A stretch of DNA of 64,000 nt, from positions 1 to 64,000 of the forward strand of contig CALXHR010000001.1 of NCBI GenBank assembly GCA_944388175.1, in the 5' to 3' direction. Position 1 is the first letter of the stretch, and every line of letters begins with the position of its first letter. Source of the stretch: an uncultured Gemmiger sp. (lineage in GTDB: Bacteria > Bacillota > Clostridia > Oscillospirales > Ruminococcaceae). The notes under the pieces are model-generated. The model was not told the origin of the DNA. It worked only from the letters and a program-made list of their open reading frames with translations, and did not search any database. The position numbers and the translations under genes are program-made. Below, piece by piece: positions 1 through 64,000 of this stretch.

Positions 1-1595
1 TCCTTTTCCGGCGGGCACTGCGGCACTTTGGCATCTTCCTTCTTCGACAGATTATAGTTCTGCCCAACATCCAGCCCGCATTTCCGCTTAACCTGAGAGA
101 TATACAGGCTGGACACCTTCAAACCATACTTCTCCAGCACATACGTCTTAATCTCGTCATAGGTAGCCTTGCTTTCCGCCGCTGTCAAATCCAGCTCGTC
201 CAGATTCAACTCCACTTCGATATGCTGCTTGGCGTTAAGTTTGGACAAGAGTACTACCGTCTCTACATGCTTGGTCCGCGGGAAAAGGTCCACCGGCTGT
301 ACCGGCTGCGCGCAATAGCCATGTTCCACCAGCCAGCGCGCGTCGCGCGCGGCGGTGGCAGCGTTGCAGCTGACCATGACCACGGTGCGCGGGGTCATCT
401 GCACGATGGCCTGCAGCGTGGCTTCATCGCAGCCTTTGCGCGGCGGGTCCACCACAATCACGTCGGGGCGGGCGCCTTCGGCTGCCAGCTGGGCTGCGGC
501 GGCGCCGGCGTCCTGGCAGCGGAAATCCGCTTTTTCGGTGGGCAGGCCCAGCCGTGCGGCAGTCGCTTGGGCACCTTCCACAGCCTGCGGCACAATCTCG
601 ATGCCCAGCAGACGGCGGCAGTCCGGCAGCATCGAAAGGCCGATTGTGCCCATGCCGCAGTACAGGTCCAACAAAAAATCGTCGGGGCGCAGCGCGGCAA
701 CCGTGCGTGCACGGGCGTACAGCACTTCGGCGGCCGGGGTGTTGACCTGGTAGAATTCATGCACGCCCATGCGCAGCGCCACGCCGGCCAGCGTGTCCTC
801 AATAAACCCGGGCCCCAGCACGGTGCGGGTCGCATCGCCCAGGATGACGTTGGTGCGGGCGGTGTTGCCGTTGACGAGCACCGTCGTCAAGTCAAATTCC
901 CGCTGCAAAGTCTCGCACAGGGCGCGTTCCTGCGGCAGCGCACGGCCATTGAGCACAAAGCACAAAAGGCGCTGCCCGCTGTGCCAGCCCTGGCGCATAT
1001 ACAGGTGCCGTACCAGGCCGGTGTGGCGTTCCTCGTCATAGGCGGTTGCGCCGGCTTTTTGCAGTAAGGCGCAGGCGCGCGCCGCCAGGCGGTTCATCCA
1101 ATCCGGCTGCAGGCGGCAGTCCCGGCAGGCGACGATGCGGTGGCTGCGCCCGGCGTAAAACCCCGTCACAAGGTGGCCGTTGTCGTCCGTGCCCACCGGC
1201 AGCTGCACTTTGTTGCGGTACCGCTCGGTCAGCGGCGCGGGCAGTACAGGGCGCACCGGTACGTCCAGCTTGCCCAGGCGGGCAAAGGCGTCCTGCACAA
1301 ACTGTGTTTTGGCGGCGCATTCGGCTTCGTAAGAAATATGCCGCAGCCCGCAGCCGCCGCAGTGCCCGGCGACCGGGCAGTCCACCGCAATGCGGCCGGG
1401 GCCGGGGGTCAGCAGCTGCTCCAGGCGGCCGAAGGCATAATGTTTCAGCGCTTTGACAATGCGCACCTGGGCAACGTCGCCGGTGGCGGTGCCGGGCACA
1501 AAGACGGCCTGCCCGTCGCAGTGCGCGACGCCGTTGCCGTCGCTGGAAAGCGATTCCACCGTCAGGCGCAGAAGTTGGTTTTTGGCAAAAGGCAT
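1..1595 (-). CDS. rlmD: 23S rRNA (uracil-5-)-methyltransferase RlmD/RumA type, 3' end cut by window edge
   Basis: SAM-dependent RNA m5U methyltransferase of the TrmA/RlmD family, expected to modify 23S rRNA (U1939, or U747 if a paralogue; I cannot separate these). It starts at ATG 1593-1595 behind an AGGAG and is still open at base 1, so about 531 codons are visible. Seen in the translation: an N-terminal iron-sulfur type cysteine set ending in CGGCGLRH, a SAM-binding motif LLDLYCGMGTIGL, the catalytic block VVDPPRKGCD and the nucleophile region VSCNAATAARD. The catalytic fold ends near VETVVLLSKL; about 75 further residues follow, a C-terminal extension that I recall from clostridial homologues. 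It lies 9 nt downstream of the araC-type gene and is probably cotranscribed with it. Confidence 0.9.
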   Translation of the reverse strand, partial: MPFAKNQLLRLTVESLSSDGNGVAHCDGQAVFVPGTATGDVAQVRIVKALKHYAFGRLEQLLTPGPGRIAVDCPVAGHCGGCGLRHISYEAECAAKTQFVQDAFARLGKLDVPVRPVLPAPLTERYRNKVQLPVGTDDNGHLVTGFYAGRSHRIVACRDCRLQPDWMNRLAARACALLQKAGATAYDEERHTGLVRHLYMRQGWHSGQRLLCFVLNGRALPQERALCETLQREFDLTTVLVNGNTARTNVILGDATRTVLGPGFIEDTLAGVALRMGVHEFYQVNTPAAEVLYARARTVAALRPDDFLLDLYCGMGTIGLSMLPDCRRLLGIEIVPQAVEGAQATAARLGLPTEKADFRCQDAGAAAAQLAAEGARPDVIVVDPPRKGCDEATLQAIVQMTPRTVVMVSCNAATAARDARWLVEHGYCAQPVQPVDLFPRTKHVETVVLLSKLNAKQHIEVELNLDELDLTAAESKATYDEIKTYVLEKYGLKVSSLYISQVKRKCGLDVGQNYNLSKKEDAKVPQCPPEK

Positions 1596-1604
1596 GGGGG
1601 CTCC

Positions 1605-2462
1605 TTACATTTCTGTCAATTTGGCGGGGTCTTTTTCCAGCGTGGCGAGGTAACGGCTCGGCGGCACGCCCTTGACCTTTTTAAAGACGCGCGAAAAATA
1701 GAACTGGTCAAAGAAACCGACCGAGACCGCGATCTCGGCGATGGAAAGATTGGAATTTTTCAGCAGGCTGCACGCTTCGCTGATGCGGTAGTTGGTCAGG
1801 TAGTCGATGGGGCTTTGGCCAACGTTGGACATAAACACGCGGTAGAGGTGGCTGCGGCTGACGCCCACGGCTTTGGCGATGTCGTCGACCGAGATATCGT
1901 GCGAGTAGTTGAACTGGATATACTTGATGGCCGACAGCACGTACTGGCTGCTGGAAGAACCAATGTTGGGCATGGCGTCGCGGGCTTCCTTCATCAGGTG
2001 CGCCATAAAAATATACAGGTAGCCGGTCATCAGCGCTTCGCTCTGCGGGTCGGCCCCGCGCGCCAGATAAATCTGGTATAACGCTTCGCGCACGGTCTGG
2101 GGGTCTTTGCAGCGGTGCACGGGCCGCTGGTCGCTGAACGGCGTCTGCTGCACCAGACGGTTGGCGCACGCGCCGTTAAAGCCGACCCAATAGTACTCCC
2201 ACGGGTCGGTTTCATCCGCCGCATAGGTGATAAGCTGGTTGGGCTTGGCCAAAAACAGGTCGCCCTCCTGCAAGGTGTAGGAGACGCCGCCCACCTGGTA
2301 CACGCCGCGCCCGGCGACCACCAGGTGGATCAGATAGTGATCCCGCACGCCGGGGCCCCAGGTGTGGCCGGGCTGGCAATACTCATGCCCGCAGTTGAAG
2401 ATGGACAATTCGACATTGTCCGTGTAACTCTGCTTGTAGGACTGTTTGCTCACATTGCTCAT
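1605..2462 (-). CDS. AraC-family transcriptional regulator
   Basis: 285-residue one-component regulator. The N-terminal half (about 15-150) is a cupin-like ligand-sensing domain (HLVVAGRGVYQVGG, then DLFLAKPNQLITY). The C-terminal half (about 180-280) has the two AraC helix-turn-helix units: DISVDDIAKAVGVSRSHLYR and LSIAEIAVSVGFFDQFYFSR. Start ATG 2460-2462 has a GAGGTG-like Shine-Dalgarno. It is divergent from galactokinase, with back-to-back promoters between them, so control of sugar use is a reasonable inference; the inducer is unknown. A G/C hairpin at 2479-2500 sits in its 5' leader just upstream of the ribosome-binding site. Confidence 0.9.
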   Translation of the reverse strand: MSNVSKQSYKQSYTDNVELSIFNCGHEYCQPGHTWGPGVRDHYLIHLVVAGRGVYQVGGVSYTLQEGDLFLAKPNQLITYAADETDPWEYYWVGFNGACANRLVQQTPFSDQRPVHRCKDPQTVREALYQIYLARGADPQSEALMTGYLYIFMAHLMKEARDAMPNIGSSSSQYVLSAIKYIQFNYSHDISVDDIAKAVGVSRSHLYRVFMSNVGQSPIDYLTNYRISEACSLLKNSNLSIAEIAVSVGFFDQFYFSRVFKKVKGVPPSRYLATLEKDPAKLTEM

Positions 2463-2519
2463 GGTACCACACCTCGCCGGGGTCCTGCCGGGCAGGCCCC
2501 TGAATCTTTTCTTTTTTTA

Positions 2520-2548
2520 ATTATAGCAGGTGATTCATCAAAAGTCCA
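2520..2548 (-). promoter_or_regulatory. candidate sigma-A promoter of the araC-type gene
   Basis: On the minus strand TGGACT (2543-2548) and TATAAT (2520-2525) are 17 nt apart, about 58 nt before the araC-type start. The -10 is perfect and the -35 is moderate. Confidence 0.5.
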
Positions 2549-2569
2549 TAAAGGCGCAGTAAAAAAATG

Positions 2570-2597
2570 TTTACTTCCCGCCAAAATTTGTTATACT
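2570..2597 (+). promoter_or_regulatory. candidate sigma-A promoter of galK
   Basis: TTTACT (2570-2575), 16-nt spacer, TATACT (2592-2597). It lies about 110 nt before the galactokinase start. The weak -35 fits an activator-dependent promoter, possibly using the divergent AraC-type protein. Confidence 0.5.
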
Positions 2598-2709
2598 GGG
2601 TACAAGAACGGTGTAAATGGCTTGGGTTTTGGCTGTTTACCCAAAACTGCGTGGCGCTTTTTGTGCATGTTGGCAAGAGCGCCGCCCACAGGAAAGGCGA
2701 GTTGAAGTT

Positions 2710-4017
2710 ATGGCGAACACCCGTGAATTGAAGCAGCAGATCGCACAGGGCTTGTATGACGGCGCTCTTGCCAAATTGTACGGCGGGGACGACGCGACGC
2801 TGGCGGCCCAGCGCGCGCGGTACATGCAGGCGATCGACCATTTTGCCGAGGAGTTTGGCCCTGACCGCACGGTGCGGCTCTACTCGGCCCCCGGCCGTAC
2901 CGAGATCGGCGGCAACCACACCGACCACAACAACGGCGTTGTGCTGGCCGGTTCCGTCAACCTGGATATTGTGGCGGTCGTTTCGCCCAATGCGGACAAT
3001 GTCATCCGCGTGAAATCGGAAGGGTTCGGCCGCATCAACGATGTGGACCTGAGCATCCGCACCCCGCAGCCGAAGGAAGCCGAGCATTCTGCGGCGCTGA
3101 TCCGCGGCGTGGCAGTCGGCATCCTCAATGACGGGGGGCAGGTCGGCGGCTTTGACGCCTACACCACCAGTGACGTGCTGCGCGGGTCGGGGCTTTCCAG
3201 CTCGGCGGCGTTTGAGGTGTGCATCGGCGCGATTTTGCGCGGCGAGTACAACGGCAACGATATGGAAAAATTCAGCCAGGTGCGCATCGCGCAGATCGGC
3301 CAGTATGCCGAGAACGTCTTTTTCGGCAAGCCCTGCGGCCTGATGGACCAGACGGCGTGCGCGGTGGGCGGCGTCATCACCATCGACTTTAAAGACCCTG
3401 CGCACCCCGTCGTCGGGCAGGCCAAGCTCGATCTGGCCAAGCACGGCTATGTGCTGTGCATCAGCGACACCAAGGGCAGCCATGCCGACCTGACCGACGA
3501 CTATGCTGCCATCCGCCGCGAGATGGAGAGCGTGGCCGCCTGCTTTGGCCAGAAGGTCCTGCGCGACGTGCCGGAAGCGGACTTCTACGCTGCCATCCCC
3601 GATGTGCGCAAAAAAGTGGGGGACCGCGCCGTTGTGCGCGCCATCCATTTCTACAACGACTGCCGCCGTGCCGCCGAGCTGTGCCAGGCCGTGCAGAACG
3701 ATGAATTTGACAAGTTCCTGCGCCTGATCATCGAGGGTGGGCATTCCAGCTTTGAGTTCAACCAGAACGCCTACAGCATCAAGAACCCCAAAGAGCAGGG
3801 CGTGTCGCTGGCGCTGGCGTTGAGCCAGAACATCCTGAACGGCCGCGGCGCGTGGCGTCTGCAGGGCGGCGGTTTTGCCGGTACCATCCAGGCGTTTGTG
3901 CCGGAGGACCTCGTGGACGCCTACCGCGCTGCCATCGACGGTTGCTTTGGCGCGGGCAGCTGCCATGTGCTCAACATCCGCAACTATGGCGCGGTGCCGG
4001 TCACGCCGGAACTGTAA
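2710..4017 (+). CDS. galK: galactokinase
   Basis: GHMP-family kinase that phosphorylates D-galactose to galactose 1-phosphate with ATP, the first Leloir step. 435 residues, normal to slightly long. Motifs in order: the galactokinase signature GRTEIGGNHTDHNNG, the ATP loop GSGLSSSAAFEV, and the C-terminal GGGFAGTIQAF. I chose ATG 2710 (MANTRELKQQ), preceded by AGGAAAGG; an in-frame ATG at 2617 gives a non-homologous leader and lies only about 13 nt after the inferred transcription start. No galT or galE is adjacent. A strong terminator follows at 4043. Confidence 0.95.
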   Translation: MANTRELKQQIAQGLYDGALAKLYGGDDATLAAQRARYMQAIDHFAEEFGPDRTVRLYSAPGRTEIGGNHTDHNNGVVLAGSVNLDIVAVVSPNADNVIRVKSEGFGRINDVDLSIRTPQPKEAEHSAALIRGVAVGILNDGGQVGGFDAYTTSDVLRGSGLSSSAAFEVCIGAILRGEYNGNDMEKFSQVRIAQIGQYAENVFFGKPCGLMDQTACAVGGVITIDFKDPAHPVVGQAKLDLAKHGYVLCISDTKGSHADLTDDYAAIRREMESVAACFGQKVLRDVPEADFYAAIPDVRKKVGDRAVVRAIHFYNDCRRAAELCQAVQNDEFDKFLRLIIEGGHSSFEFNQNAYSIKNPKEQGVSLALALSQNILNGRGAWRLQGGGFAGTIQAFVPEDLVDAYRAAIDGCFGAGSCHVLNIRNYGAVPVTPEL

Positions 4018-4042
4018 CCCGTTGCCTGCAAAAACCAATTTG

Positions 4043-4087
4043 CCCTGCCGGGCCGGCCGTTTGGCTGCGCCCGGCAGGGTGTTTTTT
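4043..4087 (+). terminator. intrinsic terminator after galK
   Basis: An 11-bp perfect stem CCCTGCCGGGC (4043-4053) pairs with 4069-4079, followed by a T-run at 4082-4087. Confidence 0.85.
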
Positions 4088-4108
4088 CTTTGCCGGTTTG
4101 TTTGCAAA

Positions 4109-4133
4109 CAAAAAGCCCTGGCAAAGCCAGGGC
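4109..4133 (-). terminator. intrinsic terminator of the ATP-grasp gene
   Basis: The 8-bp stem GCCCTGGC / GCCAGGGC (4115-4122 with 4126-4133) has an AAA loop and, on the minus strand, five T after it. It faces the galK terminator, as expected for convergent genes. Confidence 0.75.
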
Positions 4134-4170
4134 AAAAGGGAAGGCAAAACGGGGCGGGAAAAGCGGCCGC

Positions 4171-5364
4171 TCAGGCTTTTTCCTGCACATAGCGGATAAA
4201 GGCGTCGCGCTCGGCGGCAGTCTTGAGGTTGGCCGTGTACATGCGGTCGCCCATATCCAGGCGCAGGGCAGGGGGCAGCTCGTCATACATCTTCATGCGG
4301 CTGCCGTAGCGCTTCATGATCTGCTCATGGGTGTGCTTGTAGGTGTGGCAGTCGCGGCGCGCCGCATAGACGCAGAAGAACTTGGGGCCGTTCAGGTCCA
4401 GGTTGCGTACCTTGTCGTAGCAGACCATGTCGGCCCAGATCTGGTAGCAGTCTACCGAGTTGGCGTAGTTAATCATATCGGGGGTATAGCCGCCGGCCGG
4501 GCGCATGTTGACCTCCAGCGCCACATAGTCGCCGGCTTTGCCCAGGCCGGGTTTGTCCTCGTTCAGCTGGAAAAATTCGCAGTGGAAGAAACGGCTTTTG
4601 GCGCCAAAGGCTTTGATGGTGCGGAAGCCGACGTCTTTGAGCGCCGCGGGCACCGATTTCTGCGTCCAGTACGCAAGGTCGCCCTGCTGGTTGACGATGT
4701 CCAGCACCGGTACCGGGAACACGTTGGACGTGTAAAAGAGCGGCACGCAGTGGGAATCGGCCACGCCGTCAAAGCTGACGATGCTGCCGCTGATGTATTC
4801 CTCCATGATATACGGCACGGTGGGGGCGCTGGCGTAAAACGCCCGCAGCTCCGCGTCGCTTTTCAATTTGTAGGTGGCTTCGGCGCCGCAGCCGTTGTCC
4901 GGTTTGACGATGACGGGGTAGCCGACCTCGCGGATAAAATCGCGCGCCGCTTCCAGCGTGCTGACCATGTGGTGGCGCGCCACCGGCACGCCGGCGCGGC
5001 GGTAACTTTCCTTCATTTGGCTCTTGAACTTGATGCGCTGGATGAAATCGTTCTGCGCGCCGGTGGTGATGTTGAAATCGGTGCGCAGCTGGGCGTCCAT
5101 CTCCAGCCAGTATTCGTTGTTGGATTCCAGCCAGTCGATCTTGCCATAGTGGAAGGTGAAATACCCGACGGCCCGCACCATCTCGTCATAGTTGCCCAGA
5201 TCGTCCACGCGGTAGTATTCGGTCAGGCAGTATTTGAGTTCGTCCGGGATTTCGTCGTACGGCGCGTCGCCGATGCCCAGCACATTGACGCCGTTGCAGC
5301 GCAAACGGTCGCAGAAATTCCAGTACGTTTTGGGGAAATGCGGGCTGACAAAGATAAAATTCAT
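4171..5364 (-). CDS. ATP-grasp domain protein, unknown substrate
   Basis: 397 residues. The N-terminal part (MNFIFVSPHFPKTYW) resembles the pre-ATP-grasp domain of carboxylate-amine ligases. The central ATP-grasp fold shows the nucleotide-binding strands YPVIVKPDNGCGAEATYKL and PYIMEEYISGSIVSFDG, and a metal-binding ALEVNMRPAGGYTPDM near residue 290. Such enzymes join a carboxylate to an amine or thiol by way of an acyl phosphate; the substrate cannot be read from the sequence. I chose ATG 5362-5364 with GAGAGGAAG upstream; a GTG at 5388 lies inside that ribosome-binding region. It is 33 nt downstream of the DUF4250 gene, so probably in one transcript with it. Confidence 0.8.
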   Translation of the reverse strand: MNFIFVSPHFPKTYWNFCDRLRCNGVNVLGIGDAPYDEIPDELKYCLTEYYRVDDLGNYDEMVRAVGYFTFHYGKIDWLESNNEYWLEMDAQLRTDFNITTGAQNDFIQRIKFKSQMKESYRRAGVPVARHHMVSTLEAARDFIREVGYPVIVKPDNGCGAEATYKLKSDAELRAFYASAPTVPYIMEEYISGSIVSFDGVADSHCVPLFYTSNVFPVPVLDIVNQQGDLAYWTQKSVPAALKDVGFRTIKAFGAKSRFFHCEFFQLNEDKPGLGKAGDYVALEVNMRPAGGYTPDMINYANSVDCYQIWADMVCYDKVRNLDLNGPKFFCVYAARRDCHTYKHTHEQIMKRYGSRMKMYDELPPALRLDMGDRMYTANLKTAAERDAFIRYVQEKA

Positions 5365-5397
5365 GGCAAAATCGACTTCCTCTCTCACAAAACGGCG

Positions 5398-5571
5398 TTA
5401 CACAAACTGGTTGCGGGCAGCGTCATAGGTGTAGCCTGCTTCTGCCAGGGTCGCACAAAGGGCCGTTTCATCGGCATCCTCTTCCTCGCAGAACATGGCC
5501 AGGCTCGCGTCGCGGTCGCGCAGTTTGGTGTTTACATAACTCAACAGTATGATGGGGTCCCGGGGCAGCAT
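5398..5571 (-). CDS. DUF4250 family small protein
   Basis: 57-residue gene, read from ATG 5569-5571 with AAGGAG 7 nt upstream to TAA at 5398. The translation begins MLPRDPIILLSYVNTKLRD and ends GYTYDAARNQFV, which matches what I know of DUF4250: an N-terminal P-x-D-P-x-x-L-L-S-x-x-N-T-K-L-R-D and a C-terminal GYxYdxxxNqF. Function is unknown. It lies between rpmB and the ATP-grasp gene, all leftward. Confidence 0.8.
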   Translation of the reverse strand: MLPRDPIILLSYVNTKLRDRDASLAMFCEEEDADETALCATLAEAGYTYDAARNQFV

Positions 5572-5611
5572 AGCGTACTCCTTTTTCTAAATGGGCGCAG
5601 AAAAGAGAAAA

Positions 5612-5635
5612 TGCCGGCCACGGACGTGACCGGCA
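5612..5635 (-). terminator. intrinsic terminator or attenuator after rpmB
   Basis: An 11-bp stem TGCCGGCCACG (5612-5622) pairs with 5625-5635 with one G.U pair, and T-rich sequence follows on the minus strand. It separates rpmB from the DUF4250 gene. Confidence 0.65.
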
Positions 5636-5649
5636 ATTTTTCCTTCCAA

Positions 5650-5838
5650 TCAGACCGCGCGGGTAACTTTACCAGAGCGCAGGCAGCGGGTGCAGGCGTA
5701 GATATACTTCGGAGAACCGTCCACGATCGCCTTCACGCGCTTGACATTGGGGTTCCAGGTACGGTTGCTCCGACGATGGGAGTGGGAGACTTTGATACCG
5801 AACGTGACACCTTTGCCACAGCAAGAACATTTGGCCAT
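5650..5838 (-). CDS. rpmB: 50S ribosomal protein L28
   Basis: 62-residue ribosomal protein, start ATG 5836-5838 with a strong AGGAGGTG upstream. It is the zinc-binding (C+) form: the N-terminal KCSCCGKG and the C-terminal YACTRCLRSGKV supply four or more cysteines. The core SHSHRRSNRTWNPNV is typical of L28. In Bacillus rpmB directly follows spoVM; here it is about 21 kb away and on the other strand. Confidence 0.95.
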   Translation of the reverse strand: MAKCSCCGKGVTFGIKVSHSHRRSNRTWNPNVKRVKAIVDGSPKYIYACTRCLRSGKVTRAV

Positions 5839-5871
5839 AATTGCTTGCACCTCCTTCTCAATAGCTGTACT

Positions 5872-5900
5872 ATTATAACGAATCCCAGCTGCAAATGCAA
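5872..5900 (-). promoter_or_regulatory. sigma-A promoter of rpmB
   Basis: On the minus strand TTGCAT (5895-5900), 17-nt spacer, TATAAT (5872-5877), 33 nt before the L28 start. Confidence 0.75.
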
Positions 5901-5966
5901 GCCTTTTGCACAAAAAAGTTGCAATTTTTTGTGAAAACGGCCTGCGGGGCCGGCGGGGGCAGGCGT

Positions 5967-5992
5967 CGCCCCCGCCCTTGCGCCGAAAGGGC
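5967..5992 (+). repeat. left 26-bp direct repeat flanking the IS
   Basis: Identical to 7083-7108. It contains an inverted repeat GCCCTT...AAGGGC, and its left part pairs with GGCGGGGGC at 5952-5960. It may be a long target-site duplication or a pre-existing repeat. Confidence 0.9.
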
Positions 5993-6002
5993 TGTAGGTT
6001 TG

Positions 6003-6953
6003 TCAAACATCTTGTACAGGAAGAGAATTGAAAAAAGCAGTAAGTTTTTCTTTAGGAGAGAGCCAAGCAAGAGGGCGCATAGGTAAGTTGTTGGAGCGAT
6101 TTTGGTGCGCAGCGAGCTGCGCACCAAAATCGGCGAGCGAGTAGAATCGATGAGAATCATAGAAGCGCTTCTGGTCTTCCCGGTGGCTGCGCTCTACTTT
6201 GCCGTTGTGGCGGGGTGTGTATGGACGGATCAGTTTGTGTCGGATTCCAAGGCGCGCGGCGGTCAATTCAAAGCGTGTGGGCAGATTTCTTCTGCTGTTG
6301 GAAAAACGGTTGGTGAATTCGAATCCGTTGTCTGTTTGCACACACTCTACCCGCACGCCACGGCGTTTGAACCAGGCTGCCATTTTCTCCAGGAAATCGG
6401 CCGCAGAATAGATGCTCTGTTCCGGGTAGGCGCCTAAATAGCGTAACCGGGTATACTCGTCGATGGCGGTATACTGGTACAGCCGTTCTTCCGGGTTGGC
6501 CAGGCATTTCAGCGGCACTACTTTCACATCCACCTGCACACGCTGGCCGGGATACTGCATTTGTTCGTATGGTTTTGCCTTGTAAGGCGCTTTAGCCTTG
6601 GGCTGTGGGAACATCCCCAGCTTGCGCATGACCCGGAACAGGGTTTCCGGGCGACGGGTATACCCACGTTTGCGAAGCCGATGCCAGAATTCCAACATAC
6701 CAAGCGTTGGATTCCGCCTCCGCATATCCCGGATGAGTTTTAGTTCTGCCTCGGTATGCTGGTTCGGATGGTGGTGCGGGCGTCTGGACTGGCAGGCCAG
6801 AGACGCCACACCTCCATCCCAGCGTGCCTTCCAGTAGTAGATATACGACCGACTCTTGTTGTATTTCCGGCTCGCACGGCTTACGCCATATTTAGCTGCA
6901 TATTGCATGAGGGATTGCCGGTACCGCATGTCTTGTGTTATACTTTTACTCAT
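6003..6953 (-). CDS. IS481-like DDE transposase
   Basis: 316 residues. The N-terminal helix-turn-helix (about 15-60: YGVSRASRKYNKSRSYIYYW) binds ends; a second winged region follows. The DDE integrase core begins near residue 135 (GQRVQVDVKVVP, first Asp), continues with VQTDNGFEF (second Asp) and RPYTPRHNGKVERSHRED (Glu), and ends with the C-terminal RPLAWLSPKEKL. It is one uninterrupted frame, unlike the two-frame IS3 type, hence the IS481 assignment. ATG 6951-6953 has AAGGAG upstream. A perfect 15-bp inverted repeat lies inside the coding sequence at 6098-6131. Confidence 0.88.
   Translation of the reverse strand: MSKSITQDMRYRQSLMQYAAKYGVSRASRKYNKSRSYIYYWKARWDGGVASLACQSRRPHHHPNQHTEAELKLIRDMRRRNPTLGMLEFWHRLRKRGYTRRPETLFRVMRKLGMFPQPKAKAPYKAKPYEQMQYPGQRVQVDVKVVPLKCLANPEERLYQYTAIDEYTRLRYLGAYPEQSIYSAADFLEKMAAWFKRRGVRVECVQTDNGFEFTNRFSNSRRNLPTRFELTAARLGIRHKLIRPYTPRHNGKVERSHREDQKRFYDSHRFYSLADFGAQLAAHQNRSNNLPMRPLAWLSPKEKLTAFFNSLPVQDV
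6098..6131. repeat. perfect 15-bp inverted repeat inside the transposase gene
   Basis: GATTTTGGTGCGCAG (6098-6112), loop CGAG, and its exact complement at 6117-6131. In the protein frame it encodes DFGAQLAAHQNR, a segment that fits the family, so it is not an obvious insertion. Confidence 0.95.
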
Positions 6954-7082
6954 GAGGGACAGAGCTCCTTTTTTGGGTTTGTTGTGTGTGGTAACTTAAC
7001 TATACCCTATGAAGGCTCTGTCCTTCTACTTTTTTATCCTCTTTCTTGATCTCTGCTGTCCAAGATGTATTATAGCTCTACA

Positions 7083-7108
7083 CGCCCCCGCCCTTGCGCC
7101 GAAAGGGC
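7083..7108 (+). repeat. right 26-bp direct repeat flanking the IS
   Basis: Exact copy of 5967-5992. It ends one base before the -35 of the M50-gene promoter. Confidence 0.9.
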
Positions 7109-7137
7109 TTGTTTTGCGCCATTTTATACGATATAAT
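7109..7137 (+). promoter_or_regulatory. sigma-A promoter of the M50-scpAB operon
   Basis: TTGTTT (7109-7114), 17-nt spacer, TATAAT (7132-7137), 28 nt before the start codon. Confidence 0.65.
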
Positions 7138-7165
7138 AAAGTGATATTTTATGTAAGGAGCGTGT

Positions 7166-7828
7166 TTGCCCTTGTACGGTCTGCTTTCGCCGTACCAGAT
7201 CCTGCAATATCTTTTGCGGGCGATTGTTGTGCTGATCGCCATCCCGTTCCATGAAGCGGCGCACGCGCTTGTCAGCCATTGGCTGGGGGACGATACCGCG
7301 GTGCGCGCGGGGCGGCTCACGCTCAACCCGATGCGCCATTTCGACCCGCTGGGCGCGTTGTGCATGCTGGTGGGCGGCGTGGGCTGGGCGCGGCCCGTCG
7401 GCGTAAACCCGCGCAATTACAAAAATCCGAAAATCGGTATGGCGGTTTCGGCTGCGGCAGGGCCGTTGAGCAATTTTTTGCTGGCTTTTGTGTCGATGAT
7501 CTTGTATAAGATCGTGTATTACACGGGCGCGGCGCAGGCCGTGCAGGTGCTGCCGCTGTTTTTGTATGATATGGTCGCAATGAACCTGAGCCTGGCGGTG
7601 TTCAACCTGATCCCGCTGCCGCCGTTTGACGGCAGCCGTATTGCGCTGCTGTTTTTGCCGCCGCGGCTGTATTTCAAGGCCATGCAGTACGAACGCTATA
7701 TTATGTTGGCGGTTTTGTTTTTGGTGCTGCTCGGCGCGCTGGATGTGCCGCTTTCGCTGGCGGTCAATTTCTGCTGGGACCGCCTGGTCGACGGGACAGG
7801 CTTTGTGGAGCGCATCTTTTGGGGGTAA
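7166..7828 (+). CDS. site-2 protease (M50) family membrane metalloprotease
   Basis: 220-residue polytopic membrane protein. The zinc motif HExxH is present as FHEAAHALVSHWLG in the first membrane helix, and the second metal ligand motif appears as NLIPLPPFDGSRI (N-x-x-P-x-P-P-x-D-G). This is the short, PDZ-free M50 subgroup often found beside scpAB in Clostridia. Start is TTG 7166 with AAGGAG 5 nt upstream; no ATG is better placed. It is first in the operon M50-scpA-scpB-DUF2953-gerW-rluB. The substrate is unknown. Confidence 0.9.
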   Translation: MPLYGLLSPYQILQYLLRAIVVLIAIPFHEAAHALVSHWLGDDTAVRAGRLTLNPMRHFDPLGALCMLVGGVGWARPVGVNPRNYKNPKIGMAVSAAAGPLSNFLLAFVSMILYKIVYYTGAAQAVQVLPLFLYDMVAMNLSLAVFNLIPLPPFDGSRIALLFLPPRLYFKAMQYERYIMLAVLFLVLLGALDVPLSLAVNFCWDRLVDGTGFVERIFWG

Positions 7829-8562
7829 CTTTGCAAGAGACACTGACGTTTAAACTGGAAGATTTTGAGGGCCCGCTGGATCTTTTATTGTATCTGGTGG
7901 GCAAGAATAAAATGAACCTCTATGATATCAACATCATGGAGCTGATCGACCAGTACACGGCGGCCATCCGCACGCTGGAACAAAACCGGATGGACGTTTC
8001 CAGCGAGTTTATCGATATGGCCGCGCACCTGGTACAGATGAAAAGCGCCCTGCTGCTGCCGCGCAGCCCCGAAGCGGAGCGCATGAAAGAAGAACTGACC
8101 GGCCGCCTGATCGAATACAGCGCCTGCAAAGAGGTGGCGGCCCGCCTGGGCGGCCGCGCGCGTGACCTGTTTACCGCCGTGCGCGAACCGATGCCGCTGG
8201 TGGGCGCGGCGGAATATACCCGCCGCCACGACGCCAACCTGCTGTTGCAGGCATGGTTTAACCTGATGGGCCGCAGCCTGCGCAAGAGAAAACCCGACCA
8301 GGAACGGTTCGAGCCGCTGGTCACAGCGCCGTTCGTATCGGTGGCAAGCCGTGTCAGCCACATGCTGCGCGGGCTTTTGCGGGGCAGTATCCGCGGTATC
8401 GGGCAGCTGTTCCACAAAGAGGAGAGCCGCAGCACTCACGTGGCGACGTTTCTGGCTCTGCTGGAACTGATCCGTGCCGGGCGCGTGCGGGTGCAGGGGG
8501 ACGGTGCGCTGGACCTGGACCGCAGCCACCGCAGAAGAAAGGAGGGCACTGCCCATGAATGA
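7819..8562 (+). CDS. scpA: segregation and condensation protein A
   Basis: Kleisin subunit of the SMC-ScpAB chromosome condensin. 247 residues, normal for the family. The N-terminal SMC-binding part is LEDFEGPLDLLLYLVGKNKM, followed by the helical FIDMAAHLVQMKSALLLP; the C-terminal winged helix is HVATFLALLELIRAGRV. Start TTG 7819 overlaps the M50 stop and has GGAG 8 nt upstream; TTG 7831 (four codons later) with GGGGG upstream is an equally good start. It overlaps scpB by 8 nt. Confidence 0.95.
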   Translation: MGVTLQETLTFKLEDFEGPLDLLLYLVGKNKMNLYDINIMELIDQYTAAIRTLEQNRMDVSSEFIDMAAHLVQMKSALLLPRSPEAERMKEELTGRLIEYSACKEVAARLGGRARDLFTAVREPMPLVGAAEYTRRHDANLLLQAWFNLMGRSLRKRKPDQERFEPLVTAPFVSVASRVSHMLRGLLRGSIRGIGQLFHKEESRSTHVATFLALLELIRAGRVRVQGDGALDLDRSHRRRKEGTAHE

Positions 8563-9142
8563 CGCACAGCTGACCGGTGGGCTGGAGGCGATGCTTTTTG
8601 CCCACGCGGAACCGGTGGAGACCGAACGCCTGGCCGACGCCTTGCGCCTGGACCCGGAACAGACCGAGCAGCTGCTGCAGCGCCTGCAGCAGCGCTACGA
8701 TGAACAGGAGAGCGGCCTGGCGCTGCTGCGCTTTGACGGCGGGCGCTGGCAGATGACAACCCGCCCCTATTACGGCGAACTGGTCAAACGTATTCTGGAT
8801 ACCCGCCGCAACGCGCCGCTTTCGCCGGCTGCGCTGGAAGTGCTGGCAGTTATCGCCTACAACCAGCCGGTCTCGCGCAGTTTTATTGAGCAGGTGCGCG
8901 GTGTGGATTCCTCGTCCACCGTCACCAAGCTGCTGGAAAAAGGCCTGATCGAAGAAGCCGGCCGTCTGGACCTGCCGGGCAAGCCGGTCGCTTTCCAGGT
9001 TACCGACAACTTCCTGCGCGTGTTCGGCCTGGGTAGCCTGCACGATCTGCCGCCGCTGCACGACGAAGAGGGCCCGGAAAGCCCCGCTGCACAGCCGGAT
9101 GCGCCGCCGGACGACGCGGCCGAACAGCTGGAATGGGAGTGA
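8555..9142 (+). CDS. scpB: segregation and condensation protein B
   Basis: Kite-type winged-helix partner of ScpA in the SMC complex, 195 residues. Visible features: the N-terminal GLEAMLFAHAEPVETERLADAL, the family core LSPAALEVLAVIAYNQPVSR and VRGVDSSSTVTKLLEKGLI, then an acidic, proline-rich tail. ATG 8555 has AAAGGAGG upstream and overlaps the scpA stop. Confidence 0.95.
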   Translation: MNDAQLTGGLEAMLFAHAEPVETERLADALRLDPEQTEQLLQRLQQRYDEQESGLALLRFDGGRWQMTTRPYYGELVKRILDTRRNAPLSPAALEVLAVIAYNQPVSRSFIEQVRGVDSSSTVTKLLEKGLIEEAGRLDLPGKPVAFQVTDNFLRVFGLGSLHDLPPLHDEEGPESPAAQPDAPPDDAAEQLEWE

Positions 9143-9145
9143 GCG

Positions 9146-9922
9146 ATGATGCCGGTATTGCTGCTGGCGCTGAAAATCCTGGCCGGGCTTTTGCTGGCAA
9201 TATTGCTTCTGCTGGTGGCGGCATTGCTGCTGCCGTTGGGCATCGCGGTGGAGTACCGCCCCGGCCGTATCGAGATTGCGGCGGTCTGCGGTCCGGTGCG
9301 CCGTTCGCTGCGCAGCTATCGGGCGCCTGCAGCCAAACCTGGTGCCCAGAAGAAACAGGAAGCGCAGCCAACCGCCCCAACGCCGGGAACGCCCGAAACA
9401 AACGCACCGCCCGGCGCAGAGGAAACCCCGCAGGCAGAGCCGCTTAAGCCGGCGCCGCCGGAGGAACCGGAACACACCGCGCCGGTGGAAGAAACCGGCC
9501 AAAAGGGCGGGAAGCTGGAGCGCGTGCTTACGCTGCTGGAGGAGGACCCCGCGGCGGTCGCCGCCTGCTTGTGGCGGCATGTGCGCTGGCTTGGTCGCCA
9601 TTCGCCCTTTAAAATGCGGGTGCGCCACCTGTATGTGTTCTGGACGGTCACCTGTGAGGATGCCGCCGCCACGGCCGTTGCCTTTGGCGCGGAAATGGCG
9701 GCGCTGAACACGGCACTGGCGGCCGTGCAGCAGGCGATCCCATTACAGAGCGACCGCCTGTGGCTGGAACCGGACTTTACCGGTATGCGCCGGGCGGAAC
9801 GCCGCATCTCCGGAACGGTGCAAGCGCGCGCGATCCTGATGCTGCACCTGCTGTACCGCGTTTGGAACGACCCGCTGCTGCAGCCGCAACCCGAGCCTGC
9901 GCAAGCGGCGCAGAGTGCCTGA
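9146..9922 (+). CDS. DUF2953 domain protein (YtfI-like)
   Basis: 258 residues. One N-terminal membrane helix (about 4-32, very Leu-rich), then a Pro/Ala/Glu-rich linker (about 60-120), then a soluble domain (about 125-240) with KMRVRHLYVFWTVTCEDAAATAVAFG. In Bacillus and Clostridia a DUF2953 protein immediately precedes ytfJ/gerW, which is the arrangement here; that order is the main support. Molecular function unknown. Confidence 0.7.
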   Translation: MMPVLLLALKILAGLLLAILLLLVAALLLPLGIAVEYRPGRIEIAAVCGPVRRSLRSYRAPAAKPGAQKKQEAQPTAPTPGTPETNAPPGAEETPQAEPLKPAPPEEPEHTAPVEETGQKGGKLERVLTLLEEDPAAVAACLWRHVRWLGRHSPFKMRVRHLYVFWTVTCEDAAATAVAFGAEMAALNTALAAVQQAIPLQSDRLWLEPDFTGMRRAERRISGTVQARAILMLHLLYRVWNDPLLQPQPEPAQAAQSA

Positions 9923-9970
9923 ATGAAAAAACAATCCATATTACATTTTCTTTATAGGAGGAATTGACTT

Positions 9971-10369
9971 ATGGCAGAACATCCGATCCAGGGTCTGATG
10001 GGCGTGACCATCGACAAAATCCGCGAAATGGTCGACACCAGCACCATCGTTGGCGACCCCATCCGCGTCGATGAGACAACCACCATCATCCCGGTTTCCC
10101 GCGTGACGTTCGGTTTCGCGTCGGGTGGGTCCGACGTGGCCCCCAAGGCCGAGAAAGCCATGTTCGGCGGAGGCACCGGGGCCGGCGTTTCGGTCACGCC
10201 GGTAGCATTCCTGGTCATTGCGGGCGGCAATGTGCGCACGGTGCAGCTGGTCGAAAAAGTTACGGCGGTGGATAACGCCATCGCCGCGCTGCCGGAACTG
10301 GTGGACAAGATCGCGGCGATGCTCAAACGCGAAAAAGCGGAAGCGGAAACGGCGGCGCCGGAGGCGTAA
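9971..10369 (+). CDS. gerW: GerW/YtfJ family sporulation protein
   Basis: 132 residues, the usual length. Family hallmarks: HPIQGLMGVTIDKIREMVD at the N-terminus, IIPVSRVTFGFASGGSD, FGGGTGAGVSVTPVAFLV, and a charged C-terminal tail. YtfJ/GerW is made during sporulation and affects germination in Bacillus; homologues also occur in lineages not seen to sporulate. Strong AGGAGG upstream of ATG 9971. Confidence 0.92.
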   Translation: MAEHPIQGLMGVTIDKIREMVDTSTIVGDPIRVDETTTIIPVSRVTFGFASGGSDVAPKAEKAMFGGGTGAGVSVTPVAFLVIAGGNVRTVQLVEKVTAVDNAIAALPELVDKIAAMLKREKAEAETAAPEA

Positions 10370-10402
10370 ACGCTTTCCGGCAGGAAAGTATAAGGAGTCA
10401 GT

Positions 10403-11212
10403 ATGGCGGAACAACGGATACAAAAAGTGCTGGCAGACCAGGGCATCTGCTCCCGCCGGGAAGCAGAACGCCTGATCGCAGCGGGCAAGGTCAAGGTCAA
10501 CGGCCACCCGGTCGGCCTGGGGGACAAGATGGACCCCGATTACGACAAGGTCTCCATCGACGGCAAAAATGTGCGCATTGTGCGCAAGCGGCAGTACACC
10601 TATATCATGCTGCACAAGCCGCGCGGCTACCTGACGACGCGCAGCGACGATCGCGGTCGCAAGACCGTGATGGAACTGGTGGCCGACGTGCCGGCGATGC
10701 TGCGCCCGGTCGGCCGCCTGGACAAAGACAGCGAGGGCCTTTTGCTGATGAGCGACGACGGCGCGTTCATCAACCTGCTGACGCACCCTTCGGGCGGGGT
10801 GGGCAAACTGTACCGCGTGACGGTCAACCCCCGTGCGACCGAGGAACAGATCGTCACGATGGCGTCCGGCGTTGTGCTGGACGACGGCGTGCGCACGCAG
10901 CCCTGCGTCATCCATGTCGTTGCCGATGAACCGGGACGCACTGTGCTGGAGATCACGCTGCACGAAGGCCGCAACCGCCAGATCCGCCGTATGTGTTCGG
11001 CGGTGGGGCTGCAGGTCGTGCGGCTGAAACGCAGTGCCGAAGGCCCCGTCAAGCTGGGCATGCTGCAGCCGGGGGAGTACCGCGAACTGAAAAAGTCCGA
11101 GGTCAACGCCCTGCGCAACGCCGCGCTCAAAAGCAGCCGCACCCCGGTGGAGACAGAAGGCGCGCAGGCGGCGCCCCGACGCCCCGGCCCGCTGCGGCCG
11201 CGCCGGAAGTGA
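10403..11212 (+). CDS. rluB: rRNA pseudouridine synthase, RluB/RsuA family
   Basis: 269 residues. The N-terminal S4 RNA-binding domain is QRIQKVLADQGICSRREAER. The catalytic domain has RPVGRLDKDSEGLLLMSDDG with the essential Asp, and the family C-terminal motif HEGRNRQIRRMCSAVG. It converts a specific uridine in rRNA to pseudouridine (in Bacillus the equivalent gene next to scpB targets 23S rRNA). The last about 30 residues are basic and proline-rich. Confidence 0.9.
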   Translation: MAEQRIQKVLADQGICSRREAERLIAAGKVKVNGHPVGLGDKMDPDYDKVSIDGKNVRIVRKRQYTYIMLHKPRGYLTTRSDDRGRKTVMELVADVPAMLRPVGRLDKDSEGLLLMSDDGAFINLLTHPSGGVGKLYRVTVNPRATEEQIVTMASGVVLDDGVRTQPCVIHVVADEPGRTVLEITLHEGRNRQIRRMCSAVGLQVVRLKRSAEGPVKLGMLQPGEYRELKKSEVNALRNAALKSSRTPVETEGAQAAPRRPGPLRPRRK

Positions 11213-11262
11213 AACGAATTTGCGGCGGTAAAGAAATTCTGACAAACCCGGCGAGTTCCCAC

Positions 11263-11291
11263 TTGTGAAATTCTGAACAACGTAGTATAAT
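11263..11291 (+). promoter_or_regulatory. sigma-A promoter of the carboxyltransferase cassette
   Basis: TTGTGA (11263-11268), 17-nt spacer, TATAAT (11286-11291), 70 nt before the first gene. Confidence 0.65.
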
Positions 11292-11361
11292 CGTGACAAA
11301 CGACAGATTTTTTGCAGAACTTGTATAAAAAACCGTCATTCTTATCCTAGGAGGTCACTGT

Positions 11362-12684
11362 ATGGCAGCAAACAAACCCGGCAAGGAAGAACTTCTTGCA
11401 GCATTTTTTGACGACGGCGCTTTTTCGCCGCTGTACACCGACGGCCCCGTCAGTGCGGCGTATGGCTGCGCCAACGGCCAGAGCGTGTATGTCCTGTATG
11501 AAAACGGCGAGCCGGTAGCGGTGGCGGATCTTCAACGGAAAATCCGCGTGCTGGAAATGGCGGCCGAGACCGGCGCCCCGGTGGTAACGTTCTATAACTC
11601 CACCGGCGCCAAACTCGACGGCGGGCTGGACCTGCTCAACGCGACGGCCGCCCTGACGGCCGAGATTGCGCGCGTGTCCGGCGTTGTGCCGCAGATCGCG
11701 GTCATCACCGGTACCTGCGCGGGCACCAACGCCCTCAATGCGGCGGCGGCCGATCTCTGCATCATGGCCGAGGATGCCGAACTGTTCCTGCATGCGCCCT
11801 TCACGGCTGACGAGAACGTCAGCGGCGCGGGCACGGCGGCGTTTGCGGCCAAAGCCGGCGTGGCGGCGCTGGTTGCCAAAGACGCTGTGGCGGCGGCTAA
11901 ACAAGCCGCCAACATTGTGGCGCTGCTGCCGGCCAACAACCTGGCAGGGCCTGCGCTGTTTGACTTTACGGCCGCTGCAAAACCGATGCCCACCGCCAAC
12001 TACACGGCGGCGGCCGCGGTGGAAGCGCTGGCGGACGAGGGCAGTGCCGTGGAGCTGTACAGCGGTTACGGCAAGCGCATCGTCACGGCGCTGGCTACCA
12101 TCAACGGAAGCGCCGTCGGCATCCTGGCGATGGAAAAAGCCGCCCTGTGCCATAAATGCACGGCCAAAGCGGCGCGTTTCGTCCGCCTGTGCGATGCGTA
12201 CAGCATCCCGGTCGTCACCATCGTCAACAGCGATGGCTTCGGCAAGAGCGAAGGCGACGACCAGGCCGGCGGCATCCGTCAGGCGGCCCGCATGGCCGGC
12301 GTGTACGCCGAAGCGACGACCGCCAAGGTTGCGGTGCTGACCGGCGACGTGATCGGCCCGGTCTACACGGTGTTTGCGGCCTGCGCCGACTGGCGCGTGG
12401 CCATGCAGGGGTGCACGGTCGCCCCGCTGGCGCCCGAGACCGCCGTCAGCGTGCTGTACAAAGATGAAATCTACGCTTCGGACAACATCGCCGAAGCGAC
12501 CAAAGCCAAAGCGGCGGCCTATGCCAAAGAAGTCTGCGGCGCGCAGGCGGCCGCGGCCAACGGCGCGGCCGACGCCGTCGCCGATGCGGCCGGCGTGCGC
12601 AACGCCGTCGTGCAGGCGCTGGATATGCTGGCCAGCAAGCGCGCAACGCGCTTGGCCAAGAAACACGGCAACATCGCCCTGTAA
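11362..12684 (+). CDS. acyl-CoA carboxyltransferase-like protein (12S/MmdA-like, divergent)
   Basis: 440 residues, shorter than the usual 500-520. Two crotonase-like lobes can be traced: an N lobe with VVTFYNSTGAKLDGGLD and AVITGTCAGTNALNAAAADL, and a C lobe with IPVVTIVNSDGF, AAVAVLTGDVIGPVY-like sequence and CADWRVAMQG. The positions where carboxyltransferases usually have Gly-Gly oxyanion-hole motifs are altered, so the acyl-CoA substrate, or even activity, is uncertain. It is followed by a biotin carrier and a pyruvate/oxaloacetate carboxyltransferase. Ala/Lys-rich C-terminus. Confidence 0.75.
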   Translation: MAANKPGKEELLAAFFDDGAFSPLYTDGPVSAAYGCANGQSVYVLYENGEPVAVADLQRKIRVLEMAAETGAPVVTFYNSTGAKLDGGLDLLNATAALTAEIARVSGVVPQIAVITGTCAGTNALNAAAADLCIMAEDAELFLHAPFTADENVSGAGTAAFAAKAGVAALVAKDAVAAAKQAANIVALLPANNLAGPALFDFTAAAKPMPTANYTAAAAVEALADEGSAVELYSGYGKRIVTALATINGSAVGILAMEKAALCHKCTAKAARFVRLCDAYSIPVVTIVNSDGFGKSEGDDQAGGIRQAARMAGVYAEATTAKVAVLTGDVIGPVYTVFAACADWRVAMQGCTVAPLAPETAVSVLYKDEIYASDNIAEATKAKAAAYAKEVCGAQAAAANGAADAVADAAGVRNAVVQALDMLASKRATRLAKKHGNIAL

Positions 12685-12732
12685 CCTGCCCTATACAACT
12701 TTACGGACCTTGATTATAAGGAGGAACTTCCT

Positions 12733-13125
12733 ATGAAAAACCTGATCGTTACCGTCAACGGTGTTGCCTACAATGTCACGGTGGAGGAGGGCACCGGCGC
12801 CCCGGCTGCCGCCCCCGCTGCTGCGGTCCCTGCCGCCGCGCCTGCTGCGCCGGCTGCTCCCGCCCCGGCCGCTGCGCCTGCCGCTCCGGCGGCCCCCGCC
12901 GGCCCTGCCGGTGCGGTCGCCGTCAACGCCCCCATGCCCGGCAACATCCTGGACGTCAAGGTGAAACCCGGTGATTCCGTCAAAGCGGGCGATACGCTGC
13001 TGATCTTGGAAGCGATGAAGATGGAAAACGAGATCAGCGCCCCGCAGGACGGCACCGTCGCCACCATCGATGTGCGCAAGGGCGACGTGGTCGACTCCGG
13101 TGCGCTGCTGTGCACGATGAACTGA
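12733..13125 (+). CDS. biotin carboxyl carrier protein
   Basis: 130 residues. A short N-terminal segment (MKNLIVTVNGVAYNVTVEE) is joined by an Ala/Pro swinging linker (about 22-60) to a biotinyl domain with the canonical EAMKMENEI, whose Lys is biotinylated. Size and layout match the 1.3S subunit of transcarboxylase and the carrier subunits of sodium-pumping decarboxylases. Strong AAGGAGG upstream. It carries CO2 between the two neighbouring carboxyltransferase proteins (inference). Confidence 0.92.
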   Translation: MKNLIVTVNGVAYNVTVEEGTGAPAAAPAAAVPAAAPAAPAAPAPAAAPAAPAAPAGPAGAVAVNAPMPGNILDVKVKPGDSVKAGDTLLILEAMKMENEISAPQDGTVATIDVRKGDVVDSGALLCTMN

Positions 13126-13147
13126 ACCAGAAGCGAGGTGAACACCA

Positions 13148-14551
13148 TTGGCTAAGAAACCGATCAAAATTACCGAGGTCGTTCTGCGCGATGCACACCA
13201 GTCTCTGCTGGCCACCCGCATGACGATGGACGAGATGCGGCCCATTTTGCCCGAGATGGACAAAATCCCGTATTTCTCGGTCGAATGCTGGGGCGGCGCG
13301 ACGTTTGACTCCTGCATCCGTTTCCTTGACGAGGACCCGTGGGAGCGCCTGCGCACCCTGCGCCGTGAGCTGCCGCACCAAAAACTGCAGATGCTGTTCC
13401 GCGGCCAGAACATGCTGGGCTACCGCCCCTACGCCGACGACGCGGTCGAGTATTTCGTGCAGAAATCCGTCGCCAACGGCATCGACGTCATCCGCATCTT
13501 TGACGCGCTCAACGACCCGCGCAACCTGCAGACGGCCATCAAAGCCGCCAACAAGGAGGGCGCGCATGTGCAGGCGTGCATCAGCTATACCTTGAGCCCG
13601 GTGCACAACAACGAGTATTTTGCCGAGTACGCCAAAACGCTGGAGGAGATGGGCGCCAATTCCATCTGCATCAAGGATATGGCGGGCCTGCTCAAGCCCT
13701 ACACCTGCTACGACCTGGTCAAGAAACTCAAAGAGACCGTCGATATTCCCATCGATATCCACAGCCACTATACGGCGGGGCTTGCGTCGATGTCCATCCT
13801 CAAGGGCATCGAAGCCGGCGCCGATATCATCGACACGGCCATGAGCCCGCTGGCGCTGGGCACGTCCCACATGCCGACCGAGAGCCTGGTGGCCGCACTG
13901 CAGGACACCGACTACGACACCGGCCTGGACCTCAACCAGCTCAATGTCGTGCGCGCCTACTTTGCCAAGCTGCGTGAAAAATACATCGCCAACGGCCAGA
14001 TCAGCCCCAAATCGCTGGGCGTCGACGCCAACACGCTGCTGTACCAGGTGCCGGGCGGCATGTTCTCCAACATGCTCAAACAACTCAAGGACGCCGGCAA
14101 AGAGGACAAGCTCGACGACGTGCTGGCCGAAATCCCGCGCGTGCGCGAGGATGCCGGTTACCCGCCGCTCGTCACGCCCACCAGCCAGATTGTCGGCACC
14201 CAGGCGGTGTTCAACGTCATCATGGGCGAGCGTTACAAGATGGTCACCAAGGAGTTCAAGGGCCTTGTGCATGGCGATTACGGCAAGACCCCCGCGCCCA
14301 TCAAGAAAGAGTTCAGCGACTTTATCCTGAAAGGCGAGGAGCCCATCACCTGCCGCTTTGCCGATACGCTGGAACCCGAGATGGACAAACTCAAAGCCGA
14401 GGCCGCCAAGTACGCCATCCAGGAGGAGGACGTGCTGACCTACGCGATGTTCCCGCAGGTCGCGCCCAAATTCTTTGAGAAGCGCAACGCCCGCATCCAG
14501 GGCGTCGACGCGCTGCATGCCGACTACGAAAAGAAATCCCACCCGGTTTGA
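13148..14551 (+). CDS. oxaloacetate decarboxylase alpha / pyruvate carboxylase subunit B (5S-type) carboxyltransferase
   Basis: 467 residues. TIM-barrel carboxyltransferase that moves CO2 between biotin and pyruvate/oxaloacetate. Motifs: VVLRDAHQSLLATR at the N-terminus, CWGGATFDSCIRFL, the carbamylated-lysine region SICIKDMAGLLKP, the metal ligands DIHSHYTAGLA and TAMSPLALGTSHMP, followed by the conserved C-terminal domain (GDYGKTPAPI). It has no biotinyl domain of its own, so it depends on the carrier encoded 22 nt upstream. Start TTG 13148 with GAGGTG upstream. No OadB/MmdB membrane subunit and no biotin carboxylase is adjacent. Confidence 0.9.
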   Translation: MAKKPIKITEVVLRDAHQSLLATRMTMDEMRPILPEMDKIPYFSVECWGGATFDSCIRFLDEDPWERLRTLRRELPHQKLQMLFRGQNMLGYRPYADDAVEYFVQKSVANGIDVIRIFDALNDPRNLQTAIKAANKEGAHVQACISYTLSPVHNNEYFAEYAKTLEEMGANSICIKDMAGLLKPYTCYDLVKKLKETVDIPIDIHSHYTAGLASMSILKGIEAGADIIDTAMSPLALGTSHMPTESLVAALQDTDYDTGLDLNQLNVVRAYFAKLREKYIANGQISPKSLGVDANTLLYQVPGGMFSNMLKQLKDAGKEDKLDDVLAEIPRVREDAGYPPLVTPTSQIVGTQAVFNVIMGERYKMVTKEFKGLVHGDYGKTPAPIKKEFSDFILKGEEPITCRFADTLEPEMDKLKAEAAKYAIQEEDVLTYAMFPQVAPKFFEKRNARIQGVDALHADYEKKSHPV

Positions 14552-14563
14552 TCCGGTGCCGCA

Positions 14564-14592
14564 CCGTCCCCGCTGCCGCGGGGGCGGTTTTT
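14564..14592 (+). terminator. intrinsic terminator of the carboxyltransferase cassette
   Basis: A 10-bp stem (14564-14573 with 14578-14587, one G.U), a 4-nt loop, then TTTTT. Confidence 0.85.
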
Positions 14593-14621
14593 GCGTTTGC
14601 GGGCAAAAACGCGCGGCAGCC

Positions 14622-14650
14622 TTGCATCTTGGCGGCAAAAATAGTACAAT
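14622..14650 (+). promoter_or_regulatory. sigma-A promoter of the yicC-remA-gmk-priA operon
   Basis: TTGCAT (14622-14627), 17-nt spacer, TACAAT (14645-14650), about 50 nt before yicC. Confidence 0.6.
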
Positions 14651-14700
14651 ATACAATATATGTTCATCGGCGGCCCACGCCGAGGTTTGAGGTGCTGGAT

Positions 14701-15579
14701 ATGGTTTTAAGCATGACGGGGTATGGCCGCGCCGGCGCGCTGCTGCACGGGCGGGATATCAAGGTGGAACTGCGCAGCGTTAATGCGCGTTTTTTGGAAT
14801 ATTCCGACCGTCTGCCGCGTTCCTGCGCGTTTTTGCAGGACAAACTCAAAAAGCTGGTGGCCGCGCGCGTCAGCCGCGGCAAGGTGGAACTGAACCTTGC
14901 CATCCAGGCTGTCACGGCGGCCGACACCGTCGTCACGGTCAACTGGCTGTTGGCGCAGGGCTACCGCGACGCGCTGCGCGACCTGGCGCAGCGCATGGAA
15001 CTGCCCGACGACCTGACGGCGGGCATGGTGGCGCGCTTCCCCGATGTGCTGGCGCAGACCGCTGCGCCCGCCAATGAGGACGAACTGTGGCAGGACGTGC
15101 AGGCGGTGGCGCAGCAGGCGCTGGACGCTTTTGTGGCCATGCGCGCGGCCGAGGGTGACAAACTCAAGGTTGACGTGGAGAACCGCCTGACGGTGGTGGA
15201 AACGCTTGTCGGGCAGATCGAACAGCAGAGCGCCGGGCGCGTGCAGGCATACAGCGAAAAACTCTACGCCCGCCTGCAGGAACTGCTGGGCAACCGCAAC
15301 ATCGACGAGGGCCGCCTTGTGACCGAAGCTGCGATCTTTGCCGACAAGACCGCCATTGACGAGGAAACCGTGCGCCTGCACAGCCATGTGGCCCAGTACC
15401 GCGAAATTCTGGCGCTGGATGAGCCCATCGGCCGCAAGCTGGACTTTTTGACGCAGGAACTCAACCGCGAAGCCAACACCATCGGCTCCAAGTGCCAGGA
15501 TGTGGCGGTCACGCGGTTGGTGGTGGAACTGAAATCCGAGATTGAGAAAATCCGCGAACAGATCCAGAACATCGAGTGA
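14701..15579 (+). CDS. yicC: YicC/YloC family endoribonuclease
   Basis: 292 residues. The N-terminal YicC domain begins [20 protein letters not shown], with the family motif [12 protein letters not shown]; the C-terminal DUF1732 domain ends [19 protein letters not shown]. YicC-type proteins are RNA endonucleases in E. coli and B. subtilis (YloC). I chose ATG 14701, where homologues begin, with GAGGTG just upstream; the open frame continues further 5' without homology. Same order as Bacillus yloC-remA-gmk. Confidence 0.92.
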
Positions 15580-15586
15580 GGCGCCT

Positions 15587-15835
15587 ATGAAACTCATCAA
15601 CATCGGCTTCGGCAACATGGTCAACGCCGACCGCGTCATCGCTGTCATCAGCCCGGATTCAGCGCCGGTCAAGCGCCTGATCCAAGATGCGCGCGAGAAA
15701 GGCGCGCTCATCGATGCATCTTACGGGCGGCGCACGCAGGCGGTGCTCATCATGGACTCCGACCATGTCATTTTGTCGGGCATCGCGCTGGAAAGCGTGA
15801 CCGGCCGCTTTGCACAGGAACAAGAGGAAGGATAA
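15587..15835 (+). CDS. remA: RemA-like DUF370 DNA-binding regulator
   Basis: 82 residues, normal for DUF370: [20 protein letters not shown], then [20 protein letters not shown] and [18 protein letters not shown]. In B. subtilis RemA is a DNA-binding activator of matrix genes. Here it sits between yicC and gmk exactly as there. The target genes in this organism are unknown. Confidence 0.93.
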
Positions 15836-15851
15836 AAGGGGAACAGGGACT

Positions 15852-16430
15852 ATGAAAGGCGAAAAGTATCTGTTTGTTGTATCGGGCCCGTCGGGTACCG
15901 GCAAGGACACCGTGGTGGCGCGGCTGCTGAAAGACCACCCCGAGATCCAGCACACGGTCTCGGCCACGACGCGTGCGCCGCGCGAAGGCGAAAAAAACGG
16001 TATCAACTACCACTTTATGTCGGTCGCGGATTTTGAGGATCACCTTGCGCATGACCAGATCGTCGAGCACACGCAGTACTGTGGCAACTACTACGGCACG
16101 CTGCGCAGCGAGATCGAGCGCCGTATGGCGCAGGGCATCCCGGTGATCCTGGTCATCGAGGTCGAGGGCGCGGGCAACATCAAGCGCCTGTACCCCGGCG
16201 CCACGACGATTTTTGTGCTGCCGCCCGACATGCAGGAACTGGAACGTCGCCTGCGCAACCGCGGCACCGAGAGCGAGGAAACCATCCAGCGCCGCCTGAA
16301 ACGGGCGGAGGAAGAGATCACCCACTCGGCAGGGTATGACGAGCACGTCGTCAACGACCAGGTTGAAACCTGTGCCGAAGCCCTGTACTCCATCATCCAG
16401 TCCCGCCTTGAACACGGCCAAGACGCATGA
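15852..16430 (+). CDS. gmk: guanylate kinase
   Basis: 192 residues. Phosphorylates GMP to GDP with ATP. P-loop VVSGPSGTGKDT, GMP-binding VSATTRAPREGEKNGINYHF and YGTLRSEIE, lid region with RLRNRGTE. Start ATG 15852 (MKGEKYLFVV). It overlaps priA by 4 nt (ATGA), so the usual rpoZ and coaBC between them are absent. Confidence 0.96.
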   Translation: MKGEKYLFVVSGPSGTGKDTVVARLLKDHPEIQHTVSATTRAPREGEKNGINYHFMSVADFEDHLAHDQIVEHTQYCGNYYGTLRSEIERRMAQGIPVILVIEVEGAGNIKRLYPGATTIFVLPPDMQELERRLRNRGTESEETIQRRLKRAEEEITHSAGYDEHVVNDQVETCAEALYSIIQSRLEHGQDA

Positions 16431-18694
16431 CGCTGCCCGTCGCGCAGGTGGCCGTCGACCAGGCGACCATCCATTTTGATAAATTCTACTCTTACCGAAT
16501 ACCGGCGGAGTTACAGGACCACGTGTGGCCGGGCAGTATGGTGCTGGTGCCATTTGGCCGCGGCGACCATGCGCGCATGGCCGTGGTGCTGGCGGTGGCG
16601 GAAGTGGAAGAAGCCGACGCCCCGCCGCGCCTGAAAGCGCTGTATGACGCCGCGCCCGAACAGGCGCGCCTGACGCCCGACCTGCTGGAGCTCGTGCGGT
16701 TTTTAAAAGACCGCACTTTCTGCACCTGGTTCGAGGCCGTCAAGGCCGTCATCCCATACGGCGCGCAGTATATGGCGGTCACCGCCGGCGGCAAGCCGCG
16801 GATGAAAAACCGCCTGCAGCGCGCGACCGAGTGGGTCTACACGCTCACCGGGGAACTGCCCGCCAAACCCAAACCCGGCCCGCGCCAGCTGGCGGCGGTG
16901 GAAGCTTTGCGCGTCGGCCCGCTGACCGGCCGCCAGCTGGAAACCGCCGGCATCTCCAAACCGACGCTGGACACGCTGTGCCAAAAGGGCGTGCTGACGG
17001 CCACCCGGCAGGACAAAACGCTGGACCTGTTTGCGGCCATCCCGTTTGACCCGCAGCCGCTGGCGCTTTCGGCCGAGCAGCAGCAGGCGTACGACGCGCT
17101 GGCGCCCAACCTGGCCGACGGGCAGCCCCATGCGGCGCTGCTGCACGGCGTGACGGGCAGCGGCAAAACGGTCGTGTTTTTAAAACTCATCGAGCGCACG
17201 CTGGAACTGGGCCGCAAGGCGCTGGTGCTGGTGCCCGAGATCAGCCTGACGCCGCAGATGATCCGCCGCCTGAAATCGACGTTCGGCAGCCGGCTGGCCG
17301 TGCAGCATTCCGCTCTCAATAACACCGAGCGCCTGCTGCAATGGCGCATGATCCAGCAGGGCAACGCCGACATCGTCGTCGGCACGCGCAGCGCTGTGTT
17401 TGCGCCGCTGCAAAACCTGGGGCTCATCATTGTAGATGAGGAGCAGGAACACACCTACCAGAGTGAGTCCGCCCCGCGCTATGACGCGCACGACGTCGCC
17501 AAAAAGCGCGCGGCGATGGAAAACGCGCTGCTGGTGTTCGCTTCGGCCACGCCGCGCACCGAGACCTATCACGCGGCCAAAACCGGCAAATACCAGCTTG
17601 TCACGCTGACCAGGCGCTACGGCGGCCGCCCGCTGCCGAACGTCGATTTCATCGACATGCGCGCCGAGCTCACCGCCGGCAACCCGCGGGAAGTCAGCGC
17701 CCGCATGGTGCAGGAACTCAAAACCAACCTGCAAAACGGGGAACAGAGCATCCTGCTGCTGAACCGGCGCGGCTACCACACGGTGGGCATGTGCACGGCC
17801 TGCGGGCAGGTGCTCAAATGCCCCAACTGCAGCGTGCCGATGGTCTACCACAAACCGCAGCAGGCGCTGATGTGCCACCACTGCGGGCACACGGTGCGCC
17901 CGCTGCCGCAGCTTTGCCCTGCGTGCGGTGGTCAGGTCCGCTACAGCGGGTTCGGCACCCAGCGTGTGGAAGAAGAATTGCACGAACTGCTGCCGGACGC
18001 GCGCATTTTGCGCATGGACCAGGACTCTACGGGGCAGAAAAACGCCCACGAGACGATGCTGGCCCAGTTTGGCCGGCAGGAATACGACATTCTGCTGGGC
18101 ACGCAGATGGTCGCCAAGGGGCTGGACTTTGAAAAAGTCACCCTCGTCGGCGTTTTGGGCATCGATTCGCTGCTGTTTGGGCAGGGTTTCCGCGCGTATG
18201 AGAGCGTGTTCAGCCTTGTCACGCAGGTCATCGGCCGCGGTGGGCGCGCCAGCCTGCCGGGCCGCGCGCTGATCCAGACGGCGGTGCCGAACCACCCGGT
18301 CTTGCAGCTGGCCGCCGCGCAGGGGTATGAGGATTTCTACCGCGAGGAGATCGCGTTCCGCAAATACGGTCTCTACCCGCCGTTCTGCGCGTTCTGCGTC
18401 ATCGGGTTTACCGGCGCGCAGGAGGGCGCGGTCGCCCTGGCCGCGCAGCGCTTTGGCGCGCTGCTGGCGCAGCATGCGGCGCAACACCCGCAGCTGCCGC
18501 TGCGCATTTTGGGCCCCGCGCCGATGGCGATTGCGATGCTGAACGGCAAATATCGCTACAAGCTGACGCTCAAATGCCGCAACGACGCGGCGTTCCGGGC
18601 GCTGCTGCGCCGGGCACTGGACGATTACGCCGCCGAAAAACTGCCGCAGAAAGCCGCCGTTATCGTGGATTTCAACACCGACGGCGACCTGTGA
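16427..18694 (+). CDS. priA: primosomal protein N' (replication restart helicase)
   Basis: 755 residues. N-terminal 3' DNA-end-binding domain (about 1-110), then a superfamily 2 helicase: Walker A HGVTGSGKTVVFL, Walker B IIVDEEQEHTYQSE and FASATPRTET. The zinc module follows (CTACGQVLKCPNCS, then MCHHCGHT and CPACGG: eight cysteines), then helicase lobe 2 with GTQMVAKGLDF and QVIGRGGRAS. It reloads the replisome at stalled forks. Confidence 0.96.
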   Translation: MTLPVAQVAVDQATIHFDKFYSYRIPAELQDHVWPGSMVLVPFGRGDHARMAVVLAVAEVEEADAPPRLKALYDAAPEQARLTPDLLELVRFLKDRTFCTWFEAVKAVIPYGAQYMAVTAGGKPRMKNRLQRATEWVYTLTGELPAKPKPGPRQLAAVEALRVGPLTGRQLETAGISKPTLDTLCQKGVLTATRQDKTLDLFAAIPFDPQPLALSAEQQQAYDALAPNLADGQPHAALLHGVTGSGKTVVFLKLIERTLELGRKALVLVPEISLTPQMIRRLKSTFGSRLAVQHSALNNTERLLQWRMIQQGNADIVVGTRSAVFAPLQNLGLIIVDEEQEHTYQSESAPRYDAHDVAKKRAAMENALLVFASATPRTETYHAAKTGKYQLVTLTRRYGGRPLPNVDFIDMRAELTAGNPREVSARMVQELKTNLQNGEQSILLLNRRGYHTVGMCTACGQVLKCPNCSVPMVYHKPQQALMCHHCGHTVRPLPQLCPACGGQVRYSGFGTQRVEEELHELLPDARILRMDQDSTGQKNAHETMLAQFGRQEYDILLGTQMVAKGLDFEKVTLVGVLGIDSLLFGQGFRAYESVFSLVTQVIGRGGRASLPGRALIQTAVPNHPVLQLAAAQGYEDFYREEIAFRKYGLYPPFCAFCVIGFTGAQEGAVALAAQRFGALLAQHAAQHPQLPLRILGPAPMAIAMLNGKYRYKLTLKCRNDAAFRALLRRALDDYAAEKLPQKAAVIVDFNTDGDL

Positions 18695-18746
18695 CCCGGC
18701 CAAAACCCATGTATATCGTATTTACGCTTTTAGGAGGTATTTCCCT

Positions 18747-19262
18747 ATGGCACTTCGCACCATCGTACAGGACGGCGACCCGATCCTGAAAAAAGTCTGC
18801 CGCCCCGTCACCAAATTTGACGACCGTCTTGGCGTTCTGCTCGACGACATGAAAGAGACACTGCTGGCGGCCAACGGCCTGGGCCTGGCCGGGCCGCAGG
18901 TCGGCATGATGCGCCGGCTGTTCATCTGCCTGGACGAGCGCGACATGCCGGAACAGGTTCCGGAAAACTACGAATATAAGTTCATCGAGTTCATCAACCC
19001 CGAGATTTTGGAACTCAGCGACGAAAAAGTCGAACTGTACGAGGGCTGCCTTTCCTTCCCAGGGCACAACGGGGCCATCGCGCGCTCCAAACACGTCAAG
19101 GTCAAGGCGCAGGACCGCCACGGCGAATGGTTTGAACTGGAAGCCGATGATATGCTCGCCCGCTGCATCCAGCATGAGAACAACCACCTGGACGGCATCA
19201 CAATCATGGACCTGGCGACCCATTTCTATGAGGACGACTACCCCGAAGAAAACGAGGACTAA
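18747..19262 (+). CDS. def: peptide deformylase
   Basis: 171 residues. Removes the formyl group from new proteins. The three motifs are GLGLAGPQVG, EGCLSFP (metal Cys) and QHENNHLDG (HExxH metal ligands). Strong AGGAGGT upstream of ATG 18747. Paired with fmt, 5 nt away, as in most bacteria. Confidence 0.96.
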   Translation: MALRTIVQDGDPILKKVCRPVTKFDDRLGVLLDDMKETLLAANGLGLAGPQVGMMRRLFICLDERDMPEQVPENYEYKFIEFINPEILELSDEKVELYEGCLSFPGHNGAIARSKHVKVKAQDRHGEWFELEADDMLARCIQHENNHLDGITIMDLATHFYEDDYPEENED

Positions 19263-19267
19263 ACCGC

Positions 19268-20188
19268 ATGCGTATCCTGTTTATGGGCACCCCCGACATC
19301 GCCGCCGAAAGCCTGCGCGCCCTGCTGGACGCCGGGCATGAGGTCTGCGCGGTGTTCACCCGGCGCGACAAACCGGTCGGCCGCAAACAAATCCTGACGG
19401 CGCCGCCCGTCAAGCAGCTGGCGCAGCAGCACGGCATCCCGGTCTACCAGCCGTGCACCTTGCGCGACGGCTCCAGCGACGAATTGATCCGCAGCCTGGC
19501 GCCCGATGTCATCGTCGTGGTGGCGTACGGCTGCATCCTGCCGCCGCAGCTGCTGCACGTGGCGCGGTACGGCTGCATCAACCTGCACGTGTCGCTGCTG
19601 CCCAAATACCGCGGCTCTGCGCCGGTGCAGTGGGCGGTGCTCAACGGCGATACCCAGACTGGCGTGTCCATCATGCAGCTGGACGAAGGGCTGGACACTG
19701 GCAACGTGCTGCTGGTGGAGCCGGTCGACATCGCCCCTGAGGAGACCAGCGGCCAACTGTTTGACCGCGTCAGCGCTGTGGGCGCCAAAACGCTGGTGGC
19801 GGCGCTGGAAAAACTGCAGGCCGGGCAACTGACCCCGACGCCGCAGTGCGAGGACCTGGCCACCCAGGCCCCGCCGCTGGATAAAGAGATGGCGCAGTTC
19901 TCTTTCACAGACAGCGCCGCGCACATCCACAACTGGGTGCGCGGCATGAACCCCTGGCCTGTGGCTTGGTTCTTGCAGGACGGCAAGCGCATCAAGGTGC
20001 AGGAATGCCGCCTGGCGGAAAACCCGCAGCATGCCGCGCCCGGCACGGTGCTGGCGCTCAAACCGCTGACGGTAGCCGCTGCCGGCGGGGCCGTACAGCT
20101 GCTGACCGTGACGCCGGAGGGCGGCAAACCGATGCCCGGCACTGCCTGGGCGGCCGGCCGCCGCCTAAAAGCGGGGGACAGCCTGTGA
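19268..20188 (+). CDS. fmt: methionyl-tRNA formyltransferase
   Basis: 306 residues. Transfers a formyl group from 10-formyl-THF to initiator Met-tRNA. N-terminal MRILFMGTPDIAAESLRALL, the catalytic block INLHVSLLPKYRGSAPVQWA with the conserved Asn and His, GVSIMQLDEGLDTG, and a C-terminal OB-fold. It overlaps rsmB by 4 nt (GTGA). Confidence 0.96.
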   Translation: MRILFMGTPDIAAESLRALLDAGHEVCAVFTRRDKPVGRKQILTAPPVKQLAQQHGIPVYQPCTLRDGSSDELIRSLAPDVIVVVAYGCILPPQLLHVARYGCINLHVSLLPKYRGSAPVQWAVLNGDTQTGVSIMQLDEGLDTGNVLLVEPVDIAPEETSGQLFDRVSAVGAKTLVAALEKLQAGQLTPTPQCEDLATQAPPLDKEMAQFSFTDSAAHIHNWVRGMNPWPVAWFLQDGKRIKVQECRLAENPQHAAPGTVLALKPLTVAAAGGAVQLLTVTPEGGKPMPGTAWAAGRRLKAGDSL

Positions 20189-21498
20189 CGCCGCGCCGCC
20201 TGGCCGTGCAGGCGCTGCTGCACCAGGAACAGGCCGGTTACGCCAACCTGGTGCTGGACGCCGAACTCAAAAAATGCACCCCGCCGCTGGCCGCGCGCGA
20301 TGCGGCGTTTGCGGCCCGTATCTTTTACACGGTGCTGGAATACCTGCCGCTGCTGGACTACCGCCTGGCGCGGTTCAGCAAAAAGCCGCTGCGGGCGCTG
20401 GACGCGCCGGTGCGCGCCATCCTGCGCGCCGGGTTGGCGCAGGCGCTGTATATGCAGGTGCCGCTGCCCGCGGCAGTCAATGAGTCGGTCAAGCTGACCA
20501 AAGCAATGGGCAAGACCAGCGCGGCCGGCATGGTCAACGCGGTGCTGCGGCGCGCGGCGGCCCTGCCGGTGCAGGAGAGCGATTTCCCGGACCCGCTGCA
20601 GCGGCTGGAAATTTGGTATTGCCTGTCCCGCCCGGTGGCGCAGCTGTTCTATGCGCAGTACGGCGCGGAAGCCTTCGCGCTGGCGGCGGCGTTCCGGCGC
20701 CGCCCGGTGTCGGCGGTGCGCGTCAATACGCTGCGCACCACCGACGAAGCGCTCACGCAGGCCCTGCAGGCCGAAGGCCATACCGTGACCCCCGGCCCCT
20801 GGCCGCATGCGCTGCTGGTGGATTTCCACGGCTCGCCCGCCGCCGGGGCGGCGTTTGCTGCCGGGCACTACCATGTGCAGGGGCTGGCCAGCCAGTTTGC
20901 AGCGCTCTGCGTACAGGCCAAGCCGGGGCAGCGCGTGCTCGATTTCTGCGCCGCGCCGGGCGGCAAAAGCTTGACGCTGGCCCAGCAGATGCAAAATACC
21001 GGCTGCCTTGTCAGCGGCGAGGCCGTGCCGGCTCGCGTGCCGCTGCTGCAAAAAGCGTTCGACCGCTGCAGCGTGACCTGCGCGCAGGCGATCCAAAACG
21101 ATGCGACGGCGCCCAACGCGGCGCTGGGCAAATTTGACCGCGTGCTGTGCGACGTGCCGTGCTCGGGGCTGGGCATCATCGCCAAAAAGCCGGATATCCG
21201 CTATAAAGACCTCGACGGGATAGGGGAACTGTGCGCCATCCAGCAAAAAATTTTGCAAAATGGCGCAGATTCTCTTGCCGAAAACGGCCGTTTGGTGTAT
21301 TCTACCTGTACAGTGCATTGGCAGGAAAACCAGGCGCAGATCGAAACATTTCTGCACAACAATCCTGGTTTCCACGTTGTACCGCCGGAAATTGATTTTC
21401 CCGGTGCGCAGGCCGATGCTTTTGGCACGCTGTTTTTGCCGCACAAGACCGGCACCGACGGCTTTTTTGTAGCCATTTTGGAAAAACTTTCGACATAA
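20185..21498 (+). CDS. rsmB: 16S rRNA (cytosine-967-C5)-methyltransferase
   Basis: 437 residues, start GTG 20185 overlapping the fmt stop. An N-terminal NusB-like domain (RLAVQALLHQEQAGYANLVL, then RAGLAQALYM) is followed by an RNA m5C methyltransferase domain: VQGLASQFAALC, the SAM motif LDFCAAPGGKSLTL, the PC-motif CDVPCSGLGIIAKKPDIR and the nucleophile region VYSTCTVHWQEN. All expected catalytic cysteines are present. Confidence 0.95.
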   Translation: MTPRRLAVQALLHQEQAGYANLVLDAELKKCTPPLAARDAAFAARIFYTVLEYLPLLDYRLARFSKKPLRALDAPVRAILRAGLAQALYMQVPLPAAVNESVKLTKAMGKTSAAGMVNAVLRRAAALPVQESDFPDPLQRLEIWYCLSRPVAQLFYAQYGAEAFALAAAFRRRPVSAVRVNTLRTTDEALTQALQAEGHTVTPGPWPHALLVDFHGSPAAGAAFAAGHYHVQGLASQFAALCVQAKPGQRVLDFCAAPGGKSLTLAQQMQNTGCLVSGEAVPARVPLLQKAFDRCSVTCAQAIQNDATAPNAALGKFDRVLCDVPCSGLGIIAKKPDIRYKDLDGIGELCAIQQKILQNGADSLAENGRLVYSTCTVHWQENQAQIETFLHNNPGFHVVPPEIDFPGAQADAFGTLFLPHKTGTDGFFVAILEKLST

Positions 21499-21538
21499 TT
21501 TTGGTTTATACTATACAGAGGGTGAGGAGGTGCGCTTT

Positions 21539-22624
21539 GTGGAGGAAGCAAACCAGGTCTGTCTGTCGGACCTGACGCTGGACCGCCTGACGGCGTACCT
21601 TGCCGGGCTGGGCCAGCCGAAGTTCCGCGCCAAACAGATTTTCAAGTGGCTGCACCAGAAGCTGGTCACCGACTTTTCCCAGATGACCGACCAGCCCAAG
21701 ACGCTGCTGGCGGTTTTGCAGCAGCAGTGCACCATCGCGGCCCCCACAATCCGCCGCCGCCAGCAGTCCAAAGACGGTACGGTCAAGTATCTTTTGCAGC
21801 TGGCCGACGGCAACTGCATCGAGACGGTGCTCATGCGTTACAAATACGGCAACACGGTCTGCGTGTCCACCCAGGTGGGCTGCGCGATGGGCTGCCGGTT
21901 CTGCGCTTCGACTCAGGCGGGCCGCGTGCGGGACCTGACCCCCGGCGAGATCGCAGCCGAGATTTACACCGCCCAAAAAGATACGGGGGAGCGCGTCTCC
22001 CACATCGTGCTCATGGGCATCGGTGAGCCGCTGCATAATTTTGACAACGTCATGGACTTTTTGCAGATCATCTCCTGCCCGGAAGGCGTCAACATCGGCA
22101 TGCGCAACATCAGCCTTTCGACCTGCGGCCTGGTGCCCAAGATCGACGAGCTGGCCAAGCGGCATTTGCAGCTGACGCTCTCGGTTTCGCTGCACGCGCC
22201 GGACAATGCCACGCGCTCCGGCATGATGCCGGTCAATGACGCCTACCCGCTGGAACAGCTGCTCCCGGCTTGCCGCCGCTACCAGAAAGAGACCGGCCGC
22301 CGCATCAGCTTTGAATATTCGATGGTGCGCGGCGTCAATGACAGCGACGAGATGGCGCATAAACTGGCGCACCTGATTGAGGGGATGGGCGCGCATGTGA
22401 ATTTGATCCCCATCAACCCGGTGGACGGCAGCCCGTATTCCGCCACGGACGAAGAAAATGTGCGGCGCTTTCAGCGCGAGTTGGAGCGCCTGGGCGTCAA
22501 CGCGACGGTGCGCCGCCGCCTGGGCACCGATATCAGCGCCGCCTGCGGGCAGCTGCGGCGCGAGGATGCCCGCGAAACCGGCGCAGCCGGGACAGTACAC
22601 CACGGAAAGGAACACCCTGCATGA
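21539..22624 (+). CDS. rlmN: dual-specificity RNA methyltransferase RlmN
   Basis: Radical-SAM enzyme that makes 2-methyladenosine in 23S rRNA (A2503) and tRNA (A37). 361 residues. Cluster motif CAMGCRFCAST, GMGEPL-type MGIGEPLHNFDNV, and the late LGTDISAACGQL with the methyl-carrying Cys. I chose GTG 21539 (MEEANQVCL) because AGGAGG at 21525-21530 is 8 nt upstream; a GTG at 21530 is inside that site. Confidence 0.95.
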   Translation: MEEANQVCLSDLTLDRLTAYLAGLGQPKFRAKQIFKWLHQKLVTDFSQMTDQPKTLLAVLQQQCTIAAPTIRRRQQSKDGTVKYLLQLADGNCIETVLMRYKYGNTVCVSTQVGCAMGCRFCASTQAGRVRDLTPGEIAAEIYTAQKDTGERVSHIVLMGIGEPLHNFDNVMDFLQIISCPEGVNIGMRNISLSTCGLVPKIDELAKRHLQLTLSVSLHAPDNATRSGMMPVNDAYPLEQLLPACRRYQKETGRRISFEYSMVRGVNDSDEMAHKLAHLIEGMGAHVNLIPINPVDGSPYSATDEENVRRFQRELERLGVNATVRRRLGTDISAACGQLRREDARETGAAGTVHHGKEHPA

Positions 22625-23370
22625 AGATTGCAGCGATCACCGATATCGGCAGCTGCCGCCAGGAAAACCAGGACAATTACTGTGCGCAGCAGCTGGCGGG
22701 CGGGACTGCCTGGGGGCTTGTGTGCGACGGTATGGGCGGTGTGAACGGCGGGCGCCTGGCGTCCCGCATCGCAACCGATACCATGCAGCAGTATTTTGCC
22801 CGCCAGATGCAGGCGCTGCGGCCAGGGGGCGAAAAAGCCTTTATGATGCACGGGTTTGACGTCACCAACCGCGCCGTGTATGAAAAAGCGGCGTCGGACC
22901 CCGAAATGATGGGCATGGGCACCACTGGCGTGTGCGCCTATGCGGGGGGCGGGTTCGCCCACATCGTCCACGCGGGCGATTCCCGCGCGTATCTCTACCA
23001 CCGGGGCACGCTGCGCCAGATCACCCGCGACCACTCGATGGTGCAGCAACTGGTGGACAGCGGCCAGATCACCCGCGAACAGGCGTCGCTGCACCCGCAG
23101 AAAAACCTGATTACCCGGGCGCTGGGGGTCGCGGCCAACATCGTGCCGGAGTATAACCGCTGCGAGATTGAAGAAGGCGACATCCTGCTGCTGTGCACCG
23201 ACGGCCTGACCAATATGGTGCCGGACGAAGAGATCGCGCGGGTTTTGCAGGATACAGCCTTTTTTGACGCCGCCGGGGTCCTGATCAGCCGCGCGCTGCA
23301 GGCGGGCGGGCAGGACAATGTCACGGTTTTGCTTATGGGCGTGGAAACTACGGAGGTCAACAATGGATAA
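22621..23370 (+). CDS. prpC: PP2C-type Ser/Thr phosphatase
   Basis: 249 residues. Metal-dependent phosphatase that opposes PrkC. Motifs: TDIGSCRQENQDNY, VCDGMGGVNGG, AHIVHAGDSRAYL, CTDGLTNMV and GGQDNVTVLL, which supply the metal-binding aspartates. It overlaps rlmN (ATGA) upstream and prkC downstream. Confidence 0.95.
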   Translation: MKIAAITDIGSCRQENQDNYCAQQLAGGTAWGLVCDGMGGVNGGRLASRIATDTMQQYFARQMQALRPGGEKAFMMHGFDVTNRAVYEKAASDPEMMGMGTTGVCAYAGGGFAHIVHAGDSRAYLYHRGTLRQITRDHSMVQQLVDSGQITREQASLHPQKNLITRALGVAANIVPEYNRCEIEEGDILLLCTDGLTNMVPDEEIARVLQDTAFFDAAGVLISRALQAGGQDNVTVLLMGVETTEVNNG

Positions 23371-25264
23371 CTTGATTGGAAGACGACTGGACGGCCGGTA
23401 TCTGATCCAAAGCCTGGTCGGCGTGGGCGGCATGGCCAACGTCTACCGCGGCGTGGATGAAAAGACCGGCAATGCCATTGCGGTCAAGGTGCTCAAAGAA
23501 GAATTTTTGGATAACGAGGAACTTGTCCGCCGCTTTAAAAACGAATCCAAGGCGATCTCGATCCTCAGCCACCCGAACATCGTCAAGGTGTACGATGTTT
23601 CGGTCACCGACCGGCTGCAGTATATCGTCATGGAATACGTCGACGGCATCACGCTCAAAGAGTACCTCAAGCAGCGCGGCGGCGCCCTGACCTGGAAAGA
23701 AACCGTGCATTTTGCCACCCAGGTGCTGGGTGCGCTGCAGCATGCCCACGCCAAGGGCATCATCCACCGCGACGTCAAGCCGCAGAACATCATGCTGTTG
23801 GCGGACGGTTCCATTAAAATGATGGACTTTGGCATCGCCCGCTTCTCGCGCGCGCAGAGCCAGACCGTCAGCGACAAGGCCATCGGCTCGGTGCATTACA
23901 TCAGCCCCGAGCAGGCCAAGGGCGACCGCACCGACGCGCGCACCGATATCTACTCGGTCGGCGTCATGCTGTACGAGATGCTGTCCGGCCGGCTGCCGTT
24001 CGACGGCGACGGCGCAGTGTCCATCGCCATCATGCAAATCTCGGACAAACCCAAGCCGCTGGCCCAGGTGGCGCCCAACGTGCCGGAAGGTCTGCGCCAG
24101 ATCACCGAGAAGGCGATGGAAAAGGACCCCGCCAAGCGTTACCAGAGCGCGCAGGAGATGCTGGACGCCATTGAAGCGTTCAAGCGCAACCCCTCGGCCC
24201 GCTTTGAATACGAGTACAGAAATATGCAGGACAACCCCGAAAAGAACATCAACCGCGTGGTCTCGAACGCCAAGGGCGCCGTGCGCACCGGCGAAGCGCG
24301 CCGTGCCGGTACCGCCAACCCGGGCCGCGGCCGCAGCGCGCGCAGAAAGCGCGCCGCCAAGCCGTTCTCGGTACTGCCGATCTTCTTCGGCATGGCGGTG
24401 GCCTTTGTCATCGGCGCGGCCATCCTGATCTATCTGATCTTCACCAACTCCAGCAACCTGCTGTTCTCCAACCGCGACGACGTGACCATCATCAACTTTG
24501 TCGGCCAGACGTTGGACGAATACCGCGCGTCGGAGTATAACACGCTGCTCAAACTGCAGGAAGCCGAGGAGTATAACTCCACCTACCCGGCCGGGACCAT
24601 CATCCGGCAGAACCCCAAAGCGGGCCGTACCGTTAAGGAAGGCCAGCAGATCACGCTGACGGTCAGCCTGGGCACCCAGTATGTCACCATCCCCGAGACC
24701 AAAAACATGGTGGCGGAGGATGCCGAACAGACGCTGAAGGACATGGGCCTGAATGTGCTGCAAAAGCCGATGCAGGATTCCACGGTCGCCAGCGGCGCCG
24801 TGATCTACAGCAGCCCGTCATCCGGCGAAACGGTCGAGGGCGGCTCTACGGTCATTTTATATATCAGCCGCGCCACGGTGCAGTCCACCAACAAAATCCC
24901 CAGCCTGACCGGCAAGACGATCGATACCGCGCGCGCCGACGTGCGGGGGCTCAACTTCTCGATCCGCGTGGTCGAGCAGGCCAGCGACCAGCCGGAGGGC
25001 ACGGTCCTGAGCCAGAGTCCGGCCGCAGGCACCGACGCCCGCATCAGCACGGTCATCACACTGGTGGTTTCCACCGGCGTGCCGCCGGAGCCTGTGGCGA
25101 CGCCTGCGCCGGAAGCGTCGGTCGACCCGTCCACCGGCCAGATTGTCGTGCCGGAAAGCACCTGGTGGAGCAGTGACGGCTCGCATCAGATTCACCAGCG
25201 TTCCGACGGCTCGATGTGGAACGAAAGCGGCCAGCGCTGCGACGCCGAAGGTAATCCCATTTGA
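23363..25264 (+). CDS. prkC: PASTA-domain Ser/Thr kinase PrkC
   Basis: 633 residues. Cytoplasmic kinase domain (about 10-270) with VGVGGMANVYRG, VKVLKEE (ATP Lys), IIHRDVKPQNIM and MMDFGIARFS. A basic juxtamembrane segment RRKRAAK precedes one membrane helix (about 335-360). Three extracellular PASTA repeats follow (about 375-440, 441-508 and 509-575), then a Pro/Val-rich spacer and a short C-terminal tail (WWSSDGSHQIHQRSDGS). PASTA domains sense muropeptides; the kinase controls cell-wall and dormancy pathways. Start ATG 23363 with GGAGG upstream. Confidence 0.95.
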   Translation: MDNLIGRRLDGRYLIQSLVGVGGMANVYRGVDEKTGNAIAVKVLKEEFLDNEELVRRFKNESKAISILSHPNIVKVYDVSVTDRLQYIVMEYVDGITLKEYLKQRGGALTWKETVHFATQVLGALQHAHAKGIIHRDVKPQNIMLLADGSIKMMDFGIARFSRAQSQTVSDKAIGSVHYISPEQAKGDRTDARTDIYSVGVMLYEMLSGRLPFDGDGAVSIAIMQISDKPKPLAQVAPNVPEGLRQITEKAMEKDPAKRYQSAQEMLDAIEAFKRNPSARFEYEYRNMQDNPEKNINRVVSNAKGAVRTGEARRAGTANPGRGRSARRKRAAKPFSVLPIFFGMAVAFVIGAAILIYLIFTNSSNLLFSNRDDVTIINFVGQTLDEYRASEYNTLLKLQEAEEYNSTYPAGTIIRQNPKAGRTVKEGQQITLTVSLGTQYVTIPETKNMVAEDAEQTLKDMGLNVLQKPMQDSTVASGAVIYSSPSSGETVEGGSTVILYISRATVQSTNKIPSLTGKTIDTARADVRGLNFSIRVVEQASDQPEGTVLSQSPAAGTDARISTVITLVVSTGVPPEPVATPAPEASVDPSTGQIVVPESTWWSSDGSHQIHQRSDGSMWNESGQRCDAEGNPI

Positions 25265-25278
25265 CGGGTGTGCAGTCC

Positions 25279-26139
25279 ATGGCGTATATTACAAAAGGCA
25301 TCGGCGGGTTTTACTACGTCCGTACAGCGCAGGGCATCGTCGAGTGTAAGGCGCGCGGCGTTTTCCGCAAGCGCGGCATCACGCCGGTGGCGGGGGATAA
25401 TGTCGTGCTCTCTGCCGACGGCAGTTTGATCGAGGAGATTCTGCCGCGCAAAAATGTGTTCGTGCGCCCGCCGGTAGCCAATTTGGATGTGCTGTTCATC
25501 GTGGCCAGCACAACGCAGCCGGTGCCCAGCACACTGGTGCTGGACGCGCTGACGTCGGCCGCCCTGTACAAGGGCGTGCAGCCGGTGCTGGTGGTGACCA
25601 AGGCGGACCTGAAAGCGGCCGACGCCCTGGCCGAAGCTTATGCGAACAGTGGTATCCCGCTTATTTTGCTGCACTACGAAAGCGGCGAAAGGCTGGATGT
25701 GGTGCGCGGGTATATCCAAGGGCACTTGTGCGCTTTTTGCGGCAACTCCGGCGTCGGGAAATCCACGCTGCTCAACGCACTCGCGCCGGAACTGCAGCGC
25801 GAGACCGGGCAGATCAGCCAGAAACTGGGCCGTGGCCGCCACACCACGCGCGAGGTGGAAATTTTCGAGATTTGCGGCGGCCGTCTGGCCGATACGCCGG
25901 GCTTTGCCAGCCTGGAAGCCCAAAAACTGGCCCGCATCCCCAAAGAGGAATTGCAGCATACCTTCCCGGAATTTGAACCCTATTTTGGGCAGTGCCGTTT
26001 CACCGGCTGTTCCCACCGTACCGAGACCGGCTGTGCGGTGCGCGCCGCTGTGGAAGCGGGCAAGATCAGCCCGTCGCGCTATGCCAGCTACCTTGCTTTG
26101 TATGAGGAAGCCAGCGCCCGGAAAGCGTGGGAACCATGA
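25279..26139 (+). CDS. rsgA: small-subunit biogenesis GTPase RsgA
   Basis: 286 residues from ATG 25279; TTG 25261 and GTG 25270 are in-frame alternatives overlapping or abutting prkC. Circularly permuted GTPase: N-terminal OB fold (VLSADGSLIEEILPRKN), G4 VVTKADL, G1 CGNSGVGKSTLLNAL, G3 DTPGFAS, and a C-terminal zinc knuckle QCRFTGCSHRTETGCAV. It checks 30S maturation. rpe, usually next in Bacillus, is absent. Confidence 0.95.
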   Translation: MAYITKGIGGFYYVRTAQGIVECKARGVFRKRGITPVAGDNVVLSADGSLIEEILPRKNVFVRPPVANLDVLFIVASTTQPVPSTLVLDALTSAALYKGVQPVLVVTKADLKAADALAEAYANSGIPLILLHYESGERLDVVRGYIQGHLCAFCGNSGVGKSTLLNALAPELQRETGQISQKLGRGRHTTREVEIFEICGGRLADTPGFASLEAQKLARIPKEELQHTFPEFEPYFGQCRFTGCSHRTETGCAVRAAVEAGKISPSRYASYLALYEEASARKAWEP

Positions 26140-26771
26140 CGGGGCGCGCTGTGGTGTTTTCAGCTGTGGAGGTCGGGCCAGAGATGGCCGGTTATCTACA
26201 GCCGGGGGATTTTATCGTGGCCTGCGACGCCGGGTACCGCAACGCCGCCCGCCTGGGGGTAAAACCGGACCTGATCGTGGGGGATTTTGATTCCGCCCCG
26301 CAGCCGCAGACCGATCGCGAAACCATCGTGCTGCCGCATGTCAAGGATGATACCGACACGCAGTTTGCCGCCCGCTGGCTGGTGGAGCACGGCTGCACCG
26401 AAGCCGTGTTGCTGGGCGCTTTGGGCGGCGCGCGTGTGGAGCATATGTTCGCCAACATTTCTACCGGCTTGTATCTTTCGCTGCACGGCGTCAAGACCAT
26501 TCTGGCCGACGCGCGCAGCGAGATGCACTACCTGCTGCCCGGCCAGCCGCTGCGCCTTGCGCGGCGGGACTGGATGTATTTGTCTGTGTTTGCGCTGGGC
26601 GCGCCGCTTTCCGGCGTGACGCTGCAGGGGGTGTACTACCCGCTGCGGGACGCCACCCTGACGGAACTGGACTACCCGCTTGGCACCAGCAATGAGTTTA
26701 CGGCCCCTGAGGCCTGCCTGCAATGCACGGCGGGCCATGGCCTGGTGGTGCTGACGCGCGCCGACGGTTGA
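26136..26771 (+). CDS. thiN: thiamine pyrophosphokinase
   Basis: 211 residues, start ATG 26136 overlapping the rsgA stop. Converts thiamine to thiamine pyrophosphate. Motifs: FIVACDAGYRNAARLG, DLIVGDFDSAPQP, and VKDDTDTQFAARW (the TDT motif), then GALGGARVEHMFANI. The C-terminal half is the beta-sandwich thiamine-binding domain. Confidence 0.93.
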   Translation: MTGRAVVFSAVEVGPEMAGYLQPGDFIVACDAGYRNAARLGVKPDLIVGDFDSAPQPQTDRETIVLPHVKDDTDTQFAARWLVEHGCTEAVLLGALGGARVEHMFANISTGLYLSLHGVKTILADARSEMHYLLPGQPLRLARRDWMYLSVFALGAPLSGVTLQGVYYPLRDATLTELDYPLGTSNEFTAPEACLQCTAGHGLVVLTRADG

Positions 26772-26798
26772 CACACATCCCCTGCCCGCGCATAGTAT
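26768..26798 (+). promoter_or_regulatory. candidate promoter of spoVM (possibly sigma-E type)
   Basis: TTGACA (26768-26773, overlapping the thiN stop) is 17 nt from CATAGTAT (26791-26798). The -10 resembles the CATA start of sigma-E/K promoters more than TATAAT; in Bacillus spoVM is transcribed in the mother cell. The sigma factor is an inference. Confidence 0.4.
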
Positions 26799-26834
26799 GG
26801 CGTACACGAACGACAGAAAGTGAGGTGTACGCCG

Positions 26835-26903
26835 ATGCATGTGGTCGTGGTCCGCTGCCCGCGCGCGCTGCGCTGGCTGCTTCGCGCAGCTTTTAAAGTA
26901 TAA
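26835..26903 (+). CDS. spoVM: stage V sporulation protein M (22-residue micro-gene)
   Basis: ATG 26835 to TAA 26903, with GAGGTG 8 nt before the start. The peptide begins MHVVVVRCPRALRWLLR and ends AAFKV. It has the SpoVM plan: a hydrophobic beta-like start, an invariant-type Pro at position 9, then a basic amphipathic helix (known SpoVM peptides: M-K-F-Y-T-I-K-L-P-K-F-L...). Its place, directly after thiN, is where spoVM lies in Bacillus, and the next genes encode the SpoIVA partner SipL and SpoIVA itself. SpoVM recognises the convex forespore membrane and anchors SpoIVA there. It is shorter than the Bacillus form (26). Confidence 0.82.
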   Translation: MHVVVVRCPRALRWLLRAAFKV

Positions 26904-26915
26904 CCGGTTTTGCAA

Positions 26916-26947
26916 AACCTCTGCCGCAAGGCAGGGGTTATTTTTTT
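26916..26947 (+). terminator. intrinsic terminator after spoVM
   Basis: A 10-bp stem (26916-26925 with 26930-26939, one G.U) and a GCAA tetraloop, then seven T at 26941-26947. It ends the thiN-spoVM transcript before sipL. Confidence 0.88.
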
Positions 26948-27010
26948 GCCGCTGCGCATATACATGCACCAGAAAGCCAACCAAGCGCTAGATGGAAAGG
27001 GGCAATCACA

Positions 27011-28561
27011 ATGGAACTCAAGGTGTTTAAGGACACCCTTGCAGCCTACGGCGGCCGGTGGGAAAGCCGGCAGGAACTGCCCGTAGAGACCGAGATTTTG
27101 ATCCCGGATTATCTGCCGGCGGTGTTCAAGATCGTCAAGTGCCGGGTGGAACCGGTGCTACTGCAGAACCGCGTCGCCGGCACCCGCTGGCAGTATGAGG
27201 GATACCTGCGCTGTACGGTATACTACCAAAGCGATGAACCGGGCTGCCGCCTGTACCGGGTGGAACAGAAATTTGCCTTTGAAAAATCGGCCGAGCTCCC
27301 GGCCGGCAGCTACGCCGAAGGCCCGGCGCAGACCTGGGGGGAACTGGAATATTGCAACTGCCGGGCAGTCAGCGAGCACCGCATCGACCTGCGCGGCGCG
27401 TACATTTTGTGCGGGGCGGTCCTGGCCAGGCGGGAGTGCGAACTGCTGACCTCGCTGGCCGATTGCGGCATTGAGCAGCGCGCCCGCACCCTGCGCGGAA
27501 TGCACCGCATCGCCGCCGAGGAAAAACCGCTGACAGCATCCACAACGCTGCCACTGCCGGAAGCCGGCGCGGCGGTGCTGGAGATTGGCGGCTGTTTTGC
27601 CCTGGGCGGGGTGACGCTGCAAACGGGCCAGGCCAGCGTGCAGGGCGCTTTGCAGGTGCAGGTGTGCTGCCAAGCGGCAGATAGCGAGGAACTGACCGTG
27701 CGCACCAAAGAAATCCCGGTGCAGCAGACCGTGGAACTGCCTGGCGCGGCGGCCGAGGATACCTGCGTGGCCTGGGGGGAGATTCAGGCATGCACGCTGG
27801 CGGCGCCAGATAGCGGCGAAGAAGGCGAGTTGAGCGTGGGGTGGAAACTGCATCTGGAAGTCTGGCGCGAGGCATCGTGTACCGTGGTTGCGGATGCCTA
27901 TTCCACCCTGTACCAGACCCAAACGGTACAGACGGCCTGCAAGCTGTTGGCCAAAACGGCAGATTTGGCCCAGACTGTCAATGTGGTGCTGCAAGACGAT
28001 TTGCCCGACCCGGATTTTACCGTAAAAGGCTGCTTTGTCACGCTGGGCAAGGCGATGCCGGTGGCGGCGGAGGATGGCGAGGGCGGCGCGCAGTTTTGCC
28101 TGTGCGGCAAAGGGACGGCGCATGTGCTTTGCGCCGATGCCCGCGGCGAGGTGACCTGTTTTGATAAAAACTTTACCTGGCGGCCGGATGGCGTGTGGCA
28201 GGGTGCAGCGCCCGATGCCTGCGCCAGTATGAGCGCCGCCGTCACCCGCGTCAGCAGCAGCAAAAACGGTGCGCAGCTGCGGGTGGAACTGGAGATCGGC
28301 GTCAGCGGCCTGCTGCTGCAGGCGTATACCGGCGACGCGTTGTGCGAGGTGGAACTGGGCGAGCCATACGAACGCCCGGCCGACGCCCCGGCGCTGTACC
28401 TCTATTACGCGGCGGCCGGGGAGCGCATTTTTGACATCGCCAAGCGGTACCATGCCCGCGCAAAAGACCTGGCGGCGGCCAACCACCTGACGTGCGACGG
28501 CGCCGCCCCGCAGGACGGCACTACGGAAGCGGCCTGCCTGTTGATCCCGGCAGCCCAGTAA
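27011..28561 (+). CDS. sipL: SipL-like DUF3794/LysM spore coat morphogenetic protein
   Basis: 516 residues. Three DUF3794-like segments (about 30-140, 165-265 and 290-390) are followed by a C-terminal LysM-like domain (about 455-510: YYAAAGERIFDIAKRYHARAKDLAAANHL). This is the plan of C. difficile SipL, which binds SpoIVA through LysM. The gene directly precedes spoIVA here, which strongly supports that role. Start ATG 27011 with AAAGGGG upstream. Upstream sequence around 26938-26966 (CATATACAT) could be a sigma-E -10, but I am not confident. Confidence 0.85.
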   Translation: MELKVFKDTLAAYGGRWESRQELPVETEILIPDYLPAVFKIVKCRVEPVLLQNRVAGTRWQYEGYLRCTVYYQSDEPGCRLYRVEQKFAFEKSAELPAGSYAEGPAQTWGELEYCNCRAVSEHRIDLRGAYILCGAVLARRECELLTSLADCGIEQRARTLRGMHRIAAEEKPLTASTTLPLPEAGAAVLEIGGCFALGGVTLQTGQASVQGALQVQVCCQAADSEELTVRTKEIPVQQTVELPGAAAEDTCVAWGEIQACTLAAPDSGEEGELSVGWKLHLEVWREASCTVVADAYSTLYQTQTVQTACKLLAKTADLAQTVNVVLQDDLPDPDFTVKGCFVTLGKAMPVAAEDGEGGAQFCLCGKGTAHVLCADARGEVTCFDKNFTWRPDGVWQGAAPDACASMSAAVTRVSSSKNGAQLRVELEIGVSGLLLQAYTGDALCEVELGEPYERPADAPALYLYYAAAGERIFDIAKRYHARAKDLAAANHLTCDGAAPQDGTTEAACLLIPAAQ

Positions 28562-28575
28562 AGGAGGGGACGACT

Positions 28576-30051
28576 GTGACCCAGCAACAAATCTATCAGA
28601 GCATCGCGCGGCGCACAGGGGGCGATATCTACCTCGGCGTCGTGGGGCCGGTGCGCAGCGGCAAAAGCACCTTTATCAAACGGTTTTCGGAACTGATGCT
28701 GCTGCCGCATATCCAAAACGAAGCGCTGCGCGCCCGCGCGGGCGACGAACTGCCGCAATCGGCGGCCGGCCGCACCATTATGACAACCGAGCCGAAATTC
28801 ATCCCGGAAAAGGCTGTCACCGTAGAACTGTCCGGCGGGGGCAGTTTCCGCGCGCGGCTGATCGACTGTGTCGGGTATATGGTGGAGGGCGCGATCGGCC
28901 ATGAGGAGAACGACGCCCCGCGCATGGTCAAGAGCCCCTGGTTCGACCACGAGGTTCCGTTTGACCTCGCGGCCGAGACTGGCACGCGGCGCGTGATCCG
29001 TGAACATGCCACCGTGGGCGTGCTGGTAACGACCGATGGCTCGGTGGCCGACCTCCCGCGGGAAAATTACTGCGAAGCTGAACGCCGCGTGGCCGAAGAA
29101 TTGGACGCCATCGGCAAACCGTATATCATCCTGCTCAACTGTGCCGAGCCGGAAGCGGAACCAGCGCGGCAGCTGGCGGCCGAATTGCAGGAACGATACC
29201 GCCATGTGGTGTTTCCCATCAACTGCACGACCATGACTGCCGAGACCGTCGACGCGCTGTTGCAGGCGCTGTTGTATGCGTTCCCCATCCAGGAAATCGC
29301 CGTCCACATGCCCGGCTGGGTGACGATGCTGGAACCCGGCCACTGGCTGCAGAGCGCGGTCTACACGGCGCTGCTGGGCTATGCGGCGCAAATCCGCATC
29401 ATGGCCGACGTGGCCGGGAAACGCCCGCAGCTGGACTGCGAATATATCGCGTCGGCGTCGCTGGAAGGCATGGACCTGGGCACCGGCACTGTGCGCATTG
29501 CGGCGGGCATTGCCCCGCATATCTTTTACCGGATTCTGGGCGAGCAGACGGGGTTGGAGATCGTTGACGAAGCCAGTCTGCTGCCCTGCGTGGTCAGCCT
29601 GGCCCGCGCCAAGCGTGCCTACGACAAGATCAAGTCGGCGCTGGAACAGGTCGAAGCGACGGGGTACGGCATCGTCATGCCCGGCATCGACGAATTGACG
29701 CTGGAAGAACCCGAGATCGTGCGCCAGGGCGGGCAGTACGGGGTACGGCTTTCCGCCAGCGCGCCCAGCCTGCACATCATGCGCGCCAACATCCATACCG
29801 AGCTTTCCCCGACGGTGGGCAGCGAACAGCAGGGGGAAGAACTCATCAAAAGCCTGCTGGCGGATTTTGAGACCGACCCCGCCAAACTGTGGGGGACCAA
29901 TATCTTTGGCAAAAGTTTGAATGAACTGGTCAGCGAGGGGGTACAGGCAAAACTGCTGCACATGCCGCAGGACGCCCGGAATCGCCTGCAGCAGACGTTG
30001 GAACGCATCATCAACGAAGGCTGCGACGGGCTGATCTGTATCTTGCTGTGA
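28576..30051 (+). CDS. spoIVA: stage IV sporulation protein A (coat assembly ATPase)
   Basis: 491 residues, like the 492 of B. subtilis. N-terminal ATPase domain: IYQSIARRTGGDIYLGVVGP, Walker A GPVRSGKSTFIKRF, TIMTTEPKFIPEKAV, switch region LIDCVGYMVEGAIGHEE. The middle and C-terminal domains end with FGKSLNELVSEGVQAKL and a short EGCDGLICILL tail. SpoIVA polymerises with ATP on the forespore surface as the coat foundation. Start GTG 28576 with AAGGAGGGG; the open frame extends upstream without homology. Confidence 0.96.
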   Translation: MTQQQIYQSIARRTGGDIYLGVVGPVRSGKSTFIKRFSELMLLPHIQNEALRARAGDELPQSAAGRTIMTTEPKFIPEKAVTVELSGGGSFRARLIDCVGYMVEGAIGHEENDAPRMVKSPWFDHEVPFDLAAETGTRRVIREHATVGVLVTTDGSVADLPRENYCEAERRVAEELDAIGKPYIILLNCAEPEAEPARQLAAELQERYRHVVFPINCTTMTAETVDALLQALLYAFPIQEIAVHMPGWVTMLEPGHWLQSAVYTALLGYAAQIRIMADVAGKRPQLDCEYIASASLEGMDLGTGTVRIAAGIAPHIFYRILGEQTGLEIVDEASLLPCVVSLARAKRAYDKIKSALEQVEATGYGIVMPGIDELTLEEPEIVRQGGQYGVRLSASAPSLHIMRANIHTELSPTVGSEQQGEELIKSLLADFETDPAKLWGTNIFGKSLNELVSEGVQAKLLHMPQDARNRLQQTLERIINEGCDGLICILL

Positions 30052-30067
30052 GATGGGGGAACCGCCA

Positions 30068-30280
30068 GTGCTGAAACGAATGAGCCGCACCGAAAAAGAG
30101 CGCCGCGCCATGCAAAGCGAACTGCAGGCAGCCCTGCGGGCCATGCGCGCCAACGAGGCCGCCTTTGAGGAAGTCCAGGACCCGGTCTGCATAGAACAGC
30201 TCACCTACCAGCATGCGGCGCTGATGTGCCGCTGCCGCGCGCTGCTGCGAGCCTTGCGGGCGGCGGGGGCGGACCCATGA
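30068..30280 (+). CDS. DUF2508 (YaaL-like) small protein
   Basis: 70 residues from GTG 30068 (GGGGGA upstream); ATG 30053 is an alternative. Mostly helical and charged: RTEKERRAMQSELQAALRAM, then FEEVQDPVCIEQLTYQHAAL. YaaL/DUF2508 genes typically precede bofA, and this one overlaps bofA by 4 nt. Function unknown. Confidence 0.72.
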   Translation: MLKRMSRTEKERRAMQSELQAALRAMRANEAAFEEVQDPVCIEQLTYQHAALMCRCRALLRALRAAGADP

Positions 30281-30531
30281 CGGGGCCCTGGGCCTGGGGG
30301 GCGGCGGGGGTCTGCGTGGCGGTGGTGTTCTGGTGCGCATTGCACCAGCGTCGGCCGCTGCGTACCCTGCTGACAGGCGCGTTGTGCGGGCTGGGGGCGC
30401 TGGCCGCGGTGGCGCTGCTGGCGCCGGCCACCGGGGTGGAACTGCCGCTCAACCGGTTTACAGCCTTTGTGGCGGCCGTGCTGGGCTTGCCTGGCGTGGT
30501 GACGCTTTTGCTGCTGCAGCTGCTTTTATAA
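30277..30531 (+). CDS. bofA: BofA-like membrane protein (pro-sigma-K processing regulator family)
   Basis: 84 residues with two or three membrane helices and the family C-terminal pattern ELPLNRFTAFVAAVLGLPGV ending in a Leu-rich helix. In Bacillus BofA inhibits the SpoIVFB protease that activates sigma-K. The M50 protein at 7166 is not the SpoIVFB partner by context. Overlaps the YaaL-like gene (ATGA). Confidence 0.8.
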   Translation: MTGPWAWGAAGVCVAVVFWCALHQRRPLRTLLTGALCGLGALAAVALLAPATGVELPLNRFTAFVAAVLGLPGVVTLLLLQLLL

Positions 30532-30534
30532 ACC

Positions 30535-30563
30535 TTGCCAAGCCGGCGGATTTGTGCTATACT
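30535..30563 (+). promoter_or_regulatory. sigma-A promoter of rnpB
   Basis: TTGCCA (30535-30540), 17-nt spacer, TATACT (30558-30563), about 9 nt before the RNA 5' end. Confidence 0.8.
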
Positions 30564-30571
30564 AAGCCGAA

Positions 30572-30919
30572 AACGAGTGGAACATACGGCGGCGGGACAG
30601 TTCGCAAGAACTGCCTGAGGAAAGTCCGGGCTTCACAGAGGCATGGCAACTGCTAACGGCAGCCGGGGGCGACCCCAGGGATAGTGCAACAGAAAGAAAC
30701 CGCCGCGCCCTGGCGCGGTAAGGATGGAAAGGCGAGGTAAGAGCTCACCAGCGCACTGGCGACTTTGCGGCTATGTAAACCCTGCTTGAAGCAACATCCG
30801 TATGGGACATGATGCGGAGCCTCGCGCGTCCCGGTGATGGCGTGAGCCTTGCGGCGACGCAAGGCCAAGATAGATCGTCGTTTGATACAGAACCCGGCTT
30901 ACGGTCCAGTCGTTTTTTT
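30572..30919 (+). ncRNA. rnpB: RNase P RNA (bacterial class A-like)
   Basis: Catalytic RNA that cuts tRNA 5' leaders. Recognised from GAGGAAAGTCCGGGCTTCAC, then AGTGCAACAGAAAG and AACCGCC, GGTAAGGATGGAAAGG, and near the 3' end AGATAGATCGTCG and ACAGAACCCGGCTTA. Helix P1 closes the molecule: AACGAGTGGA (30572-30581) pairs with 30905-30914 with one mismatch. A T-run at 30913-30919 forms the 3' end. Confidence 0.95.
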
Positions 30920-30928
30920 GCAATCCGG

Positions 30929-30963
30929 CACACTCGCCGCTTTTCGGCGCGGGTGTGTTTTTT
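30929..30963 (+). terminator. second terminator downstream of rnpB
   Basis: CACACTCG...CGGGTGTG stem-loop (30929-30957) followed by TTTTTT. Confidence 0.75.
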
Positions 30964-31103
30964 GTTTGGCAAAAAGCAAAACTGGCGGGCCCGGCACCGC
31001 CGTGCCCGGGAACAAAAAGCGGCCCGGCTCTTGCAAAAAAGCATAAAGCGAAAGCAACAGCCGGGGCTGCGTTTACGGGGCGGCGGGCAAGCCCTTTAGG
31101 GGG

Positions 31104-31625
31104 TCAGATCCGTTCATATTCCAGCATGGCATTGCGAAGCCGGTTGAATACATGGTAGGCGTGGTCCGGGCTCCAGTGGTAAACATTGCGCAGCTGCTCC
31201 AATGTTTCCCCTTCCAAAAAAGCGCCGGCCATACGGCGCACGTCCAGTTCCTGCTGTGCCAGGTATTCGTGCAGGCACACGCTGTTCTCGAAACCTCCAT
31301 GCGGGGGCAGAAGAATCTCGGCCAGGGTGACGGGGTTGTCCGCGCTTACCGGCTGATCGATCGACAGGTCCTTGTACAATACCCGCCAAAGGGCTTGCCG
31401 CTCCCGCATTACCGCATCCCAGGCAAGGCGGTAGGCGCGCCGCCACCCCCGCCCGGAGGAAACAGCGAAGCCTTCCGGGTCGTCCCGGTAGACCGAAAGA
31501 ATGGCGGCCCATGCCGCCTGGCGCAGTTCCGGGTTCTGCAGGGGGGCGTTGGCGGCGTGGCATACACGGGTGATCGCATCTTCGATCATGGCGCGCTCCC
31601 GGCAGGAAAGTTCGCGCTTTTTCAT
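31104..31625 (-). CDS. sigma-70-like protein, unclassified
   Basis: 173 residues. I do not recognise a named family, but the layout is that of a small sigma factor: a helical segment (about 35-85: AWAAILSVYRDDPEGFAVSS, then RAYRLAWDAVMRERQALW), the linker LSIDQPVSADNPVTLAEILL that resembles the region 2-to-3 junction of sigma-70 proteins, and a C-terminal helix-turn-helix like region 4 (LEGETLEQLRNVYHWSPDHA). Start ATG 31623-31625 overlaps the preceding gene's stop (ATGA). It lies in a two-gene leftward unit inserted between rnpB and an RluA gene. Confidence 0.6.
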   Translation of the reverse strand: MKKRELSCRERAMIEDAITRVCHAANAPLQNPELRQAAWAAILSVYRDDPEGFAVSSGRGWRRAYRLAWDAVMRERQALWRVLYKDLSIDQPVSADNPVTLAEILLPPHGGFENSVCLHEYLAQQELDVRRMAGAFLEGETLEQLRNVYHWSPDHAYHVFNRLRNAMLEYERI

Positions 31626-32044
31626 ACGCCATCCCCGGCCCGGCGCGTATGGCGAGGCTTGCCGCGCTCGGGAAATTCAGGCGGCGGGGACATTTCCAGA
31701 CAAGTTCCCACCCAGGCGTTCAGGTCCTGCCGCCATTCCATCGCATATAAAAGCGGGAAAGCATAGCCCATATCCCGCAAAATGGCGCTTAACGCCCGGT
31801 TTTTGGCGGTTCCGCCTTTCGGGGAAAAATGGACGCCGCCTTTTTCGGCGGGGAATAAAAGCAGAAAACGCCCGTCTGGGGAATATTTCCCCTTAAAATC
31901 CCGCACATCGCCCACAGCTTGAAAAAACGCTTTGTTCATGTAAAGGGAACCTTTTTCGCCCAGAGAGAGACGTGGAAGCGCATGGGTTTTGTTTGGCAGC
32001 GGGAAATCTAAAAATTGCGAGAGGTCAAAAGCGGAATCTTTCAT
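31622..32044 (-). CDS. hypothetical protein, partner of the sigma-like gene
   Basis: 140 residues, not recognised. N-terminal half has FLDFPLPNKTHALPRLSLGE and a basic FKGKYSPDGRFLLLFPAEKG; the C-terminal half has LRDMGYAFPLLYAMEWRQDL and a Pro/Arg-rich tail. No membrane segment or signal peptide. ATG 32042-32044 with AAAGGAG upstream. Less GC-rich than its neighbours by eye, with TTT and AAA codons frequent. Translationally coupled to the sigma-like gene. Confidence 0.7.
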   Translation of the reverse strand: MKDSAFDLSQFLDFPLPNKTHALPRLSLGEKGSLYMNKAFFQAVGDVRDFKGKYSPDGRFLLLFPAEKGGVHFSPKGGTAKNRALSAILRDMGYAFPLLYAMEWRQDLNAWVGTCLEMSPPPEFPERGKPRHTRRAGDGV

Positions 32045-32150
32045 GGTTGTACAACTCCTTTCTCACGCAGGTTCCTGCGGAAGTCGTTAACAGGATACAA
32101 CGAAAAATGCTTATATGCCAGTGGCGAAAGCACTGAACTTTCTGGAAAAA

Positions 32151-32178
32151 ATTGTACATTTTGACGATATTCGTTCAA
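32151..32178 (-). promoter_or_regulatory. candidate promoter of the two-gene island
   Basis: On the minus strand TTGAAC (32173-32178), 16-nt spacer, TACAAT (32151-32156), leaving a leader of about 100 nt that includes a GCAGGTTCCTGC palindrome. Confidence 0.5.
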
Positions 32179-32266
32179 TACGTGGTCCCGCGCGCCGAAG
32201 CGGCGATGCACAACAGAGCCTTATGTTTTCGCACAAAAGTAGGGGAACCGCTGGCAGAGTTTGGAT

Positions 32267-32295
32267 TTGCATCCCGGCAGGCTTTGTGCTATAAT
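32267..32295 (+). promoter_or_regulatory. sigma-A promoter of the RluA-family gene
   Basis: TTGCAT (32267-32272), 17-nt spacer, TATAAT (32290-32295). Transcription would begin near 32302, which excludes the ATG at 32304 as a normal start. Confidence 0.75.
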
Positions 32296-32333
32296 ACTGC
32301 AATATGGGTGCAGTAGGGGAAGAGGTGCAGCGC

Positions 32334-33233
32334 GTGGAACTTCAGTTTGTCGTGCCGCCGGCTGCCGAAGGGCAGCCCCTGGGCCGTTTCCTGCGTTCCC
32401 GGGGCGTGACGGCGGGCATGATCCGCGCCGTCAAGCATACGGGTGGCGGCTTTTTTGCGGATGCGGAACCGCTGCACACCAACCAGGCGGTACATGCCGG
32501 CCAGTGCGTGCATTTTGCGCTGCCGCCGGACCCGCCCACCAGCGTTGTGCCGCAGCCGGTGCCGCTGCGGATTGTCTATGAGGATGATTTTGCCGCTGTG
32601 CTGGACAAGCCGGCCGGGCTGGCCGTGCACCCGACGCTCAACTACCCGGACCACACGCTGGCGAACGGATGGATTGAGCATCTGCGCCAGCAGGGCAAAA
32701 CGGGCGTGTTCCGCCCGGTGAACCGGATCGACAAAAACACCAGCGGCCTGGTATTGTGCGCGCAAAATGCGTTTGCGGCGCCCTTGCTGGCGGCTGGCGC
32801 ACAAAAGTGTTATCTGGCCATTGTACAGGGGGAGATGTCGCCCGGGCCGGGCCAGGTGGAAGCGCCCACCGGTCGGCGCGGCGATTCCATCATTGGGCGC
32901 TGTGTCACGCCGCACGGCAAATACAGCCTGACGGCCTACACAGTGCTGGCGGCCGGGGGCGGCTGCAGCCTGCTGGCGTGTGTGCCGCGTACCGGCCGCA
33001 CGCATCAGATCCGGGTGCATATGGCGTATATCGGCCATCCCCTGGCGGGGGATACGCTGTATGGCGGCGACAAAAAATATATTGTGCGGCACGCGCTGCA
33101 CTGCGCGGTGCTGCGCTTTCCCCATCCCATGACCGGGGCCTTGCAGCGGGTACAAAGCCCGCTGCCGCCGGATATGCAGGCGCTGGCCCAAAAAGCCGGG
33201 CTGTTGCAGGGCTGGTCCTGGCAGCAACTGTAA
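32334..33233 (+). CDS. RluA-family pseudouridine synthase
   Basis: 299 residues from GTG 32334 with AGAGGTG 6 nt upstream; ATG 32304 lies at the transcription start. N-terminal S4-like domain (about 10-75), then the catalytic domain: IVYEDDFAAVLDKPAGLAVH, the catalytic block FRPVNRIDKNTSGLV with the essential Asp, and the C-terminal RTGRTHQIRVHMAYIGHPLAG. The target RNA (rRNA or tRNA) cannot be told from sequence. Terminator not seen. Confidence 0.9.
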   Translation: MELQFVVPPAAEGQPLGRFLRSRGVTAGMIRAVKHTGGGFFADAEPLHTNQAVHAGQCVHFALPPDPPTSVVPQPVPLRIVYEDDFAAVLDKPAGLAVHPTLNYPDHTLANGWIEHLRQQGKTGVFRPVNRIDKNTSGLVLCAQNAFAAPLLAAGAQKCYLAIVQGEMSPGPGQVEAPTGRRGDSIIGRCVTPHGKYSLTAYTVLAAGGGCSLLACVPRTGRTHQIRVHMAYIGHPLAGDTLYGGDKKYIVRHALHCAVLRFPHPMTGALQRVQSPLPPDMQALAQKAGLLQGWSWQQL

Positions 33234-33318
33234 AAAGAAACGCCGGCCGCGATGCGGCACGGCACAGCGTTTGATTTGTCTTTGCCACGTTTTTTGCGCG
33301 GAAAGGAGATCCCTGATT

Positions 33319-35142
33319 TTGAATTCTACCCAGACGGAGCAAACCACAAAAAAACAAGACGGGCGCAAACCGCCGAAACGCCCCGAGAACGGCCGCCGCA
33401 AAGAACCGCGCGCCCGGAACGACGGCGGGGCCGTTGCGCTGTTGCATAAGATCCCGTACCACTATGTGCTGGGGGACTTTCTGTACATGGTCGGCTTTTG
33501 GGCCGAATATACGCTGGTGCGCACCTGGCGCAGCGCCCGCGAAGTGCTGCGCGCGATCGGGGCGGTGCTGGGCAATCTGGCGCTGCTGATTGTGCGGCCG
33601 CTGGTGCTCGGCGTCTTGACGCTGGTCGAAGACCTTACCAGCCCGTTTGTGCGCATGGCTTCCGGCCTGCGCCATATGCGCGAACTGCCGGAGCAGCTTG
33701 ATGTGGAGGACGCCGGCCAGATCCGCAAAGCCAAGGCGGCGTATTTCCGCCGTGGCGTCAAAAAATATTTCCCCGTCGTCTGGAATGCGATGACCTACTT
33801 TTTGCCGGCGCTGGCGGCGGCGGTGCTCATCGTGATTGTACGCAACGGGTTGGGGCTGCAATTTGTGCTGAACGTGCAGGTCAACGGCGAGACCGTCGGC
33901 TATGTGGCCAACGAACAGGTGTTTGAGAATGCGCGCGACGACGTGCAGTCCCGCATCCATACCGCGCGTGCGATGCTGCAGGAAAGCGGCACCGCCGTGC
34001 CGGATACCCAATGGAATGTTTCGCCGACCTTTACGCTGGCCATTTCGGGCCAGACGATGACCGAGAGCGAGATTGCCAACGCGATCCTGCGCACGGCCAG
34101 CGACGAGATCGTCGACGCGACCGCCGTGTACATCGACGGGGAACTGCGCTTTGTCACCACCGAGGGCGACCATCTGCGCACCTACCTGGAGAGCGTCAAA
34201 GCGCCGTTTGAGGATGCGCTGGACCCCTCGGTCTATACGGCGTTTGCCCATGAGATTCGTCTGGTGGACGGCGTTTACCTCAGCGAGTCAGTCAGCTCTT
34301 ACAGCGATATCATCAGCGAGCTGAATGCCGGTGCCGGCGTACATACCTACACCGCAGTCGAAGGGGATACCGTCCAGAGCATCGTGGATACCACCGGCGT
34401 CACGTTTGATTCGCTGGCGCAGATGAACCCCGAACTGCTGACGCTGGACCAGGAAGTGCCCGCCGGCACCGAACTGTTTACCGGCGCGGCATCGGCGGAA
34501 CTGTTGAAGGTGGAAGTCATGCGCCGCGAGACCGAGACGGTGGCGATCCCGTTTGAGACACAGAACTCCGAATCGGATGAATACGATTTCGGCAAAGTTG
34601 TGGTCCTGCAGGAAGGCCAGGACGGCGTCGAGGACGTGACCTATGAGATCACGATGATTGACGGCACGGTGACCGACCGTCAGGCCATCGCCTACAATGT
34701 GATCCAGCAGCCGGTACCGGAGATCACGGTCACCGGCACCCGCCTGAAGAGCGGCATGGTGGCGCAGGTCGGTTCCGGCAGCTTTATCTGGCCGGTACCC
34801 CAGTATACCTACGTCAGCCGCTGGATGGGCAGCGGCCACCGCGGCGCCGATATCTGCGCGCCCTACGGCGTGCCGGTTCTGGCGTCGGACTCCGGCAGGG
34901 TTGTGGCGGCCGGTTGGCATTATTCTTACGGCAACTATGTCGAGATCGACCACGGCAACGGTTATACGACGCTGTACGGGCATATGTCGGCGCTCTCGGT
35001 CAGCCAGGGCCAGGGCGTCACGCAGGGGCAGAAGATCGGCGAGGTCGGCTCCACCGGCAACTCTACCGGCAACCATTGCCACTTTGAGATGACGTACAAC
35101 GGCCGCTTGTTCAGCGCGCAGAGCCTGTTCTCCGGTATGTAA
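33319..35142 (+). CDS. membrane-anchored M23 peptidase with LysM and G5 domains
   Basis: 607 residues. Start TTG 33319 with AAAGGAG upstream. A basic cytoplasmic N-terminus is followed by hydrophobic segments and a clear membrane helix (about 165-190). Outside: a helical region, LysM-like YTAVEGDTVQSIVDTTGVTF, a G5-like domain (MRRETETVAIPFETQNSESD, then VTGTRL), and the C-terminal M23 endopeptidase with zinc ligands GHRGADICAP, YGHMSAL and NHCHFEMTYNG. It should cut peptidoglycan cross-bridges or act as a division/sporulation activator. No adjacent FtsEX. Confidence 0.9.
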   Translation: MNSTQTEQTTKKQDGRKPPKRPENGRRKEPRARNDGGAVALLHKIPYHYVLGDFLYMVGFWAEYTLVRTWRSAREVLRAIGAVLGNLALLIVRPLVLGVLTLVEDLTSPFVRMASGLRHMRELPEQLDVEDAGQIRKAKAAYFRRGVKKYFPVVWNAMTYFLPALAAAVLIVIVRNGLGLQFVLNVQVNGETVGYVANEQVFENARDDVQSRIHTARAMLQESGTAVPDTQWNVSPTFTLAISGQTMTESEIANAILRTASDEIVDATAVYIDGELRFVTTEGDHLRTYLESVKAPFEDALDPSVYTAFAHEIRLVDGVYLSESVSSYSDIISELNAGAGVHTYTAVEGDTVQSIVDTTGVTFDSLAQMNPELLTLDQEVPAGTELFTGAASAELLKVEVMRRETETVAIPFETQNSESDEYDFGKVVVLQEGQDGVEDVTYEITMIDGTVTDRQAIAYNVIQQPVPEITVTGTRLKSGMVAQVGSGSFIWPVPQYTYVSRWMGSGHRGADICAPYGVPVLASDSGRVVAAGWHYSYGNYVEIDHGNGYTTLYGHMSALSVSQGQGVTQGQKIGEVGSTGNSTGNHCHFEMTYNGRLFSAQSLFSGM

Positions 35143-35223
35143 GCGCGTTTGATAAAATCGCACCGGGAAACGATGTGTCTCTGGTAGATTTTCACAAAGA
35201 TTCCACAATCTGTGCGGGGATAC

Positions 35224-35252
35224 TTTTCAAACGGCAATAGATGGTGTATAAT
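35224..35252 (+). promoter_or_regulatory. candidate promoter of murA
   Basis: TTTTCA (35224-35229), 17-nt spacer, TATAAT (35247-35252), 71 nt before the start. Confidence 0.55.
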
Positions 35253-35323
35253 AAGGCAAAGTGTGCAACTATATGCCAAGCGGGCGCTCCGCCCACTGGA
35301 CACCGCACAAAGGAGAGCTGCAT

Positions 35324-36607
35324 TTGGAAAAATTTGTGATCCGCGGGGGCAACCCACTGCAGGGCGACGTAAATATCGGCGGCGCCAAAAATGCGGCGGT
35401 CGCCATTTTGCCCGCCACGATTTTAGCTGCAGATAAATGCCTGATCGAAAACCTGCCCTGCATCAGCGATGTCATGGCGTCCCTCCAGATTCTCAGCGAG
35501 CTGGGGGCCAGCATCCGCATGGTCAGCCGCAGTACATACGAGATCGATACCACCCACATCATCAGCACCGAGGTCTCCAACGAGCTTTCCCGCCAGATGC
35601 GCGCCAGCTACTATTTCCTGGGCGCGCTGCTGGGGCGGTTTGGCGCCGGGCAGGTGGCCATGCCGGGCGGCTGCAACCTGGGCCCGCGCCCCATCGACCA
35701 GCACCTCAAGGCGTTTGCCGCGCTGGGGGCCGAGGATTCGGTCGAATACGGCCAGATTCATGTCAAGGCCGGTTCGTTGACCGGTTCGCATGTGTTCTTT
35801 GATACGGTCTCGGTCGGCGCGACGATGAACGCCATGCTGGCGGCGGTGCTGGCCAAGGGCACCACGGTGCTGGAAAACGTGGCCCGCGAACCGCATATCG
35901 TCGACCTGGCCAACTTTTTGAACATGATGGGCGCAGACGTGCGCGGCGCCGGCACCGATGTGATCAAAATCCACGGCGTGCAGAAACTGCACGGCTGCGA
36001 CTATTCGGTGATCCCGGATCAGATCGAAGCCGGCAGCTATATGGTCGGCGCGGCCATTACCAAGGGCGATGTGACGCTGCACAACGTCATCCCCAAACAC
36101 ATGGAACCCATCACCGCCAAACTGCGCGCCGCCGGCTGCGAAATTTGGGAATATGACGACGCGCTGCGCATCCGCCGCACCGGCGAGTTGTGCGCGCTCA
36201 AGATCAAAACGATGCCGCACCCCGGTTTCCCCACCGATATGCAGCCGTTGATGACGACGCTGCTGTCGCTGGCCAAGGGGACTTCCATCGTGACCGAGGG
36301 AATCTGGGAAAACCGATTCCGCTATGTGGACGAGCTCATCCACATGGGCGCCAACATCCGGGTTGACGGCCAGGTGGCGGTCATTGAAGGCGTCCAGGAA
36401 CTGCACCCTGCGCCGCTGCGCGCCACCGACCTGCGCGCCGGGGCCGCGATGGTCATGGCGGCGCTGGCCGCCAACGGCGTGAGCGAGATCGACGAGACGA
36501 TCCACATTGAGCGCGGCTACGAAAACATCGTCGAAAAGCTGCAGCAGCTGGGCGCGGATATCCGCCGCGTTGAGATCCCGGCGCACGCCGCCAGCCGCGC
36601 GATGTGA
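35324..36607 (+). CDS. murA: UDP-N-acetylglucosamine 1-carboxyvinyltransferase
   Basis: 427 residues. First committed peptidoglycan step: adds enolpyruvate from PEP to UDP-GlcNAc. Begins MEKFVIRGGNPLQGDVNIGG, with the KN pair in GGAKNAAVAILPA. The catalytic Cys is present in MPGGCNLGPRPIDQHLK, so fosfomycin should bind. Late motifs: FPTDMQPLMTTLL, ENRFRYVDEL and ATDLRAGAAMVMAAL. Start TTG 35324 with AGGAG 8 nt upstream. Confidence 0.95.
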   Translation: MEKFVIRGGNPLQGDVNIGGAKNAAVAILPATILAADKCLIENLPCISDVMASLQILSELGASIRMVSRSTYEIDTTHIISTEVSNELSRQMRASYYFLGALLGRFGAGQVAMPGGCNLGPRPIDQHLKAFAALGAEDSVEYGQIHVKAGSLTGSHVFFDTVSVGATMNAMLAAVLAKGTTVLENVAREPHIVDLANFLNMMGADVRGAGTDVIKIHGVQKLHGCDYSVIPDQIEAGSYMVGAAITKGDVTLHNVIPKHMEPITAKLRAAGCEIWEYDDALRIRRTGELCALKIKTMPHPGFPTDMQPLMTTLLSLAKGTSIVTEGIWENRFRYVDELIHMGANIRVDGQVAVIEGVQELHPAPLRATDLRAGAAMVMAALAANGVSEIDETIHIERGYENIVEKLQQLGADIRRVEIPAHAASRAM

Positions 36608-36620
36608 AACAACAAGGCCA

Positions 36621-36649
36621 ATGGGCCGCCCGACGGCGGCCCATTTTTT
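36621..36649 (+). terminator. intrinsic terminator after murA
   Basis: 10-bp perfect stem ATGGGCCGCC (36621-36630) with 36635-36644, loop CGAC, then TTTTTT. Confidence 0.88.
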
Positions 36650-36680
36650 GCGGAATTTTACAAGGAACGAGGAAACACCC

Positions 36681-37469
36681 ATGGCTCTTTTTACCACCCT
36701 GTACTCCGGTTCTTCCGGCAACTGCGGGCTGGTGCTCTGCGGGCGCAGCTATCTGTTGATCGATATGGGCAAAAGTTGCCGCACTACGTTGGCGGCGCTG
36801 CGCAAACTGGGTTTGGCGGTCAGCGACTGCGCCGGCATCCTGGTCACGCACGAACATTCGGACCATGTGGCGGGGCTGGACACCTTTTTGAAAAAGTACC
36901 CGCTGCCGGTTTATGCCTGCGCCGATACGCTGGATATGCTGGAATCGCGCGGGACGCTGCCGCCGGCAGTGGAGGGCATCGCCGTGGACGGCCAGACGCT
37001 GGATGTGGGGCCGTTCCGCGTGACGGCGTTCCCCACCAGCCATGACGTGCCCTGCTGCGGGTACCGCATCCTGACGCCGGATGGCCGCCGCATGGCCATT
37101 GCGACCGACCTGGGAATTTTGACGCCGGTGGCGGCGGACCATATGGCGGGCTGCGACCTTGTTGCGCTGGAAGCCAACTACGACGCGTTCAGCCTGCATG
37201 GCGGGCCGTACCCGTATTATCTCAAAAAGCGCATTGCCAGCGACCGCGGGCATCTGGACAACAAAGCCTGCGCAGCCGCGATCCTGGACCTGATCCAGGA
37301 CGGGTGCAAAAAGTTTGCCCTGTGCCATTTGAGCCAGACCAACAACTCGCCGGAACTGGCGCTGACCACGGTTTATAACGTGCTGCTGGCGGCCGGTATC
37401 CAGCCCGGGCGCGATGTTATCATCCAGGCGCAGGTGCGCAACGACGTCAGCCCGTACCTGGAATTTTGA
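36681..37469 (+). CDS. WalJ/YycJ-like metallo-beta-lactamase-fold hydrolase
   Basis: 262 residues. Starts MALFTTLYSGSSGNCGLVLC (the SGSSGN opening is typical of YycJ), metal motif VTHEHSDHVAGL, then FPTSHDVPCCGYRI, AIATDLGILTP and NYDAF. YycJ/WalJ links division and DNA replication in Gram positives, with likely 5'-3' exonuclease activity. It precedes rlmH, as in the walRK-yycHIJ-rlmH neighbourhood of Bacilli, but walRK is not here. Confidence 0.85.
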   Translation: MALFTTLYSGSSGNCGLVLCGRSYLLIDMGKSCRTTLAALRKLGLAVSDCAGILVTHEHSDHVAGLDTFLKKYPLPVYACADTLDMLESRGTLPPAVEGIAVDGQTLDVGPFRVTAFPTSHDVPCCGYRILTPDGRRMAIATDLGILTPVAADHMAGCDLVALEANYDAFSLHGGPYPYYLKKRIASDRGHLDNKACAAAILDLIQDGCKKFALCHLSQTNNSPELALTTVYNVLLAAGIQPGRDVIIQAQVRNDVSPYLEF

Positions 37470-37478
37470 GGAGACGCG

Positions 37479-37964
37479 ATGCAGAACATCGATTTGATCT
37501 GTGTGGGCAAGCTCAATGCGCCCTACTATGCCGCCGGTGTGGCGGAGTACCAGAAACGCCTGGGCGGTTTTTGCAATTTTCGCATTCTGGAACTGCCCGA
37601 AGCTGCGATCGCCGACAAAAACGCCAGCGACAAACAGATCGAAAAAGCGCTGCAAAAAGAGGGCGAGGCTATCCTGCGCGCCGTGCGCAAGGGGGCGTTC
37701 CTGGTGGCGCTGTGTGTGGAGGGCAAACAGATTTCCAGCGAGGAGCTGGCCGGTATGCTGGCGCAGCGCGCCGGCAGCGGGGCAGGGGACGTTGCGTTTG
37801 TCATCGGTTCCTCCCACGGGTTGGACGAAAGCGTCAAGCGCGCCGCGCAGGCCCGCATCAGCCTGGGGCGCATCACCTTGCCGCACCAGCTGGCCCGCCT
37901 GGTCCTGACCGAACAACTCTACCGCGCCTGCACAATCAACGCCGGCATGAAATACCACAAATAA
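37479..37964 (+). CDS. rlmH: 23S rRNA (pseudouridine-1915-N3)-methyltransferase
   Basis: 161-residue SPOUT methyltransferase acting on helix 69 of 23S rRNA in assembled ribosomes. Core MQNIDLICVGKLNAPYYAAG, then FLVALCVEGKQISSEELA, the SAM knot region DVAFVIGSSHGLDESVK, and the C-terminal RITLPHQLARLVLTEQLYRA and GMKYHK. GAGGAG before ATG 37479. Confidence 0.95.
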   Translation: MQNIDLICVGKLNAPYYAAGVAEYQKRLGGFCNFRILELPEAAIADKNASDKQIEKALQKEGEAILRAVRKGAFLVALCVEGKQISSEELAGMLAQRAGSGAGDVAFVIGSSHGLDESVKRAAQARISLGRITLPHQLARLVLTEQLYRACTINAGMKYHK

Positions 37965-37999
37965 AACGCCGCCGGCTGCGTCTGCCGCCGTTGCAAACA

Positions 38000-38031
38000 A
38001 AAGGACCCGCACAGTGCTGTGCGGGTCCTTT
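38000..38031 (-). terminator. terminator between rlmH and the hydrogenase gene
   Basis: 14-bp perfect stem AAAGGACCCGCACA (38000-38013) with 38018-38031, loop GTGC. The T-run is better on the minus strand (hydrogenase side), but it can serve both convergent genes. Confidence 0.85.
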
Positions 38032-38050
38032 AGCGTTGCGTTTTATGCGA

Positions 38051-39574
38051 TCAATACTTCAGCAGGCCGATGGAATCCTGGTACGGGGTCTCGGTGGCAT
38101 TCTTCATCTTGGCTTCGGTCTTGTACTTGGTCAGCATGGCGGCGCTCTTGGCCGGGTCGGCCAGCGTGCCGGCACCGGCAATGCAGCCGCCCGGGCAGGC
38201 CATGCCTTCCAGCAGGTAGCCGTTGTACTTGCCGGCCTTGGCCATCGTCATCATCTTGCGGCAGTCGGCCAGGCCCTGCGCGCTCATGACCTTGACTTCG
38301 CGGTCGGGGTCAATCTTCTTGATAGCGTTGACAACGGCCTGCGCGACGCCGCCGGACACTGCGAAACCGCGGCCGTCGGCGCTGGCGCCGTTGAATTCTT
38401 CCTCCGGGTTGTTGGGCAGGGAGGTGAAGTCGACTTCTTTGGCTTCAAACAGGCCCATCAGTTCCTCAAACGTCAGCACAAAATCGACTTCGCTGCGCAC
38501 CGAGCGGCGGCTGGCTTCCAGCTTCTTGGCGGCGCAGGGGCCGACAAAGCAGATGCGGGCGTCGGGTTTCTTCTGCTTGATCAGGCGGGCCGTCAGCACC
38601 ATGGGGGTCATCGTCATGCTGATGCAGTCGGCATATTCAGGGAACAGTTTTTTCGCCATCACGCTCCACGCCGGGCAGCAGGACGTGCCCATGAACGGGT
38701 GTTTGGCGGGGACTTCCTCCATGAAGTCGTGTGCTTCGTCGATGGTGCACAGGTCGGCGCCGATGGCGACTTCCTCCACGTCGGCAAAGCCCAGCATCCG
38801 CATGCCGGCTTTCAGCTTGGAGGGCGTCATGCCGGGGAACTGGTTGATGAAGGCCGGCGCTACAATGGCAATGACCTCATCGCCGCGCTTGATGGACTGG
38901 ATGAGCTGGAAAATCTGGCCTTTGTCGACGATGGCGCCGAACGGGCAGTTGACCAGGCACATGCCGCAGGACACGCACTTGTCGTAGTCGATGTCGGCGC
39001 GGCCGTATTTGTCGGAATGGATGGCGCCCATGCCGCAGGCGGCGGCGCAGGGGCGCTCGGTCTTGACGATGGCGCCGTAGGGGCAGGCGTTGACGCAGCG
39101 GCCGCACTTGATGCACAGGCTCTGGTCGATATGGCTCTTGCCGTTGCGGAAGCTGATGGCCTTTTTGGGGCAGACCTCCTGGCAGGGGTGCGCCAGGCAG
39201 CCCTGGCACATCTCGGTGACCTTGACGATCTTTTCCTCGCAGCGGTTGCAGGCAAACTTGATGACGTTGATCAGCGGCGGTTCATAGTATTTGTCCGCGA
39301 TCACGGTATGTTCCAGCCCTTCGCTGGCGGGCACGCTCTCATCCAGCGGGCGCAGCGACAGGCCCATGGCCAGGCGGATACGCTCCGAGACGATGGCTCT
39401 CTCCAGGAAGATGCTGCTGCGCAGGGATTTCTCCTCGCCGGGGATGATATGATAGGGCAGTTCGCGCATCAGGTACTCGTAATCGGACAGCTCGTTCACC
39501 TCGTAGGCCATGCGGGCCACTTCGGTGAACACTTTGCGCCGGATATCCGTAACGGGTGTGTAAATGCCTCTCAT
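38051..39574 (-). CDS. monomeric [FeFe] hydrogenase (group B-like)
   Basis: 507 residues. N-terminal domain (1-100) without clusters, then cysteine-rich [4Fe-4S] segments (C109/C112 and C123/C126/C131/C135; LCIKCGRCVNACPYGA; KCVSCGMCLVNCPFGA), then the H-cluster domain: L1 MGTSCCPAW (297-303), L2 FVGPCAAKK (Cys347), L3 GMACPGGCIAGAG. The L1 TSCCP and the C-terminal form fit group B monomeric hydrogenases of fermenters rather than bifurcating HydABC. It should oxidise ferredoxin and make H2, but the partner is not proven. No HydEFG maturases are in the window. Confidence 0.88.
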   Translation of the reverse strand: MRGIYTPVTDIRRKVFTEVARMAYEVNELSDYEYLMRELPYHIIPGEEKSLRSSIFLERAIVSERIRLAMGLSLRPLDESVPASEGLEHTVIADKYYEPPLINVIKFACNRCEEKIVKVTEMCQGCLAHPCQEVCPKKAISFRNGKSHIDQSLCIKCGRCVNACPYGAIVKTERPCAAACGMGAIHSDKYGRADIDYDKCVSCGMCLVNCPFGAIVDKGQIFQLIQSIKRGDEVIAIVAPAFINQFPGMTPSKLKAGMRMLGFADVEEVAIGADLCTIDEAHDFMEEVPAKHPFMGTSCCPAWSVMAKKLFPEYADCISMTMTPMVLTARLIKQKKPDARICFVGPCAAKKLEASRRSVRSEVDFVLTFEELMGLFEAKEVDFTSLPNNPEEEFNGASADGRGFAVSGGVAQAVVNAIKKIDPDREVKVMSAQGLADCRKMMTMAKAGKYNGYLLEGMACPGGCIAGAGTLADPAKSAAMLTKYKTEAKMKNATETPYQDSIGLLKY

Positions 39575-39645
39575 TCTGATTGCTCCTTCTTCAATTCCGT
39601 TGGTTCCAAACCATGTAGTGGGCGGCAGGGTCCGCTCCTGTTAAA

Positions 39646-39674
39646 ATTTTACCAAAAACGCCGCGGCTTGGCAA
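39646..39674 (-). promoter_or_regulatory. promoter of the hydrogenase gene
   Basis: On the minus strand TTGCCA (39669-39674), 17-nt spacer, TAAAAT (39646-39651), 71 nt before the start. Confidence 0.6.
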
Positions 39675-39686
39675 GGGGAAAACCGC

Positions 39687-39720
39687 AAAAAAGCGGGGAA
39701 AATCCTGCGATTTTCCCCGC
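39687..39720 (-). terminator. intrinsic terminator of mtaB
   Basis: 12-bp perfect stem GCGGGGAAAATC (39693-39704) with 39709-39720, loop CTGC; on the minus strand six T follow. Confidence 0.88.
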
Positions 39721-39754
39721 GTATGCGGCCTGTAAAAGCAGAAAACGCCGCGCT

Positions 39755-41056
39755 TTACCGCGCCAGGGTGGCGCGGCAGCGTTTGCCGTCCCAGGCGCCC
39801 AGCGTCACGTCCACGATATCGCCGCTCAGGCAGCCGGGGGCGTGTACCAAAACGGGCAGATATTGCGGCGTGTAGCCGCTGAACAGCGTGGCCGAAAGCG
39901 GCGTTTCCAGCAGCACCGACGCCGTGCGCCCCTGCATGCGGGCGGCTTCCTCGGCGCGCACGGCTTCCACCGCCGCCGTCATGCGGCGGCTGCGGGCTTC
40001 CTTTTCGTGTTCCGGCACCTGCCCCGGGAAATCATACGCCGGCGTGCCGGCCCGGCGCGAGTAGGGGAACACATGTACCTTCAAAAAGCGCTGCGCCGTC
40101 ACAAACGCCATGCTTTGGGCGAAATCCTCCTCGGTCTCGCCGGGGAAACCGACGATAACGTCGGTGGTAAAACTGACATTTTCTGCCCCGAACGCTTCGC
40201 GCAGGCAGGCGGCGATGGCGGCATACTGCGCGGTGGTGTAGGGCCGGCGCATGGCGCGCAGCGTCTTGTCGCAGCCGCTCTGCAAACTCAGGTGGAACTG
40301 CGGGCAGAGTTTTTCCACCCGGGCCAGGCGGCAGATATCGTCCTCATGCAGCATGTCGGGGTCCAGACTGCCCAGGCGCAGGCGCTCGACCCCCGGTACG
40401 GCGGCGGCTCTCTCGACCAGTTCCACCAGGCTGGTGCCGGTGTCGGCGCCGTAGCTGGGCAGGCTGATGGCCGTCAGCACAATCTCTTTATACCCGGTTG
40501 CGGTCAGGCGGTGCAGTTCCTGCAAAATGCTTTGCTCGCTGCGGCTGCGCACCGGTCCGCGCGAACGGGGGATGACGCAGTACGCGCACTGGCGGTTGCA
40601 GCCGTCCTCCACCTTGACGAAAGCGCGGGTGTGCTCGGCAAATTTATCCATCGGCAGTTCTTCAAACCGCTCGCCTTTTTCGTGCGGGCGGATGTCCACG
40701 ACGCGCTCGGCTTCGCCGTCCAACACGCGCTGCACATCGCGCAGAATGGCGCGGCGATTGCCGGACCCCGTCACAACGTCGGCTTCGGCAATGGCGGCGG
40801 CTTCCTGCGGGAACGCCTGCGGGTAGCAGCCGGTCAGCACCGTGACGGCGCCGGGGTTCTCCCGCTTGGCGCGGCGCAGCCATTTGCGGCTTTTCTGGTC
40901 GCCAAAGTTGGTCACGGTGCAGCTGTTGACAACGTAGACGTCGGCGGTTTCCTCGTTGGGGACGACGGTATAGCCGTTTTCCTCAAACAGCTGTGCCAGG
41001 GCGCCGGTTTCGGTCTGGTTCACCTTGCAGCCCAAAGTGTAAAATGTTACCCGCAT
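39755..41056 (-). CDS. mtaB: tRNA (N6-threonylcarbamoyladenosine-37-C2)-methylthiotransferase MtaB
   Basis: 433 residues. Radical-SAM methylthiotransferase that makes ms2t6A37 in tRNAs reading ANN codons. The UPF0004 domain holds the auxiliary-cluster cysteines C10 (TLGCKVNQ), C46 (NSCTVTN) and C77 (TGCYPQ); the radical-SAM loop is GCNRQCAYCVIPRSRGP; a TRAM domain ends the protein. MtaB rather than MiaB by the MRVTFYTLGCKVNQTE opening and by the KVNQTE motif. Confidence 0.93.
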   Translation of the reverse strand: MRVTFYTLGCKVNQTETGALAQLFEENGYTVVPNEETADVYVVNSCTVTNFGDQKSRKWLRRAKRENPGAVTVLTGCYPQAFPQEAAAIAEADVVTGSGNRRAILRDVQRVLDGEAERVVDIRPHEKGERFEELPMDKFAEHTRAFVKVEDGCNRQCAYCVIPRSRGPVRSRSEQSILQELHRLTATGYKEIVLTAISLPSYGADTGTSLVELVERAAAVPGVERLRLGSLDPDMLHEDDICRLARVEKLCPQFHLSLQSGCDKTLRAMRRPYTTAQYAAIAACLREAFGAENVSFTTDVIVGFPGETEEDFAQSMAFVTAQRFLKVHVFPYSRRAGTPAYDFPGQVPEHEKEARSRRMTAAVEAVRAEEAARMQGRTASVLLETPLSATLFSGYTPQYLPVLVHAPGCLSGDIVDVTLGAWDGKRCRATLAR

Positions 41057-41072
41057 GGTTTGTTTCCTTTTC

Positions 41073-41100
41073 TTAACATCATGATGCCTTTTATTATAAT
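41073..41100 (+). promoter_or_regulatory. candidate promoter of the DacF-type gene
   Basis: TTAACA (41073-41078), 16-nt spacer, TATAAT (41095-41100). The -10 overlaps the mtaB -10 on the other strand. Confidence 0.5.
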
Positions 41101-41121
41101 AGATACCGCCCCAGCGCGCAA
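41093..41121 (-). promoter_or_regulatory. promoter of mtaB
   Basis: On the minus strand TTGCGC (41116-41121), 17-nt spacer, TATAAT (41093-41098), 37 nt before the start. Confidence 0.65.
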
Positions 41122-41187
41122 TACTAAAACCGGGGCGCGCAGCATAGGCTTACAGAAAAAGACCATCGCCGCGGGGGTGTTGCTGTG

Positions 41188-42393
41188 ATGAAAAAACGTG
41201 GGGCCACTTTATTTTTGTGTCTGGCGCTGGCGCTGCTGACAATGCTGCGCGCCTACGCCGAGCCGTCGCCCGCCACACCGGAATCCGCCGGGGCCGGCGG
41301 CATCACGCCGGCCGGTGTGGAAACGCTGGATGTGCCCTGCGCGGCGGCCATCCTCATCGACGAAGATTCCGGCACGCTATTGTATGAGAAAAACGCCGAC
41401 GAGCAGCGCCCGGTCGCGTCCATCACTAAGATCATGACGCTGCTGCTGACCTTTGAAGCGCTGGAAGCAGGCAAGATCGCACTGGACGATATCGTGCCGG
41501 TCAGCGAGCACGCCTACAGCATGGGCGGCAGCCAGATCTGGCTGGAACCCGGCGAGCAGATGACGCTCGACGATATGCTCAAGGCGATCTGCGTTTCCAG
41601 CGCCAACGACGCCGCGGTGGCGGTGGCGGAATATGTGGGCGGCAGCGAACCGGCGTTTGTGCAGCAGATGAACGCGCGCGCGGCGCAGCTGGGCATGACT
41701 GCAACCCATTTTGAAAACGCCTGCGGCCTGGACCAGGAGGGGCATCTTTCGACGGCGCGCGACGTGGCCGCGATGAGCCGCGAAGTGCTGTTGCACCACA
41801 CCGAGGTGCGGGACTACTGTTCGATCTGGACCGACACGCTGCGCGGCGGGGCAACCCAGCTCGTCAACACCAACAAGCTGCTGCGCAGTTACCAGGGCAT
41901 TACGGGGCTCAAGACCGGCACCACCAGCGGGGCGGGGGTCTGCATCTCGGCCAGTGCCGAGCGCGACGGCCTGCGGCTGATTGCGGTGGTGCTGGGGGCG
42001 GCTTCCGGCAAAGAGCGCTTTGCCGCGGCCACAGCGCTGCTGGACTACGGGTTTGCCAACTACGAAAGCGCGGCGGCCACTTTGCCGTCCGACGCGCCGC
42101 AGACGCTGGCGGTCACCCACGGCACGGCGGCGATGGTGCCGCTGCAGTATGAGACGCCGCAGCGCTGCCTGGTACTCAAGGGGCAGAGCGGGGCGCTCAG
42201 CGTTACGGTGCAGCTGCCCGAAAGCGTCGAAGCGCCGGTACAGGCCGGCGACCAGGTGGGCACGGTATTGCTGCAAAACGGCGGGCAGACTGTCGGGGAA
42301 TACGCGGTGCGCGCCGGCGGGGAAGTGCAGGCGTTGCGCGTGGGGTACTGTTTTGGCTTGCTGGCGCGCAGCCTGGCGCTGTGCGACGCCTGA
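41188..42393 (+). CDS. D-alanyl-D-alanine carboxypeptidase (PBP5/DacF family)
   Basis: 401 residues. N-terminal signal peptide (MKKRGATLFLCLALALLTML, cleavage near AYAEP). The serine peptidase motifs are complete: SITK (SxxK), SSAND (SxN) and GLKTGTTSGAG (KTG). A C-terminal PBP5-like beta domain follows from about residue 300, and the end is a hydrophobic, possibly amphipathic anchor (GYCFGLLARSLAL). It trims the terminal D-Ala of peptidoglycan stems. ATG 41188 preferred over GTG 41185. Confidence 0.93.
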   Translation: MKKRGATLFLCLALALLTMLRAYAEPSPATPESAGAGGITPAGVETLDVPCAAAILIDEDSGTLLYEKNADEQRPVASITKIMTLLLTFEALEAGKIALDDIVPVSEHAYSMGGSQIWLEPGEQMTLDDMLKAICVSSANDAAVAVAEYVGGSEPAFVQQMNARAAQLGMTATHFENACGLDQEGHLSTARDVAAMSREVLLHHTEVRDYCSIWTDTLRGGATQLVNTNKLLRSYQGITGLKTGTTSGAGVCISASAERDGLRLIAVVLGAASGKERFAAATALLDYGFANYESAAATLPSDAPQTLAVTHGTAAMVPLQYETPQRCLVLKGQSGALSVTVQLPESVEAPVQAGDQVGTVLLQNGGQTVGEYAVRAGGEVQALRVGYCFGLLARSLALCDA

Positions 42394-42439
42394 TTTGTGC
42401 AATGTTGCTGAAAAGAAAGAAAAATCCCCTGCGTTTTGC

Positions 42440-42468
42440 TTGACAATGACGACGCAAAACGGTATCAT
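42440..42468 (+). promoter_or_regulatory. sigma-A promoter of pgi
   Basis: Consensus TTGACA (42440-42445), 17-nt spacer, TATCAT (42463-42468), 33 nt before the start. Confidence 0.72.
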
Positions 42469-42501
42469 GGAGACAATCAAACCACAAAGGAGGAGCGAAA
42501 G

Positions 42502-43836
42502 ATGGCTGTCAAATACAACGGCAAGCATCTGGCAAAATTCATCCGTCCTGAAGAATATGAGGCGATCTACCCGCAGGTCGAGCTGGCCCACAAACAACTG
42601 GAAACCAAAACCGGTCCCGGTAACGATTTCCTGGGTTGGCTTGACCTGCCTGTTACTTATGACAAAGAAGAGTTCGCCCGCATCAAAGAAGCTGCGCAGA
42701 AAATCCGCTCGGATTCCGACGTGCTGCTGGTAGCCGGCATCGGCGGGTCGTACCTCGGCGCGCGCGCTGTGGTCGAGGCCATCTGCGGCCAGTACCACAA
42801 CGAAGTCGGCGACGGGCTCAAGATTTATTTCTGCGGCAACACCATCTCGCCGTCGGCGCTCAATGATATCATCGCGCTGACCAAGGGCAAACGGTTTTCC
42901 ATCAACGTCATCTCCAAGTCCGGCACAACGACCGAGACGGCGCTGGCGTTCCGCGTGCTGCGCAAGTTGCTGGAGGATTCCGTCGGCCCCGAGGAAGCCA
43001 ACAAGCGCATCTATGCCACCACCGACCGCGCCAAAGGCACGCTGAAACAGCTGGCCGACATCCAGGGCTGGCCCACGTTCGTGGTGCCCGACGACGTCGG
43101 CGGCCGTTACTCGGTGCTGACGGCGGTGGGCCTGCTGCCCATTGCCTGCGCCGGCATCGACATCGACGCGCTGATGCAGGGCGCTGCCGACGGCCGCGAA
43201 AAGTTTGGCCGCTGCAGCATGGACAACGACGCCTACCGCTACGCCATGACCCGCAACATCCTGTACCGCAAGGGCAAGAGCGTCGAGACGCTGGCCTGCT
43301 TTGAGCCGGACTTTGCCATGATGAACGAATGGTACAAACAGCTGTTTGGCGAGAGCGAAGGCAAGGACCAGAAGGGCCTGATGCCGACTTCCTGCATTTT
43401 CTCGACCGACCTGCACTCGATGGGGCAGTACCTGCAGGACGGCAGCCGCGTGATGTTCGAGACCTACGTCGATATCAAGAACACCCGCAAGGACTTTTAC
43501 ATCGAGCCGCTGGAGGGCAACTTTGACGGCCTGAACTTCCTGGCGGACCAGAACATGAGCATCGTCAACCGCAAGGCGATGGAAGGCACCATCCTGGCGC
43601 ATACCGACGGCGGCGTGCCGCTGGGCGTCATTGAGGTCGACGCGCTGGACGCGCATGACCTGGGCGAACTGATCTACTTCTTCTGGAAGGCCTGCGCGGT
43701 GTCCGGCTATCTGCTGTCGGTCAACCCGTTCGACCAGCCCGGCGTTGAGAGCTACAAAAAGAACATGTTCGCGCTGCTGGGCAAACCCGGTTACGAGGAC
43801 CGCAAGGCCGAACTGGAAGCCAAATTGCAGGGCTGA
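42502..43836 (+). CDS. pgi: glucose-6-phosphate isomerase
   Basis: 444 residues, the short Gram-positive form. Interconverts glucose 6-phosphate and fructose 6-phosphate. [17 protein letters not shown], the phosphate-binding [32 protein letters not shown], and the catalytic Glu/His/Lys regions toward the C-terminus ([14 protein letters not shown]). AAAGGAGGAG upstream of ATG 42502. Confidence 0.96.
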
Positions 43837-43884
43837 CGGAAACCCGCGCCGCAAGGCGCTCACAATACAAGGAGGTACCCCCCT

Positions 43885-44289
43885 ATGCTGAAACTGATTG
43901 TTGGAACCAAAGGCGCTGGCAAGACCAAGACGATGCTTGAGATGATCGACAAGGCGACCAAAACCACTTCCGGCAATATTGTTGTCATTGAAAAATGCAT
44001 GAAGCTCACCACCGAGATCAACCACGCTGCCCGCCTGGTCGACGTGGATGAATACAATGTGGTTGGCGCCGACATGCTGTACGGCTTTGTGGCGGGCGTG
44101 CTGGCCGGCAACTACGATATCACGGAACTGTTCATCGACGGCATCCTGCGCATCATCGACCACAACCTCGACGAAGCGGAAAAGGTGCTGATGAAGATCG
44201 ACGCCATCACCAAGAACATCGAAGTCGTGGTCACGGTTTCCGCCGATCCGTCGGATCTGCCCGAGGGGCTCAAGAAATACGTGATCTGA
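43885..44289 (+). CDS. small P-loop protein of unknown function
   Basis: 134 residues. The N-terminus is a Walker A loop (LIVGTKGAGKTKTMLEMID), and a hydrophobic strand ending in Asp (ELFIDGIL) could be Walker B. No helicase, kinase or AAA-specific motif follows. I recall similar short proteins as conserved in Clostridia but cannot name a function. It has its own AAGGAGG, follows pgi by 48 nt and ends at a strong terminator, so it probably shares the pgi transcript. Confidence 0.75.
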   Translation: MLKLIVGTKGAGKTKTMLEMIDKATKTTSGNIVVIEKCMKLTTEINHAARLVDVDEYNVVGADMLYGFVAGVLAGNYDITELFIDGILRIIDHNLDEAEKVLMKIDAITKNIEVVVTVSADPSDLPEGLKKYVI

Positions 44290-44313
44290 CACGCAGAGCA
44301 CAGTGATATGCAC

Positions 44314-44349
44314 AACGGGGCGGGGGACAGCGTCTTCCGCCCCGTTTTT
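44314..44349 (+). terminator. intrinsic terminator of the pgi transcript
   Basis: 10-bp perfect stem AACGGGGCGG (44314-44323) with 44337-44346, 13-nt loop, TTTTT. Confidence 0.85.
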
Positions 44350-44394
44350 ATGCCGAAAACTCGAAAAAACGCGCAACTTTTTGTGTTTTACCGG

Positions 44395-44423
44395 TTGACA
44401 AGCCCCTGCCACTTGTGTATACT
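44395..44423 (+). promoter_or_regulatory. strong sigma-A promoter of yceD-rpmF
   Basis: Consensus TTGACA (44395-44400), 17-nt spacer, TATACT (44418-44423), 25 nt before yceD. Confidence 0.85.
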
Positions 44424-44448
44424 ATTTAAGCAACCTTTGAGGTGTACT

Positions 44449-44949
44449 ATGCAATTTGATCTGCGATCGTTTCTGGAAAGCGCCAGGGTGCCCTACCAAA
44501 CGCATTTTCTGGCGGAACTTACCCAGGCGGATTTCGGTGGCTTTACGCTGGCTGCCCCGGCAGAATGTGACTTTACGGCAACGCCCACCGCTGATGGCGC
44601 GGCGTTGCTGTTGTGTGTAAAGGCACAGGTCGATGCCGCATGCGCCCGCTGCCTGGAACCGCTGCACCGGGACTACGCGTTTGAGCGTGCGTACCTGATC
44701 CGCCTGCGCGACCTTGACGACCCGGATTTTGAATTGCCCTGCCCGCAGGAAGGTTGTATTGACCTCAACGAACTCGTCTACCAGGAACTGATCTTTGAGG
44801 TCCCCACGGTTCTGCTTTGCAGCGCCGATTGTCAAGGCCTATGCCCCATCTGCGGCAAGAAGAAGGCGGCGGGTTGTACCTGCCAACCGGCAGACCAAGC
44901 TGCCCCTGCGGATGCAAGGCTTAGCATATTAAAACAACTGCTCAGTTGA
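44449..44949 (+). CDS. yceD: YceD/DUF177 family protein
   Basis: 166 residues. DUF177 proteins are encoded just before rpmF and help 23S rRNA accumulation. Family features: VDAACARCLEPL in the middle, an acidic segment (LDDPDFELPCPQEGCIDLNE), then LICSADCQGLCPICG-type LLCSADCQGLCPICGKKK near the end, a probable zinc site. ATG 44449 with GAGGTG upstream. Confidence 0.9.
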   Translation: MQFDLRSFLESARVPYQTHFLAELTQADFGGFTLAAPAECDFTATPTADGAALLLCVKAQVDAACARCLEPLHRDYAFERAYLIRLRDLDDPDFELPCPQEGCIDLNELVYQELIFEVPTVLLCSADCQGLCPICGKKKAAGCTCQPADQAAPADARLSILKQLLS

Positions 44950-44973
44950 ATTTCACCAAGGAGGTGTCCGATC

Positions 44974-45159
44974 ATGGCTATCGTACCCAAGAGAAAGCAT
45001 TCTCAAGCCCGCCGCGACAAACGTCGCTCTAATGTCTGGAAACTGGAGGCGCCTACGCTGGTGAAATGCCCGCAGTGTGGCGAACTGAAGGTTCCCCACC
45101 AGGTTTGCGGCAAGTGTGGCTACTACAAAGGCCAGGAAGTCATCAAGAAGGAAGCGTAA
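44974..45159 (+). CDS. rpmF: 50S ribosomal protein L32
   Basis: 61 residues. MAIVPKRKHSQARRDKRRSN, then a zinc ribbon VKCPQCGELKVPHQVCGKCG with four cysteines. Strong AAGGAGG upstream. Confidence 0.97.
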   Translation: MAIVPKRKHSQARRDKRRSNVWKLEAPTLVKCPQCGELKVPHQVCGKCGYYKGQEVIKKEA

Positions 45160-45170
45160 GTTTCCTGCAA

Positions 45171-45197
45171 GGGGAGGGCGTTGCCTTCCCCATTTTT
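45171..45197 (+). terminator. terminator or attenuator after rpmF
   Basis: 9-bp stem GGGGAGGGC (45171-45179) with 45183-45191, then TTTTT; 32 nt later the next gene begins, so read-through is likely partial. Confidence 0.7.
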
Positions 45198-45228
45198 GTT
45201 ACAGCGCATGCAAGAAAGGAGGGCCGCT

Positions 45229-46578
45229 ATGGCATTGTGCGTTCTGTCGGTCGACGAGACATCCCCGGCACAGGCGCTGGGGTTGGGTGCGGGCTGTACG
45301 CTGCTGGCCATTGACGGCCACCCGTTGCGCGACGCGCTGGACTACCAGTTCTATTCAACGCCGGCGCGCTTTGTGCTGGAGCTCTGCCAGGACGGCCAGC
45401 GCCGTACCTTACAGGTAGAAAAAGGGGAGTACGAGCCGTTCGGCTGCAATTTCCGGACCTACCTCGGGGACGAAAAGCACAGCTGCGCCAACCACTGCAT
45501 GTTCTGTTTCATCGACCAGCTGCCGCCCGGCATGCGGGAACCGCTGTACTTTAAAGATGATGACGAGCGGCTTTCCTTTCTGTTCGGCAACTACATCACG
45601 CTGACGAACCTCACCGACCGTGAGATCGACCGCATCATCGAGATGCACATCAGCCCCATCTTTGTCTCGGTGCACACCACCAACCCGGAACTGCGCGTGC
45701 GGATGCTGGCCAACAAGCGCGGCGGCGAGACACTGCAATACCTGCCCAAACTGGCGGCCGGCGGCATCGAACTCAACTGCCAGCTGGTACTCTGCCGCGG
45801 CATCAATGACGGCGCCGAGCTGCGCCGCACGCTGGACGACCTGCTGGCGCTGCGCCCGCAGGTGGGCAGCATCGCGGTCGTGCCGGCCGGCGTGACCGCC
45901 TACCGCCAGGGGCTGTACAAGCTGCAAGCCTATGACCAGGCCACGGCGGCGCAGACGCTGGATATTTTGGAAGAATACAGCCGCCGCTGCCGCGCACAGT
46001 ACGGGCGCAGCATCGTGTACCCCAGCGACGAATGGTACCTGACGGCCGGGCGCGAAGTACCGCCGGCCGACTTTTACGACGACTTTGCCCAGCTGGAGGA
46101 CGGCGTCGGCATGTGGCGGCTCTACCACGATACGTTTTTGGAGGAACTGGCCGCCTACCGCGGCCTGGTGCTGCCGCACGGCATCGACGTCGTCACCGGC
46201 ACGCTGGCCGCCCCGCTGATCGAACAGTCCATGCAGGCGCTGATGCAGCGGTACCCGCAGGTGAAGGTCACAGTGCACCCCATCCGCAACGAGTTTTTCG
46301 GCGGCAATGTCAGCGTGACCGGGCTTGTAACGGGTACCGATATCATCCAACAATGCCGCGGCAAATTGCAAAGCGAACTGCTGGCCGTGCCGGAGGTTAT
46401 GCTGCGGGACGAGAAAGACCGCTTCCTTGACGATATCACACTGCCGCAGCTGGCCCAAGCGCTGGGCTGCCGGGTCATCGCCATCCCCACCGACGGCGGC
46501 GGGTGCTGCAAAGCCTGCCTGAGCGCGCACAAGCGCATCCGCCGGGTCAAACGGGGACCCAACGAAAGGAGAGAGTGA
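45229..46578 (+). CDS. DUF512 radical-SAM/PDZ-like protein
   Basis: 449 residues. N-terminal PDZ-like segment (SVDETSPAQALGLGAGCTLL), then a radical-SAM type cluster SCANHCMFCFIDQLPPGMR (Cx3Cx2C), a TIM-barrel part (FGNYITLTNLTDREIDRI) and the C-terminal DUF512 domain (YPSDEWYLTAGREVP, then NEFFGGNVSVTGLVTG and TDGGGCCKACL). The family is widespread in anaerobes and cyanobacteria and its reaction is unknown. It precedes der, an order common in Clostridia. ATG 45229 with AAAGGAGGG. Confidence 0.88.
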   Translation: MALCVLSVDETSPAQALGLGAGCTLLAIDGHPLRDALDYQFYSTPARFVLELCQDGQRRTLQVEKGEYEPFGCNFRTYLGDEKHSCANHCMFCFIDQLPPGMREPLYFKDDDERLSFLFGNYITLTNLTDREIDRIIEMHISPIFVSVHTTNPELRVRMLANKRGGETLQYLPKLAAGGIELNCQLVLCRGINDGAELRRTLDDLLALRPQVGSIAVVPAGVTAYRQGLYKLQAYDQATAAQTLDILEEYSRRCRAQYGRSIVYPSDEWYLTAGREVPPADFYDDFAQLEDGVGMWRLYHDTFLEELAAYRGLVLPHGIDVVTGTLAAPLIEQSMQALMQRYPQVKVTVHPIRNEFFGGNVSVTGLVTGTDIIQQCRGKLQSELLAVPEVMLRDEKDRFLDDITLPQLAQALGCRVIAIPTDGGGCCKACLSAHKRIRRVKRGPNERRE

Positions 46579-46579
46579 C

Positions 46580-47923
46580 ATGGCTAAACCGATCGTAGCC
46601 ATTGTGGGGCGCCCCAATGTGGGCAAGTCCACGATTTTTAACAAGCTGACCGGCCAGCGCCTTGCCATTGTGGAGGATACGCCCGGCGTCACCCGCGACC
46701 GCATCTTCTGCGACTGCGAGTGGTGTGGCCATACCTTCTTGCTCGTCGATACCGGCGGCATCGAGCCGCGCATCGACGACGGCCTGCTGGCCCACATGCG
46801 CGAGCAGGCGCAGATTGCCATCGACTCAGCGGACTGCATCGTCATGGTAGCCGATTTGACCGCCGGGGTGACCCCACAGGACCAGGACATCGCCGGCATG
46901 CTGATGCGCAGCGGCAAGCCGGTCGTGCTGGCCGTCAACAAGTGCGATACCATCGGCGAGCCGCCAATGCAACTGTACGATTTCTACGCGCTGGGCCTGG
47001 GGGACCTGGTCCCGGTCTCCGGCGTGCACGGCCACGGCACCGGCGATCTGCTGGACGCGGTGTGCGCGCACCTTACCTTTGCGGACGAGGACCAGGACGA
47101 GGACGACCGCATCACGGTGGCCGTCATCGGCCGGCCCAATGTGGGCAAATCCAGCCTGATCAATTACATTCTGGGCGAAAACCGCCTGATTGTTGCCAAC
47201 GAAGCCGGCACGACGCGGGACGCCATCGACACGCCGGTAGAAAACAAATACGGAAAGTTTATTTTTACCGATACGGCGGGCCTGCGCAAAAAGGGCAAAG
47301 TCGAAAGCGGTGTCGAGCGCTACAGCGTGCTGCGCAGCCTGGCGGCGGTCGAGCGCAGCCGCGTCTGCGTCATTATGATCGACGCGACCGAAGGTTTTAC
47401 CGAGCAGGACTCCAAGGTGGCGGGCTACGCGCACGAGCAGGGCAAAGCCTGCATCATCGCCGTCAACAAGTGGGACGCGGTGGAAAAGGACAGCTACACG
47501 ATGGACGCCATGCGCAAGCAGCTGCAGGCGGATTTCAGCTTTATGTCCTATGCGCCCATCGTCTTTATCAGCGCCAAGACCGGCCAGCGCGTCGACAAAC
47601 TGTTTGAGACGATCCACTTTGTGGATATCCAAAACGGCACCCGCGTGCCGACCGGCGCACTCAACGAGATGCTGGCCCGCGCCACGGCCAAGGTGCAGCC
47701 GCCCTCCGACAAAGGCAAGCGCCTGAAAGTGTTCTACATTACCCAGACCGCCACGCGGCCGCCTACATTTGTCTGTTTTGTCAACAAAAAGGCGTTGTTC
47801 CATTTCTCGTACCAGCGGTATCTCGAAAACCAGATCCGCGAAACGTTCGGTCTGACCGGCACGCCGGTGCGCATGATCACGCGCGAACACGGCGACGGCA
47901 CGGTAAAAGCAGGGAAGGTGTGA
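46580..47923 (+). CDS. der: ribosome-assembly GTPase Der
   Basis: 447 residues. Two tandem GTPase domains (G1 as GRPNVGKST at about 10-18 and GRPNVGKSS near 185; DTGG and DTAG switch motifs; NKCD and NKWD), then a KH-like domain ending TGTPVRMITREHGDGTVK. Needed for 50S assembly. AAAGGAG before ATG 46580. Confidence 0.96.
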   Translation: MAKPIVAIVGRPNVGKSTIFNKLTGQRLAIVEDTPGVTRDRIFCDCEWCGHTFLLVDTGGIEPRIDDGLLAHMREQAQIAIDSADCIVMVADLTAGVTPQDQDIAGMLMRSGKPVVLAVNKCDTIGEPPMQLYDFYALGLGDLVPVSGVHGHGTGDLLDAVCAHLTFADEDQDEDDRITVAVIGRPNVGKSSLINYILGENRLIVANEAGTTRDAIDTPVENKYGKFIFTDTAGLRKKGKVESGVERYSVLRSLAAVERSRVCVIMIDATEGFTEQDSKVAGYAHEQGKACIIAVNKWDAVEKDSYTMDAMRKQLQADFSFMSYAPIVFISAKTGQRVDKLFETIHFVDIQNGTRVPTGALNEMLARATAKVQPPSDKGKRLKVFYITQTATRPPTFVCFVNKKALFHFSYQRYLENQIRETFGLTGTPVRMITREHGDGTVKAGKV

Positions 47924-47927
47924 CGAA

Positions 47928-48593
47928 ATGATGCTTCATGCGATTGCGGCGGTCGTTTTGACGGCCCTGGAAGGGTATTTGCTGGGCAGCATCCTGTTCG
48001 GGGTGCTCGTTTCCCGTTTGCTGTACAAGGAGGATGTGCGCACCCACGGCAGCGGCAACGCCGGTATGACCAACGTGCTGCGCACCTACGGCGCGATGCC
48101 GGCGGTGCTGACGATTGTGGGCGATGTGGGCAAAAGCGTGGCGGCCGCGTTTTTGGGCCGGCTGTTGTTTGCGGCGCTGCTGGGCCCGGATGCCGTGCTG
48201 GAACCGGTGTGCGGCATGTACCTGGCCGCCATTTTCTGCATGGTGGGCCACAGCCGCCCGCTGTACTTTGGCTTTAAGGGCGGCAAGTGCGTGCTGGTCG
48301 GCGCCGGCGCGGCGCTGTCCATCAGCCCGGTGGTGTGCCTGGTGCTGCTGGCGGTATTTTTGGTGCAGTTCGCGTTTTCGCGCATCGTCTCGCTGGGCAG
48401 CATCATTGTGGCGGCGCTGTTCCCGGTGGCGACGTTCTTCTATTGGATGATCCTGGGGGCCAGCCTGCCGTCGGTACTGTTCAGCACGCTGTGCTGCGTA
48501 ATCATGGCGACGATGGTAATCTGGCTGCACCGCTCCAACATTGAACGCCTGAAAAACGGCACCGAATATCGCTTTGGCTCCTCCAAAAAATGA
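47928..48593 (+). CDS. plsY: acyl-phosphate glycerol-3-phosphate acyltransferase PlsY
   Basis: 221-residue integral membrane enzyme for the first step of phospholipid synthesis. LLGSILFGVLVSRLL, the motif 1 block THGSGNAGMTNVLRTYG, motif 2 GHSRPLYFGFKGGKCV (the usual GGKG is GGKC here) and motif 3 FSRIVSLGSIIVA. Five or more membrane helices. ATG 47928, with ATG 47931 also possible. Confidence 0.92.
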   Translation: MMLHAIAAVVLTALEGYLLGSILFGVLVSRLLYKEDVRTHGSGNAGMTNVLRTYGAMPAVLTIVGDVGKSVAAAFLGRLLFAALLGPDAVLEPVCGMYLAAIFCMVGHSRPLYFGFKGGKCVLVGAGAALSISPVVCLVLLAVFLVQFAFSRIVSLGSIIVAALFPVATFFYWMILGASLPSVLFSTLCCVIMATMVIWLHRSNIERLKNGTEYRFGSSKK

Positions 48594-48626
48594 CTGCTTT
48601 TTACGGCGGGATCGTACGGCTTGCCC

Positions 48627-48664
48627 GCGCTCCGCATGCAAAACCGCATGCGGGGCGCTTTTTG
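48627..48664 (+). terminator. intrinsic terminator after plsY
   Basis: 13-bp stem (48627-48639 with 48646-48658, one G.U) followed by TTTTT. Confidence 0.87.
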
Positions 48665-48757
48665 TTTTGCGCCGCTTTGTGGTGGGCAAACTAAGCTGTG
48701 CCCGGGAGGATGGTGGATAAATTGTACAAAAATAAGCATATGCGTAAAAAATAACTA

Positions 48758-48786
48758 TTGAAAATGCATTTGTACTCGTGTATACT
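48758..48786 (+). promoter_or_regulatory. sigma-A promoter of the ATP synthase operon
   Basis: TTGAAA (48758-48763), 17-nt spacer, TATACT (48781-48786), 36 nt before the first gene. Confidence 0.8.
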
Positions 48787-48822
48787 GGTACTGTTAACAG
48801 CGAAAGAGCGTACAGAGGGATT

Positions 48823-49089
48823 ATGAAGGGATGGTATGACGCGGCCCGCCATCTGGTGTGGGTGACGCAATTCGGCTTGTCGGTCTGCATGCCGCTGCTG
48901 TTGTGCACAGCAGGGTCTGTGTGGCTGCGGCAAACGTTTTCTCTGGGCGGCTGGGCCGTGCTGGCAGGCGTACTGCTGGGCGTCCTGGGGGCCGTGGGCG
49001 GGATGCGAGCCTCCCTGCGGGCGATGAACCGCCAGGGGAAAAGTAAACTTCCAGAGAACCCGCCGGTCTTTTTTGACCGGCACCGGTGA
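48823..49089 (+). CDS. AtpZ/AtpI-like small membrane protein
   Basis: 88 residues, two membrane helices (about 12-34 and 40-60) and a basic C-terminus. First gene of the ATP synthase operon; its position and size fit AtpZ, which with AtpI forms a membrane pair reported to affect Mg2+/Ca2+ supply or rotor assembly. ATG 48823. Similarity is mainly positional. Confidence 0.7.
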   Translation: MKGWYDAARHLVWVTQFGLSVCMPLLLCTAGSVWLRQTFSLGGWAVLAGVLLGVLGAVGGMRASLRAMNRQGKSKLPENPPVFFDRHR

Positions 49090-49103
49090 AAGGGGACCCA
49101 TAT

Positions 49104-49516
49104 ATGCACAAACACCTGGATATTCTGCGTCAGGTTGCACGCCTGGCTGCCGCCATCGCGGTGTTTACCGGGGGGATGCTGGCAGTTTACGCCCTGCTGG
49201 GCGCCTTGAACCGCGAAGTTGTGGTGGGGGCGCTTTTGGGCTGGGCCCTGGCCGTGGGCAATTTTTTTGCCTTATGTGTGACGGTCTCCAACGCGGTGGA
49301 TCGCGCTGTGCGCGAAAATAACCCGCAGGGGGCGCAGCTGACCATTCAATCTTCCAGCACAATCCGCTTGCTGGTGTTGGTCGGCGTCTATATTTTGCTG
49401 TTCCGCGCCGGGGTCTGCGACCCGCTGGCAACGCTGCTGCCCATCCTGTTTGCGCAGACGGCGCTGAAACTGGTGGAGTTTTTCCGCAAAGAGGAAAAGG
49501 ACGGTGACCCACCCTT

Positions 49517-49520
<4 letters not shown>
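49104..49520 (+). CDS. atpI: ATP synthase subunit I
   Basis: 138 residues with four membrane helices; short inter-helix loop AVDRAVRENNPQGAQ. AtpI-family proteins assist c-ring assembly. ATG 49104 with AAAGGGG upstream (GTG 49086 is in frame). Overlaps atpB by 4 nt (ATGA). Confidence 0.8.
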
Positions 49521-50652
<1,132 letters not shown>

Positions 50653-50676
50653 CAGGCGGGGAAGGGGGAGTACGCT

Positions 50677-51183
50677 TTGACGGGATTTGAAAGCTTTGTT
50701 GGCGTCAACCCATGGACGGCCTTGTTTACCTTCTGCAATCTGCTGATCACGTTTGCGGTGCTCAAAAAGTTCCTGTTTCAGCCGGTACGGCAGATGATCG
50801 ACGACCGCCAAAAGGAAGTCGACCAGATGTACGCGCAGGCAGCCCAGGCACAGCAGGCGGCGCAAACGCTGGAAGCAGAGTACAAAGGGCGCCTGCAAAA
50901 CATCCATGACGAGCAGGACGCCCTGTTGCGGGAAGCGACGGCCCGTGCGCGCCAGCGCGAAGAAGAGATCGTGCAGGCGGCCCGCGACGAAGCGCAGGGG
51001 CTGCGCGCGGCCGCAGAAGCGGATATCGCCCAGGCGCGGAAAAAGGCGGTCCATGATTTGAAAGACGAGATCGGCGGGATCGCGGTAGAGATCGCCAGCA
51101 AGGTGGTCGAGCGTGAAATCCGCGAGACCGACCATCAGGCGTTGATTGATTCCTTTATCCAGAATGTGGGGGATGCGTCGTGA
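50677..51183 (+). CDS. atpF: F1Fo ATP synthase subunit b
   Basis: 168 residues. One N-terminal membrane helix (about 12-34, PWTALFTFCNLLITFAVLKK), then FLFQPVRQMIDDRQKEV and a long Ala/Glu/Gln-rich stalk helix. Start TTG 50677. Overlaps atpH by 4 nt (GTGA). Confidence 0.94.
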   Translation: MTGFESFVGVNPWTALFTFCNLLITFAVLKKFLFQPVRQMIDDRQKEVDQMYAQAAQAQQAAQTLEAEYKGRLQNIHDEQDALLREATARARQREEEIVQAARDEAQGLRAAAEADIAQARKKAVHDLKDEIGGIAVEIASKVVEREIRETDHQALIDSFIQNVGDAS

Positions 51184-51716
51184 CCGAATGTGCAGCGCGT
51201 TACGGCGGCAGCCTGTATGCGTTGGCGGCCGAAGAACAGCAGGAAGAAAGAATCCTGCAGGAATTAACCCTGGCAGTGGCCAGCTGCCGGCAGGAGTCTG
51301 CCTATCTGCGGCTGTTGCAGACGCCCAGCATCCCCAAGCGGGAGCGCTGCGCCCTGCTGGATGAAGCGTTTGCCGGGATGCACCCCTATGTCGTCAATTT
51401 TTTAAAACTTCTGTGTCAGGAGGAACTGCTGGGCGAACTTTCCGGCTGCGAACAGGCCTACCGCGAACGCTACAACGACGCGCATGGAATCTTGGAAGCA
51501 ACCGTGACGTCCGCGGTGCCGTTGACGGAGGATGCGCGCGCCCGGCTGCAAACCGTGCTGCAGGCCAAAACCGGTAAGACCATCTGCCTGCACGAAAAGA
51601 CAGACCCGGAGGTCCTGGCGGGGCTCCGCCTGGACCTGGACGGAAAACGGCTGGACGATACGGTACAGCGCCGGTTGGAGCGGCTGCGCGATGAAATCCT
51701 TAGCGCAGGGCTGTGA
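51180..51716 (+). CDS. atpH: F1Fo ATP synthase subunit delta
   Basis: 178 residues. RYGGSLYALAAEEQQEERI at the N-terminus, the six-helix bundle that sits on top of F1, and the C-terminal LAGLRLDLDGKRLDDTVQRR, which is the family signature. GTG 51180. Confidence 0.94.
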   Translation: MTECAARYGGSLYALAAEEQQEERILQELTLAVASCRQESAYLRLLQTPSIPKRERCALLDEAFAGMHPYVVNFLKLLCQEELLGELSGCEQAYRERYNDAHGILEATVTSAVPLTEDARARLQTVLQAKTGKTICLHEKTDPEVLAGLRLDLDGKRLDDTVQRRLERLRDEILSAGL

Positions 51717-51757
51717 CGGCCGGACCTGATTTTACGGATTGAGTGGTGAAACCAACT

Positions 51758-53293
51758 GTGCAACTGAAGCCAGAACAGATCTCCCGCATCATACGCGCGC
51801 AGATCAAACACTACCAGAATGCGATTGAGCAGACCGAGACCGGCACTGTGACCATGGTGGGGGACGGCATCGCCCGTGCGGCGGGGCTGGACAACTGCAT
51901 GGCGGGGGAACTGGTCCAATTTGCAAACGGGGCCTACGGCATGGCGCAAAATCTGGAGGAAACCAGCGTGTCCATCGTCCTGCTGGGCGATGACAGCGGC
52001 ATCAAAGAGGGCGATACCGTGCGGCGCACCGGCAAGGTTGTCTCCGTTCCGGTCGGGCAGGGCATGATTGGCCGTGTGGTCAACGCCCTGGGGCAACCCA
52101 TCGATGGGAAAGGCCCTATCGAAGCGGAAACCTACCGCGCCATAGAAGCGCCCGCCCCCGGCATTTTGGCCCGTCAGCCGGTCAAACAGCCGCTGCAAAC
52201 GGGGATTAAAGCCATCGACTCGATGATCCCCATCGGGCGCGGGCAGCGCGAACTGATTATCGGCGACCGCCAGACCGGCAAAACGGTTCTGGCGACCGAT
52301 ACCATCCTCAACCAAAAAGGGCAGGGGGTCCTGTGCATCTATGTGGCCATCGGCCAAAAGCGTTCTACCGTCGCTTCTCTGGTCGAGACGCTGGAGAAAG
52401 GCGGCGCGATGGCCTATACGACGGTGGTGTGTGCCACAGCTTCCGAGTTGGCGCCGCTGCAGTACATCGCGCCGTATGCCGGGTGCGCGCTGGGCGAACA
52501 TTTTATGCACCAGGGGCGCGACGTGCTGATTGTGTATGACGATCTTTCCAAACACGCGGTGGCGTACCGTGCGCTCTCGCTGCTGATCCGCCGTCCGCCG
52601 GGGCGCGAAGCGTACCCGGGCGATGTGTTTTACCTGCACAGCCGTCTGTTGGAGCGGGCTGCCAAACTGCGAGAGGACCGCGGGGGTGGTTCACTGACGG
52701 CCTTACCCATCATTGAGACACAGGCCGGCGACGTGTCGGCGTATATCCCCACCAACGTCATCTCGATCACCGACGGCCAGATTTTTTTGGAGACGGAACT
52801 GTTCCACGCCGGGATCCGCCCGGCCATCAACCCGGGCATTTCGGTGTCGCGCGTCGGCGGCAACGCGCAGACCCGGGCCATGAAGAAAGTTTCCGGTACG
52901 CTGAAACTGATCTACTCCCAGTACCGCGAATTGCAGAGTTTTGCGCAATTTGGTTCCGACCTGGATGTGGATACCAAAGCCCGTCTGGCGCAGGGGGAGC
53001 GCATCGTCGAGGTGCTCAAACAGGACCGCGACAGCCCGGTGCCGATGGAAAAACAGGTGGCGATCCTGTATGCAACGGTGCACGGCATGCTGCAAACGAT
53101 CGCTGCCGCAGACATTTCGGCCTATGAGCAGGCGCTGTACCGCTATTTGGAGGAGAACGTCGCCGCGGCGGCAGTCATGGAGCGAATCCGCACGTCCGGG
53201 GACCTGGACGCTGCGGCCGAGGAACAACTCAAAGCGGTGCTGACGGCGTTCACAGAAACGTTTGCAGCAGAACAACAAACGGCGAAGGGGTGA
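51758..53293 (+). CDS. atpA: F1Fo ATP synthase subunit alpha
   Basis: 511 residues from GTG 51758 ([20 protein letters not shown]); GTG 51743 and 51746 are in frame. Beta-barrel, then a nucleotide-binding domain with Walker [15 protein letters not shown] and [12 protein letters not shown], and the signature [14 protein letters not shown]. Non-catalytic subunit. Only about 40 nt after atpH, overlapping atpG. Confidence 0.96.
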
Positions 53294-53298
53294 TCGGG

Positions 53299-54144
53299 TT
53301 GGCTGCATCCTCGATGAAAGCCATCAAACTGCGCATCAAAAGTGTGCAGAGCACCATGCAGATCACCAAGGCAATGGAGCTGGTCGCATCCAGCAAACTG
53401 CGCCGCGCCAAAGAGCGGGTCGAACACAGCCGCCCCTATTTCGAGACACTGTACGAGACCCTGTTCAAAATTGCCGCGGCGGATGTTGACTTTGACAGCC
53501 CCTATCTGGCCCGGCGCGCGACCCACCGGCGTCTGTATATCGTCATTGCCGGGGACCGTGGCTTGGCGGGCGGCTACAACGCCAATATCCTCAAAGAGAC
53601 AGAGACGGATGCCGCCGGGCAGGAGTACCTGGTGCTGCCGATCGGCAAAAAAGCCGTGGAAGCGTTTGCCCGCAAAGGGGTGCCGCTTGTCACCAAAGAG
53701 TATGACGAGGCCGGGGCGCTGTCGGTCAGCGACAGTTTTGAAATTGCGGAACTTGTCTGCCAGCGCTTTTTGGCGGGGGAAGCCGACGAAATCCGCCTGT
53801 GCTTTACGCAGTTTGCTTCCATGCTTACCCAGACGGCAACGGTGTTGCCGTTGCTGCCGTTCGACGCGCCAAAGCCGGCGCCCGGGCGCCGCAGTATGAT
53901 GCTGTACGAACCGGACAGCAAAACGGTGTTCGATGCGATCATCCCCGAATACCTGGCCGGGGTCATCTACGGCGCGCTGTGTGAGAGCGTGGCCAGTGAG
54001 CAGGGGGCGCGCCGCACCGCGATGGACGCCGCGACCCAAAACGCCGGCGCCATGATCGACCATCTCAATTTGTATTACAACCGTGCGCGGCAGGCCGCCA
54101 TTACCCGGGAGATCACCGAGATTGTGGCGGGCGCCGGGTCTTGA
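53299..54144 (+). CDS. atpG: F1Fo ATP synthase subunit gamma
   Basis: 281 residues from TTG 53299 with AAGGGGTG 7 nt upstream; GTG 53290 (overlapping atpA) is the other choice. Long N-terminal helix MKAIKLRIKSVQSTMQITKA, central Rossmann-like domain with VIAGDRGLAGGYNANI, and the C-terminal helix DAATQNAGAMIDHLNLYYNR. Central rotor shaft. Confidence 0.95.
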   Translation: MAASSMKAIKLRIKSVQSTMQITKAMELVASSKLRRAKERVEHSRPYFETLYETLFKIAAADVDFDSPYLARRATHRRLYIVIAGDRGLAGGYNANILKETETDAAGQEYLVLPIGKKAVEAFARKGVPLVTKEYDEAGALSVSDSFEIAELVCQRFLAGEADEIRLCFTQFASMLTQTATVLPLLPFDAPKPAPGRRSMMLYEPDSKTVFDAIIPEYLAGVIYGALCESVASEQGARRTAMDAATQNAGAMIDHLNLYYNRARQAAITREITEIVAGAGS

Positions 54145-54182
54145 ACGGCCCGCCCGTAGGGGCCGCGGCCTGCAACGTGTAA

Positions 54183-55628
<1,446 letters not shown>

Positions 55629-55640
55629 GGGGACGATCCG

Positions 55641-56054
55641 ATGGCTGTTTTTCCTTTAAAAATCGTCACGCCGGACGGGTTGATCTTTGAGGGCCCCGTG
55701 CAGTCGGTTTCCTGCCGGTCCATCGGCGGGCAGGTGGAACTGATGGCACGCCATATCGACTACTGCACCGCCCTGGGGATGGGGGAAGCGCACATCACCA
55801 CCGCGGACGGCGCAGTGCGCCGCGCGGCCTGTATGGGCGGTATGCTGAGCATGATCGGCGGGCAATGCCGCCTGCTGGCGACGACCTTTGAGTGGGCGGA
55901 GGAGATCGACCGCGCCCGTGTGGAACAAAGTTTGGCGCGCGCCGAAACCCTGTTGGCGCAAAACGACCTGGATGCCGAACAGCGCGAGCGCGCCCAGGCA
56001 CGCCGGCGCCGCGCGCTGGTGCGGCGCAGCGTTGCCGAGCGCTGGGGCGCTTGA
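55641..56054 (+). CDS. atpC: F1Fo ATP synthase subunit epsilon
   Basis: 137 residues. N-terminal beta-barrel FPLKIVTPDGLIFEGPVQSV with the MARHIDYCTALGMGE block, then a C-terminal helical hairpin (Ala/Arg/Glu-rich, 90-135) that can act as the inhibitory arm. Last gene of the operon. Confidence 0.93.
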   Translation: MAVFPLKIVTPDGLIFEGPVQSVSCRSIGGQVELMARHIDYCTALGMGEAHITTADGAVRRAACMGGMLSMIGGQCRLLATTFEWAEEIDRARVEQSLARAETLLAQNDLDAEQRERAQARRRRALVRRSVAERWGA

Positions 56055-56083
56055 GATGGGACAGACTTTTTGTAAAAAATGTG

Positions 56084-56112
56084 TTGACATTTCTGGTAAA
56101 AGGCGCTATAAT
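56084..56112 (+). promoter_or_regulatory. consensus sigma-A promoter of tRNA-Pro
   Basis: Perfect TTGACA (56084-56089), 17-nt spacer, perfect TATAAT (56107-56112), 32 nt before the tRNA. Confidence 0.9.
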
Positions 56113-56144
56113 AATCAAGCTGATTCGAGGCGGTTCGGTTCTGA

Positions 56145-56221
56145 CCGGGTGTAGCGCAGTTTGGTAGCGCGCTTGAATGGGGTTCAAGAGGCCGTGAGTT
56201 CGACTCTCGCCACTCGGACCA
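56145..56221 (+). tRNA. tRNA-Pro (anticodon GGG)
   Basis: 77 nt with encoded CCA (56219-56221). Acceptor stem CCGGGTG pairs with CACTCGG (one G.U); D arm with GGTAG; anticodon stem CTTGA/TCAAG around loop ATGGGGT, anticodon GGG at 56179-56181; T arm GTGAG-TTCGACT-CTCGC. Reads CCC and CCU. Confidence 0.95.
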
Positions 56222-56242
56222 AACGTGGCCGCAAGGTCAGCG

Positions 56243-56275
56243 AAAAACCGCAGGGCAGTTTGCCCTGCGGTTTTT
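56243..56275 (+). terminator. terminator of the tRNA-Pro transcript
   Basis: 14-bp perfect stem AAAAACCGCAGGGC (56243-56256) with 56262-56275, loop AGTTT, with the T-run inside the right arm. Confidence 0.88.
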
Positions 56276-56299
56276 GTTTATGGTTTGCTTTACACATCA

Positions 56300-56330
56300 A
56301 AAAGCCCGATGCATGCAGCATCGGGCTTTT
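56300..56330 (-). terminator. terminator of the P1 peptidase transcript
   Basis: 13-bp perfect stem AAAAGCCCGATGC (56300-56312) with 56318-56330, loop ATGCA; on the minus strand a T-run follows. Confidence 0.85.
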
Positions 56331-56342
56331 GTGCAGGGGCCG

Positions 56343-57311
56343 TCAGGCCCAGGGCAGGCTGCCGCGCGCCGGCAGGCCGTACCCGCTTTCAGCACGGTCC
56401 ACGGCGCGCAAAATCGCCTGGGACACGACCTGCGCCGCCAGCGTGCCAACCATATCCAAATCGGCTTCGACATCGCCGGACGAAAGCGCATACAGGCTGT
56501 CACCGTCGGCGGTCGTGTTCACGGGGCGGATTGCGCGCACCAGGCCGTTTTGCGCCATGGCGGCAATCTTGTTGGCTTCGGTTTTGGTAAAGCGTGCGTT
56601 GGTAAGCACCGCGCCGATCGTCGTATTACCAACGAACTTGTTTTTGATGACCTTGCTGCTTTGGTACATTTCTTCTTCGGTCGAAAGGAACCGGCTGTGG
56701 TCCGGCGCCAGCAGCCCGGCGACTTGCCGCCCGCTGCGCCAGTCGTAAATGTCGCCCAGCGCGTTGACGGCCACCACAGCGCCAACAACCAGTTCGCCCA
56801 GCTGTACGGCATAGCTGCCGATGCCGGTTTTCATCGCCTGCTCCATGCCGCGGAACTTGCCCACCGACGCGCCGGTTCCCGCACCGAAACAACCGTCGCG
56901 GTAACCGCCCTGCAACGCGTTCTCGCAGGCGGCATAGCCCATGGCGGCGTCGGGGCGGACCGTACTGCTGCCCACAGTCAGGTCATACAGGCAGGATGCG
57001 CAGACCAGCGGCACTTTGGCCACGCCGGTGTCAAAGCCGATGCCGTGTTCCTCCAGCCAGCGCATCACGCCGCCGGCCGCATCCAGGCCGAATGCACTGC
57101 CGCCGCTGAGCAATACGGCGTGGATCGTTTCGGCCGCCGCAACCGGGCGCAGCAGTTCCGATTCGCGCGAGGCGGGCCCGCCGCCGCGCACGTCGAGACC
57201 GGCGGCAGCGCCCTGCGGGCACAACAGGACGGTGCAGCCGGTAGCGGCGGCAAGGTTCTCGGCGTTGCCAAGATGAAAATGGGGGAGTTTTGTAATGGAA
57301 ATCTCCTGCAT
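56343..57311 (-). CDS. P1/DmpA family peptidase
   Basis: 322 residues from ATG 57309-57311 (MQEISITKLPHFHLG) with GGAGGT upstream; the open frame extends 104 codons further without homology. Self-cleaving N-terminal-nucleophile fold of the L-aminopeptidase/D-esterase (DmpA/BapA) family. VRGGGPASRESELL, LLSGGSAFGLDAAGGVMRWL, and the cleavage/nucleophile block VGNTTIGAVLTNARFTK (Asn229-Thr230-Thr231), then RPVNTTADGDSLYAL. Natural substrate unknown. Downstream of a VanZ-like gene. Confidence 0.9.
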   Translation of the reverse strand: MQEISITKLPHFHLGNAENLAAATGCTVLLCPQGAAAGLDVRGGGPASRESELLRPVAAAETIHAVLLSGGSAFGLDAAGGVMRWLEEHGIGFDTGVAKVPLVCASCLYDLTVGSSTVRPDAAMGYAACENALQGGYRDGCFGAGTGASVGKFRGMEQAMKTGIGSYAVQLGELVVGAVVAVNALGDIYDWRSGRQVAGLLAPDHSRFLSTEEEMYQSSKVIKNKFVGNTTIGAVLTNARFTKTEANKIAAMAQNGLVRAIRPVNTTADGDSLYALSSGDVEADLDMVGTLAAQVVSQAILRAVDRAESGYGLPARGSLPWA

Positions 57312-57360
57312 GGTAAACCTCCGATCCGTGGGTAGGGACAAAGCGGGCAGATTGCTGTGG

Positions 57361-57762
57361 TTACAGGGGAAGCAGGGCCCGCAGTACAACAAAAACAAGA
57401 ATGCCGCAAAAAACACCCGCCAAATTGCGCGCGACATCCGGCCAGGAAAAATGCCGGCCGTGGCACCAGCGTTTGGTGGCTTCGTCGGCCCATGCCCAAA
57501 CGGGCACCAGGGCAAACAACCAGGCGGGCCCGCCGCCGGCATACAGGGTACCCGCGCACAAAAAAGAAAATACGGCAAACAATACCCCGTGCGCCGCGCG
57601 GCGCAGGGAACACTCCAACGCATCGGAATCGGCAGAGAAGGCAGAAAGCGCTTCGGTCAAATGGCGGCTGGTGCGGTGCGTATCCTCCCCGTTTTGGTGG
57701 GAAAGCCAGGTCATAAGCACAAACCAGCCGGACGTAAGGGCCAGCAAACCGTAAAATGCCAA
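57361..57762 (-). CDS. VanZ-like membrane protein
   Basis: 133 residues, about four membrane helices. VanZ features: GWFVLMTWLSHQNGEDTHRT (the SxQ/SHQ-like motif after helix 1), LRRAAHGVLFAVFSFL, WAWADEATKRWCHGRHFSWP and DVARNLAGVFCG. Despite the name it does not imply vancomycin resistance. Start TTG 57760-57762 with GGAGGT upstream. Confidence 0.82.
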   Translation of the reverse strand: MAFYGLLALTSGWFVLMTWLSHQNGEDTHRTSRHLTEALSAFSADSDALECSLRRAAHGVLFAVFSFLCAGTLYAGGGPAWLFALVPVWAWADEATKRWCHGRHFSWPDVARNLAGVFCGILVFVVLRALLPL

Positions 57763-57824
57763 AATGACCTCCCGTTCTACGGCCCTGCGGTGGCGGGGCA
57801 GGCCGGTTCCTGAAATATGCTCCT

Positions 57825-57853
57825 ATTATAGCAGGGAAAGTGCGTTTCAACAA
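57825..57853 (-). promoter_or_regulatory. promoter of the VanZ-P1 peptidase unit
   Basis: On the minus strand TTGTTG (57848-57853), 17-nt spacer, TATAAT (57825-57830), 62 nt before the start. Confidence 0.6.
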
Positions 57854-57881
57854 TACAGGGGCGGCACGGAAAGCCCCGCGC

Positions 57882-57918
57882 AAAAACGGCGGCAAGGCAA
57901 ACGCCCTGCCGCCGTTTT
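57882..57918 (-). terminator. terminator of the two-component operon
   Basis: 12-bp core stem AAAACGGCGGCA (57883-57894) with 57907-57918; on the minus strand it ends in TTTTT. Confidence 0.8.
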
Positions 57919-57922
57919 GCTG

Positions 57923-59221
57923 TCACCGGGGAAATTGCACCGTGAACGTCGCGCCGCCGCCAGGCGTATCGCTTACGTGCAGCGCCGCGCCGTGCAGGCG
58001 CGCCAGTTCCTGCGCGACAGCCAGCCCCAGCCCGCAGTGCTGCTTGTCGGTACGGCTGGGGTCGGCACGGTAAAAACGCTCAAAAATTTTGGCCTTGTCG
58101 GCATCGGCGATGCCGGGGCCGTTGTCGCTAACGGCAAACGACAGGGGCGATTTTGCACCCCCGGCACAAAGCCGCAGTGTGACGGCGGTCCCGGGCGGTG
58201 TGTGCTCCAGTGCGTTGTGCAGCAAAATCGCCAGCAGCTGCTGGAGCCGTTCGGCATCCGCCTGCACGGCGGGAACGGGGTGCTCCGGCAGTTCCAGCGC
58301 CAGGGTATGGCCGCTTTGCCGCGCCAGCGGGTAAAACTGGTCATACAGTGCAATGCAAAGCGTATCCGGCGCGACGGGCCGCAGCTGTACCGAAAGCCGC
58401 CCCGCATCGCCGCTGGCCAGCAACAGCAGGTCGTCGGTCAGGCGGGCCATGCGGTCGGCTTCGGCCTGGCTGCTGCGCAAAAACTGCGCCTTCCGGGCGG
58501 CGGTCAGGTCCTGCTCGGTCAAAGCCTGCAGGCTGGCCTTGATGACGGCCAGCGGGCTGCGCAGCTCATGGCTGGCGGCGGCAATAAACTCTTTTTGGCG
58601 GCGCAATGCCTGCTCGGTGGGGGCCAGCGCCCGCCCGGCCAGCCAAAAACACAGGCATAACAGGATGGCGGTGCCCGCCAGCCACAGGGCGGCGTATTGC
58701 AAGGCGGTGAGCAGGCCGTGACGGCTCAAAAAGTGGGTGTCCTGCGCCAGCGCGACCAGCAGATAATCGCCGTGCGCCCCGCGCGGCAGCCGGGCCGCTG
58801 CGCAGCGGTAGGGGGCATGGTCGGGCCCGTCGATGGCAAATGCGACGCTTTGGCGCACCGCAGCGTCGCCCAAAGTTTCAGGCGGGAGCTGCCCGGCTGC
58901 CGCCTGCCACAGCTGCGTTTCCAGTACGGCACGGCTTTGGGCGGCAGAAGCCCCGGGGTAGTGCAGCGCGGCGCCGTTATCCTGTAAAAACAGCAGGCAG
59001 CCGCTGGCGCGCTCCTGCTCGGCCAGCCAGGCGTCGCTCACGGTGGCGGCGTCGGCTAGGCGGTCGCACAGCGCGGTGAAATTTTGGGCAAACAGAGTTT
59101 CGGCGCTCGCCGTATATTGCTGCTGCGAAAACTGCCAGGTGACGGCCAGCGCCCCGGCCAGCACCAGCGCCGTCAGGGCGGTCATCACCAGCGCCAGGCG
59201 GCGGCGCAGTGCGCGCATCAT
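57923..59221 (-). CDS. sensor histidine kinase
   Basis: 432 residues. Two membrane helices (about 9-30 and 172-197) bracket an extracytoplasmic sensor (about 31-171) that has no recognisable ligand domain. No clear HAMP. The dimerisation helix has the phospho-accepting His218 in AAASHELRSPLAVIK; the ATPase domain has LLHNALEHTP (N box), SDNGPGIA (G1), FERFYR (F box) and GLGLAVAQE (G2). Overlaps the response-regulator gene by 4 nt. Confidence 0.93.
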   Translation of the reverse strand: MMRALRRRLALVMTALTALVLAGALAVTWQFSQQQYTASAETLFAQNFTALCDRLADAATVSDAWLAEQERASGCLLFLQDNGAALHYPGASAAQSRAVLETQLWQAAAGQLPPETLGDAAVRQSVAFAIDGPDHAPYRCAAARLPRGAHGDYLLVALAQDTHFLSRHGLLTALQYAALWLAGTAILLCLCFWLAGRALAPTEQALRRQKEFIAAASHELRSPLAVIKASLQALTEQDLTAARKAQFLRSSQAEADRMARLTDDLLLLASGDAGRLSVQLRPVAPDTLCIALYDQFYPLARQSGHTLALELPEHPVPAVQADAERLQQLLAILLHNALEHTPPGTAVTLRLCAGGAKSPLSFAVSDNGPGIADADKAKIFERFYRADPSRTDKQHCGLGLAVAQELARLHGAALHVSDTPGGGATFTVQFPR

Positions 59222-59892
59222 GGCGCGGCCTCCAGCTTATAGCCGCTGCCCCGCACCGTGACGATGCGGCAGCGGCTGCCCACGGCGGCTAAGCGGCGGC
59301 GCACAAAGTGGATGTAACAGTCCAGGTTGGCGTCCTCCACCTCGGCCAGCGGCCCCCACACCTGGGCCAGCAGGGCGGGGCGCGTCTGTAGCCGCCCCGG
59401 GGCGCGCAACAAGGCTTCCAGCAGGTCGCATTCGCGTTTGGTCAAGTCGGTGGCGGCAGCCGGGCCGGTCAGGGTGAGTTCGGCGGGCGTCAGTTCCGCA
59501 TCGCCGCAGCGCAAAATGGTGGGTGCGGCCGTTGCAGGGCGGCGCGCCAGCGCCCGCAGCCGGGCCAGCAGTTCGCGGGTGTCAAACGGTTTGGCCAGGT
59601 AGTCGTCGGCACCGGCGTCCAGGCCGTCTACACGCTCGCCCACGCCGGAAAGCGCCGTCAGCATCAGCACCGGCGTGTCAATGCCCTGCGCCCGCGCGGC
59701 GCGCAGCAGGCGCAGGCCGTCCAGGCCAGGCAGCATGCGGTCCAAAATGCACAGTTCATAGGCGCCGCTGGCCAGCAGCGGCAGGGCGTCGGCGCCGTCG
59801 TGGCAGGCGTCCACCCGGTACCCGGCGCCCTCCAGCGCGGGGCGCAGCGCTTCGCATAAGGCGCAGTCATCTTCGATCAGCAGCAATCTCAT
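59218..59892 (-). CDS. OmpR/PhoB-family response regulator
   Basis: 224 residues. Receiver domain with acidic pair IEDD, phospho-acceptor Asp51 (CILDRMLPGLDG), Thr and Lys (LMLTALSG; DDYLAKPFDTREL). The winged-helix effector ends DCYIHFVRRRLAAVG and VTVRGSGYKLEAAP. I chose ATG 59890-59892 with AAGGAG upstream; a GTG 21 nt earlier is in frame. Probably binds the repeats at 59936-59986. Confidence 0.94.
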   Translation of the reverse strand: MRLLLIEDDCALCEALRPALEGAGYRVDACHDGADALPLLASGAYELCILDRMLPGLDGLRLLRAARAQGIDTPVLMLTALSGVGERVDGLDAGADDYLAKPFDTRELLARLRALARRPATAAPTILRCGDAELTPAELTLTGPAAATDLTKRECDLLEALLRAPGRLQTRPALLAQVWGPLAEVEDANLDCYIHFVRRRLAAVGSRCRIVTVRGSGYKLEAAP

Positions 59893-59920
59893 AGCAGGCT
59901 CCTTGCAGTTCACTTCTTTT

Positions 59921-59953
59921 ATTATACACCTTTTGCCTTGAAGAAACCTTGAA
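59921..59953 (-). promoter_or_regulatory. response-regulator operon promoter with direct-repeat operator
   Basis: On the minus strand: TTCAAGG (59947-59953), 4 nt, TTCAAGG (59936-59942), 9 nt, TATAAT (59921-59926). The repeats, 11 bp apart, sit where a -35 would be. Confidence 0.72.
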
Positions 59954-59968
59954 AAATCATTTCGCTTT

Positions 59969-60001
59969 TTTAAGGACGCTTCAAGCCGGGCGCGCTATAC
60001 T
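59969..60001 (+). promoter_or_regulatory. ABC importer promoter with the same operator layout
   Basis: TTTAAGG (59969-59975), 4 nt, TTCAAGC (59980-59986), 9 nt, TATACT (59996-60001). Same period and same distance to the -10 as on the other strand; no good -35, so activation is likely. Confidence 0.72.
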
Positions 60002-60037
60002 GGGAACCAGAAAACCAAAACAAGGGGGTTATAACCT

Positions 60038-62338
60038 ATGAAACGAGGCATCCGCGCCTTTTTATGCACACTGCTGGCCGCCAGCCTGGCCGCCTGCGGC
60101 GCTGCGCCTGCCGGTACCACGCAAAGCGGCACGGTGGGGGAACCTGCCGGGCAGGAAGCGATGGGCCGCTGGGTCGAGAGCACGGTGGACCTGAACGGCC
60201 GCGAAGTGCTCGGCGGCCCTATGCTGCGCGCTGACGGCACGCTGGTGCTGTATACCGGCGAATATGACCTGGACGCTATGACCACCGGCAGCCTGATGCG
60301 CCTGACTTCGGCCGATAACGGCGAGACCTGGACCGAGGAGGACACCGGCTGGGGCGAGCTCGTCGGCGGGCCGGTTTTGCAAGTGCTGGAAGCCGCCGAC
60401 GGCACCGCCTGCCTGACGTGCGTGACGCAAAGGCTCGACGACCGCGGCCAGAATGAATACGGCACCTATCTGGTGCAGCCGGGCGGCCAGCCGGAACCGC
60501 TGCAGTTCGACGGGGTCGAGAACGGCGAGGTCAGCGCCACGGCTGCGGCGTTCTGCGGCGATGCGCTTGTGTTTGTGGTTTCCAATTACCCGGCGCAGGA
60601 TGTAACTTGCGAGCTGGTGCGCTATGACCTGGCGGACAAGACCACAACGGTGCTGCCGCTGGATCTCGACACGTCGTACGGCGCTATGGTGCAGCCGGCC
60701 GCCGCCGGCGACAAGCTGCTGTTCACCGCCTACGGCGACAACGGCGTAAAGCTCGTGTCGCTGGACCCGCAGACCGGGGCGGTGGCCGACGTGCTGGACC
60801 CGCTGAGTGCTGCGATCAGCAGTGCCCTGACGGCGGATGAAAGTGGCGCCGTCTATTACCCCAGCAACCAGGGCATCTACCGTCTGGCGGCCGGCGGCAC
60901 CTTGCCGGAACAGATCGTGCCCGCCGACGCCACGAACTTGAGCGTGGAGAGCAACTACCCGCACAGCATCTGCCGCGCCGCCAACGGGGATTTTTTGGTG
61001 GCACAGCTCAATATGGGTGATGAGACGCAGACGGTGTACCGCTACCACTACGACGAAAGCCTGCCCACCCACGCCGCCACGACGCTGAATATTTGGGCGC
61101 TGGAAGATTCGGCCACCGCCCGCGCGGCCGTCACCGTCTACAAGCAACAGCACCCCGAGGTGGATGTAAAATTCACGGTGGCACTGCAGGAGGATGCCGC
61201 CGACCCGGCTGCAGCCCGCAACGATGCGCTGACGCAGCTCAACACCCAGCTGTTGGCAGGCGAAGGCCCCGACGTGCTGCTGCTGGACGGCGTCGACTAC
61301 GAGACCTACGTGCAAAAGGGGATTTTGGCGGATCTGAGCGGCGCGGTGCCGCTGGACGAACTGCAGCAAAATCTTGTGGCGGCGTTCGCGCCCGACGGCA
61401 AGGCGTACGTGCTGCCGGCGCGGTTCAGCATCCCGGTGCTGGCGGGCGACGACGGCACGCTGGACGGGCTGGACAGCCTGGCGGCGCTGCAGCAGGCCGT
61501 GCTGGACGCTGCGCCGCGCGCGGATTTCGGCGATGAAAGCCCCGACTACTACGACGGCCTGCCCGACGGCGAAAAGTATGCCCTGGGCCTGACCGATGCC
61601 GAGAATATGGCCGACTTTTTGCTGCCGGTGTGCGCCGGTTCTATTTTGCAGGGCGGCGCGCTGGATGCCGACGCGCTGCGCGAGACACTGACCTTTGTGC
61701 AGGCGGTGGCCGACTACTACGGCATGGGGGCGTACACGCTGGAACATAACGTGGCCGCCACCCAGAGCTGGTCGGGGGCCGACCCCGTCACCGTCGACGC
61801 GCCGATGGGCGAATACACCTACTGCAACCGCGCGCTCTACGGCTGGGCGCAGCTGGATACCCCCTATGCCGCGCTGGTGGTCGCGCGCAACGGCGATCCG
61901 ATGTCTGCCGAAGCGCAGAAAATCCCGTTTTCCATCATCCGGCGGCCGGGCCTGACGGACGGCGCTTACACGCCCAAAGTGCTGGTGGGCGTCAACGCGG
62001 CCAGCCAAAACCTGGAACAGGCGCAGGCGCTGGCGGCGACCTTCTTTGGCCGCGATGTGCAGGGAAATTACTACAACGACGGCATGACAGTGCGCGCTGA
62101 CTGCTTGGCCGAAAAACTCGACGCCGTGCTGCACAGCGAAAGCTATGACCCGGGCGTCTTTACCGGCGACCTGCACGCGCTGCTGGACGGATGCACGACG
62201 CCGGTGGCGGTGCCGGCGGTACTGCGTGACAGCTTTGTGCAACACGCCAACGCCCTGATCGCGGGGGACGAGACCGTCGACGAGGCCGCCGCAGGCATGG
62301 AGCGCGAACTCTCGCTCTACCTGGCGGAACAGCAGTGA
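60038..62338 (+). CDS. lipoprotein solute-binding protein with N-terminal propeller-like domain
   Basis: 766 residues, far longer than the usual 420-460. Lipoprotein signal (MKRGIRAFLC..., lipobox LAASLAAC, lipidated Cys20). Residues about 40-340 look like a beta-propeller: an Asp-box SADNGETW (91-98) and repeated strands (DGTLVLYTGEYD, GALVFVVSN-like, AVYYPSNQGIYRLA). From about 347 (TTLNIWALEDSATARAAVTV) a family-1 extracellular solute-binding domain begins, with GEGPDVLLLDGVDYETYVQK. It delivers a sugar, probably an oligosaccharide, to the permeases downstream; the ligand is unknown. Confidence 0.85.
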   Translation: MKRGIRAFLCTLLAASLAACGAAPAGTTQSGTVGEPAGQEAMGRWVESTVDLNGREVLGGPMLRADGTLVLYTGEYDLDAMTTGSLMRLTSADNGETWTEEDTGWGELVGGPVLQVLEAADGTACLTCVTQRLDDRGQNEYGTYLVQPGGQPEPLQFDGVENGEVSATAAAFCGDALVFVVSNYPAQDVTCELVRYDLADKTTTVLPLDLDTSYGAMVQPAAAGDKLLFTAYGDNGVKLVSLDPQTGAVADVLDPLSAAISSALTADESGAVYYPSNQGIYRLAAGGTLPEQIVPADATNLSVESNYPHSICRAANGDFLVAQLNMGDETQTVYRYHYDESLPTHAATTLNIWALEDSATARAAVTVYKQQHPEVDVKFTVALQEDAADPAAARNDALTQLNTQLLAGEGPDVLLLDGVDYETYVQKGILADLSGAVPLDELQQNLVAAFAPDGKAYVLPARFSIPVLAGDDGTLDGLDSLAALQQAVLDAAPRADFGDESPDYYDGLPDGEKYALGLTDAENMADFLLPVCAGSILQGGALDADALRETLTFVQAVADYYGMGAYTLEHNVAATQSWSGADPVTVDAPMGEYTYCNRALYGWAQLDTPYAALVVARNGDPMSAEAQKIPFSIIRRPGLTDGAYTPKVLVGVNAASQNLEQAQALAATFFGRDVQGNYYNDGMTVRADCLAEKLDAVLHSESYDPGVFTGDLHALLDGCTTPVAVPAVLRDSFVQHANALIAGDETVDEAAAGMERELSLYLAEQQ

Positions 62339-63189
62339 GAGGGAACTACGCCCAAACCCGGCGCCGGCAGCACGCCGCGCCGTGGCTGTTTCTGGCCCCC
62401 AGCCTGTGCGGGGTGACGCTGTTTGTGCTGGCCCCCTTTGCCGAGACCGTGCGCCGCAGCTTTTGCGATACGCTGGGGCGGCGGGCGGTGGGCCTTGCCA
62501 ACTACCAGAGCGTGCTGCAAAACGCGGCGTTCCGCCTGGCGGTGCGCAACACCGTGCGGTTTACGGCCGTCTGCGTGCCGCTGCTGCTGGGGCTGAGTTT
62601 GCTGCTGGCGCTGGCGCTGCGCAGCAGGCCGCTGCGCGGCACGCGGTGGGCGCAGCGTTACCGCACAACATTTTTGCTGCCCATGGCCATCCCGGTGGCC
62701 AGCATTGCCCTGCTGTGGCAGGTGCTGTTTGCCCAAAACGGGCTGCTGAACACGCTGCTGGGCACGCATTGCGACTTTTTGGGCAGCGACGCCGCCTTTT
62801 GGGTATTGATCGCCACCTATGTGTGGAAAAACGCCGGCTACACCAGCGTGCTGTGGTCCGGCGGGCTGGACGCCATCCCCAAAGAACTGTATGAAGCCGC
62901 CGCCGTGGACGGTGCAGGCGCGGTGCGGCAATTTACGGCGGTGACGCTGCCGCAGCTGTGCCCCACGCTGGCCGGCACGGGCATTTTGAGCCTGCTCAAC
63001 ACCGGCAAGGTCTTCCGCGAGGCGTACCTGGTGGCGGGTGCCTACCCGCCGCAAAGCATCTACTTATTGCAGCACCTGTTCAACAACTGGTTTCTGGCGC
63101 TGGACCTGCCGCGGCTGTGCGCGGCGGCGGTGCTGGTGGCGCTGGCGACGCTGGCGGGCCTTGCGGGGCTGCGTGTTGGGAAACGATGA
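62335..63189 (+). CDS. ABC sugar permease, MalF/UgpA type
   Basis: 284 residues, six membrane helices. Opens with HAAPWLFLAPSLCGVTLFVL, as in many carbohydrate permeases; the cytoplasmic EAA loop is EAAAVDGAGAVRQF. GTG 62335 overlaps the binding-protein stop. No ATPase gene is in the window; in this class a shared MsmK-like ATPase encoded elsewhere is common. Confidence 0.92.
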   Translation: MRGNYAQTRRRQHAAPWLFLAPSLCGVTLFVLAPFAETVRRSFCDTLGRRAVGLANYQSVLQNAAFRLAVRNTVRFTAVCVPLLLGLSLLLALALRSRPLRGTRWAQRYRTTFLLPMAIPVASIALLWQVLFAQNGLLNTLLGTHCDFLGSDAAFWVLIATYVWKNAGYTSVLWSGGLDAIPKELYEAAAVDGAGAVRQFTAVTLPQLCPTLAGTGILSLLNTGKVFREAYLVAGAYPPQSIYLLQHLFNNWFLALDLPRLCAAAVLVALATLAGLAGLRVGKR

Positions 63190-64000
63190 AAAAATGGTTT
63201 TTGCTCCCCTTTGCGGCGCTGGTATGGGCACCGCTGTGGCTGCTGGCCACGGCGGCGGTGACCGGCAGCGCCGAACTGCAGCTGACCTGGGGCCCGGCGC
63301 TGGCCGGCAAAGGCCAGGCCGCCTGGACGTTGCTGCCAAGCTGGCCCACGCTGCAACCCATTTTGCAGCTGCTGCTGGACACGCCGGAGTATTTTGCCGC
63401 GTTCTGGAACACCTGCGCCCAGGTGTTCCCGCAGATGGCCGGGCAGCTGACGGTCGGCGCGCCGGCGGCGTGGGCGTTGTCCCGGCTGCGGTTCCGCGGC
63501 CGGCGGGCGTTGCAGGCGCTGTATCTGATCCTGATGCTGCTGCCGTTCCAGGTCACGATGGTGCCGGCCTACCTGACGTTGAACACGCTGGGGCTGATGG
63601 ATACCGCGTGGGCGGTGGTCCTGCCCGGGGCGTTCAGCACCTTCCCGGTGTTTTTGATGCAGCGCGGGTTCGATACCGTGCCGTTGCCCTTGTTGGAAGC
63701 CGCCGCCATAGACGGCGCGGGGCCGTGGCAGCAGTTTTGGCGCATCGGCCTGCCGGTGGGGACGCCGGGCGTTTTGGCGGCGATGACTGTCAGTTTTCTG
63801 GACGCCTGGAACGCGCTGGAACAGCCGATGGTCTTTTTGCCCACACCGCTGCGCTGGCCGCTTTCGCTGTACCTTACCAACATGACCGGCCAGGACCTGG
63901 CCCTGACGATGGCGGCCAGCCTGTTTATGCTGCTGCCCGCGGTATTGATCTTTGCGTTTGGCCAGCCCTACCTCGAACAGGGCATTTTGGCCGGGGCTGT
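63186..64000 (+). CDS. ABC sugar permease, MalG/UgpE type, 3' end cut by window edge
   Basis: ATG 63186 overlaps the previous stop (ATGA) and the frame is open to the last base, about 271 codons. MKKWFLLPFAALVWAPLWLL, then the helices LILMLLPFQVTMVPAYLTLN, and the EAA loop EAAAIDGAGPWQQFWRIGLP. The sequence after LNNMTG-like LTNMTGQDLALTMAAS is the usual C-terminal end, so only a few residues should be missing. Confidence 0.92.
   Translation, partial: MKKWFLLPFAALVWAPLWLLATAAVTGSAELQLTWGPALAGKGQAAWTLLPSWPTLQPILQLLLDTPEYFAAFWNTCAQVFPQMAGQLTVGAPAAWALSRLRFRGRRALQALYLILMLLPFQVTMVPAYLTLNTLGLMDTAWAVVLPGAFSTFPVFLMQRGFDTVPLPLLEAAAIDGAGPWQQFWRIGLPVGTPGVLAAMTVSFLDAWNALEQPMVFLPTPLRWPLSLYLTNMTGQDLALTMAASLFMLLPAVLIFAFGQPYLEQGILAGA

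Follow-up and report, generated by a model that had tools for sequence, protein, structure and literature searches.

The window (the whole 64,000-nt stretch of DNA that was analysed) comes from an incomplete Gemmiger assembly of 1.75 Mb in 14 contigs (G000; 69% complete), and the features described here all lie on its forward strand. The gene order is fmt-rsmB-rlmN-prpC-prkC-rsgA-thiN, with rsgA and thiN assigned by profiles and the rest by ORF inspection. The gene thiN (26136..26771; thiamine pyrophosphokinase, TIGR01378, 118 bits against a cut-off of 76) is followed after 63 nt by a short ORF at 26835..26903, which we call spoVM on the grounds of conservation, selection, alignment and gene position. 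Another 107 nt separate this ORF from sipL (27011..28561), which encodes the SpoIVA-interacting protein with a SPOCS domain (Pfam SipL, 45.6 bits; cut-off 23.6) and a LysM domain scoring 18.4 bits, just below the Pfam cut-off of 20.9. Next comes spoIVA (28576..30051), the gene of the coat ATPase (TIGR02836, 636 bits; cut-off 460). The arrangement given in an earlier note on this DNA (a small frame in the gap after thiN, then the genes for SipL and SpoIVA) is borne out, the profiles for ThiN, SipL and SpoIVA all exceeding their cut-offs. The closest named SpoIVA matches are Candidatus Gemmiger excrementipullorum (93%), G. formicilis ATCC 27749 (85%) and other Gemmiger. Immediately 3' of spoIVA lies a 75-residue ORF (30053-30280) without a convincing Pfam or NCBIfam match.

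The spoVM frame translates to the 22 residues MHVVVVRCPRALRWLLRAAFKV followed by a stop, a product of fewer than 30 residues, as are the 115 other clostridial peptides considered below (22-29 residues). A Shine-Dalgarno region, AAAGTGAGGTG (26817..26827), was read from the sequence 7 nt before the ATG, and by eye similar sequences precede the start in Gemmiger relatives. ATG is the likely start codon, since initiation at the in-frame GTG 15 nt upstream would consume the Shine-Dalgarno. Twelve nucleotides after the frame ends, an intrinsic terminator occupies 26916..26947: a 10-bp hairpin capped by a GCAA loop, then a T run (fold -17.8 kcal/mol). By our own threshold, a terminator-like signal follows spoVM in 31 of 35 Gemmiger genomes. 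The ribosome-binding site and the dedicated terminator that the earlier note had described are therefore both present. It also had the peptide beginning with four valines; the four valines are there, but at residues 3-6, behind Met-His.

The earlier note had made its reading depend on conservation of the frame in related genomes, and such conservation was found. At E 0.01 the peptide query matches 35 of 61 genomes: all 35 Gemmiger genomes, and no genome among the other 26. Every Gemmiger genome has the frame intact, at 22 or 23 residues and in one case with a GTG start. Over the first 22 codons the 35 genomes carry 35 distinct nucleotide sequences encoding 21 distinct peptides, with a pooled pS of 0.59, pN of 0.16 and pN/pS of 0.26, a ratio that understates the constraint because pS is near saturation. 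Cys8, Pro9, Trp14, Phe20 and Lys21 are invariant. Of the 35 sequences, 6 carry stops in one of the alternative forward frames and 10 in the other. The adjacent thiN lies 39-108 nt upstream in all 35 genomes. In 31 of them sipL lies 83-461 nt downstream; it was not found in the examined spoVM flank of G005, G021, G023 (a fragmented assembly) and G030. spoVM is thus bound more firmly to thiN than to sipL. We conclude that spoVM is a conserved coding frame under purifying selection, located after thiN.

We are in very little doubt that this ORF of 22 codons encodes the SpoVM of this Gemmiger species. Against B. subtilis SpoVM (query sequence identical to PDB 2MVH) it aligns without gaps over residues 1-22, with five of the 22 residues identical (Met1, Pro9, Leu12, Arg17 and Ala18), a score that 39 of 100000 shuffles equal or exceed. 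Like its Bacillus counterpart, the peptide is predicted to form a basic amphipathic helix: calculated from the sequence only, residues 10-22 have a hydrophobic moment of 0.83 (matched by 229 of 20000 shuffles) and a net charge of +5. Together with the proline at position 9, found in 35 of 35 Gemmiger sequences, this upholds, at the level of prediction, the pattern that had first suggested SpoVM. Differences from the B. subtilis system are the length (22 residues versus 26), the residues H2, C8, R13 and W14 in place of K2, L8, G13 and G14, and the adjoining sipL-spoIVA pair. In B. subtilis, too, spoVM follows thiN. The B. subtilis residues K2, I6 and I15, for which roles are named in the available text of PMC5607322, correspond to H2, V6 and L15 in Gemmiger; none is identical, the last two being conservative replacements.

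Closer relatives provide the stronger evidence. Among 23 outgroup thiN loci (26 genomes), four are followed by a SpoVM-like ORF that aligns without gaps over residues 1-22, with Pro9 in G036, G040 and G044 and Ser9 in G059. The window peptide shares 8-11 of 22 residues with the thiN-linked peptides of three other genera (reached by 0 of 100000 shuffles each) and eight with the fourth, Ser9-bearing one (12 of 100000 shuffles). These relatives of the same order (L076, L081, L083 and L084, all 8-11/22 identical to the window peptide and all after thiN) differ from it: they are longer (26-29 residues), end in a charged tail, carry Ser or Gly at position 8 and lack Trp14; L084 further has Ser9 where Gemmiger has Pro9. 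In four genomes of other families (G048, G049, G059 and G338) a SpoVM-like ORF on the spoIVA strand precedes spoIVA by 1.6-1.8 kb, in G048 and G049 apart from thiN; proximity of spoVM to spoIVA is therefore not peculiar to Gemmiger. Gapless alignments, the thiN-spoVM order, purifying selection and the sigG-like and SpoIIE matches in the genus (see below) together sustain the original claim of a SpoVM ortholog.

How far this family extends was examined with two profiles. The first, A1 (17 rows, Gemmiger rows included), was run on 291 genomes sampled across class Clostridia and matched 112 of them, most matches covering positions 1-22 or 1-23; SpoIVA is carried by 104 of these 112, versus 208 of the full 291. 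The second-round profile A2 (80 rows) was built from matches in the same 291 genomes and is to that extent circular; it matched 162 genomes, 150 of them among the 208 SpoIVA carriers and 12 among the 83 genomes without a SpoIVA match. The 50 genomes gained over A1 comprise 46 with SpoIVA and four without. The 58 SpoIVA carriers without an A2 match either lack SpoVM or have one that is still more distant. We assembled a set of 115 peptides: each of the 111 non-Gemmiger genomes that A1 matched contributed one, G119 another, and relatives the last three. A second place in G230 without an ORF (L292), a second place in G329, and L084, a copy of L195, were left out. Most of the 115 have by eye a Shine-Dalgarno-like sequence upstream.

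Counting nested starts, the window has 1699 frames of 18-60 residues that run from start to stop, and a profile of these 115 peptides ranks the spoVM ORF first among them (E 1.3e-5), with the best frame not overlapping it at E 0.3; the ranking is partly circular, as a profile holding Gemmiger rows had served to find the peptides. The second-round consensus is MKIVVxKxPKFLxGILKxxFxIx, and 78 of the 115 peptides have 22-24 residues, so neither the valine-rich start nor the short length of the Gemmiger peptide is odd. The earlier description of the peptide as shorter than Bacillus SpoVM holds, but such a length is ordinary for Clostridia. Cys8 occurs in one of the 115 non-Gemmiger peptides and Trp14 in none; position 2 is His, Gln or Arg in Gemmiger and Lys in 86 of the 115. 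As judged from these alignments, Cys8 and Trp14 distinguish Gemmiger SpoVM from the other clostridial SpoVM-like peptides.

Pro9 is the sole completely conserved residue of the alignment in PMC5607322, as far as the available text of that study goes. It is missing from 12 of the 115 peptides, which have Ser (10), Gly (one) or Lys (one) instead. In five of the 12 (L251, L256, L286, L287 and L305) a proline stands at position 8. Seven peptides, six of them distinct, lack proline throughout positions 7-13 (L195, L196, L237, L248, L249, L276 and L312), and all come from genomes with a SpoIVA match. Found by similarity alone, the Pro9-less peptides are putative SpoVM, and as such they would run against the invariance of Pro9.

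Neither Pfam nor NCBIfam contains a profile that matches the window peptide, so that, for the profiles tried, the gene is indeed easily missed. The Pfam family PF08183 (SpoV) gives 61 bits with B. subtilis SpoVM; it exceeds its cut-off in none of the 291 Clostridia genomes and misses both the window peptide and the three thiN-linked Pro9 peptides scanned. Below the cut-off, at E 0.01, it has two matches in the class sample: one in G226, at a place also found by A1, and one in G119, at a place bearing the SpoVM-like ORF L314. The profile is thus not blind, merely far below its cut-off. Among the 61 relatives it exceeds the cut-off in G036 only, with two matches lying at contig starts and a third in another place; the thiN-linked SpoVM-like ORF of that genome is not among the three. 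Sub-cut-off PF08183 matches in Gemmiger (E up to 1) include none at the spoVM site and were treated as chance. The window peptide is therefore not filed under PF08183 as modelled, the missing score being a criterion of annotation. Neither the window peptide nor the one outgroup peptide searched matched any solved structure, and our literature search found nothing joining Gemmiger with 'sporulation genes', nor SpoVM with Ruminococcaceae. In the accessible portion of their 2012 paper, Galperin and colleagues note that annotation seldom recognises SpoVM, report that it was not found in several clostridia and raise the question of distant versions (PMC3533761).

Does Gemmiger sporulate? Matches of sigG strength (E <1e-98) are found in 33 of the 35 Gemmiger genomes (not G018 or G029) and SpoIIE matches in all 35. 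In all 61 genomes the matches to both models (TIGR02850 and TIGR02865, respectively) fall below the curated cut-offs, and the sigG model also matches non-sporing controls, so we read them as presence of the families, not as sporulation. SpoIVA is found in 34 of 35, the exception being G001, an assembly in 1110 contigs. Continued selection on SpoVM suggests that the coat pathway is in use. It might instead be that SpoVM was retained in a non-sporing lineage and reused in Gemmiger for some other task related to curvature. The name of the genus refers to budding, which would suit such a task. Gemmiger isolates are also reported, in the part of PMC6069880 available, without 'spore proteins', though with other sporulation genes present. 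Set against this are the sigG-strength and SpoIIE matches throughout most or all of the genus, sub-cut-off though they are, and the dpaA-like and yunB-like genes of G000, and we regard reuse as very improbable. There are two side observations: a genome of the same family (G035, 84% complete) has SpoIVA, no SpoIIE match and weak sigG-model scores, and two loci of Faecalibacterium, a genus regarded as non-sporing, retain a spoIVA 63-64% identical to that of the window (L115 and L116), and neither sipL nor spoVM was detected in their 6-kb flanks.

A short ORF with an intrinsic terminator 12 nt beyond its end, ahead of sipL, could also be the leader peptide of an attenuator controlling sipL-spoIVA. 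Yet the frame is kept in the four genomes in which sipL was not found adjacent, selection acts on residues across the whole frame, and other genera likewise have similar peptides after thiN. Conservation of the peptide where sipL lies elsewhere disfavours this reading, and the selection on residues together with the firmer thiN link (35/35 versus 31/35 for sipL) led us to reject it as even less probable than reuse. Least credible of all is a spurious ORF open by chance in G+C-rich DNA, for which the mere 22 codons and the lack of a profile match might speak, and which is refuted by the intact frame in all 35 genomes, the pN/pS, the broken alternative frames and the first rank among the 1699.

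For spoVM as a sporulation gene, a candidate mother-cell promoter -10 is the GCATAGTATGGC box at 26790..26801. Its CATANNATGGC is conserved, 36-76 nt before the spoVM start, in 35 of 35 Gemmiger genomes; the value from mononucleotide shuffles is 0.011 per set of 35, a figure to be read with the relatedness of the 35 sequences in mind. Seven genomes have CATACAAT upstream of spoVM, which is close to the sigma-E -10 consensus; by eye, we saw no conserved -35 upstream of spoVM. In G000 the GCATAGTATGGC box recurs (L265 and L268, each at 1501-1512) 39-41 nt before dpaA-like and yunB-like genes, whose 187 and 94 bits fall below the model cut-offs of 261 and 112. The box also precedes ORFs in G004 and G026 that by eye resemble the G000 yunB. 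At the sites L270 (G000), L266 (G026) and L267, L269, L271, L273 and L274 (G004) there is no qualifying ORF just downstream. Genome-wide, the GCATANNATGGC box is not enriched over the reversed pattern (sites 4/2 in G000, 7/4 in G004 and 2/4 in G026, where the spoVM box has T before CATA and falls outside these counts). Support for the box is therefore positional only: its sharing by spoVM and the yunB-like and dpaA-like genes is possibly a mother-cell promoter signature, its sigma-factor assignment being an inference.

A second box, GCATATACATGC (26956..26967), read from the sequence between the terminator and sipL, is a candidate separate promoter of sipL-spoIVA; by eye, and uncounted, similar boxes occur in many Gemmiger spoVM-sipL gaps. 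In C. difficile, according to the available text of PMC5607322, spoVM, sipL and spoIVA are all under sigma-E and the spoIVA and sipL transcripts stand 50-100 fold above spoVM. Such a difference would fit separate promoters flanking a terminator, as in Gemmiger.

Expression, localisation and SpoIVA binding of the Gemmiger SpoVM would be those of its family. The most likely site of its synthesis would be the mother cell, during sporulation. As a basic amphipathic helix, residues 10-22 would lie in the outer forespore membrane, whose convex curvature the peptide would prefer, with Pro9 freeing the N-terminus. SpoVM would then tether SpoIVA, which would polymerise and, joined by SipL, would form the base of the coat. 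This follows the established model as set out in the accessible portions of PMC12004969 and PMC5607322, in which the helix inserts in the forespore membrane with its convex curvature, the N-terminus is set free by Pro9, and tethered SpoIVA polymerises; C. difficile SipL is reported to bind SpoIVA via its LysM domain (PMC6436350, in the part available). The window sequence holds nothing against this model, the steps of which would apply here through membership of the family. With C. difficile SpoVM, compared through the available text of PMC5607322, the Gemmiger peptide shares a clostridial setting, SipL and SpoIVA as partners, and Pro9. Two further features are those of C. difficile itself in that account: SpoVM is sigma-E-controlled, and it is largely dispensable for spore formation, spoVM mutants losing about 3-fold in resistant spores. 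The dependence of Gemmiger spores on SpoVM may likewise be slight.

Gemmiger SpoVM adds an ordinary member to a known family, one that the current Pfam profile does not recognise, and its value lies in this annotation gap and in the wider family that the peptide opens, more than in the single gene. A profile seeded with it matches 150 of the 208 SpoIVA-bearing genomes sampled, which bears on the 2012 question of distant clostridial SpoVM. A bolder reading, which we hold to be rather unlikely, is that clostridial SpoVM is larger and more varied as a family than databases suggest and can do without features learned from B. subtilis: the tail-less Gemmiger 22-mer would have its invariant Cys8 and Trp14 in place of parts of the usual membrane interface, and SpoIVA-bearing lineages without a proline at positions 7-13 would sense curvature without the proline kink. 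With the natural Pro9-less variants, evolved sequences become available for testing whether curvature sensing follows the proline-kink model.
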